NCBI GenBank assembly: GCA_938003955.1
Contig: CALKXE010000286.1
Coordinates: 1-35,672 of the forward strand
Source of the DNA: an uncultured Saprospiraceae bacterium
GTDB taxonomy: Bacteria; Bacteroidota; Bacteroidia; Chitinophagales; Saprospiraceae
DNA length: 35,672 nt
Reading direction: 5' to 3'
Notes under the pieces: generated by a model
The model's input: only the letters and a program-made list of their open reading frames with translations
What the model was told of the DNA's origin: nothing
The model's database searches: none
Shown here: piece after piece, positions 1 through 35,672 of the stretch
Position numbering within the stretch: the first letter of the stretch is position 1
How the letters are laid out: each line of letters opens with the position of its first letter
Program-made: the position numbers and the translations under genes

Positions 1-516
1 CTAGATGGTTTTGATCTTAAAAAGGATATCAAAATAATAGCTTCAGGAAAAATCATGACAGGATTCCATATGATGAGAGCGATTGCAATAGGTGCTGACG
101 CATGTTATTCTGCTAGAGCAATGATGATGTCAGTTGGTTGTATACAAGCACTAGAATGTAACACAAACACTTGTCCCGTTGGTGTAGCGACTCAAGATAA
201 AGCTCTAATGAAAGGTTTGGTTGTAGAAGACAAAAAAACAAGAGTTGCGAACTATCATCAACAAACTGTAAAAGCATTCATCGAATTGATGGGAGCTGCA
301 GGAATAACAAATCCTGCTGAAATCGATAGATATCATATAAATAGAAGAATCATTATGAATCGTTACGAGACTTATGAAGATGTCTATCCATACATCGCTG
401 AAGGTTGTTTGTTGAATAATGATACTATCCCTGAGGCTTGGCAAAGAGATATGGGTATGGCCAGTGCAGAGAGTTTCAAAGCGAGGTTTAAGGCTGCATA
501 TGTGGATGAGGATTAG
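1..516 (+). CDS. FMN-binding glutamate synthase family protein, 3' end
   Basis: The reading frame is open from base 1, so the gene begins outside the window; 171 residues are visible, and the first ATG (55) is internal. The visible part holds the end of a glutamate-synthase-type (beta/alpha)8 FMN domain: a GADACYSARAMM-like stretch followed by ALECNTNTCPVGVATQD, close to the CNTNxCPxGVATQ motif of GltB-like proteins. The tail (KTRVANYHQQTVKAF...) is typical of the stand-alone 'glutamate synthase large-subunit-like' family, which lacks the amidotransferase domain of true GltB. Known relatives are predicted flavin-dependent oxidoreductases; the substrate of this stand-alone form is generally not established. 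No partner gene is visible. The stop is TAG and no strong terminator follows directly. Confidence 0.85.
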   Translation, partial: LDGFDLKKDIKIIASGKIMTGFHMMRAIAIGADACYSARAMMMSVGCIQALECNTNTCPVGVATQDKALMKGLVVEDKKTRVANYHQQTVKAFIELMGAAGITNPAEIDRYHINRRIIMNRYETYEDVYPYIAEGCLLNNDTIPEAWQRDMGMASAESFKARFKAAYVDED

Positions 517-1049
517 AACAAGTTATTAATTGCCCTAAATGATATTTCAAAAAACTATCTAATAAAAGTCAAAAGAATAATTACTATAACAAAAAAGAAC
601 ACCAATCAATGGGGAATCAATTGGCGTTCTGTAGTCGATTAACAAAATGAGTTCTTCTAAGCGTTTAACTATTCAAAAAATGGGGCTGAATAGTTATAAA
701 ATCGCTCAGTTATATATAAGATGCCTTGAGATCAAAAAGCGTTGCCTAGAGTGTGAAAATAAAATGAAATAATAATGAAATACCTGCACTGTCAATATGT
801 AACTAGCTAATTAATAGCATTTTAAAAATTAAACTTAAAGTAAAATAAAATTTACTTTATTTTAATATTACGTAATACTAGTTGTGCCCCAAGTATCAAT
901 AACTTGATCTATTAATAGATAGAAATTTAGAGGGAAATTTTGAATTTACTACGCTGATACCTATTTCTGTTTCTAATGAAGTTAGAGACGATATTGGCTG
1001 TTATCTAAGCAAATAGAGCATTGAAATATTAAAAAGGTAAGGAAAAAAT
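517..1049. other. 533-base gap without a convincing gene
   Basis: I see no supported gene here. It holds a hairpin at 596-630 (listed separately), an AT-rich hairpin at 837-858 (8-bp arms, AAAGTAAA/TTTACTTT) and two short open stretches. One is a 41-codon ATG reading frame at 647-772 with no recognisable product. The other is a start-less 37-codon open stretch at 903-1016 whose translation looks protein-like and may be a gene remnant. Neither is strong enough to call. Confidence 0.5.
591..630 (-). terminator. possible minus-strand terminator hairpin
   Basis: An interrupted inverted repeat, AGAAC-A-CCAAT (596-606) against ATTGG-C-GTTCT (620-630), has one internal mismatch and a 13-base loop. 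On the minus strand the hairpin is followed by a T-run (complement of 591-595). The nearest minus-strand gene ends at 1050, about 420 bases upstream, so the assignment is weak. Confidence 0.3.
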
Positions 1050-1967
1050 TTATCTCATCTTACTTCTCTTAACCAAATACGATTGAAGGATTGGATGAAA
1101 GCCAGCATTTATATCAGCTTCTACATAATCAACCTTGTACTGCAGACATTTCATCTTGAGATCTTCTTTGTAAGCCTTTATTTTAGACACGTAATGTTCT
1201 TTTACATGATTGGCCTGCAACTTTACTTCTTGACCAGATTCCATATCTACAAATAAATAGGGACGATTCTCATATTCAAAATCAATCTCATGTTTCTTAT
1301 CAACAACATGAAATAGTACCACTTCATGTTTTGCATGACGTAGATGCTGTAGTGCTGAGAAAAGTTGATCACTCTGTTCTATATCATCGAACATATCACT
1401 AAATATAACAACCAATGATCTTTTGTGAATACTATCAGCTATTTGATGAAGTGCCTCAGAAGCAGCTGTTTGTTTTTGGGGTGTTTTATCATTGATCAGC
1501 TTATCAAGGTAGGTAAGTAATAATCTATAATGAGTAGTAGACGATTTACAACGTGTATGTTCATTAAGCTTATCATCAAACATAGAAAGACCAAACGCAT
1601 CTCGTTGTCTTTTAAGGAGATTCATTAACGAAGCTGCAGCCATACCTGAAAACTCTAACTTATTAGGAATCTTACCACTATTCTCAGGGAAATACATACT
1701 ACTTGATGTATCTATCACTATCTGACATCTTAGGTTGGTCTCCTCTTCGAACTTCTTGACAAACATTTTATCAGATCGGGCATAAACCTTCCAGTCGATA
1801 TTCTTTGTTGATTCTCCAGGATTGTAAATTTTATGTTCTGCAAATTCGACAGAAAAACCATGAAATGGACTTTTATGCAAGCCAATTATAAAACCCTCGA
1901 CTACCTGTTTTGCAAGCAATTCTAAATTATCAACTTTTCTTAAATCTTTATCATCGAAATAATTCAT
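1050..1967 (-). CDS. DUF58 domain protein (VWA-like)
   Basis: A 305-residue DUF58 protein. Features seen: a basic N-terminal region with NIDWKVYARSDK (about 56-67), the typical DUF58 stretch before the von Willebrand-like fold, then DTSSSM (86-91), which matches the DxSxS metal-ion (MIDAS) motif. No signal peptide or membrane segment is present, so it is probably cytoplasmic. In known families DUF58 proteins usually lie beside a MoxR AAA+ ATPase and act with it in folding or activating partner proteins; here no MoxR gene is adjacent, so it is either a solitary copy or its partner lies elsewhere. The ATG at 1967 is the only sensible start. Stop is TAA. No clear promoter box was found upstream. 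The family call is firm; the function is not. Confidence 0.85.
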   Translation of the reverse strand: MNYFDDKDLRKVDNLELLAKQVVEGFIIGLHKSPFHGFSVEFAEHKIYNPGESTKNIDWKVYARSDKMFVKKFEEETNLRCQIVIDTSSSMYFPENSGKIPNKLEFSGMAAASLMNLLKRQRDAFGLSMFDDKLNEHTRCKSSTTHYRLLLTYLDKLINDKTPQKQTAASEALHQIADSIHKRSLVVIFSDMFDDIEQSDQLFSALQHLRHAKHEVVLFHVVDKKHEIDFEYENRPYLFVDMESGQEVKLQANHVKEHYVSKIKAYKEDLKMKCLQYKVDYVEADINAGFHPILQSYLVKRSKMR

Positions 1968-2129
1968 TGTAGTTTAATTTTTGGCTCTTAATAATTGTTC
2001 TTGATAATTGTCTTTCAACTTACGTCTCAGAACAAACGTAACAACTTTAACTCAAAGGACTAAATATAAATAGTTATAAAATTCTTATAATACGAGCTAC
2101 ATATTGCTGTTTGAGTACAAAATAACTAA

Positions 2130-2170
2130 TATATAAAATAAAAGCCTTCGTCCAGTTATGAACGAAGGCT
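2130..2170 (-). terminator. Rho-independent terminator of trxA
   Basis: A perfect 9-bp stem, AGCCTTCGT (2143-2151) with ACGAAGGCT (2162-2170), is followed on the minus strand by a T-rich tract (TTTTATTTTA, complement of 2133-2142). It lies 88 bases past the trxA stop. Confidence 0.75.
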
Positions 2171-2229
2171 ATCTTAATATGTTTCTAAATTTCTTTCGAA
2201 AGTAAAAAAGATCTTAATTTTTGACTGCC

Positions 2230-2245
2230 CCGATGCAAGCATCGG
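2230..2245. repeat. short perfect palindrome in the trxA 3' region
   Basis: CCGATGC (2230-2236), AA, GCATCGG (2239-2245): a GC-rich 7-bp inverted repeat in AT-rich surroundings, 12 bases after the trxA stop. It resembles the small palindromes scattered between genes in many Bacteroidota. I saw no second copy in this window. Confidence 0.5.
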
Positions 2246-2257
2246 AGAATTTAAGTA

Positions 2258-2572
2258 TTATAGTTGTGCATCTATTTTTGCCATTAGTGCAGCTTTTGTA
2301 GTCGACCCTACATGCTTATCTACTACCTCACCGTCTTTGATAAATAGTATTGTTGGGATAGATCTAACTCCATATTTCAAAGAAACTTCTGGATTAGCGT
2401 CTACATCTACTTTACCGATAGTAGCTTTACCTTCATATTCTGTTGCCAAGTCATCGATGATTGGTCCTATTAATCTACAAGGTCCACACCATTCAGCCCA
2501 AAAGTCTACTACTGATACGCCACCGGCTAATGCTGTTTCCTTAAAGTTGCTATCTGTGAATTCAAATGCCAT
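2258..2572 (-). CDS. trxA: thioredoxin
   Basis: A 104-residue protein of classical thioredoxin length and order. The active site WCGPC is at residues 28-32, and the cis-proline loop (RSIPT) is near residue 72. Thioredoxin is the cytoplasmic dithiol/disulfide carrier reduced by thioredoxin reductase; it supplies electrons to ribonucleotide reductase, peroxiredoxins and other targets. No signal peptide. The ATG at 2572 gives the conventional N-terminus. It appears monocistronic, with its own terminator (2130-2170) and a TAnnTTTG-like -7 box at 2647-2654. It is transcribed away from the TonB receptor gene at 2848. Confidence 0.95.
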   Translation of the reverse strand: MAFEFTDSNFKETALAGGVSVVDFWAEWCGPCRLIGPIIDDLATEYEGKATIGKVDVDANPEVSLKYGVRSIPTILFIKDGEVVDKHVGSTTKAALMAKIDAQL

Positions 2573-2646
2573 TTTTATTATTTTTAGTTATGTTTAAATA
2601 TAAAAGGATTAGTGTTTCCTTTTTACGTAAATATCAACGTAGTTCG

Positions 2647-2654
2647 CAAATATA
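2647..2654 (-). promoter_or_regulatory. possible -7 box of trxA
   Basis: On the minus strand this reads TATATTTG, matching the Bacteroidota -7 consensus TAnnTTTG, about 75 bases before the trxA ATG. No TTG was found at the expected -33 distance, so support is partial. Confidence 0.3.
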
Positions 2655-2782
2655 AGTTTGATTTTTGATAAATAATTGTCTCCGAGCGGATCAATTTAAC
2701 TATACATTATAATTTTATCACAAATATTCACTTTTTGGAAAGAGAACAATCTGCATTTTTAGTATTTAGATTGACATTTGCA

Positions 2783-2815
2783 TTGCATACTAGACGGATA
2801 AATTTACTACTTTTG
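2783..2815 (+). promoter_or_regulatory. Bacteroidota-type promoter of the TonB receptor gene
   Basis: TTG (2783-2785) and TACTTTTG (2808-2815) are separated by 22 bases, fitting the -33 / -7 (TAnnTTTG) arrangement used by the Bacteroidota primary sigma factor. The ATG at 2848 lies 32 bases downstream. Confidence 0.5.
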
Positions 2816-2847
2816 CAGCCTTAATTAGAGAATACGATATAACAAAT

Positions 2848-5136
2848 ATGGAGTTTATAAATAAATGTGTTTTAGTTTTAGTTGCAATAATTGTCTTTAC
2901 CAATATTTCTTCGGGGCAGAATGCTCTCGTAAGAGGAAATGTATATGACAAAGAATCTGGTGAAGCTATTCCTTTTGCAAATGTATATTTAGAAAATACA
3001 ACGAAGGGAACGACTACGGATCTTGAAGGATTCTATACCTTAACGGATATTGAACCTGGTAACTATTTTTTAGTTTCTACATTTATAGGTTACGATACCG
3101 CTAGAATTGATATCAAATTAACAAAGAATGATATTGAATATACAAGTTTGTACCTCTCTGAATCATCGGTCAATTTAGGAACTGTAAGTATATCAGCATC
3201 TAGACAAACGGACAGAACAGAAGTAAAAATATCTAAAGTAAGCGTAAGTCAAAGGCAAATAAAAGCACTGCCATCTGTAGGTGGCGAAGCTGATATCGCG
3301 CAATATCTTCAAGTTATACCAGGAGTAATCAGTACCGGTGATCAAGGAGGTCAGCTCTATATTAGAGGAGGATCTCCTGTTCAAAACAAAATTCTTTTGG
3401 ATGGTCTTACAATATATAATCCATTTCATAGTATTGGTTTTTTCTCAGTATTCGAAACTGAAGCTATTAAGAACGTAGATGTACTTACTGGTGGATTCAA
3501 TGCAGAATATGGTGGTAGGATATCTGCAATCGTTGATATCTCAACTAGAGACGGTAATAAAGTTAGGCACGGTGGTTTTGTATCGGCATCTCCATTTGCG
3601 GCGAAAGCCATGATAGAAGGTCCATTATCTAAGTTCGAGGAAGGAGAAGGAAGTTCTTCATTTTTGTTCACGGCAAAAAAGTCATTAATAGATCAGACAA
3701 GTAAGTCACTTTATAAGTATGCAGCTCAAGATGAAGAAGTTGGTTTACCATTCTCATTCCAAGATTTCTATGGTAAGTTCTCTTTCAAATCTGCAAATGG
3801 AAGTAACATCAATTTATTCGGATTCAAATTCGAAGATCAATTCAACGACCCTAATTTAGCGAATATTGGTTGGGATAACAGTGGATTCGGTGCGAACTTT
3901 AACTTGATACCTGCAACGAGTAACATTATAATGTCTGGTGCAATCGGTTATTCTAATTATGTTCTTGGATTTGAACAAAGTGGCGATGATGAAAGATCTA
4001 GTGCGATCAAAGAATTCGGTGCAAATATAGATTTTAAATTTTTCGGAAATAACAGTGAATTCGCATATGGTATAGATTTGAGAAGTATCAGAACTGACTT
4101 TGAATTTACAAATCCGTTTAAGCAAATAATAAATCAAGCACAATCTACTACAGAGATATCTGGTTACATGAGATACAGACAAGTTATAGGTAATCTTGTA
4201 ATTGAGCCATCTGTGCGATTTATGTACTATGCTTCGCAAAAATCATTTTCTCCTGAGCCAAGGTTAGGAATGAAATACAATGTCAATGATAATTTAAGAA
4301 TTAAATTTGCTGGAGGATTGTATAGTCAAAACTTGATCAGTACTTCAAACGAAAGAGACGTTGTTAACTTGTTTAATGGTTTTCTTTCAGGACCTACGGA
4401 ACAAGTTAGAGGATTAGATGGAAACAACTTAGATAATAAACTACAGACTTCTAGACACCTTATTCTTGGTACTGAATATGATCTTACAGATAGAATTCAA
4501 CTTAATGTAGAAGGTTACTATAAAGACTTCCCTAGATTGATTACAATCAATAGAAATAAGCTAAGTCCTGGCGAAGCAGACTATATAGAGGAAGAAGGTG
4601 AAGCTTATGGTATAGATTTCACTGCAAAGTTTGAGTCGCCTCGAGTATACATATGGGCTACCTATTCTCATGGTTACGTAAACAGATTTGATGGAGAACA
4701 AACATATCCTACAGTATTTGATAGAAGACACAATGTCAACTTCCTAACGACGTATAATATAGATGAGAAAGCGACATGGCAAGCAAGTGTTAGATGGAAC
4801 TTCGGAAGTGGATTTCCATTCACTAGAACACAAGGCTTCTATAATTACCAATCATTCTTTGATGGTCCAGGTACACAATATGAGACTAATAATCCAGAGG
4901 AAGTTGGTATTCTATATTCTGAAGATAGAAATGACGGAAGACTCCCATACTACCACAGATTGGATTTATCACTCGTCAAAAAAATACAATTTACTAAATA
5001 CTTCGGTATGGAAATCACAGCAAGTTTAACAAATGCATATAACAGAGATAATATCTTTTACTTTGATAGAGTTGAGTATGATCGTGTTAATCAATTGCCT
5101 ACAATACCAAGTTTAGCGGCTAAGGTTACGTTTTAA
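2848..5136 (+). CDS. TonB-dependent receptor with carboxypeptidase-like N-terminal domain
   Basis: A 762-residue outer-membrane receptor. In order: a signal peptide (about 1-23, ending SSGQ); a carboxypeptidase-regulatory-like beta domain (about 27-110; GEAIPFANVYLENTTKGT); a TonB plug (about 125-235) with LYIRGGSPVQNKILLDGL and AEYGGRISAIVDI; then a long beta-barrel ending in a C-terminal phenylalanine. The family imports large or scarce ligands energised by TonB-ExbBD; the ligand cannot be read from the sequence. No SusD gene is adjacent, so it is not a classical SusCD pair. It has its own promoter (2783-2815) and a strong terminator (5153-5200). The next gene is a DUF4249 lipoprotein on the opposite strand belonging to the second receptor. 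Confidence 0.9.
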   Translation: MEFINKCVLVLVAIIVFTNISSGQNALVRGNVYDKESGEAIPFANVYLENTTKGTTTDLEGFYTLTDIEPGNYFLVSTFIGYDTARIDIKLTKNDIEYTSLYLSESSVNLGTVSISASRQTDRTEVKISKVSVSQRQIKALPSVGGEADIAQYLQVIPGVISTGDQGGQLYIRGGSPVQNKILLDGLTIYNPFHSIGFFSVFETEAIKNVDVLTGGFNAEYGGRISAIVDISTRDGNKVRHGGFVSASPFAAKAMIEGPLSKFEEGEGSSSFLFTAKKSLIDQTSKSLYKYAAQDEEVGLPFSFQDFYGKFSFKSANGSNINLFGFKFEDQFNDPNLANIGWDNSGFGANFNLIPATSNIIMSGAIGYSNYVLGFEQSGDDERSSAIKEFGANIDFKFFGNNSEFAYGIDLRSIRTDFEFTNPFKQIINQAQSTTEISGYMRYRQVIGNLVIEPSVRFMYYASQKSFSPEPRLGMKYNVNDNLRIKFAGGLYSQNLISTSNERDVVNLFNGFLSGPTEQVRGLDGNNLDNKLQTSRHLILGTEYDLTDRIQLNVEGYYKDFPRLITINRNKLSPGEADYIEEEGEAYGIDFTAKFESPRVYIWATYSHGYVNRFDGEQTYPTVFDRRHNVNFLTTYNIDEKATWQASVRWNFGSGFPFTRTQGFYNYQSFFDGPGTQYETNNPEEVGILYSEDRNDGRLPYYHRLDLSLVKKIQFTKYFGMEITASLTNAYNRDNIFYFDRVEYDRVNQLPTIPSLAAKVTF

Positions 5137-5152
5137 TAACTAGACTTTGTAT

Positions 5153-5200
5153 CAATAAAAAAGGTATAAAATCCACTTGGGTTTTATACCTTTTTTATTT
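5153..5200. terminator. bidirectional terminator between two convergent operons
   Basis: A 9-bp stem, GGTATAAAA (5163-5171) with TTTTATACC (5182-5190), is followed by T6 on the plus strand (5191-5196) and preceded by A6 (5157-5162), which gives a T-run on the minus strand. It can end both the TonB receptor gene and the DUF4249 operon. Confidence 0.8.
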
Positions 5201-5291
5201 TATACTAATCTGATTGCATATATCGATAGTCTTTCTTTTTCAAGTTGTATCTACGAAACATGCGTAACACAAACCATATTAATGATTCATG

Positions 5292-6236
5292 TCAAAACGG
5301 AACTACTTCCTCATAATACCCAACAGCATATCCACCCCAAATTCCTAGTGCTCCATCAACATTAGAAGTGACTCTATTAAAAGCACTAAATGGTCCAGAA
5401 TTGTTCCTACTAAATTCTAGTGTATTCCAAAAATCAAAATGAGCTTGATCCATATTCATCCATTTGATTCTGATGCTGTCGCCTCTATTATATAAACCAA
5501 ACGTATTGGGATCAAAATCACCATCTCTTCTTTCGGCCTTATTAAGTGGAAATTCGAAGTCCTGTCCATCAAAGAATGAGTCGTCAGTTACAGACGAAAA
5601 TGGTATGACTAGTCCAGTGTTATTTTCTTCTGTAAAATATCGGTAGAAGTTATCTTCTTCTTCATTATCTGCGATTGTAACCCATAATCTAGCTAGTGTA
5701 TCACTTGGAGTCCCAGGAGGATCATCCCACCTTAGTTTAGTAATAGGTATAAAATCTGGTATTGTTGTAGTTGAAGTAATAACCGCTTCATCAGTTTCAA
5801 TCTTCAGATCATACTTACCACCTATCTTTCTATCAAGTACATCCAATAAATCCACATAAGCACAAATATTTAATGCTGTACTATCAGGATCAAATCCCAA
5901 TATCTGTGCAGCAATTTCTTTGATTGCAGGTGGTAGATCATCGAGGCATAGTTCTGTAAGTTCGACAGTATTGGTACCGTCATTCACAGTTACCTTAGCT
6001 TCATTGACAAATAGATCATCAAAGGTAGTAAGGTCTATAGTGGATAGAAATGGGATACTTCTTGTGATCAGTACATAAGCTGGAGCACTCCCCTCACCTG
6101 CCTCTATAAATCCTTCTACGACAATCTCTTGTTTCGTTTCTTCCGTACTCGGCACATAGTCTTCTATGCAACCTCCCAAAAAGAGAATTGCAAAAACTGA
6201 AGCCAAAAATATTATATCTTTAATTGTCATAATCAT
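5292..6236 (-). CDS. DUF4249 family lipoprotein
   Basis: A 314-residue protein with a lipoprotein signal peptide: a hydrophobic stretch (about 6-20) followed by LGGC with the lipidated Cys at 23. The body fits DUF4249: an EIVVEGFIEAG-type start, a beta-rich middle and a C-terminus around GALGIWGGYAVGYYE. These proteins are typically encoded directly after a TonB-dependent receptor and are thought to be its surface partner; the ligand is unknown. The start (ATG 6236) lies one base from the stop of the receptor gene at 6238, so the two are surely co-transcribed and probably translationally coupled. A second ATG at 6230 is also possible. The stop is TGA, showing that TGA is a normal stop codon in this genome. 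Confidence 0.85.
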   Translation of the reverse strand: MIMTIKDIIFLASVFAILFLGGCIEDYVPSTEETKQEIVVEGFIEAGEGSAPAYVLITRSIPFLSTIDLTTFDDLFVNEAKVTVNDGTNTVELTELCLDDLPPAIKEIAAQILGFDPDSTALNICAYVDLLDVLDRKIGGKYDLKIETDEAVITSTTTIPDFIPITKLRWDDPPGTPSDTLARLWVTIADNEEEDNFYRYFTEENNTGLVIPFSSVTDDSFFDGQDFEFPLNKAERRDGDFDPNTFGLYNRGDSIRIKWMNMDQAHFDFWNTLEFSRNNSGPFSAFNRVTSNVDGALGIWGGYAVGYYEEVVPF

Positions 6237-6237
6237 T

Positions 6238-8577
6238 CTAATTTTGGTTCCATTTGAAGTTATACGTAATTGAAGGAATCAATGGAAATACGGTGATCTT
6301 TTCCCCTTTGATCGTACTGGTGCCAGACTCGAAATCAGTGTCGGTTGTGTAATTAATGAAAAATGGATTCTTTCTATTGTAACCATTATAAACTGAAAAT
6401 GTCCATGATCCTTTGAAGGCTTTCTTACTTTCTGGCTTTCGAGTATATGTGAATGACAGGTCAAATCGATGGTAATCATCTAATCTTGCGCTGTTCCTTG
6501 GTCCATAAAAAGTGTTTAATTGTTGCTCTATCAAATAGAAACCATTGATAGGCGTAAAGTATCTCCCTGAACCATAGATAAATGTTGCGCCCATATCCCA
6601 TTTTTTACTGAGTTCATAACTTAAGACGACAGAGAGATCATGCGTTCTGTCATATACGGCTGGATACCATCTTCCATCTTCTATATCAGGAAACGATCGT
6701 TCGGTTCTAGACAGTGTATATCCAATCCATCCATTTAATCTACCAGTAGATTTTTTAAGGAAAAACTCAGCACCATAGGCACGTCCTTCTCCAAATACAA
6801 ATTCATCTTCTACTTCTTTTGCAAGATCATTTACATAGTTGTCAGCATAATCAATTTGATTTTTAAGATCTTTATAGTAAAGTTCTATTGAGGTCTCGTA
6901 CATATCATTCTTCCAGTTTTTAAATGCACCGATCGCATATTGTATTCCTTTTTGTGGCTTGACTATCTCAGTACTTGGTACCCATATATCTGTAGGTAAT
7001 GTACTCGTACTATTACTGACTAAGTGCAGATATTGGTTCGTAAATGTAATTCCTCCTTTAAATGAGAAGTCACTGTTTACAGCATACTTAAAACTTGCTC
7101 TTGGTTCAAGTCCAGTATAGGTAATCGCAGGTTCAAATGTTCCATATTCTTGAGCGTCCAGCTTACTTGTGTAAGGTCCTAATTGAGAAAAAATCGAAAA
7201 CCTAACGCCTGCATTTAAGCTAAATCTGTCACTAAACTTGATATCATCTAAAAAGTAAAGGCCATATTCATTCGCATATTTAGGAAGAAATTCTGTATTG
7301 AATTCTACTTCGCCATTTGATGCACTTGCAGTATTAGGTGTTAATTTATGGTAAGTGTAGTTGATTCCATATTTAAAGCTATGCATTGGATTAGCGTAAT
7401 AGTCGAAATCTAATTTTACGTTATAATCCCTAACACCAGAAAAGATTCTAAAGTTAAAGTCTTCTTGTCCTCCATCGAATTCAAATTGATAATCATTGTA
7501 AACAACGGACAGATTAAAAAATAGCTTATCGTTGAATAGGTGGTTCCATCTTAATGTTCCTGTTTTATTACCATATGGTAAATCAAAAAAAAGATCTCTT
7601 GTCGGTTGCCTAAATTTAAACACATCCTTACCAAAATATCCACTAAAATATAGTCTATCCTTATTTGAAAAAGTATAATTCCACTTTGTATTCAAATCAT
7701 AAAAATAATAATTAGTCCCCTCAAAGTCTGAACCTTTAAGAGCGGGTTGGGCCAAATCTAAGATATAAGTTCTTCTTCCTGATATTATAAAGGAGCTCTT
7801 ATCCTTTACTACTGGCCCCTGTATTGTAAGCCTAGAAGATATGAGACCAATTCCCCCTTCTACCGCATATTTTTTATTGTTACCTTCTTTCATTTGAATA
7901 TCAAGGACGGATGATAACCTTCCTCCATAACTGGCAGGCATCCCTCCTTTAATCAGTGTAGTATTCTTAATTGCATCCGCATTAAAAACAGAAAAGAAAC
8001 CTAATAAATGACCAGAGTTATAAACTACAGCTTCATCCAATAAGACCAAGTTCTGATCAGGACCTCCACCTCTTACATAGAATCCCGCATTACCTTCACC
8101 TGAAGACAGCACACCTGGTAAAAGCTGAATCGTTTTCAAAATATCCACCTCCCCGAATATTGCTGGAAGTTTTTTGATATTTTCGACAGGCAATTCAATA
8201 GTACCCATTCTAGTACTTTCTACATTGGCTCTTTTAGCTTCTTTCTCCGCGGATATGACTATCTCATCTATCATGACTCCTTCACTTAGGTCGACGTTTA
8301 GCTCTGTCGACTTAGTAAGATCCACTTCAAAATATTGGTCTTTATATCCAAGGTAGCTAAATGAAATCCTGTACTTTCCGTTAGGCAAAGTCAATGAATA
8401 GAACCCGTAAGTATTGGACGTGGTTCCTTGAGACGGATTATCTGCGTCTATTACGTTTGCCGCAATTAGAGTTTCTCCAGTACCAGCGTCTTTGACATAG
8501 CCACTCAAGGTGAAATTATCTTGGCTATAAATACTATAGGATAGCATTATAAATAATGCAGTGATTAAAATCTTCAT
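6238..8577 (-). CDS. TonB-dependent receptor, partner of the DUF4249 lipoprotein
   Basis: A 779-residue outer-membrane receptor when started at the ATG at 8577, which puts a standard signal peptide at the N-terminus (about 1-18, ending SIYSQ). An in-frame ATG at 8613 would add 12 polar residues ahead of it and is less likely. Domains: carboxypeptidase-regulatory-like beta domain (about 22-105; GTGETLIAANVIDADN), plug (about 120-225; GFYVRGGGPDQNLVLLDEA, GGMPASYGGRLSSVLDI), then a barrel. It resembles the receptor at 2848-5136 in architecture and plug motifs but is clearly diverged. It is first in a two-gene operon with the DUF4249 lipoprotein. The ligand is not identifiable. Confidence 0.9.
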   Translation of the reverse strand: MKILITALFIMLSYSIYSQDNFTLSGYVKDAGTGETLIAANVIDADNPSQGTTSNTYGFYSLTLPNGKYRISFSYLGYKDQYFEVDLTKSTELNVDLSEGVMIDEIVISAEKEAKRANVESTRMGTIELPVENIKKLPAIFGEVDILKTIQLLPGVLSSGEGNAGFYVRGGGPDQNLVLLDEAVVYNSGHLLGFFSVFNADAIKNTTLIKGGMPASYGGRLSSVLDIQMKEGNNKKYAVEGGIGLISSRLTIQGPVVKDKSSFIISGRRTYILDLAQPALKGSDFEGTNYYFYDLNTKWNYTFSNKDRLYFSGYFGKDVFKFRQPTRDLFFDLPYGNKTGTLRWNHLFNDKLFFNLSVVYNDYQFEFDGGQEDFNFRIFSGVRDYNVKLDFDYYANPMHSFKYGINYTYHKLTPNTASASNGEVEFNTEFLPKYANEYGLYFLDDIKFSDRFSLNAGVRFSIFSQLGPYTSKLDAQEYGTFEPAITYTGLEPRASFKYAVNSDFSFKGGITFTNQYLHLVSNSTSTLPTDIWVPSTEIVKPQKGIQYAIGAFKNWKNDMYETSIELYYKDLKNQIDYADNYVNDLAKEVEDEFVFGEGRAYGAEFFLKKSTGRLNGWIGYTLSRTERSFPDIEDGRWYPAVYDRTHDLSVVLSYELSKKWDMGATFIYGSGRYFTPINGFYLIEQQLNTFYGPRNSARLDDYHRFDLSFTYTRKPESKKAFKGSWTFSVYNGYNRKNPFFINYTTDTDFESGTSTIKGEKITVFPLIPSITYNFKWNQN

Positions 8578-8877
8578 AATGTAATAATTAACTTCTCTGT
8601 TTTGAGAGCTCAAATATCACAATTAGTTTTAAGATAAAGATTGAAACTTATTAAGTTCTCTATATAATTTAGCTAAACCACTCTATTCATCCAATAAAGT
8701 ATAATAATACCAAGTTCAATTATCACTTTAGATAAAATCAAGTATAAAAGTCATCTATTCTTTACCAAAAGATCCTTAAAGAATTTAGCCATATTTCTTT
8801 TTTAGTGATAAGAAGAATGTAGAATTGATGTTTAATATTTGCAACTTGTTATTTAATAAGCTAATCAAATTGTCTGT
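8578..8877. other. 300-base gap upstream of the TonB/DUF4249 operon
   Basis: AT-rich, with no gene seen. A 7-bp inverted repeat, ATTCTTT (8757-8763) with AAAGAAT (8778-8784), could be a weak minus-strand terminator for the repeat protein, but its T-run is poor. No TAnnTTTG box was found for the receptor operon. Confidence 0.4.
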
Positions 8878-11800
8878 TTATCGAATAACAGTTATATCTC
8901 CCGTTATTTGAATTCGTTCATCGTCGTTAAATTCTATCTCTGCCATCCAAACATACACGCCAGATACTACATATTTAGAATTATAAATCCCATCCCATCC
9001 TGAAGTTTTATCATTTGCAGAAATATTATTTTTATTCCATAGATTATTTCCCCACCTATCAAATATCTGCATATTTATTATATTCTTCACAGTTCCCTCT
9101 TTCGAAAAGAGGTAGAAAACATCATTTATTCCATCTCCATTTATAGAAATAATATTAGGTGAGTATATGTCTCTATTGGGTTCTACAAATACGGTAAGTT
9201 GATCAGAAGCAAAACATCCGTAGGTATTTACAACTTCAATAGAATAGGTCGTCGTTATAATCGGATAAACATCTTGTATCAAACAGGTTGGACAGTCAAC
9301 AGTGCCGGTAGAAGACCAATCAATGTTAGATAAACTGTCAGATGATATATTCAGAATGGGAACTAAGGATTCGCTATCACCTTGATTAATAGTCAAGTTA
9401 TCACCAAGCTCTACAGAGACAGTTGTTACACTATTTATGACAACGAAATCAGTTTGAATACATCCTTCAAAATCTTGGATTGAAATTTCATAAGTTCCTG
9501 TTCCTAAATCTTGGAAACTTACTTGTTCACCAAACGAAGAACCATTGATAGAATATAAATAAGGTGAAACACCACCTAAACCAGATATATTTATAAATCC
9601 CAAACCTTCAGAAAAACAATCTGGTTGACTTACCTCTAGCTCTATCTCTAAATCTGAGAAATAATCAGTTTGAATTACAATTAGAGAGTCACAATCATAG
9701 AGATTTGTTAATTCTTCAAATGTAATCGCTACCTCATTTAAATCACATGATTCTAAAAATATGTATGTTGTATCCTTAGGAGCTAATAATATCGTATTGA
9801 AAATAATACTATCACATCCATACTGATTTTGAAGTATATCTATATTTAAGCCCTGTAAACTAGAATCACACGTATATTCACTAATAATAGTGGAATCTTT
9901 GGAAAGTAAGATTACTTCCGTTTCAATAATGCTATCACATCCCAATTGATTTTGTAACACATCAATGAATATTCCCGATAACAATGAATCACATGTCTCT
10001 GCAGTCTGATATGTAGTGTCTTTAGGCAGTAGAATAACTTCTGTCTGAACTATACTATCGCATCCCATTTGATTCTGCAATACATCTACAAAAAAACCAG
10101 ACAATAAGGAATCACATGTCTGTTCTATATGATAGGTCGTATCTTTAGGTAGTAAAATTACTTCTGTCTCAACTATACTATCACACCCCAATTGATTCTG
10201 TAATACATCAATGAATATTCCGGACAACAATGAATCGCATGTCTCTGCAATCTGATAAGTTGTATCTTTCGATAGTAAGATCACCTCAGTCTCGACTATA
10301 CTATCACAGCCCATTTGGTTTTGTAATACATCTACAAAGAAACCAGACAACAAGGAATCGCATGTCTGTTCTATCTGGAAGGTGGTATCTTTAGAAAGTA
10401 AGATAACCTCAGTCTCTATAATACTATCACATCCCATTTGGTTTTGTAGTATATCGACAAACATACCAGACAACAAAGAATCGCAAGTTTGCTCTACAAC
10501 ATATGTGGTATCCTTAGGTAATAATATAACTTCTGTCTCTACTATACTGTCACAACCCGCTTGATTTTGCAATATATCTACAAAAGAACCAGATAACAAT
10601 GAATCGCATGTCTGTTCTATGAGAGATGTGGTATCCTTTGGTATTAAAATCACCTCAGTCTCAATTATGCTATCGCATCCCATTTCATTTTGTAACACAT
10701 CTACAAATAAACCAGACAATAGCGAATCGCACGTCTGTTCAATCTGATAAGAAGTATCATTAGGCAGTAATAACACCTCAACATGAACTATACTATCACA
10801 TCCCATTTGATTAGAAAAAGTGTCAATTACCATTCCTGTTTGAAAAGAATCGCATGTAAATTCTATTATTTGAGTTGAGTCCGCTTCGAGAAAGAAAATG
10901 GTAGTTTCAATAGTACTATCACATCCGTATTGATTAAATAAATAGTCAATTGTAGTACCCACTAAAGAACTATCACAGCTGGAAAACATAATACTCTCAT
11001 AAGTCGGTTCTATATATGAAATATAAGAAGTAACAATGCTGTCACACAAAAAGCTATTTGATAAATAATCAGTAAAAACACCAACTTCTAAAGTGTCACA
11101 AGTATTGAGATATACTTCAGTAGAATCAATTTCAAATACATCTACAAAAGCAAAAGTCTCCTCTGTACATCCGACAGCATCCGTAACTGTGACAAAGTAA
11201 AAACCAGTCATTTCAGAAATAGTGTTATTTAAAGTGATGAGACTACTTGACGAACTAAAATCTAAAGGGCCGCTCCATTCATAAAAAACGCCACCTGTAG
11301 CTTCTAAAGTAAAAGATCCGTTTTCACAGACTGGAGAATCATTAAATATCTGCACGTCTAAGTCGGAAGTGGTTAATGTCACAGAATCAATATCTACGCA
11401 AACTGGCGAAAATATAATATCATCAAGTGCAAAATCATTTCCTGGTTCTTGCGTATTTACATCCTCTATACATATTACAGCTGTAGTATTGAATCCAGAA
11501 TCCCAAAATTCAAAATAGTTAACCCATTCACAAGTATTAGATATAGCTAAATTGCCATCACCAATATCAAAGCCATTGATTTGAAACTGGATTTCAGCGG
11601 GTCCATTTGGATCTACAGAAGTGAGCCAAGCAGAAAACGCATATTCAGTATTCGGATCAACATTAATAGTTTGACACCAAACTTGTTGATCGTTTACCTC
11701 CGCACCATTTACGATTAACATATTTCCATTTCCTGTGGTGTGATCACCACAGGCTTGCCAATTTATGTGCATAGGTTGAGGATCCGTTCCAACATTATAT

Positions 11801-12177
11801 TCTCCTTCAATCAATTGATTTCCAGGAATACTTGGTGCTGTATTCACATTATAATCAGTAGTAAAGCCAACATCCCCACTGCTAAAATCTCCATTAGTAA
11901 CAAGATTAATACTGTAATCAATACTTTTTACGGTAAGGTAATAAGTTGTCGTTTCCGTTATGGTAGCGTCCGTAGTTAAAGAAAAAGGATCACTTAAACC
12001 CGTTATTGGTGACCAAGAAAAAGAAGTCGATTCACCAAGTATACTCCCCTGGAGATTAAAATTCGCGGGATTTAAACAATCGAATTGATCAGGCCCAGCA
12101 TCTACGGTTGGACATTGAGCAGATGCAAGAAAATGAGACAGAAAGAAAGCAACTAAAACAAAAGGAGTTCGAAACAT
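8878..12177 (-). CDS. T9SS type B-sorted secreted protein with twelve 41-residue repeats
   Basis: A 1099-residue extracellular protein. In order: signal peptide (1-20, ending ASAQ); a PKD-like segment (about 23-88; TVDAGPDQFDC); a region resembling a galactose-binding/jelly-roll module (about 90-260; NLVTNGDFSSG ... FALDDIIFSPVC); an Ig/PKD-like segment; twelve tandem 41-residue repeats (DNA 9628-11103); an SprB-like module (SQPDCFSEGLGFINISGLGG); and a C-terminal gliding-motility-associated / T9SS type B domain (SPNIISINGDGINDVF, FDRWGNNLW). Each repeat has the pattern TCDSLLSGxFVDVLQNQxGCDS and two Cys 18 residues apart. Likely a surface-attached or secreted adhesin-like protein; no catalytic motif was seen. 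It is transcribed alone. Similar TCD-type repeats are known in large Saprospiria proteins, but to my knowledge their function is not. Confidence 0.88.
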   Translation of the reverse strand: MFRTPFVLVAFFLSHFLASAQCPTVDAGPDQFDCLNPANFNLQGSILGESTSFSWSPITGLSDPFSLTTDATITETTTYYLTVKSIDYSINLVTNGDFSSGDVGFTTDYNVNTAPSIPGNQLIEGEYNVGTDPQPMHINWQACGDHTTGNGNMLIVNGAEVNDQQVWCQTINVDPNTEYAFSAWLTSVDPNGPAEIQFQINGFDIGDGNLAISNTCEWVNYFEFWDSGFNTTAVICIEDVNTQEPGNDFALDDIIFSPVCVDIDSVTLTTSDLDVQIFNDSPVCENGSFTLEATGGVFYEWSGPLDFSSSSSLITLNNTISEMTGFYFVTVTDAVGCTEETFAFVDVFEIDSTEVYLNTCDTLEVGVFTDYLSNSFLCDSIVTSYISYIEPTYESIMFSSCDSSLVGTTIDYLFNQYGCDSTIETTIFFLEADSTQIIEFTCDSFQTGMVIDTFSNQMGCDSIVHVEVLLLPNDTSYQIEQTCDSLLSGLFVDVLQNEMGCDSIIETEVILIPKDTTSLIEQTCDSLLSGSFVDILQNQAGCDSIVETEVILLPKDTTYVVEQTCDSLLSGMFVDILQNQMGCDSIIETEVILLSKDTTFQIEQTCDSLLSGFFVDVLQNQMGCDSIVETEVILLSKDTTYQIAETCDSLLSGIFIDVLQNQLGCDSIVETEVILLPKDTTYHIEQTCDSLLSGFFVDVLQNQMGCDSIVQTEVILLPKDTTYQTAETCDSLLSGIFIDVLQNQLGCDSIIETEVILLSKDSTIISEYTCDSSLQGLNIDILQNQYGCDSIIFNTILLAPKDTTYIFLESCDLNEVAITFEELTNLYDCDSLIVIQTDYFSDLEIELEVSQPDCFSEGLGFINISGLGGVSPYLYSINGSSFGEQVSFQDLGTGTYEISIQDFEGCIQTDFVVINSVTTVSVELGDNLTINQGDSESLVPILNISSDSLSNIDWSSTGTVDCPTCLIQDVYPIITTTYSIEVVNTYGCFASDQLTVFVEPNRDIYSPNIISINGDGINDVFYLFSKEGTVKNIINMQIFDRWGNNLWNKNNISANDKTSGWDGIYNSKYVVSGVYVWMAEIEFNDDERIQITGDITVIR
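9628..11103 (-). repeat. 12 x 123-bp in-frame tandem repeat array
   Basis: The units start (minus strand) at 11103, 10980, 10857, 10734, 10611, 10488, 10365, 10242, 10119, 9996, 9873 and 9750, exactly 123 bases apart. Units 4-10 are highly alike; units 1-3, 11 and 12 are diverged. Units 7+8 match units 9+10 better than 7 matches 8: FFVDVLQNQM/IFIDVLQNQL alternates, so a 246-bp two-unit duplication is likely. Confidence 0.9.
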
Positions 12178-12371
12178 GAAAATAAACTAAAGAATTGAAT
12201 CTTGCCAAAGAAAAAGAAAGGCTATATAATATAGACTACATACTCAGGAAAAACCTTCGCTACACTCCCAAGAATTTGGAAAAAAATAGTTAACCCAACA
12301 ATAGAAATCAAGAATAATCAAAATAATAAATGATATCGCAATTCTATAAAAGCAAAACCAACCAACTTTCC

Positions 12372-12379
12372 TATCTTTG
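12372..12379 (+). promoter_or_regulatory. -7 box of the cca operon
   Basis: TATCTTTG matches TAnnTTTG. It ends 23 bases before the TTG start at 12403, which implies a leader of about 15-20 bases and supports that unusual start codon. Confidence 0.5.
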
Positions 12380-12402
12380 TTTTTAATCAACTAAAAAGCA
12401 GA

Positions 12403-13824
12403 TTGGTATTTAATATAAAACCTTACGAGAGAAAAATATTCGAACTAATTAAAGAATCCGCAGAGGAACTTGGCTATCCAACATATGTGGTTGGCGGGTA
12501 TGTTCGAGACAGATTGCTCGCAAGAGAATCCAAGGATATGGATATCGTTTGTGTAGGTAGTGGAATTGAACTCGCGCAACAGCTTTCTTCAAAATTACGA
12601 CCTATCCCTCGTTTGACAGTATTTAAACGATTTGGGACTGCCATGATCAAACATAAGGACCTAGAAATAGAGTTTGTAGGTGCTCGGAAAGAGTCATATA
12701 GTCAAAACTCCAGAAAACCGGCAGTCGAAAATGGTAATTTAGAAGATGATCAGAACAGAAGAGACTTCACAATTAATGCCCTTGCTGTAAGTCTTAATGA
12801 AGAAAATTATGGTGAAGTAATAGATCCATTTAATGGATTACATCATCTAGAATTGAAAATGATCAAAACTCCACTAGATCCGGGGAAAACATTTTCAGAT
12901 GATCCTCTAAGAATGATGAGAGGGATTAGATTTGCAACACAATTAGGTTTTGTCATTGAACCAATTACTCTAAATGCAATATCAAAATATAAGAATAGAA
13001 TCAATATTATATCAAAAGAGCGTATAATAACAGAGATGACTAAAATATTAGCATCAGAAAAGCCCTCTATTGGTTTTGATCATTTATTTAAGACAGGATT
13101 ATTAGAGATCATATTTCCTGAAATGGCCGCGCTGTATGGTGTAGAAATTAGAGAAGGAAAAGCACATAAAGACAACTTCTATCACACACTTGAAGTCGTA
13201 GATAATATATGTCGGAATACTGATAACATATGGCTTAGATGGGCCGCTGTGTTTCATGATATAGCTAAACCACCAACCAAACGATTTAAAAAATCAACAG
13301 GATGGACTTTTCATGGTCATGAAGCATTAGGTGCCATAATGGTACCTAAGATATTCAAAAGATTGAAGCTACCGTTGGATGCAAAGATGAAATATGTGCA
13401 AAAACTTGTTCGGCTTCACCTGAGACCAATTAGTCTTACAAAAGAAAATATAACAGACAGCGCGATCAGACGATTGCTCTTCGAAGCTGGTGAAGACATA
13501 GATGATCTGATGACACTCTGTAGGGCAGACATCACTTCAAAAAATAAGAATAAAGTCAAAAGATATCTTGAAAACTATAATATAGTCCAAGAAAACATTA
13601 TAAAAATTGAAGAAAAAGATAAGCTTCGAAATTGGGAGCCTCCTATTACTGGAGAACATATCATGGAGACATTTGGTATAGGTCCTTGTAGAGAGGTAGG
13701 AACAATAAAGAAAGCGATTAGAGAAGCAATATTGGACGGTGATATTGCTAACGAGTTTGAAGAAGCACATGGTTACATGTTGATGAAGGCCAAAGAAATA
13801 AATCTAACACCAAAAACCGTTTAA
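12403..13824 (+). CDS. cca: CCA-adding tRNA nucleotidyltransferase with HD domain
   Basis: A 473-residue enzyme that adds or repairs the 3' CCA end of tRNAs using CTP and ATP. Motifs in order: GGYVRDRLL (31-39), the nucleotidyltransferase carboxylates DMD (45-47), RRDFTINAL (119-127), DDPLRMMRGIRFATQ (about 166-180), then an HD phosphohydrolase-type domain with VFHDIAKPP and FHGHEALG. The length fits Bacteroidota enzymes carrying the HD domain. The start is TTG: no ATG or GTG lies in frame before the conserved N-terminus, and the first internal ATG falls inside the catalytic motif. A promoter box lies just upstream (12372-12379). The following thioredoxin-fold gene is 24 bases away and probably co-transcribed. 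Confidence 0.93.
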   Translation: MVFNIKPYERKIFELIKESAEELGYPTYVVGGYVRDRLLARESKDMDIVCVGSGIELAQQLSSKLRPIPRLTVFKRFGTAMIKHKDLEIEFVGARKESYSQNSRKPAVENGNLEDDQNRRDFTINALAVSLNEENYGEVIDPFNGLHHLELKMIKTPLDPGKTFSDDPLRMMRGIRFATQLGFVIEPITLNAISKYKNRINIISKERIITEMTKILASEKPSIGFDHLFKTGLLEIIFPEMAALYGVEIREGKAHKDNFYHTLEVVDNICRNTDNIWLRWAAVFHDIAKPPTKRFKKSTGWTFHGHEALGAIMVPKIFKRLKLPLDAKMKYVQKLVRLHLRPISLTKENITDSAIRRLLFEAGEDIDDLMTLCRADITSKNKNKVKRYLENYNIVQENIIKIEEKDKLRNWEPPITGEHIMETFGIGPCREVGTIKKAIREAILDGDIANEFEEAHGYMLMKAKEINLTPKTV

Positions 13825-13848
13825 TATTTATACGAAATTTAGAGCTTT

Positions 13849-14337
13849 ATGAAATTATTTGTATCCTTTTTTACTGTATTAGCATTGCTATTTACATCTT
13901 GTAAACCAGCCAGTGAATATCAAAAATCTACAGATGGTTCTATTACTTGGATAGATATAGATAAAGCTGCAGTCTTAAAAAACAAAGAAGAAAAATTATA
14001 CTTTGTTGATATTTATACTGAATGGTGTGGGTGGTGTAAAGTTATGGATAAAGAAACATTTACAGACCCTGAAGTTATCAAGTTGATGAGTGAGAAGTTT
14101 CACATGGTAAAGTTCGATGCGGAGCAAACCAATCTTGTAAAGTGGGAAGGACAAGAATATATCTACAAAGCTGGAGGAAGAAAAGGAATCCACGGCTTGG
14201 CACCGATGTTGCTCAAAAACAGACTTAGTTACCCATCTTTTGCAATTCTTGATAAGGATAGAAAACCAATTAAGACAATAGTCGGATATAAAAAACCAGA
14301 TCAGCTTATATCTGCAATCAAATCGATTCAGGGTTAG
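13849..14337 (+). CDS. thioredoxin-fold lipoprotein
   Basis: A 162-residue protein with a lipoprotein signal peptide (LLFTSC, Cys 18) and a thioredoxin-like domain of the Thioredoxin_7/DUF255 style: YTEWCGWCKVMDKETF puts the CxxC pair at residues 60 and 63, and a proline in SYPSFAIL fits the cis-Pro loop. It is probably anchored in the envelope and acts as a disulfide reductase or isomerase; its partner is unknown. It lies 24 bases after cca and is likely in the same transcript. A small hairpin (TGTATT/AATACA, 14355-14370) after the stop could be a weak terminator. Confidence 0.85.
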   Translation: MKLFVSFFTVLALLFTSCKPASEYQKSTDGSITWIDIDKAAVLKNKEEKLYFVDIYTEWCGWCKVMDKETFTDPEVIKLMSEKFHMVKFDAEQTNLVKWEGQEYIYKAGGRKGIHGLAPMLLKNRLSYPSFAILDKDRKPIKTIVGYKKPDQLISAIKSIQG

Positions 14338-14450
14338 AAGATTATTATACAATTTGTATTAGCCAATACATGTTTATCATAATAATGTCATAAGCTGTGT
14401 ATTAGGAATAGAATTTCAACTATATTGCGAAAAAATAAATTACAAAAATT

Positions 14451-14843
14451 ATGCAGATACTTAAATTAAAAAACTTCAGCTTTCTATTGATACTTTGTGC
14501 ATCGGTGTTTGTTGTATTTTCATGTGGTGATGATGAAGTAGAACCACCAGTAGATCCTACTGCTTGCGAAACAGAAGGTTTAACTTATGAAAACTATGCA
14601 ATGGATTTTATAAATCAGACATGTGCGACATCTGGTTGTCATGATGCTGATGCAGCTAATAATAGTACTCCTTGGACTATGCATAATTATGAAGGCGTGA
14701 AGGCTGCAATTGATGCTGAGAGATTTTTTGGAGCAATTAATAGAGATGCTGGTTTCAACCCAATGCCAAAAGGTGGCGCAATGTTAAGCGATTGTAATCT
14801 TGAAAAGATGGAAGCTTGGATCGCTGATGGATCACCAGAGTAA
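14451..14843 (+). CDS. small lipoprotein with a c-type-haem-like CX4CH motif
   Basis: A 130-residue lipoprotein: hydrophobic leader then VVFSC, lipidated Cys 25, followed by an acidic linker (GDDEVEPPVDP). The mature part carries CATSGCH (58-64), a CX4CH haem-attachment-type motif, and a C-terminal NPMPKGGAMLSDC...MEAWIADGSPE, where Met105 or Met111 could be the distal ligand and the last helix matches the 'WI.xG.P' ending of small cytochrome c-like domains. Two more Cys (39 and 115) might form a disulfide. It resembles lipoproteins with single cytochrome c domains common in Bacteroidota. Haem binding is inferred from the motif. It has its own 113-base upstream region and a strong terminator. 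Confidence 0.75.
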   Translation: MQILKLKNFSFLLILCASVFVVFSCGDDEVEPPVDPTACETEGLTYENYAMDFINQTCATSGCHDADAANNSTPWTMHNYEGVKAAIDAERFFGAINRDAGFNPMPKGGAMLSDCNLEKMEAWIADGSPE

Positions 14844-14864
14844 ATAAATTCTAAATAGATTAGA

Positions 14865-14908
14865 AGTAAAAAAGGAAGTGTTTCAGATTCGAAACACTTC
14901 CTTTTTTT
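14865..14908. terminator. bidirectional terminator
   Basis: An 11-bp perfect stem, GGAAGTGTTTC (14874-14884) with GAAACACTTCC (14891-14901), is followed by a T-run on the plus strand (14902-14908) and preceded by an A-run (14868-14873). It serves the cytochrome-like gene and the convergent M23 peptidase gene. Confidence 0.8.
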
Positions 14909-14933
14909 ATTATAGAACTCTAAATTGAAACAA

Positions 14934-15740
14934 TTACTTCATTTTATAGAATTTCTTTTCTCTTAAATATTCTCCTTCCTTTTTTGCTTCTGTTGAAAAC
15001 TTAGTTTTATATGATATCCTCGTTCCCTTTTTTGTGTATTGGAATACCATATAATGTAAATGTGGACCTGAAGTCCATCCAGTATTGCCGCTATAACCAA
15101 TCAAGTCACCAGCCGCAACCTTGTCTCCAATATTAACTTTCGCTCCGTCCTTCTTGAGATGAACATATTCAGCGAACGTACCATCTTCATGATATATGGT
15201 AACTAAGTTGTTATATTTTGCACAGGACTCATCTTGACAAGCTTTACTGTTCGAATCAACTACTTGATAGACAACACCACTTCTTGAGGCAGTTACTTTG
15301 TCACCAATCTCTAAACCAAAGTCAATAGCATTTTCTCCAGCGTGACTAAAAGAACCATTATAACCTTGGTATACCTGTACTTCCTCTAATTTAGAGAATG
15401 GAAGTTTATAAATATGGTCAGAATGAGGTTTCAATGTTATATCACCAATATAAAATTTACTATCCATCGCAAAAGTCATCTCTCGACTATTTGGTGAAAC
15501 TTTAGTTCCTGCAATAAGAAACTTTTTGGACTTTGCAGGCACTACAATATACCCTTCATCATTTGCTATATCTGACTCCATCCCGGTGAGCGTTAATTTA
15601 AGTTCAATGGTCATAGGAATCACCTCATTATTATCAGCATAGATATTCACACCCATCCCAACTTGTTCGTAGTATACATTTACCGATTCTTGTGCTGATA
15701 AACTGATGGTTAAGAATAAAATGGGAATAAGAAATTTCAT
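14934..15740 (-). CDS. M23 (LytM) family metallopeptidase
   Basis: A 268-residue exported protein: signal peptide (1-16, ending SLSAQ), a beta-rich N-terminal domain (about 20-125), then a LytM/M23 peptidase domain. Zinc ligands are visible as His133 and Asp140 (SHAGENAIDFG) and the HLH pair at 227-229 (SGPHLHY); YVHL at 192-195 gives the further conserved His. The zinc site is complete, so it is probably an active peptidoglycan or protein endopeptidase in the periplasm rather than a degenerate NlpD-type activator. It lies 79 bases after the acyl-CoA dehydrogenase gene on the same strand, so it could be read from the same transcript, but no functional link is obvious. Confidence 0.9.
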   Translation of the reverse strand: MKFLIPILFLTISLSAQESVNVYYEQVGMGVNIYADNNEVIPMTIELKLTLTGMESDIANDEGYIVVPAKSKKFLIAGTKVSPNSREMTFAMDSKFYIGDITLKPHSDHIYKLPFSKLEEVQVYQGYNGSFSHAGENAIDFGLEIGDKVTASRSGVVYQVVDSNSKACQDESCAKYNNLVTIYHEDGTFAEYVHLKKDGAKVNIGDKVAAGDLIGYSGNTGWTSGPHLHYMVFQYTKKGTRISYKTKFSTEAKKEGEYLREKKFYKMK

Positions 15741-15819
15741 ATAATTTTAATTTTGTTACACTTACAAATAACGTGTTTGAAATTTATAAAGAATACAAAT
15801 GAATCGTTAAAGTTATATA

Positions 15820-17031
15820 CTAATCACTCATTCTCTGTCTAATGGTGTTTCTGCCTAATTGATACATATGAACCTCATCTGGCCCATCTGCAATCCTCAC
15901 CGATCTAGCATATACCCAAAACTCGGCCAATGGAGTATCTTGACTTACTCCTAAACCGCCATGCGCTTGTATAGCTCTATCTATGACGTTACATGCCATC
16001 TGTGGCACCGCAATTTTTATCATGGCAACTAAATCTTTAGCTTCTTTTATGCCAAATCGATCTATTTTGTCAGCAGCCGAAAGCGTAAGTAATTTTGCCT
16101 GCTCAATTTCACATCTTGATTTTGCTATATCTTGTCTGATACTAGAAAACTTAGAAATCTGCCTTCCGAACGCTTCTCTTGAGTCCACTCTCGCACACAT
16201 AAGATCTAATGCTCTATCTGCTGCGCCTATTAATCTCATACAGTGGTGGATTCTTCCAGGACCTAATCTACCTTGTGCTATTGCGAATCCCTTTCCTTCT
16301 CCTACTAGAAGGTTTGTGGCAGGCACTCTCACGTTTTTCATTTCTATCTCTGCATGCCCCTCCGGTGAGTCAATATTACCAAAGGCTCTTAAAGGTCTCA
16401 CAATTCTTACGCCCTTTGCATCTGCTGGGACTATTATCATAGATTGTTGCACATGACGGTCCGCCGTTGGATCTGTCTTTCCCATTACTATATATACTTT
16501 TGTACTAGGATTCATTGCACCTGTTGACCACCATTTTCTGCCATTGATAACGTACTCGTCTCCATCTCTTACGATAGACGTTTCTATATTAGTAGCATCA
16601 GAAGAAGCGACTGCTGGTTCCGTCATCAAAAAAGAAGATCTGATCTCACCATTTAACAATGGCTTTAGCCATTTATCTTTTTGCGCCTGAGTTCCATATT
16701 TTGAAAGTACTTCCATATTCCCGGTGTCCGGGGCTGAGCAATTAAATACTTGCGAAGACCATAATACCCTTCCCATCAAAGCAGCCAATGGAGCGTACTC
16801 CAAATTCGTCAATCCAGGGCTGTCGTCACCATAGTCTTTTGGCAGAAACAAATTCCACAATCCTTCTTTCTTTGCAAGCTGTTTTAGCCCTTCTTGAGGA
16901 GGAAAGTGTTTCCAAGGATTAGCATATGTAAATTCTGTAAACTCCTTTTCTAATGGAAATATATGTTTCTGCATAAAATCATCAACTCGCTTTTGGAGGT
17001 CTATTGATTTTTGTGTGTATTCGAAATTCAT
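15820..17031 (-). CDS. ACAD10/11-type acyl-CoA dehydrogenase
   Basis: A 403-residue flavoprotein when started at the ATG at 17031 (MNFEYTQ..., the usual N-terminus); an upstream ATG at 17055 adds only eight residues. Seen: the FAD/substrate segment [17 protein letters not shown] (134-150), [15 protein letters not shown] (281-295), and [10 protein letters not shown] (354-363) followed by [10 protein letters not shown] (379-388). The last motif, with Asp where ordinary acyl-CoA dehydrogenases have the EGT glutamate, is the signature I associate with the ACAD10/ACAD11 subfamily. Those enzymes, and LvaC of the levulinate pathway, process 4-phosphoacyl-CoAs rather than simply desaturating acyl-CoA. 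A kinase gene of the matching family lies at 18021. SDR gene 17108-17884 is 76 bases upstream on the same strand. The substrate is not visible. Confidence 0.88.
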
Positions 17032-17107
17032 CCTTATTTTTTTAGTGTTGGGCATTGCATAGAAAACCTATGTAAATAGCTTTAGATCAAATAAAAGGGA
17101 ATATTGA

Positions 17108-17884
17108 CTACCCCACCAACATAAACCCTCCGTCAGAAGTATAAACTCCTCCTGTAGAGTAACTAGCTGCATCAGAAGCCAGATAAACTGCAAGTCCAGC
17201 CATCTCGTCAGGATCCGCCATTCTCCCTGAAGGCAATGCTGTTTCAAATTGAGCTAACATATCTTCGTTCTTCCATATGGATGCACTAAATTTCGTCTTT
17301 ATCAATCCTGGGCAAATAGCATTACTTCTTATTCCAGCTCTACCCCATTCTTTTGCTTGGGATTTTGTGAGCATGATAAGTGCAGCTTTACTTATACTAT
17401 ACAATCCTAATCCAAAAGAAGGTTTCAGTCCCTCTACAGATGCAATATTGATAATTGAACCACCGCCTCTAGACTTCATAGATGGATGACATAAATTAGC
17501 AAGTTGCATGCATGCTTTCACATTAACATTCATGATTTTATCAAATACCTCATCATCAGCTTCGGCTAATTTTCCAAATACAGGGTTAGTCGCAGCATTA
17601 TTTACAATGATATCTACACCTCCATATTTTGATATCGTTTGAGATACAAGGTTTTCTAATTGATCTTTCATTCCTACATTACACGCTATACCCACTGCAT
17701 CAAATCCGTCCGAAACGAATGACTTCGCAACAGAATCCACAGCTTCTTGACTTCTACTACTTACCACGACTTTTGCCCCATGCTCAGCTAATCCTCTCGC
17801 TATGCTCTCGCCTATACCTTTTGATGCGCCAGTCACAATAGCTACTTTCCCCTCTATGTTAAATCTATTTTTTATCCTATCCAC
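17108..17884 (-). CDS. short-chain dehydrogenase/reductase (NADP-type)
   Basis: A 258-residue classical SDR: TGASKGIG cofactor loop (18-25), NNAA (95-98), catalytic Ser149 and Tyr162-x3-Lys166 (LYSISKAA), and a C-terminal SDGG. The end of the second beta strand reads VVVSSRS, with Ser and Arg rather than Asp, which favours NADP(H). The NPVFGKLAEADDEVFD region resembles DHRS4-like carbonyl reductases often placed near ACAD/APH genes. In this cluster it could be the ketone reductase step (role of LvaD in the levulinate pathway); that is inference. It is first gene of the minus-strand arm, 136 bases from the divergent kinase gene. Confidence 0.88.
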   Translation of the reverse strand: MDRIKNRFNIEGKVAIVTGASKGIGESIARGLAEHGAKVVVSSRSQEAVDSVAKSFVSDGFDAVGIACNVGMKDQLENLVSQTISKYGGVDIIVNNAATNPVFGKLAEADDEVFDKIMNVNVKACMQLANLCHPSMKSRGGGSIINIASVEGLKPSFGLGLYSISKAALIMLTKSQAKEWGRAGIRSNAICPGLIKTKFSASIWKNEDMLAQFETALPSGRMADPDEMAGLAVYLASDAASYSTGGVYTSDGGFMLVG

Positions 17885-18020
17885 CTTTTATATTTTTGAA
17901 TTATTGAACTTAAAGTTAAGAAAGTATTTGGCATATCCCTCATGCATCTCAATTTGATATTTGATCTGTAAAGTATGTGGAATATTACTATATTGAGAAC
18001 GAATACAAGCGTTACTTTCT
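17885..18020. promoter_or_regulatory. divergent promoter region of the ACAD/kinase cluster
   Basis: 136 bases separate the SDR (minus) and kinase (plus) starts, so both arms must be started from here. I found no exact TAnnTTTG box and no convincing operator palindrome; no regulator gene lies in the cluster. Divergence from a shared region suggests joint control. Confidence 0.4.
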
Positions 18021-19085
18021 ATGTTAAACAGTGTAAGAAAAGGAGAAGAATTAAATAAAGCTAACTTGCTTAAGTTCTTATATGAAAATGAACTTATCAG
18101 AGATATCAATGATGAATTACTAATTAATCAATTCTCAAACGGATACTCTAATCTTACCTACTTAGTAGCGTCTAGCAATGATTCTTTTGTTCTGCGTATG
18201 CCACCTGAAGGTGCGACTAAGCGTGGCCATGATATGAGCCGAGAATTCAAGGTGTTGAGTCAATTGTCTAGTGGTTTCCCTAAAGTACCTAAGGCTTATA
18301 CTTACTGCGAAGATGAGCAAATTCTGGGGCGTCCCTTCTACATCATGGAAAAGATAGAAGGAGAGATAATTACATACAATAGAGCAAAGGAACTTAATAT
18401 ATCACCACAGAATTTTGGTAAAATATCTAACTCGTGGTTAGAAACATTTGTTGAGCTACACGCTACTGACTATAAATCTTGTGGCCTTGAAGACTTAGGA
18501 CGGCCAAATGGCTATGTTGAACGGCAGGTAAGTAATTGGGGTAAACAATATCTAAAGGCAAAGACACAGGAAGTACCCGAAGCAATCAAAGTTATGGCGT
18601 GGATGGAAACAAACCAACCCAAAACATATGACCACTGCCTTATCCACAATGACTTCAAGTATGACAATGTGGTTTTCAAAAATGAAGAGTGGGATAATAT
18701 CAATGCAGTGCTCGATTGGGAGATGTGTACACTAGGAGATCCTTTGATGGACTTGGGTACATCTATAGCATATTGGTCTATGCCATCTGATCCTCCCCCA
18801 TTATTAGAAGGTCTACCATCACCTACTATGCTCCCCGGAAACCCTAGCCGAACAGAGATAGCCGAACTCTATGCTCAGAAAAGCGGTAGAAAGATCGATA
18901 ACATGGTCTTCTATTATGTGTATGGATTATTTAAAATAGCAGTCATCGTCCAACAGATTTTCTATAGATATCAAAAGGGCTTGACGACAAATGAGAAATT
19001 CAAACACTTAGATAAGTCATCTCAATTTCTTTGTATCATGGCAATGCAGGCCATTCATAAAAATAGAATAGAAAAGCTTTTTTAG
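18021..19085 (+). CDS. APH-fold kinase of the ACAD10/11 N-terminal type
   Basis: A 354-residue phosphotransferase of the aminoglycoside-phosphotransferase fold. Motifs: SNGYSNLTYLV (39-49) for the glycine-rich loop, HNDFKYDN (209-216) with catalytic Asp211 and Asn216, and LDWEMCTLGDPLMDLG (231-246) with the metal-binding Asp232. The N-terminus (VRKGEELN) and C-terminal FYYVYGLFKIAVIVQQIFYRY are the pattern of the kinase domain fused to acyl-CoA dehydrogenase in animal ACAD10/11, and of LvaA. Known members phosphorylate the 4-hydroxyl of 4-hydroxyacyl-CoA. Here it is a separate gene, first of a three-gene plus-strand arm and divergent from the dehydrogenase arm. It is not expected to be an antibiotic-resistance gene. 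Confidence 0.88.
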   Translation: MLNSVRKGEELNKANLLKFLYENELIRDINDELLINQFSNGYSNLTYLVASSNDSFVLRMPPEGATKRGHDMSREFKVLSQLSSGFPKVPKAYTYCEDEQILGRPFYIMEKIEGEIITYNRAKELNISPQNFGKISNSWLETFVELHATDYKSCGLEDLGRPNGYVERQVSNWGKQYLKAKTQEVPEAIKVMAWMETNQPKTYDHCLIHNDFKYDNVVFKNEEWDNINAVLDWEMCTLGDPLMDLGTSIAYWSMPSDPPPLLEGLPSPTMLPGNPSRTEIAELYAQKSGRKIDNMVFYYVYGLFKIAVIVQQIFYRYQKGLTTNEKFKHLDKSSQFLCIMAMQAIHKNRIEKLF

Positions 19086-19127
19086 AGAATAATTAGTAGC
19101 GGAATAAGTAAACATAAGATCATTAGA

Positions 19128-19883
19128 ATGGAATTTAAAAACAAGGTTATAATTATTACTGGTGCGGGGTCTGGAATTGGCGCTGCATGTGCTGAATTAT
19201 TTGCATCCAAAGGAGCGACTGTTGTTGTTTCCGATATTAACTTGACTGATGCACTGTTGATCGTCGATAAGTGTAATATTCAAGATGAAAAATCAATCGC
19301 AATTAAAACTGATGTAACGGATTACAATGATGTAGAATTATTGATCTCAGAAACCATAGCTAAATATGGTAAGATTGATGTGATGGTAAACAATGCTGGT
19401 GTGATGAATAAAGTTCGCGCAAAGACAGCTGATCATACCTTTGAAGATTGGAACAATGTGATTGCAATCAATCAAACTGGTGTCTTTCATTGTCTAAAAG
19501 CTAGCCTTAGGGTTATGGAAAAACAGGGTCACGGTAATATTGTAAATATCGCTTCACTTGCTGGACTCAAAGCATCTGGATTTAATCTTGCTTACAGTGC
19601 TAGTAAATTTGCAGTGGTAGGAATGACAAAATCTGCTGCAATGGAATATGGATCAAAGAATATAAGAATCAATGCCGTATGTCCATCATATACTCAGACA
19701 CCAATGCTAGATGCAGCTGTCCTAACTCAACCAGGAATGGACGAGAAACTACTGAAATACGTACCTATGGGTAGGTTTGGAGATGTAAGTGAAATTGCAG
19801 AGGCCGTAACTTGGTTAGCATCTGACAAAACCTCTTTCATGACTGGACAAACAATAACACTTGATGGTGGATTGTCATTATAA
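19128..19883 (+). CDS. short-chain dehydrogenase/reductase (NAD-type)
   Basis: A 251-residue classical SDR: TGAGSGIG (11-18), NNAG (88-91), catalytic Ser143, Tyr156 and Lys160 (YSASK), C-terminal LDGG. The second strand ends VVVSDIN, the Asp (36) that normally selects NAD(H), unlike the SDR at 17108. It could be a 3-hydroxyacyl or secondary-alcohol dehydrogenase in the same pathway. It starts 42 bases after the kinase stop and is followed after 62 bases, including a strong palindrome, by the alkenal reductase gene. The family is certain; the substrate is inferred from context only. Confidence 0.88.
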   Translation: MEFKNKVIIITGAGSGIGAACAELFASKGATVVVSDINLTDALLIVDKCNIQDEKSIAIKTDVTDYNDVELLISETIAKYGKIDVMVNNAGVMNKVRAKTADHTFEDWNNVIAINQTGVFHCLKASLRVMEKQGHGNIVNIASLAGLKASGFNLAYSASKFAVVGMTKSAAMEYGSKNIRINAVCPSYTQTPMLDAAVLTQPGMDEKLLKYVPMGRFGDVSEIAEAVTWLASDKTSFMTGQTITLDGGLSL

Positions 19884-19898
19884 ATTAGATCATTAACA

Positions 19899-19930
19899 AG
19901 ACCTCCGAGGTTTTGAAATCTCGGAGGTCT
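19899..19930. repeat. 32-bp near-perfect palindrome between two operon genes
   Basis: AGACCTCCGAG (19899-19909) and CTCGGAGGTCT (19920-19930) form a perfect 11-bp stem around GTTTTGAAAT, whose ends can pair further. It has no T-run, so it is not a standard terminator. It may act as an mRNA-stability or partial-attenuation element, or be a copy of a dispersed palindromic repeat of the 'CCTCGGAGG' type. Confidence 0.7.
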
Positions 19931-19945
19931 CACAATAAAAATAAT

Positions 19946-20950
19946 ATGAATAAGCAACAAATACTCACAAAAAGACCATTAGGATTACCAGATCAAGAAA
20001 CTTGGAACTTAGTAGATTCAGAAATACCAGAATTAAAAGAAGGAGAAGTATTAATCCAGAATCATTTTATTTCTCTAGATCCTGCCATGAGAGGATGGAT
20101 GAATGATGCGCCGTCATATATCCCACCTGTCGCCATTGGTGATGTAATGAGAGCTGGCTCAATCGGCAAAGTCATCAAATCAAATAATCACCCTAAATAT
20201 AATGTCGGTGACGTGCTTACTGGCTGGGGAGGAGTACAACAATATAATGTTACAAATGGTGAGGGTTATTATCCAGTAGATACAAACCTTGCACCAATGC
20301 CTATGTACATAGGCACCCTAGGTATGCCTGGAATGACTGCATATTTCGGAATATTGGAAGTAGGTAAAATAAAGGAGGGCGATGTTGTATTGGTCTCTGG
20401 CGCTGCAGGAGCTGTAGGTAGTGTCGTAGGTCAAATCGCAAAAATAAAGGGATGCAAAGTAATTGGTATTGCAGGCGGAAAAGAAAAGTGTGACTACCTC
20501 GTAAATGAACTTGGTTATGATGGTGCTATCGATTATAAAAATGACAACGTAAAGGCAGGAATAAAACAACATTGTCCAAAAGGGATAGACGTTTATTTTG
20601 ATAATGTGGGAGGTGATATTCTGGATGCTGCTTTGGGCAGATTAAGAATGCATGCAAGAGTAGTAATCTGTGGTGCGATATCTCAATATAACAATACAAC
20701 TCCAATAAAAGGACCTAGTAATTACTTAAGTCTACTCGTTAAACGTGCAACAATGCAAGGTATGGTTGTTATGGATTATGCAGCAAATTATAGAGAAGCC
20801 GCACAACAAATGGGTATGTGGATGATGGAAGGTAAACTAAAGTCAAAAGAAGATATCTATGATGGAATAGAGAACTTCCATGAAACATTCGGCCGGTTAT
20901 TCTCTGGTGAGAAGAAAGGTAAATTGATTTTGAAAGTATTAGAAGAGTAA
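19946..20950 (+). CDS. NADPH-dependent alkenal/enone reductase (CurA/PTGR-like MDR family)
   Basis: A 334-residue zinc-free medium-chain reductase starting at the ATG at 19946; an in-frame ATG at 19913 lies inside the palindrome and is unlikely. Seen: LDPAMRGWM (44-52), typical of the CurA / prostaglandin reductase / 2-alkenal reductase branch; cofactor loop VSGAAGAVGS (150-159); GIAGGKEKC (174-182) where the Lys would bind the NADPH phosphate; FDNVGG; and a C-terminal FSGEKKGKLILKV. Family members reduce the C=C bond of alpha,beta-unsaturated aldehydes and ketones, including 4-hydroxynonenal in animals. It is last gene of the kinase arm, followed by a moderate terminator-like hairpin. Confidence 0.88.
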   Translation: MNKQQILTKRPLGLPDQETWNLVDSEIPELKEGEVLIQNHFISLDPAMRGWMNDAPSYIPPVAIGDVMRAGSIGKVIKSNNHPKYNVGDVLTGWGGVQQYNVTNGEGYYPVDTNLAPMPMYIGTLGMPGMTAYFGILEVGKIKEGDVVLVSGAAGAVGSVVGQIAKIKGCKVIGIAGGKEKCDYLVNELGYDGAIDYKNDNVKAGIKQHCPKGIDVYFDNVGGDILDAALGRLRMHARVVICGAISQYNNTTPIKGPSNYLSLLVKRATMQGMVVMDYAANYREAAQQMGMWMMEGKLKSKEDIYDGIENFHETFGRLFSGEKKGKLILKVLEE

Positions 20951-20957
20951 AACGTAT

Positions 20958-20993
20958 GTGCCAGGCAGCTAAATAATGTCTGGCACTTATATA
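20958..20993 (+). terminator. possible terminator after the reductase gene
   Basis: A 7-bp stem, GTGCCAG (20958-20964) with CTGGCAC (20980-20986), is followed by TTATATAAAT. The stem is good but the T-run is poor. Confidence 0.4.
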
Positions 20994-21106
20994 AATATCA
21001 GCAAACAGCTAATGTCGCTTCTAATTCATTAGAAGCCGAAAAGATACTTGCGAAGCAAAATGAAATAGATGAATACGGTTTGATCGTAGAAAGATTAACT
21101 AAAAGT

Positions 21107-21649
21107 TTAGTTGGCATCATCCAACAATAAATAATACCGTTCGATATTCCCTTCAACTTGTATTTCTAATCCTCTACTAATAACAAGCCTTGAGCATAGT
21201 GCAACCACTTCGATTTTTTCTTCGTTAGTAGTATACCAATTAGCTTTTGTTAATACTTCAATATCTTTATTAGAGCCATAATCTCTGAAAATCATAGACT
21301 TGGCATCTATTATATATTTATTGTCATTATCGACCCACGACCAACTCCATATATTACATTCTAAATCAAATCTTCCTAAGTCTATAAAACCAAACTTTTT
21401 GGTACCATATTTCGCATTGGTATAAACAATCTCTTCCTCTAAGATTTCATAAGACGTGCTAGCTGAATTTAACCACGGATAATCTTGTAACAGTTTTTCA
21501 CTCTTCTCTTTAAGGTCAGTGATCAATCCCGGTATTATTAGTCTTATTTTTTTAGGATAACTTGGTTTATCCAAATTACTATTAGTATTTCTAGAATTGC
21601 TAAGGTTTCTATAATTTCTAAATCCATCCCACCCCATTGTGTAAATCAT
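21107..21649 (-). CDS. hypothetical protein, DUF6882-like
   Basis: A 180-residue protein without signal peptide or membrane segment. The C-terminal half (FDLECNIWSWSWVDND ... EVLTKANWYTTNEEKIEVVALCSRL) looks like the DUF6882 pattern, where a WxWxW stretch is followed by an 'LT' motif and an alpha-helical region, but I cannot confirm this without a profile search. The N-terminus (GWDGFRNYRNLSNSRNTN) is low in complexity and may begin instead at the fifth codon (MGWDG). It is convergent with the reductase gene and 55 bases downstream of the DUF4369-type gene on the same strand. No function can be given. Confidence 0.6.
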   Translation of the reverse strand: MIYTMGWDGFRNYRNLSNSRNTNSNLDKPSYPKKIRLIIPGLITDLKEKSEKLLQDYPWLNSASTSYEILEEEIVYTNAKYGTKKFGFIDLGRFDLECNIWSWSWVDNDNKYIIDAKSMIFRDYGSNKDIEVLTKANWYTTNEEKIEVVALCSRLVISRGLEIQVEGNIERYYLLLDDAN

Positions 21650-21704
21650 AGAATATCAGCTTCATCGGTTAATTAAGTAAAGTTTTGTTTTAACAAGTGC
21701 TAGC

Positions 21705-23117
21705 TTACATCTTCTTAATTTCCATCCCTCGTTCCTTATCAATTCGTATAATCTCAGGCATAACATTTATCAATTCCTTAGCCGGAATATCTTTGATTAG
21801 TATATGCTTTTCTTTATCAAGTATGAAGATTTTAGGAGTAGATGGAATTGCAACAATACGTCTGTACCTTTGATATTCATCAAATGTATTTATGAATTTA
21901 TCCATGTTCTTTTTCGGAAGAGACTCAATGCATGGTTTCGTTTTCTTTCCTCCTTTTGTACAGATAGAAAGTAGAGTTACACCTTTCGATTCATATTCAT
22001 CGTAGAATTCTACAATAGCTGGCATTGACTTCGTACAATGTCCGCAATCATGAGCCCAAAATAGAACAATCGTATAGTCAGATTCTATATCCCATAATCT
22101 TACTGGAGTCTCTAGACTATCAGCCATATAGGTAGTAATATCAGGGAATTTCTCACCAATAAGTATATTTCTAAACTTATCAGCTTGGTCTTTCATCTTT
22201 GTAAGGTTTTCTTCAGAAACCCAATGCGCTCTTCCTGTTGCATAATACTTATCTATCAGATGAACATACACAGCATCATATCCCACAATTTTCAACTTAG
22301 CGTATTTATTTAAGAAATATGATAAGTAATACTTCCAAGTCTCTTCCGCAGGTTCCATTTCTTCTAGTAGATAGTCAATAGATACAATTATGCTATCCGG
22401 ATCTTGAGGTGTTAATTTTTCTAAATAATAATCTACTCGCTGGTGCAGATATGGAGACCTTAGGTTTATATGATCGCCAAGATTTACATTATCGAAATAG
22501 TGCTTTTTATAAAATCTATAGGTATTTAATTGAGCATCTTCCTCAAACTCTGGAATATCTACCTGAAAACTTGATTTTATAAACCTAGCTGAAACTGATT
22601 CTGGAATATCTGCGACTATTTCTCTTTGTTTTGCTTTTACATCTTCATCAATCTTGTTCAATTCTTCTTGAGCAGCTTCATCTTTTACTCCTGTGGTATC
22701 TGCAGCTGTGATTCTAGCTCTAATCTTATCAGCTTGTGGCCTTTTCTCAGCAATGAATTTCATGTATTTAGAAAAAGCTTCATTGTCTTTAGAGCCTTTA
22801 AATGATACGTCACTGCTTCTTTTGACATCCCAATTCATGTCAAACTCATGATCATTACCATCAAGAAAGAACTGCATGAAATTATTATCCTCAGGCAGTA
22901 AAAGGAAGTATACACCTGGCTTAAGGGTATCTGCCCCCTCATATTCAAACTTGCCATCTTTACCAATTAATGTATCCTTTACCACTTGCTTATCTGCATA
23001 GTAATTTCCGACAATAACAGTATCTCCTTCGTAATTCTTTAATTGGAAATCGATTTCGTATTGACCTATTGCCGAAAAGCTAATAAATGCGAAGAGTAAA
23101 GTATATAATGATTTCAT
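21705..23117 (-). CDS. secreted DUF4369 / thioredoxin-fold protein
   Basis: A 470-residue exported protein: signal peptide (1-18, ending SAIG), a DUF4369-like beta domain (about 20-105; YEGDTVIVGNYYADKQVVKDT), a long charged helical region resembling DUF5106 (about 110-315), and a C-terminal TlpA/redoxin-type thioredoxin fold with FWAHDCGHCTKSMP, giving the CxxC at 358 and 361. VAIPSTPKIFILD carries the cis-Pro segment. Such proteins are common in Bacteroidota and probably act as periplasmic thiol-disulfide oxidoreductases; the physiological partner is unknown. It appears to be transcribed alone or with the gene at 21107. The ATG at 23117 gives a standard signal peptide. Confidence 0.85.
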   Translation of the reverse strand: MKSLYTLLFAFISFSAIGQYEIDFQLKNYEGDTVIVGNYYADKQVVKDTLIGKDGKFEYEGADTLKPGVYFLLLPEDNNFMQFFLDGNDHEFDMNWDVKRSSDVSFKGSKDNEAFSKYMKFIAEKRPQADKIRARITAADTTGVKDEAAQEELNKIDEDVKAKQREIVADIPESVSARFIKSSFQVDIPEFEEDAQLNTYRFYKKHYFDNVNLGDHINLRSPYLHQRVDYYLEKLTPQDPDSIIVSIDYLLEEMEPAEETWKYYLSYFLNKYAKLKIVGYDAVYVHLIDKYYATGRAHWVSEENLTKMKDQADKFRNILIGEKFPDITTYMADSLETPVRLWDIESDYTIVLFWAHDCGHCTKSMPAIVEFYDEYESKGVTLLSICTKGGKKTKPCIESLPKKNMDKFINTFDEYQRYRRIVAIPSTPKIFILDKEKHILIKDIPAKELINVMPEIIRIDKERGMEIKKM

Positions 23118-23457
23118 TTAATTAAAATTTTATTTCCGTTAGAAAAATTCACGATTTATGTTCAATCTTCTATTTGGACGTTTAAAGCTTGGTCCCAGAC
23201 CTTTCAAATAAAAGTTGAAGGACACAAGTTTCAATTCTTGTTGAATTGGAATAAAAAATAACCAACGTTCTTAACTATTTCCTGTGGTCTCAAAAGCTTA
23301 GTCATTGAAGTTTATTATTATTTTATATTGACCTTTATCCAAAGAACTGCAAGATTATGCAGAAGGTTATATCAATACTAAAAGTTAATATTTCTTTAAC
23401 TCAGTATTGCATCGTGGTCAACTTAAATGAATTCTTGGATTTTGTATTTCTTAGACA
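23118..23457. other. 340-base gap between pyrB and the thioredoxin-fold gene
   Basis: No gene, clear terminator or TAnnTTTG box was seen. The only structure is a short inverted repeat, CAATTC/GAATTG near 23233-23249. Confidence 0.4.
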
Positions 23458-24393
23458 TTAATTTGCTCTATTTCCTGCTAAAAGGTATAGTACTGCCATT
23501 CTTACCGCTACACCATTTTCTACTTGATCTAGAATTATAGCTTGATCGGAATCAGCAACATCGCTAGACAGTTCTACCCCGCGATTAATTGGGCCTGGAT
23601 GCATTATGACAATTTTCTTATTTAGACTATCTAACAATTTCTTATTCACGCCATAGTACATCGAATACTCCCTAAGACTAGGCACGTATTTGATATCCAT
23701 ACGTTCTAGTTGGATTCTTAATACATTAGCAACATCGCACCATTCGAGGGCTTTTTTTATACTATATTCTACCTCTACACCGAGACTTGTAATGTATTTG
23801 GGTATCAGTGTAGGCGGCCCGCAGACTTTGACTTTTGCGCCTAATTTTATTAGACAAAATATATTACTTAACGCAACTCTGCTGTGCATTATATCACCTA
23901 CAATTACTATTTTCTTACCTTTCAGATCACCTAGTTGTTCTCTCATTGAGAACGCATCTAGTAAAGCTTGGGTTGGATGCTCATGCGTTCCATCACCTGC
24001 ATTAATTATGCTTGCGTCAATGTGCTTTGATAAATAATGATGTGACCCAGCTGCTGGATGTCTCATTACTATCATATCCACTTTCATGGCGAGGATATTA
24101 TTTACAGTATCAAGAAGCGTTTCTCCTTTTTTCACTGAACTGCTTGCCGCAGAAAAATTAACTACATCAGCACTCAATCTCTTCTCTGCAAGTTCAAATG
24201 ATATTCTTGTACGAGTACTATTCTCAAAAAAAAGATTAGCGATAGTAACATCCCGGAGGCTTGGCACTTTCTTTATCGGCCTATTAATAACATCTTTGAA
24301 ATTCTCAGCAGTTTGAAAGATCAAATTAATATCATCCGCAGTGATATATTTGATACCTAGGAGGTGTTTCGTGCTAAGTGTGGAATATCCCAT
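23458..24393 (-). CDS. pyrB: aspartate carbamoyltransferase catalytic subunit
   Basis: A 311-residue enzyme of normal family length. It joins carbamoyl phosphate and L-aspartate in the first committed step of pyrimidine synthesis. Motifs: FFENSTRTRISFE (55-67) for carbamoyl phosphate, SSVKKGET (85-92) with the active-site Lys, HEHPTQALLD (137-146) and HPGPINRGVE near 262-271. No pyrI regulatory subunit gene is adjacent. It starts nine bases after the pyrR stop, so the two form an operon. Cytoplasmic. Confidence 0.96.
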   Translation of the reverse strand: MGYSTLSTKHLLGIKYITADDINLIFQTAENFKDVINRPIKKVPSLRDVTIANLFFENSTRTRISFELAEKRLSADVVNFSAASSSVKKGETLLDTVNNILAMKVDMIVMRHPAAGSHHYLSKHIDASIINAGDGTHEHPTQALLDAFSMREQLGDLKGKKIVIVGDIMHSRVALSNIFCLIKLGAKVKVCGPPTLIPKYITSLGVEVEYSIKKALEWCDVANVLRIQLERMDIKYVPSLREYSMYYGVNKKLLDSLNKKIVIMHPGPINRGVELSSDVADSDQAIILDQVENGVAVRMAVLYLLAGNRAN

Positions 24394-24402
24394 TCGCTTC
24401 CT

Positions 24403-24957
24403 TTAATTATTTCGTTTTGCTGAAAAGAGGAGAATTCTATCTTGACCATCTAAGTTTTCCCATTCTACTTTTACATAGGCTTCATCAAGTGCATCTACTG
24501 TTATTCCTGTATAATCGGAACATATGGGTAAGTGCCTGTTAAATCGTCTATCAACTAGAGTAAGGAGCTCTACTTGAGCCGGTCTGCCAAAATCTTGTAA
24601 TGCTGCCAATGATGCTTGGATGGTTCTGCCTGTATAAAGTACGTCATCAATAAGGATCACTTTCTTATTTTCTATTAAAAAATCAATCTCTGTACTTGAT
24701 GCTTTTAGAGGCTCTACTCTTGTTCTGAAGTCATCTCTATAGAAAGTGATATCCAACTTTCCATATTCAATATTTGTCTTTGGAGCTAGAACTTTAAGAC
24801 GTTCTATGACTCTATCTGCCAACAACACTCCCCTTTCTTGTACACCGATAATACACGTATCAGAAAAATCCTCATACTTTTCGATCAACTCATGACAGAG
24901 CCTCTCAACCGTAAGTTTGAATCTTTCTTTAGCAAGTATTGTCTTTCCTCCTTTCAT
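24403..24957 (-). CDS. pyrR: PyrR: uracil phosphoribosyltransferase / pyr regulator family
   Basis: A 184-residue PyrR-family protein with the PRPP loop VILIDDVLYTGRT (100-112) and the basic YRDDFRTR segment (73-80). In Gram-positive bacteria PyrR binds an RNA hairpin in the pyr leader and also has UPRTase activity. Here the -7 box at 24966-24973 leaves only a few bases before the ATG, so no leader with a binding loop and terminator fits; it may act only as a phosphoribosyltransferase, or regulate elsewhere. It is first gene of the pyrR-pyrB operon. The ATG at 24957 is the only good start. Confidence 0.92.
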   Translation of the reverse strand: MKGGKTILAKERFKLTVERLCHELIEKYEDFSDTCIIGVQERGVLLADRVIERLKVLAPKTNIEYGKLDITFYRDDFRTRVEPLKASSTEIDFLIENKKVILIDDVLYTGRTIQASLAALQDFGRPAQVELLTLVDRRFNRHLPICSDYTGITVDALDEAYVKVEWENLDGQDRILLFSAKRNN

Positions 24958-24965
24958 TATGTGTG

Positions 24966-24973
24966 CAAATATA
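24966..24973 (-). promoter_or_regulatory. -7 box of pyrR-pyrB
   Basis: On the minus strand this reads TATATTTG, an exact TAnnTTTG match, ending eight bases before the ATG. It predicts a nearly leaderless mRNA. No TTG was found at -33. An inverted repeat, ACAGAAAA (24999-25006) with TTTTCTGT (25012-25019), lies just upstream and could be an operator or a remnant of a dct terminator. Confidence 0.5.
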
Positions 24974-25098
24974 AGATTTTGATCGAAGTGAAGCTTGTAC
25001 AGAAAAGAAAATTTTCTGTGGTGATTAATAACTTTTCTAGTTCTCCGCTAGATAAGTCTTCACGGTACTCTTTTGAAAGGACGAACATAAGACAGTCC

Positions 25099-26388
25099 TT
25101 ATACTAAATATATTACGTTTGGCCATAAAAACACCAATAACAAGACTAATATCTGCAAAATCAAAAATGGTATTATTCCCCTATAAATCTGACCCGTTGT
25201 AATCTCGGGTGGTGCTACTCCTTTTAAATAAAACAATGCAAATCCAAAAGGTGGAGAAAGAAAAGAGGTTTGTAAATTCAGAGCCAACAAAATTCCTATC
25301 CATACTAAGTCCATTTCCATGGCAATGAAAATGGGCGCAACAACAGGAACAATTATAAAAATGATCTCAATAAAATCAATAAAAAAACCAGCAATAAAAA
25401 CAACCAACATCACCAAAAGCAAAAAAGCAGTAGGACTCAAATCACCTGTCGTAATTAATTGTGTTAGATAAGTATCTCCTCCTAACCCCTTAAATACCAG
25501 AGCAAAAGTAGTTGCACCTAGCAATATTAGAAAAACCATACTGGTTAAGTGAGTAGTACTTCGAGAAACTTCTTTAATGTCCGACATCGAAAATTTACCA
25601 TTAATCGCTGTCAGAATCACTGCACCTAATGCTCCAACAGCCGCAGCTTCAGTTGGTGATGCTAATCCTGAAAAAATAGATCCTAGTACGGCCAGGATTA
25701 ATAATAGCGGCATCAAGAATGCTTTTAACGTATTCATATAGAACGCTCTGTCCTTTACCTCATCAATTACTTCGGGAGCTGGAGCTAATTTAGGATTAAG
25801 TCTAGCTATTATAAGTATGTAAGCTATATATATCGAAACCAATAATAGTCCGGGAACTAGCGCTGCAGAAAACATATCTCCAACAGAAACATTGAGTACA
25901 CTACCTAATAATATCAGTACTATAGAAGGAGGAATTATCTGCCCAAGTGTCCCCGCAGATGCAATTACTCCTGTGGCTAATTTAGGATCATAATTTTGCT
26001 TCAGCATAGTAGGCAGGCTTATCAATCCCATAGTAATTACTGTCGCTCCTACGATTCCTGTAGATGCCGCAAGTAATGCTCCTACGATAACAACGGATAC
26101 AGCAAGTCCACCACGAACAGTACCAAATAACTTTGCCATGGTCTCGAGCAAAGATTCAGCAAGTCCTGATTTCTCCAACATCAAGCCCATAAATATGAAG
26201 AGAGGAACAGCTATCAAGACATAATTCTGCATGACACCCATGATCCGTAATGGTAGTAAATCTAAAAAGTCAGGAACGAATAAGAGCCCAAAAATAGTAG
26301 CAACTCCAGCAAGGGTCAATGCTACCGGGTATCCTAAAAGAATTAGAATGAAAATGACCAGAAACATGATAATGCCGATTATTTCCAT
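25099..26388 (-). CDS. dctM: TRAP transporter large permease (DctM family)
   Basis: A 429-residue, very hydrophobic membrane protein with about 11-12 predicted membrane segments, the length and composition of TRAP DctM subunits. Seen: GLMLEKSGLAESLLE, TGIVGATVITMG, ASAGTLGQIIPPSIVLI (a conserved DctM loop), SPTEAAAVGALGA and the C-terminal TSFLSPPFGFALFYLKG. TRAP transporters use a sodium or proton gradient with a periplasmic binding protein to take up organic acids. The style resembles the mannitol/chloroaromatic (FcbT3-like) branch. Its start overlaps the end of dctQ by ten bases. No binding-protein gene (dctP) is next to it. Confidence 0.92.
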   Translation of the reverse strand: MEIIGIIMFLVIFILILLGYPVALTLAGVATIFGLLFVPDFLDLLPLRIMGVMQNYVLIAVPLFIFMGLMLEKSGLAESLLETMAKLFGTVRGGLAVSVVIVGALLAASTGIVGATVITMGLISLPTMLKQNYDPKLATGVIASAGTLGQIIPPSIVLILLGSVLNVSVGDMFSAALVPGLLLVSIYIAYILIIARLNPKLAPAPEVIDEVKDRAFYMNTLKAFLMPLLLILAVLGSIFSGLASPTEAAAVGALGAVILTAINGKFSMSDIKEVSRSTTHLTSMVFLILLGATTFALVFKGLGGDTYLTQLITTGDLSPTAFLLLVMLVVFIAGFFIDFIEIIFIIVPVVAPIFIAMEMDLVWIGILLALNLQTSFLSPPFGFALFYLKGVAPPEITTGQIYRGIIPFLILQILVLLLVFLWPNVIYLV

Positions 26389-26873
26389 TCGTTACGGATT
26401 AGTTGATTAGTATATTTTATGATAAATGATAAAGCTTGTAACGCAAGTAGGATGAATCCAACTACTATCATTCCTTTGATCACATATCTTGCTGGCAGCC
26501 CACCGGGTTGATTACTGCCTTCTCTTATGTACCATGAATTATTCGCAAATTTATATGATGTTGTAATTACCAAATAGCACCATGGAATAAGAAATATGAC
26601 TGTCCCCAGAAGATTAACAATCGTCTTAGTCTTCTCTGAGAAATTCTGATAAAACACGTCAACTCTTACATGTTTATCTTCTTGCAATGCATAGGCACTG
26701 CCTAATAGAAAAACTATGGCAAACATATGCCATTCCAATTCTAAGATCCAATTTTTAGAGAATGAGAAGAAATATCGGAATAACACATCAAAGCATATCA
26801 AGACGATTAGTGCCACATTTAGCCAAGATACTGCATTCCCTATTTTCTCTATGATTAGATTGATATGCTTCAC
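26379..26873 (-). CDS. dctQ: TRAP transporter small permease (DctQ family)
   Basis: A 164-residue protein with four predicted membrane segments (about 12-35, 45-62, 85-108, 128-150), the usual DctQ layout. The WILELEWHMFAIVFLLGSAYAL region with the following QEDKHVRVDVFY is characteristic of this family. It pairs with the large subunit encoded next, with which it overlaps by ten bases, implying translational coupling. It is first gene of the operon; 232 bases without a gene lie upstream. Confidence 0.9.
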   Translation of the reverse strand: MKHINLIIEKIGNAVSWLNVALIVLICFDVLFRYFFSFSKNWILELEWHMFAIVFLLGSAYALQEDKHVRVDVFYQNFSEKTKTIVNLLGTVIFLIPWCYLVITTSYKFANNSWYIREGSNQPGGLPARYVIKGMIVVGFILLALQALSFIIKYTNQLIRNEWK

Positions 26874-27105
26874 ATCGCTAATATATTTATTATATCTTCA
26901 AGATGTGTGTTTTTATATTATTTGAATTCCAGAAGGGATTAAATAAGTATATAGATGTAGATCCAATACATATTATTTTACTTTACTACGCAAGACTTTT
27001 TGAGGTTTCCAATTAATTGTAAACGACATTGGCTGTAGTTATTTCTATGACTTCAGTAGAAACAAAACACAAAATACAAAATGACCAAGTTCTTAAGATT
27101 CAGTC

Positions 27106-28788
27106 TTACCCAAATATCCCCTTTAGCATTGCCAACGTTATCATATATGTTGGTTTTACCCCATCCATACCAAGACTTCCAGATGCCAATGTGGCTCCAG
27201 TCTCTAGTGGATTATCAGAAGCATAATATGCATATCTTAATGTAACATCTTCAGATATACTTTTACGAATTTTAGATGCTGCCTGTATCGCTTTTTGATA
27301 GTGCGCACCTTCCATTTCTAATCCACTCGCTTTCCAGGAGGATTTGAGAAAATATCTTAATATATCTTTGTTTTGAAGCGATGTTCCCAACACTGTTATC
27401 ATTGGCCCTCCAAAAGCTTCGATCTCATCATCTTTGAATTCATCCAAGGTAAGTGCGTTATCAAATGGATAATTATCAGCACTTCCTTCAAAAATATGCG
27501 CATTGGGAATCATGATGTCACCTTTTCTACCAGATAAAATTCCAGCTTTGCCCATGATATTAATAGACTTTACATCCAAATATTTTTTCTCACCATTATC
27601 TTCGTATGGCTTCAATAGTTCGTCCATTGTTTCATACGCTTGTTGGCCAAATGCATAGTCCATAACTATGATAACTGTGTTCTCTAAGTTTTTAGATTCT
27701 TTAAGCTCTTCTGGTAAGATTTCGTAATCTATCTTGCTGCAGTCTATAATCTGCACTGAGATATTTGTTCCATTATTATCGTGAAGAACAGACATTCCAT
27801 TTTTCAATGCATACTTAGTTACAAGTGCTCGTTTGGACTTATTAGCAGACTTTGATAAGTCTTCCGCTATATCTTCTATAGTTTCGTATTTTGACTTACC
27901 ATTTAGAACTTGATCCGCATATAGAGAATTCATTACGCTATGCAGGTTGGCGCTAACTACATGTACTTCTTTATTAAACAATTCGTTTTGATAGAGATAA
28001 TCCTTGATTTGGAAAGCCCAAAACTCGCCATATAAGTGATGTCCAAGCTTTTCTCTTAACGCAGATGAAAAAGTAATCTCTCTATCATCATTATCAAGAA
28101 ATTCTTCCATAGATCTACGCCCCAACCAGTAAACGATAGAGAATAACGAGTTTACTCCTGAAGCATTTTCAAAATTCTCGCAAGCCTGAGCTGTCTCATC
28201 AAACGTTCTCCCAAGAACTGTACTTAAGTAAGTATATCCAACTTGTTTATCATACTTTTCTCCTTTATCTATCTTTTGGATAATCTCTTCTAGCATTTTC
28301 CAAGATCTGACTTTACGCCCCTTAGAATCAAGACTATTTCTTCTGATTTTCTCAGCTTCAATAAATAAAAATGTCAAGTGAGTCAAAACATCAAAGATAT
28401 CGCTCCTTCCTCTTGTCATTTCAATAAACATCTGTTCATCATCCACCTTGTAACAATTTCTTCTTCTTTTAGATGGTACAATTGCTTCGAAACTACTGTC
28501 TTCAAATCCTTCTCGACTTATTAGCTTTACATACCTACACATTTCTATACCAATCGGTAACCTTTGAAATATGTAGAGCAATCCACTTAACTCAACTCGT
28601 TCCTCATCTGCAATAGAACCATAGATTTCAGGTTTCAAAGCGAGCATAGAACTGATCATAGTCTCTCCCGACACTCCCAATGGCTTATACCCTCCTCGCA
28701 TAAACAAATGACGCATACTTACATGCAGTCTTTGTATTGCTGATCTTGATATTTGTGCTCTTGTAGGTGTGTAGGTAGGATTCTCCAT
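27106..28788 (-). CDS. DUF6909 family protein with nucleoside-phosphorylase-like C-terminus
   Basis: A 560-residue cytoplasmic protein starting at the ATG at 28788 (MENPTYTPTRAQIS...). An upstream in-frame ATG at 28881 would add 31 residues with no sign of conservation. The N-terminal part (LHVSMRHLFMRGGYKPLGVS, IYGSIADEERVELSGLLY, KRRRNCYKVD, TRGRSDIFDVLTHLTFLF) is, from memory, the conserved core of the Bacteroidota family DUF6909. The C-terminal part (about 370-560) has NTVIIVMDYAFG, INIMGKAGIL, KGDIMIPN and GLEMEGAHY, which look like the order of motifs in nucleoside phosphorylases/AMP nucleosidases, including the Met-Glu ribose-binding pair. That similarity is my inference. Monocistronic. 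Function unknown. Confidence 0.75.
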   Translation of the reverse strand: MENPTYTPTRAQISRSAIQRLHVSMRHLFMRGGYKPLGVSGETMISSMLALKPEIYGSIADEERVELSGLLYIFQRLPIGIEMCRYVKLISREGFEDSSFEAIVPSKRRRNCYKVDDEQMFIEMTRGRSDIFDVLTHLTFLFIEAEKIRRNSLDSKGRKVRSWKMLEEIIQKIDKGEKYDKQVGYTYLSTVLGRTFDETAQACENFENASGVNSLFSIVYWLGRRSMEEFLDNDDREITFSSALREKLGHHLYGEFWAFQIKDYLYQNELFNKEVHVVSANLHSVMNSLYADQVLNGKSKYETIEDIAEDLSKSANKSKRALVTKYALKNGMSVLHDNNGTNISVQIIDCSKIDYEILPEELKESKNLENTVIIVMDYAFGQQAYETMDELLKPYEDNGEKKYLDVKSINIMGKAGILSGRKGDIMIPNAHIFEGSADNYPFDNALTLDEFKDDEIEAFGGPMITVLGTSLQNKDILRYFLKSSWKASGLEMEGAHYQKAIQAASKIRKSISEDVTLRYAYYASDNPLETGATLASGSLGMDGVKPTYMITLAMLKGIFG

Positions 28789-28950
28789 GTATTGTATTTT
28801 GATTGTTAATGCAAATTTTGATCCAGTATCTAAGAATAAGATAGGTCGCTTGCGGATATTGGGGACATAAATGGAAATCATCGAAGATTAGTTCCTGGGA
28901 GTATGGAATATTTAATATTAATACTAATTTTATAACCAAAACCTTATGCA

Positions 28951-29409
28951 ATGAATATACGACCAATACTAAAACAGGACCTTTCTGGATTAAAGCTTGT
29001 CCTTGATAATTGAGAATAATTCCCATCAGAATATCTAAATGATATGATTGCTGATTACTTCGAAAACCCAGATACAGATCACATTTGGTTTACCGTAGAA
29101 AATGATAATGAAATATTATCTATAGCCTACTGCTCACCAATGACTTTTACCAATGGTACATACAATCTTTATGCGATTGGAGTTCACAATGATCATCAAG
29201 GAAAAGGAATAGGAAAGAAAATGATGGCCTACATTGAAAAAGAACTCAAGTCAGCTGGACATCGCATTTTGATTGTTGAAACTTCAGGTACGGATAATCT
29301 AGCACTTACTAGAGAGTTCTATGAAAAATGTGAGTACAGAAGAGAAGCAACAATCAAAGATTTCTGGGATGAGGGAGATGATAAAGTTGTATTTTGGAAG
29401 AAGTTGTGA
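28951..29409 (+). pseudogene. GNAT N-acetyltransferase gene with two premature stops
   Basis: The frame from the ATG at 28951 reads MNIRPILKQDLSGLKLVLDN, then TGA (29011-29013), GAA, TAA (29017-29019), then FPSEYLNDMIADYFENPDT and onwards without a break to TGA at 29407. Relatives have 'LDSxELFPSE' here, so Ser and Leu codons (TCA, TTA) each seem one base from the stops found. The rest is an intact GNAT domain: YAIGVHNDHQGKGIGKKMM (acetyl-CoA loop), RILIVETSGTDN, TREFYEKCEYRREATIKDFWDEGDDKVVFWKKL. Translation could restart at the ATG at 29044 and give 121 residues lacking the first strand. It is either a recent pseudogene or carries base-call errors. Confidence 0.8.
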
Positions 29410-29461
29410 CACTAGATTACTTCCAAAAGTCAGTTAGCAACAATACTTTTGCCATTTACCC

Positions 29462-29501
29462 CAGCTCACCGATCTTCGCTGCGCATCAGCTCAATGATCT
29501 T
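29462..29501. repeat. short direct repeat beside hemE
   Basis: CAGCTCACCGATCTT (29462-29476) and CAGCTCAATGATCTT (29487-29501) are 13/15 identical with a 25-base period, in the 115-base space between the GNAT gene and the hemE stop. No function can be assigned. Confidence 0.5.
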
Positions 29502-29524
29502 TACTACGTTGACATGATGAAATA

Positions 29525-30562
29525 TTAGCTCTTTTTATAGTTCTTCACTGTATTCACAAAAGCCTTGACTCCATCTAACGGAGTATCAGGATAAACACCG
29601 TGCCCTAGATTTACAATATGATTACCTCCAAATGCATCGATCATTTTAGTTGCAGTTCTTTCTATTTCTTTATGATCTGCATATAATACACACGGATCCA
29701 TATTACCTTGGACTACCCTATTTTGGCCTACTGTTTCTCTTACGAAGTCAGTACCCATGTTCCAATCTATTCCTATTACGTCTGATCCAATACTTGCAAT
29801 ATCTGATAGTGAAAACCATGCACCTTTGCTAAATACTATTGTTGGGATTCCATCTGCTTGCAGTGCATCATTGATTTGTTTCAAATATGGGATACAGAAA
29901 GAACGATACATCTGCTCATCCAATACACCCGCCCAAGAATCAAATATTTGTATCACATCTGCACCATGTTTCACCTTAAGTTTTGTGTAGGCAATGATAG
30001 TTTCCGTCAATTTAGACATCAGTTTATGTGCAGCTACTGGATTCTGATACATCAATTTCTTAGCTTTTGAGAAAGTCTTACTTCCGCTTCCTTCTACCAT
30101 ATAACAGAACAATGTAAACGGAGCTCCACTGAATCCAATCAAAGGTACCCGATCGTTTAATTCTTTTTTGGTAATGTCTAATCCATTGAATACATAATCC
30201 AATTTCTCAGCTGCCATAGATCCAAAATCCAATTTATCAATATCCGCTTCTGACTGAATGGTATTAGGAAAATTAGGTCCTTTCTTCTCTACCATCTCGT
30301 ATGGTAGTCCCATGGCTTCAGGAATAACAAGAATATCTGAAAATATAATCGCAGCATCAACTCCTAATTCATCAATAGGCTGAATCGTAACTTCCGCAAC
30401 TAGATCTGGCGTCGTAACCAACTCAATAAAACCTGAAAGACTAGCTCTTATGGCTCTATATTGAGGTAAGATTCTACCAGCTTGTCTCATCAACCATACT
30501 GGTGGTCTTTCTGTTTTCTCTCCTTTTACTGTTCTGAGGAAGATATCGTTTTCGTACGCCAT
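29525..30562 (-). CDS. hemE: uroporphyrinogen decarboxylase
   Basis: A 345-residue enzyme that removes four carboxyl groups from uroporphyrinogen III to give coproporphyrinogen III in haem synthesis. The signature PPVWLMRQAGRILPQYR is at about 20-36, followed by FSDILVIPEAMG (about 74-85, with the catalytic Asp), GFSGAPFTLFCYMVEG and the C-terminal LGHGVYPDTP. The length is normal. No other haem gene is adjacent. The ATG at 30562 begins MAYENDIFLR, the usual N-terminus. Cytoplasmic. Confidence 0.95.
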   Translation of the reverse strand: MAYENDIFLRTVKGEKTERPPVWLMRQAGRILPQYRAIRASLSGFIELVTTPDLVAEVTIQPIDELGVDAAIIFSDILVIPEAMGLPYEMVEKKGPNFPNTIQSEADIDKLDFGSMAAEKLDYVFNGLDITKKELNDRVPLIGFSGAPFTLFCYMVEGSGSKTFSKAKKLMYQNPVAAHKLMSKLTETIIAYTKLKVKHGADVIQIFDSWAGVLDEQMYRSFCIPYLKQINDALQADGIPTIVFSKGAWFSLSDIASIGSDVIGIDWNMGTDFVRETVGQNRVVQGNMDPCVLYADHKEIERTATKMIDAFGGNHIVNLGHGVYPDTPLDGVKAFVNTVKNYKKS

Positions 30563-30753
30563 TTGTTTATTTTTAGGTTAGACCGCTTCGCTTTAGGCTT
30601 TTCGACCGTTTCACTTTTAGATTATTAGACCTTATGTCGTTTGGGATTCAGTCAATTAGAATCTTGTAGAACATAAGAAATAAATTATTATCATTTGGGT
30701 TACACTGATTTCTAGAATAATAATTTCACGATTGCTTAATCAACAATTTCACA

Positions 30754-30761
30754 CAAAGATA
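30754..30761 (-). promoter_or_regulatory. possible -7 box of hemE
   Basis: On the minus strand this reads TATCTTTG, matching TAnnTTTG, but it lies about 190 bases before the hemE ATG and has no -33 partner; weak. Confidence 0.2.
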
Positions 30762-30803
30762 ATCTCTAAAACCAAGTTTTCTTCTTTCTTTCGATTGTGG
30801 TGG

Positions 30804-30811
30804 TATATTTG
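30804..30811 (+). promoter_or_regulatory. -7 box of dapB
   Basis: TATATTTG matches TAnnTTTG, 66 bases before the dapB ATG. No TTG was found at the -33 position. Confidence 0.4.
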
Positions 30812-30877
30812 ACATTTCTTTGAAGAAAGAAAAACCGCAGAAGGATAAATAAATCGAATCAGAACGAAAAAACATAC

Positions 30878-31600
30878 ATGAATATAGCAATAATAGGATA
30901 CGGAAAAATGGGAAAGACCATTGAAAAAATAGCGCTTCAAAGAGGTCACCACATCGTTATGAAGATCGATAATGAGAATAAAGCTGATCTGACAACAGAC
31001 AACCTAAAGAAAGAGAAAGTAGACTTAGCTATAGAATTTACTAATCCTGAGTCGGCTTATGAAAATATTAATAAATGTTTTGAAGCAGGTGTGAAAGTCG
31101 TTTGTGGATCTACTGCATGGCTTGCCGATTGGGATAATGCCATAGCAAGCCTTGATAAAAACAAAGGGACAATGATCTATGCTTCTAACTTCAGTGTAGG
31201 TGTGAATATCTTCTTTGCTGTAAACAAACGCCTTGCAGAGCTAATGGACTCTCAATGGGATTATGAAGTAAGTATGAAAGAAATCCATCATACAGAAAAA
31301 TTGGATGCTCCAAGTGGTACGGCCATAACACTCGCAGAAGGCATATCAGACAAAATGAAAAGAAAATCTGGATGGACTAAGAACCGAGAAGCAACAGATA
31401 AAGTACATATCAAGTCAGTGAGAGTAGATTCTGCACCGGGTACTCATAAGATTAAATATTCATCTTCAATAGATGAAATTGATATTATTCATAAAGCTAA
31501 ATCGAGAGATGGATTTGCTCAAGGTGCTATAATGGCTGCAGAATTCCTGCATGATAAGAATGGGCTATTTACGATGGCCGATGTCTTAGGAATAGGATAA
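30878..31600 (+). CDS. dapB: 4-hydroxy-tetrahydrodipicolinate reductase
   Basis: A 240-residue enzyme of the lysine/diaminopimelate pathway, reducing the dapA product with NAD(P)H. Seen: the N-terminal Rossmann loop GYGKMG (7-12), YASNFSVGVNIFF (101-113), and the catalytic EIHHTEKLDAPSGTA (135-149) with His137/His138 and Lys141. The length fits the short Bacteroidota form. It appears monocistronic with its own promoter box and a terminator after the stop. Cytoplasmic. Confidence 0.95.
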   Translation: MNIAIIGYGKMGKTIEKIALQRGHHIVMKIDNENKADLTTDNLKKEKVDLAIEFTNPESAYENINKCFEAGVKVVCGSTAWLADWDNAIASLDKNKGTMIYASNFSVGVNIFFAVNKRLAELMDSQWDYEVSMKEIHHTEKLDAPSGTAITLAEGISDKMKRKSGWTKNREATDKVHIKSVRVDSAPGTHKIKYSSSIDEIDIIHKAKSRDGFAQGAIMAAEFLHDKNGLFTMADVLGIG

Positions 31601-31646
31601 TAAATTATAAATCTTATTCTTGCAGGAAACATATCTTTTAAATTAA

Positions 31647-31706
31647 AAGACCAACGTTCACAAACTTCAATTCGAAGTATCTGTAAACGTTGGTCTTACT
31701 TTTTAG
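31647..31706 (+). terminator. terminator of dapB
   Basis: A 12-bp perfect stem, AAGACCAACGTT (31647-31658) with AACGTTGGTCTT (31686-31697), encloses a smaller ACTTC/GAAGT hairpin and is followed by ACTTTTT. It may also slow transcripts of the convergent gene at 31768. Confidence 0.7.
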
Positions 31707-31767
31707 AATAAAACTAATATGCTAATCTATCTAGATAACACATTCCCTTTAGCTCTATCGCTGCGGC

Positions 31768-34296
31768 CTAGTTAATTGCAACTTTTTGCCAAGAAACTCC
31801 TTGCTTAGTTTTTATACCAAGAATATAAACACCTTTTGATAATTCAATGGTAGATATACTGATACTTGTTTCGTTATATACTTTATTAGAAACTAATTGT
31901 CCTTGTGTATTTACGATCGATATTGACTCTATAATATCATTAGATTTGATATTAAGGTCAGCACCTGATTGAGCTGGAGAGGGATAAACACTAATATTAG
32001 TATTCAGAATATTCTCCTCTGTTGCTGTGACCAATACAATCACCTCATCCGTACAGTTATTTGCATCTTGAATTAATACAGTGTACATATCATCATTCAG
32101 ACCAGAAAACATTGAATCATCTTGAAAACTTATCCCACCATCAATAGAATATTGATATGGTTCTGTTCCTCCTGTAGCAGCGACTGTGATAGATCCATTT
32201 CCTGTACCATCACTGTTAACGACACTTACTAATTCTAGAATAAGTTCATCTACATCTTCAATGACAAACTCAATTTCTGAAATACAATTCTGAACACTAA
32301 TTATAGTAGCTAAGTATGTACCAGCTGGCAAACCAGAAAACATGCCAGTTGTGTTTATCATAGAATCTAGTTGGAATTCATATCCACTTGTCCCTCCATT
32401 TGCTAAAATCGTCACCGCACCGTCTACCATACCAAAACATGAAATATCTTGAATGGATTCGATTGACGCCGCAGGTACTCCTTCTACATTAATTTCTATC
32501 TGTTCTTCGTATGAGCAACCCGCATCATCCATTACGCTTAATGTGTAAGAACCTTGTTCTAAGTCCGCAAAAACTCCTGTATTATTTGATTGACCGTTCA
32601 AAGTGAACGCAAGTTCACCAGATCCGCCAATTGCTGAAACTTGAACCATGCCATATTCTTCTGTACCACAATTTATATTAAGTACAATAAGTGAATCAAA
32701 TGATAAATTAGATACTTCAATTAATGACAATGTATCTGTAAATACACAACCATTATTACTCTCGACTGAAATTTCATATATGCCCGCAGAAAGTCCTTCA
32801 AATTCTGAAGTTTGCATATCTATCTGATTTAGGAAGAAGGTATATCCATCATTTCCGCCTGCAATAATTACTGAAATCATACCTGTGGAATCACTCTGAC
32901 AGTTTGGATTGGTAATGTCATATGAAACATCAAAATCAGTATCTAAACCAATAGAAACTGAAACCTCTACTGTACAACCATTTGCATCTACGACATTAGC
33001 AATATAATTTCCTGAAGCTAAACTATCAAAAACACCAGATGTATTTAATAGACCATTTAAAGAATAACTATAACCAGGTGTTCCTCCCACCCCGATGAGA
33101 GATACACTACCTAAATTATCCACATCACAGTTGTCATTTACAATGTTCTCTACCATTAATAGTAATGTATCTGGTGATAGTATTTCGAAATCTACAACTA
33201 ATGTGCAAGCATTCTGATCAGAGATTGTAACAGAATATTCTCCAGCACTCAAATTAGTAATAGGCAGACTTAGCAAAGAATCTTGATCCGAATACTTGAA
33301 TATATAAGGGACAACGCCTCCAGATACGTTAAAATCTACACTCCCATTGGAATCGTAATAACAAGATAAATTAATGAGTTCGAGACTATCTACAGAAATT
33401 TGATCAGAAGCCGTTAACACTACTGTTTGACTCGTAAGACATGCATTACCATCCTCTACAAGAATCTCATAAGTCCCAGCTGATAATTCAGTAAATAATC
33501 CAGTATTAAATGGCCCATCACCATTTATAAAGTAATTATATCCATTGCTAGAATTTCCACCCGATGCCAGTGCGAACACCTCTCCATCATCCCCTTCAAA
33601 GCATGAAACATTGGTACCGTTGACATCTAGTATTAATTCATCCGATCCATCTAATACCACTGTTAGAGATGTGGTAGCCCCAATATTATCAGTGACAATA
33701 ATTATATGTGTTCCAGCCCCAAGACCTGTAAAGTCCGAAGAGGAACCAACCGGTCCATTATCTATCGAATAGCCATATGGCGCTTCGCCACCAGAAGCAA
33801 CAACAGAAATAGAACCATCATTTCCACCAAAACAGGATACATCATTAGAAAACGCTAGTTCAAGAGCTAGCGTTATTTCTGATCCAGGATTACTACTTAA
33901 TACTGCCCAGTTCGCGATAAATGATCCTGGAAGAACTTCAGTAAACTCCCAGAATAAAGTATCACTCATAAAGCAAGTAATTCCTGAAGTCGCATTATTA
34001 ATCAATAAGGTTACTTTCATTGAATCTGTAATAGGTACTGAATGATTAAAAAGCGAAAATGATTGATCGCCCCAATCTCCAGAAGTCGTTTCTTGATGAA
34101 CAATAGCACCTGAAAAATCGGTAACCTCCCAATTGCAAATATTATCAAATCCAGAAGGAATATTAAAGAAACCAGCGTGATACAAATTAACACTGGTTTC
34201 TGTAGATGACGATATTTGAATTGCTACATTCTCACATTGGCTTTGGGCAGTTATGCAGAGTTGAAAAAATAAAAATGATAAAAGAAGGTTTTTCAT
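31768..34296 (-). CDS. T9SS type A-sorted secreted protein with SprB repeats
   Basis: An 842-residue extracellular protein: signal peptide (1-19, ending TAQS), an N-terminal beta domain (about 20-150; NLYHAGFFNIPSGFDNICNWEV), eight SprB-type repeats, and a C-terminal T9SS type A sorting domain (SVYPSPAQSGADLNI ... LSKGVYILGI). Repeat starts can be read as VSCFGGNDGSI, VSCFEGDDGEV, LSCYYDSNGSV, DNCDVDNLGSV, PNCQSDSTGMI, INCGTEEYGMV, ISCFGMVDGAV and VNSDGTGNGSI, each followed by a GG turn and a GTY/GNY-type strand. The last repeat lacks the conserved Cys. SprB repeats are known from the gliding adhesin SprB of Flavobacterium; this protein is far shorter and is probably a surface adhesin-like product. 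Monocistronic. Confidence 0.88.
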   Translation of the reverse strand: MKNLLLSFLFFQLCITAQSQCENVAIQISSSTETSVNLYHAGFFNIPSGFDNICNWEVTDFSGAIVHQETTSGDWGDQSFSLFNHSVPITDSMKVTLLINNATSGITCFMSDTLFWEFTEVLPGSFIANWAVLSSNPGSEITLALELAFSNDVSCFGGNDGSISVVASGGEAPYGYSIDNGPVGSSSDFTGLGAGTHIIIVTDNIGATTSLTVVLDGSDELILDVNGTNVSCFEGDDGEVFALASGGNSSNGYNYFINGDGPFNTGLFTELSAGTYEILVEDGNACLTSQTVVLTASDQISVDSLELINLSCYYDSNGSVDFNVSGGVVPYIFKYSDQDSLLSLPITNLSAGEYSVTISDQNACTLVVDFEILSPDTLLLMVENIVNDNCDVDNLGSVSLIGVGGTPGYSYSLNGLLNTSGVFDSLASGNYIANVVDANGCTVEVSVSIGLDTDFDVSYDITNPNCQSDSTGMISVIIAGGNDGYTFFLNQIDMQTSEFEGLSAGIYEISVESNNGCVFTDTLSLIEVSNLSFDSLIVLNINCGTEEYGMVQVSAIGGSGELAFTLNGQSNNTGVFADLEQGSYTLSVMDDAGCSYEEQIEINVEGVPAASIESIQDISCFGMVDGAVTILANGGTSGYEFQLDSMINTTGMFSGLPAGTYLATIISVQNCISEIEFVIEDVDELILELVSVVNSDGTGNGSITVAATGGTEPYQYSIDGGISFQDDSMFSGLNDDMYTVLIQDANNCTDEVIVLVTATEENILNTNISVYPSPAQSGADLNIKSNDIIESISIVNTQGQLVSNKVYNETSISISTIELSKGVYILGIKTKQGVSWQKVAIN

Positions 34297-34427
34297 ATAA
34301 CTATGTGGTTAAATAACAAATTAATAAAATGCATCACAGCAAAATAAACTATTATAACATAAAACCAATTTCGTGCAAAAAACTATAGGAGATCTCACTT
34401 ATAACAATGAAACCCGCTAAATAACCC

Positions 34428-34451
34428 TTCTTCACGTCTAAACGTGAAGAA
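34428..34451. other. strong 10-bp hairpin between the regulator and the SprB-repeat gene
   Basis: TTCTTCACGT (34428-34437), loop CTAA, ACGTGAAGAA (34442-34451). Read on the minus strand it lies 96 bases after the regulator stop and 130 bases before the next ATG. The T-run precedes rather than follows the stem on that strand, so it may be an inefficient terminator or a 5'-leader structure. Confidence 0.4.
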
Positions 34452-34546
34452 AAAATTATAAGATATCAACAATAATTACGGGACAAAATATTAGAAAACC
34501 ACCCTTAAATAACGGCGGGAATAAATCAACTAGACGATAAGAAAGT

Positions 34547-35672
34547 CTAATTATTAGATAGCTTAATCGCTAACATCAACAATGAAATCTTTTTATATTT
34601 GGACTCCTTAATATCAAAATAGCCATACATTCTTCTCAAAGAAGATCCAATACCATCCACACTCATAAATGCCTTCTTTGCAATTTCTTTATTGGGAATA
34701 ACAGGATCATCTAATAGAATATTAAGAACTAACCAATCCGTTTCATTCAGCTTTCTATCGATAAAGGATTCAATCTTATCTTTATCTAATTCAAATTTAT
34801 TGGTTTGCGCCACAATAGAAGAATCTATGTTTTTTAACCTATCAATTTCTACAAGTAAACTATCTTTCTTTTTATTACTGGATTTTATAACTGATCTACT
34901 ATAAAGAAAAACACCTAAAAGTAGAATAACAGAAATTATACCTATTGTATATGTTTTCTTTAAATGGTCAACTTTTAACTGCCCTTGCGTTTCTTCATTT
35001 TTTAGCTGATTCTTATAGATCTTAGCTTCATACTCATTCTGAATGGCTTCTCTTACGATTGAAGCCTTACTTTTTTGCATCTCCAAACTATCACTAAACA
35101 TGACATGCTTCTCATGCATTGAAAGGGACAAGTCATACCTATTCTGTGATTTGTAGCATCTATAAAGCAATTCATATAAATCTACTTTCTGTTCGTTTTT
35201 AGTATCAGTTTTTACCATTTCCTGTACAGCTTCAGCCTTCTTCGTAGCATTATCTATATCAGTATCAAAATATAACTCAGCATCAAATGTAAGTACTTCA
35301 ATAAGCTTAGAGTTATTCTTTAACTTTTGAACAATTGCAATACTTTTATTCAGATTTGATCTAGTTTCTTGTTTATCACCTAATTTATGAAACGACTTTG
35401 CAATTAGGAAATAACAATTCGATATTGCGAATTTGTTGTTATATTCTATTAATGTACTCAATGATTTTCTACACTCCACTATAGCTTCATTATATTTACC
35501 TTGTTCGTAATATATAGCACCTACATCAGCTAATAAACTAACCGCTTTCTTATCACGGCCGAGCTCATAATAAATATTTATTGACTCCATTAAATTTTCC
35601 AATGCAAGATCATAGCTGCCAATATGATAATACACTAATCCAATATTGTTTAATATCCTTGCTTCTCCTTTC
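34547..35672 (-). CDS. TPR protein with membrane segment and C-terminal HTH, 5' end missing
   Basis: The frame is open to the right edge of the window (…KGEARILNNIGLVYYHIGSYD), so the gene starts outside; 374 codons are visible. At least four tetratricopeptide repeats are seen in the first 200 residues (NNIGLVYYHIGSYDLALENL, GAIYYEQGKYNEAI, FLIAKSFHKLGD), then a charged coiled-coil stretch, one membrane segment (YTIGIISVILLLGVFLYS), a second short coiled coil, and a C-terminal LuxR/GerE-like helix-turn-helix (LNETDWLVLNILLDDPVIPNKEIAKKAF... GSSLRRMYGYFDI). This layout is typical of Bacteroidota membrane-anchored TPR regulators, with the HTH on the cytoplasmic side. It is upstream of and on the same strand as the SprB-repeat gene, which it might control. 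Confidence 0.8.
   Translation of the reverse strand, partial: KGEARILNNIGLVYYHIGSYDLALENLMESINIYYELGRDKKAVSLLADVGAIYYEQGKYNEAIVECRKSLSTLIEYNNKFAISNCYFLIAKSFHKLGDKQETRSNLNKSIAIVQKLKNNSKLIEVLTFDAELYFDTDIDNATKKAEAVQEMVKTDTKNEQKVDLYELLYRCYKSQNRYDLSLSMHEKHVMFSDSLEMQKSKASIVREAIQNEYEAKIYKNQLKNEETQGQLKVDHLKKTYTIGIISVILLLGVFLYSRSVIKSSNKKKDSLLVEIDRLKNIDSSIVAQTNKFELDKDKIESFIDRKLNETDWLVLNILLDDPVIPNKEIAKKAFMSVDGIGSSLRRMYGYFDIKESKYKKISLLMLAIKLSNN

Follow-up and report, generated by a model that had tools for sequence, protein, structure and literature searches.

In animals, ACAD10 and ACAD11 each fuse a kinase to a phosphate-eliminating acyl-CoA dehydrogenase (ACAD), a combination that serves the degradation of 4-hydroxy fatty acids. 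The enzymes of this mammalian pathway were identified in 2024–2025 (PMC11342911, PMC12440821), and bacterial kinase and ACAD orthologues can stand in for the ACAD10 domains in vitro (PMC11342911). A yeast strain with an ACAD11-like deletion shows no growth on ricinoleate (PMC5922974); by our own arithmetic, four rounds of beta-oxidation turn ricinoleate into 4-hydroxydecanoyl-CoA. The Pseudomonas levulinate (lva) operon, in which LvaD reduces 4-oxo acyl-CoA, combines a kinase, an ACAD and a short-chain dehydrogenase/reductase (SDR), and one levulinate cluster with a histidine phosphatase is already in print (both PMC6692424).

Here we describe a gene cluster from an uncultured Saprospiraceae bacterium, contained in a window of 35,672 nucleotides (the whole stretch of DNA that was analyzed). 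Judging from its proteins and their relatives, it is probably a Bacteroidota route that moves 4-hydroxyacyl-CoAs, and as we propose 4-oxoacyl-CoAs too, into beta-oxidation. Its features are:

15820–17055, minus strand: ACAD of the ACAD11 clade, predicted phosphate-eliminating type (411 aa)
17108–17884, minus strand: SDR1, DHRS4-type SDR (258 aa, GTG start)
17885–18020: divergent intergenic region between the SDR1 and kinase starts (136 bases)
18021–19085, plus strand: APH-fold kinase, proposed 4-hydroxyacyl-CoA kinase (354 aa; HNDFKYDN, LDWEMCTLGDP)
19128–19883, plus strand: SDR2, NAD-type SDR of a generic family (251 aa)
19946–20950, plus strand: CurA/PTGR-like NADPH double-bond reductase, assigned from family models and best structures

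Open reading frame coordinates and Pfam domains (Acyl-CoA_dh N, M and 1; two SDRs; APH at 155 bits; ADH_N_2 plus ADH_zinc_N) confirm the five intact genes around a 136-base divergent region that a preliminary description had reported, as well as its statement that the cluster holds no acyl-CoA synthetase or thiolase. For the CurA/PTGR gene, the reading-frame listing gives a TTG start at 19913, with an ATG at 19946; positions 19949–20950 are the part searched. Outside the cluster, the genome has five AMP-binding places, four above-cut-off thiolase places and a FadE relative. The stretch 15500–21300 shows no enrichment of promoter-like sites (16 vs 21.3 expected), the divergent region holding one weak site, and no regulator is present among the eight proteins scanned in 14934–23117.

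The cluster is no chance assembly, since its kinase and ACAD match ACAD11 structures and the five-gene set recurs in other loci: L031–L034, where all genes lie on one strand and identity is 52–72%, and L063, which keeps the Saprospiraceae divergent order. This neighborhood comparison bears out the earlier expectation that the linkage is conserved in relatives. The full-flank locus counts given below draw on the best 80 of 574 confirmed kinase stretches, so that the loci lean toward close relatives; 50 were used, and 30 with flanks <6 kb were left out (loci L073 and L078 belong to genomes already in the 395-genome search below). A conserved neighbor of ~600 aa in L031–L034 was considered as an acyl-CoA synthetase and rejected, the L031 copy being a FadE-type dehydrogenase with PF12806. 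Related kinases often have a histidine phosphatase gene as a neighbor: it is present in 18 of 50 full-flank loci (from the best 80 of 574) and at 6 of the 10 plasmid kinase loci that have annotation. We rejected such an enzyme as part of the Saprospiraceae system: the cluster lacks it, and the histidine phosphatase of L057 as query found no match in the genome, in a search run without a positive control.

The dehydrogenase matches ACAD11 structures at 4e-130 and falls in a 15-row set with ACAD11 (2wbi, 8v3u; SH-aLRT 97), nested in a 25-row clade (SH-aLRT 100); phylogeny thus puts it in the ACAD11 clade, in keeping with its earlier assignment to the ACAD10/11 type. This tree and those of the kinase and SDRs are quick searches with SH-aLRT support only and long branches flagged in all three. 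The catalytic Asp is D390 in ADGPDEVH (the aligned residue of 8v3v is Asn), the phosphate Arg is R263, equivalent to mouse R626, and the HCMR motif is kept as H271-C272-M273-R274. The roles of the phosphate Arg, of HCMR and of a proline described as highly conserved in ACAD10/11 are given in PMC12440821 and PMC11342911. That proline (human ACAD11 Pro463) is replaced by Ser101 in the Saprospiraceae protein and occurs in 10 of 24 ADG-type rows; the catalytic Asp and phosphate Arg are kept in all 24, three of which are reference chains. Mouse and human positions were mapped to the Saprospiraceae ACAD by alignment in this analysis. Homology argues strongly that the enzyme would expel phosphate from a 4-phosphoacyl-CoA.

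The kinase matches ACAD11 structures at 5.9e-47 and has the catalytic residues H209-N-D211...N216 and D232 of LDWE. It lies outside the ACAD11-kinase clade, in which ACAD11, 3dxp, L199 and L216 group separately (SH-aLRT 99), and far from the LvaA-like kinases (L207 and L208 as stand-ins). Its proposed ACAD10/11–Lva kinship therefore holds at the level of the wider ACAD10/11 kinase family and not for either of the narrower groups; as a sister lineage to the ACAD11 kinase, it may work like one. The preliminary description had called the kinase and dehydrogenase split. No kinase–ACAD fusion was proven among the loci inspected, and separate genes are the usual bacterial state. A 1,012-aa kinase reading frame in L123, considered as a fusion, was rejected: it matches kinases only, and its N-terminal part resembles read-through.

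The locus thus shares with the animal enzymes an ACAD11-clade dehydrogenase with its catalytic Asp, phosphate Arg and HCMR, and the same kinase family. It differs in its separate genes, its sister-clade kinase, its Ser at the proline position and, among the eight proteins scanned in 14934–23117, the lack of a HAD or histidine phosphatase.

Reaction logic alike in its kinase, ACAD and SDR could make the cluster a true Bacteroidota levulinate operon, a reading that is very improbable and whose membership tests largely refute it. The kinase shares 27% identity with its LvaA-like counterpart in L208 and is far from it in the tree, the ACAD lies outside the LvaC-like clade (tree with L207/L208 stand-ins, long branches flagged), SDR1 is not of the L207 SDR lineage, and the cluster lacks a synthetase gene. 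The absence of an LvaB-like protein, noted earlier for the cluster, extends to the genome, in which DUF6285 has no match (2 of 14 control genomes matched); we equate LvaB with DUF6285 from gene order and size in L207/L208. A 124–132-aa protein that follows the kinase in flavobacterial-type clusters was dropped as an LvaB analogue because three copies have no Pfam match, whereas the Pseudomonas protein has DUF6285.

Among 395 genomes of the phylum Bacteroidota, the kinase and ACAD occur in the identical 27. With the ACAD in the ACAD11 clade and the kinase in the wider family, this makes the reading of phosphorylation followed by phosphate elimination well supported, and to that extent the earlier proposal of a route for 4-hydroxy acids stands. 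Its 4-hydroxynonenal-specific part lacks such support, because the CurA/PTGR-like gene is loosely linked (kinase in 10 of 35 PTGR genomes, with 2.4 expected; phylogeny ignored). The reductase resembles the CurA/prostaglandin reductase family in its domains and best structures (first PDB match 4b7c) but scores 383.4 bits against the CurA model (NF058644), below the curated 440-bit cut-off. If the cluster detoxified lipid-peroxidation 4-hydroxyalkenals, this enzyme would saturate the C=C bond ahead of oxidation, CoA ligation, phosphorylation and elimination. Its gene stands after SDR2, recurs in relatives including L031–L034, L058, L059, L063, L064, L068, L071, L072 and L077, and is enriched in kinase genomes by the count above. 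We nevertheless think detoxification improbable: the kinase is absent from 25 of the 35 PTGR genomes, the gene is found in just 9 of 50 full-flank kinase loci (from the best 80 of 574), and no aldehyde dehydrogenase is among the eight proteins scanned in 14934–23117, a statement about that stretch only. These counts lend little weight to the alkenal-reductase step suggested earlier.

SDR1 shows a tighter association, its kinase partner being present in 23 of 24 SDR1 genomes of the same 395. The SDR1 count gains one genome when the cut-off moves between E 1e-65 and 1e-48. In four of the 27 genomes with the kinase, no SDR1 passes the cut-off; of the 23 genomes with both, nine have no SDR1 within 8 kb of the kinase. 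Up to six SDR, five PTGR and four ACAD candidates were scored per genome, and co-occurrence P values are hypergeometric and ignore phylogeny. Among the 50 full-flank kinase loci from the best 80 of 574, SDR1 is within 6 kb in 28 and in none of the other 22.

Of 163 PDB matches to SDR1, the first three are DHRS4 structures (the third at 4e-53), followed in fourth place by TsaC at 4e-43, and animal DHRS4 proteins fall inside the 44-row clade of SDR1 (SH-aLRT 98), in a tree whose rows are mostly SDRs found near kinases, so that few unlinked relatives are sampled. Its catalytic motif is YSISK, and SSR after beta-2 marks it as NADPH-type, as in pig and human DHRS4 (GSR in the worm protein); SR holds this position in 40 of 41 bacterial rows of the clade and AAR in the remaining one. 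The likeness to DHRS4 thus consists of a common clade and NADPH-type motif, and carbonyl reductase activity is predicted for SDR1. Both SDRs had been taken as generic, which no longer fits SDR1, a DHRS4-type protein that tracks the kinase. SDR2 has an acidic residue after beta-2 (VVVSDINL), the NAD-type arrangement, with Asp at this position in 13 of 13 SDR2-like rows; its best PDB match is 5x8h.

In our proposal, SDR1 would reduce 4-oxoacyl-CoA with NADPH and so supply the kinase; its substrate and direction are suggested by the cofactor motif and by analogy with LvaD, whose stand-in (L207) belongs to another SDR lineage. Both SDRs could instead be ordinary downstream 3-hydroxyacyl-CoA dehydrogenases or reductases, with SDR1 linkage reflecting beta-oxidation membership only. 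Flavobacterial-type clusters also carry ECH, MaoC, FabG and FadE-type genes, and plant IBR1 is a predicted dehydrogenase (PMC8133310), yet we find this explanation rather unlikely, since the kinase accompanies SDR1 far more regularly than it does the PTGR control (10 of 35), the NADPH-type motif points toward reduction, and the cluster already has an NAD-type SDR. Alternatively, the two SDRs might form an inversion pair, SDR2 oxidizing the S-4-hydroxyacyl-CoA with NAD+ and SDR1 reducing the 4-oxo product to the R isomer preferred by the kinase. The NAD-type and NADPH-type motifs of the two groups would suit such a pair, as would the ACAD10 kinase, which gives about fourfold more product with the R substrate (PMC11342911); the presence of SDR2 in only 13 of 50 full-flank kinase loci (from the best 80 of 574) makes it doubtful.

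A search with pig DHRS4, independent of the kinase, led to 18 plasmid loci (taken from 40 matched records for their differing organisms; five of the 18 lacked usable annotation and were read by ORF search). Nine have a kinase and/or an ADGPDEV-type ACAD within ~5 kb, and nine have neither partner in the stretch inspected. Genes for an ACAD11-type dehydrogenase, a DHRS4-type SDR and a kinase closest to 3dxp are adjacent on three proteobacterial plasmids. SDR1 itself matches 205 plasmid records, 101 of them from Rhizobium; few were inspected, and many may be without a kinase.

In the pathway that we prefer, SDR1 would use NADPH to reduce a 4-oxoacyl-CoA to the 4-hydroxyacyl-CoA for the kinase, which by homology would phosphorylate the 4-hydroxyl with ATP; the ACAD, for which homology is strong, would then expel phosphate to give a 2-enoyl-CoA with zero net oxidation. 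SDR2 might act as a 3-hydroxyacyl-CoA dehydrogenase or oxidize an unwanted 4-hydroxy epimer to the 4-oxo form for SDR1, and the CurA/PTGR enzyme could, as an option, reduce conjugated carbonyls on entry. The pathway would probably be fed by fatty acids with a hydroxyl or carbonyl at an even-numbered carbon, which beta-oxidation would shorten until that group reaches C4, with the synthetase, thiolase and FadE relative supplied from elsewhere in the genome.

What is possibly new here is the tie between a DHRS4-type SDR and the kinase and ACAD, whose own logic is known; none of the open-access publications searched connects DHRS4 with ACAD10/11. DHRS4 is peroxisomal, with retinol/retinal, steroids and aromatic carbonyls as described substrates; plant IBR1 groups with it in a published tree, and the same source terms the mechanism of IBR1 unknown (PMC10288848). 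Tentatively, and at somewhat less than even confidence, we suggest that, in bacteria and peroxisomes alike, the DHRS4/IBR1 family provides the redox enzyme dedicated to the ACAD10/11 pathway, making the kinase substrate from 4-oxoacyl-CoA or correcting its stereochemistry. If so, animal (ACAD11 and DHRS4) and plant (IBR3 and IBR1) peroxisomes would retain parts of a set of bacterial genes, the so far unsettled natural substrate of DHRS4 would be named, and the IBR1/IBR3 steps would be processing of 4-oxygenated acyl-CoAs rather than standard beta-oxidation. With the kinase missing from a single SDR1 genome of 24 in Bacteroidota, the DHRS4-type SDR gains a specific, testable candidate reaction, and a 4-oxo branch is suggested for the ACAD10/11 pathway. 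Presence of the cluster flags those Bacteroidota that are possible users of hydroxy and oxo fatty acids, and the cluster is possibly a general clue to the function of DHRS4 and plant IBR1.

The preliminary description had placed five genes around one divergent region, and all five are there and intact, with a gap of 136 bases between SDR1 and the kinase:

15820-17055, minus strand: ACAD (dehydrogenase)
17108-17884, minus strand: SDR1
18021-19085, plus strand: kinase
19128-19883, plus strand: SDR2
19946-20950, plus strand: CurA/PTGR-like reductase (PTGR)

In one set of 395 genomes from the phylum, kinase (E <=1e-40) and ACAD (1e-80) each occur in 27, and the two sets of 27 are identical. SDR1 is found in 23 of the 395 at 1e-65 and in 24 at 1e-48; the kinase is present in 23 of these 24 genomes (expected 1.6) and in 16/16 SDR1 genera (expected 1.7), the sole genome without it (G155) belonging to a genus that does have the kinase. 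The corresponding P values are tiny, but they ignore shared ancestry. For the PTGR gene, used as a control, 10 of 35 genomes are kinase genomes (expected 2.4). By coordinates, 14/23 genomes have SDR1 no more than 8 kb from the kinase and the other nine do not; in one of those nine (G388) SDR1 adjoins the ACAD. Four kinase genomes lack SDR1 (G049, G088, G186 and G312), and their loci (L037, L040, L044 and L042) each have another SDR next to the kinase.

Against the PDB, SDR1 matched 163 sequences at E <=1e-30, headed by the DHRS4 chains of pig, human and worm (1.6e-60 to 4.2e-53); the fourth-best match follows at 4.2e-43. In a 99-row tree, drawn mostly from SDRs near kinases, the three animal DHRS4 sequences share a clade of 44 rows with SDR1 and proteins related to it (SH-aLRT support 98) and are nested with most of its Bacteroidota members (support 94). 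Judged by sequence, SDR1 is a DHRS4-type enzyme. At the SDR cofactor position, SR denotes NADPH and Asp NAD; SR stands in 40/41 bacterial SDR1-clade rows (AAR in the remaining one) and Asp in 13/13 SDR2-like rows.

The association was also tested in reverse. With pig DHRS4 as query, 40 plasmid records matched at 1e-40, of which 18 were opened; nine have a kinase and/or ADGPDEV-type ACAD within ~5 kb (Bosea, Haematobacter, two Sulfitobacter, Rhodococcus koreensis, Azoarcus, Tsukamurella, Sphingobium and Croceicoccus), and neither lies within that distance in the other nine (two Cupriavidus, Methylobacterium, R. opacus, Mesorhizobium, Indioceanicola, Moraxella, Halobellus and Rhizobium). Kinase, ACAD and SDR are all adjacent in Bosea, Azoarcus and Sphingobium, where, typed via best match rather than via the trees, the kinase is closest to 3dxp (46-51%), the ACAD to ACAD11 or the window ACAD (56-57%) and the SDR to SDR1 (42-45%). 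These genes are likely bacterial counterparts of ACAD11 and DHRS4, which are described as animal peroxisomal proteins in PMC12440821 and PMC10288848, respectively.

The closest solved structures to the window ACAD by sequence are ACAD11 (8v3u, 4e-130; 2wbi, 6e-126) and the related 4hr3 (1e-119), the next structure class beginning at 5e-40. An ACAD10/11-like affinity had been proposed for both proteins. For the dehydrogenase it is borne out by an 81-row tree, where it belongs to a set of 15 rows that includes both ACAD11 chains (SH-aLRT 97) and to a 25-row clade made up mainly of ADGPDEVH proteins (100); type B ACADs (xIYDGPDEVH) are the sister group, and LvaC-like proteins from Pseudomonas operons fall outside. 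D390 aligns with the Asp for which chain 8v3v has Asn. R263 and residues 271-274 correspond to the Arg and HCMR motif that PMC12440821 describes as phosphate-stabilising and essential; a proline called highly conserved in ACAD10/11 (PMC11342911) is Ser101 here and is kept in 10/24 ADG-type rows, three of the ten being reference chains.

The kinase (APH fold, 155 bits) has ACAD11 among its best solved structures (9o56, 1e-79; ACAD11, 6e-47; 3dxp, 3e-46). A tree of 59 rows unites the ACAD11 kinase with 3dxp and two proteobacterial kinases in a clade (SH-aLRT 99) to which the window kinase, placed in a large HND...GDPL group, is sister rather than member; LvaA-like kinases are distant, on a long branch. 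The cluster thus combines a dehydrogenase from the ACAD11 clade with a kinase from a sister clade. The two are separate genes, as described, and no kinase-ACAD fusion was proven among kinase ORFs of the loci examined, with the longest ORFs checked, so the split state is the usual one in bacteria. Outside the cluster, the genome has a second APH domain (L002, C164:6380-7057) within a 1011-aa open frame, perhaps a multi-domain protein.

The linkage is conserved elsewhere. Loci L031-L034 carry SDR1, ACAD, kinase, SDR2, PTGR and a ~600-aa gene, a FadE-type dehydrogenase in L031; the fullest clusters (L064, L071, L077) hold FadE, SDR1, ACAD, kinase, SDR2, enoyl-CoA hydratase, PTGR, quinone-oxidoreductase, FabG and MaoC; and the window's divergent gene order recurs in L063, from an uncultured Saprospiraceae. 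We took the best 80 of 574 kinase loci and counted in the 50 with at least 6 kb on each side: ACAD is present in 37/50 (15 type A, 22 type B), any SDR in 34, SDR1 in 28, histidine phosphatase in 18 and PTGR in nine, and two loci lack ACAD, SDR and phosphatase altogether. With PTGR so loosely linked here and in the genome control, the earlier proposal that the reductase first removes the C=C bond is weakly supported; that step is optional at best. Eleven plasmid kinase loci were opened, one without annotation; the ten annotated ones have an acyl-CoA dehydrogenase nearby in 10/10, an SDR in 9/10, partly from lineages other than SDR1's, and a histidine phosphatase in 6/10 (Pseudoalteromonas, Deinococcus, Ideonella, Azospirillum, a Rhodobacteraceae and Streptomyces). 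Flavobacterial-type clusters have, between kinase and SDR2, a 124-132 aa protein family without Pfam match:

L059, 11995-12381: small protein
L067, 11047-11421: small protein
L057, 11838-12236: small protein

Histidine phosphatases recur near the kinase in several phyla (L057, L070, L080, L081, L085, L096, L106, L109, L128) and on plasmids (L201, L202, L210, L212, L214, L215, L227), with Pfam checks covering L057, L080 and L085. By analogy, kinase and phosphatase in one module suggest a brake, parallel to the HAD domain that PMC11342911 reports in ACAD10. One levulinate cluster with a histidine phosphatase is already in print (PMC6692424). In the lva-like cluster of Pseudomonas locus L207 (7077-12698), genes for DUF6285 and for a histidine phosphatase both stand between kinase and dehydrogenase, so one does not preclude the other. 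A HAD-family phosphatase on a Tsukamurella plasmid (L228, 7618-8223) shares its cluster with a kinase, an acyl-CoA dehydrogenase and a DHRS4-like SDR; it may be a free-standing equivalent of the ACAD10 domain.

The window's own assembly (5.24 Mb, 304 contigs, 94.4% complete; family code common to G064 and G158) has a FadE relative (58%) on another contig, five AMP-binding places and four thiolase places above cut-off; DUF6285 gave 0 matches in it, and the L057 histidine phosphatase, searched without a positive control, gave none. Elsewhere in the window, a predicted 1099-aa protein (8878-12177, minus strand) has many near-identical ~35-aa repeats around TCDSLLSG.FVD.LQNQ.GCDSI, with two Cys per repeat, and seems to end C-terminally in a secretion sorting domain.

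In relatives, the kinase yields a 4-phosphoacyl-CoA from which the ACAD expels phosphate to give a 2-enoyl-CoA, and the ACAD10 domains are replaceable by bacterial orthologues, as PMC11342911 reports; the window cluster most likely follows this route. Reaction type and bacterial orthologues are already known. SDR1 would convert 4-oxoacyl-CoA to 4-hydroxyacyl-CoA, the kinase substrate, a step like that of LvaD, which reduces levulinyl-CoA (PMC6692424), but the LvaD-like SDR of L207 is of another lineage. Inputs would be fatty acids carrying a hydroxyl or carbonyl group at an even carbon, which normal shortening brings to C4; ricinoleate growth failed in a yeast ACAD11-like deletion (PMC5922974). 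SDR2 may work at C3 or aid correction of C4 stereochemistry.

In plants, the ACAD11-like protein IBR3 carries a kinase domain. IBR1 and IBR3 are required for indole-butyric acid responses and apparently dispensable for general fatty acid use (PMC8133310 and PMC6616111), and IBR1 groups with DHRS4, its mechanism being called unknown in PMC10288848. The bacterial SDR1-kinase-ACAD linkage fits this pair, but indole-butyric acid lacks an oxygen at C4, which leaves the plant substrate a puzzle. Our open-access literature search found no published DHRS4-ACAD10/11 pairing. What is new, as far as that literature shows, is a DHRS4-type partner that nearly always accompanies the kinase in this phylum.
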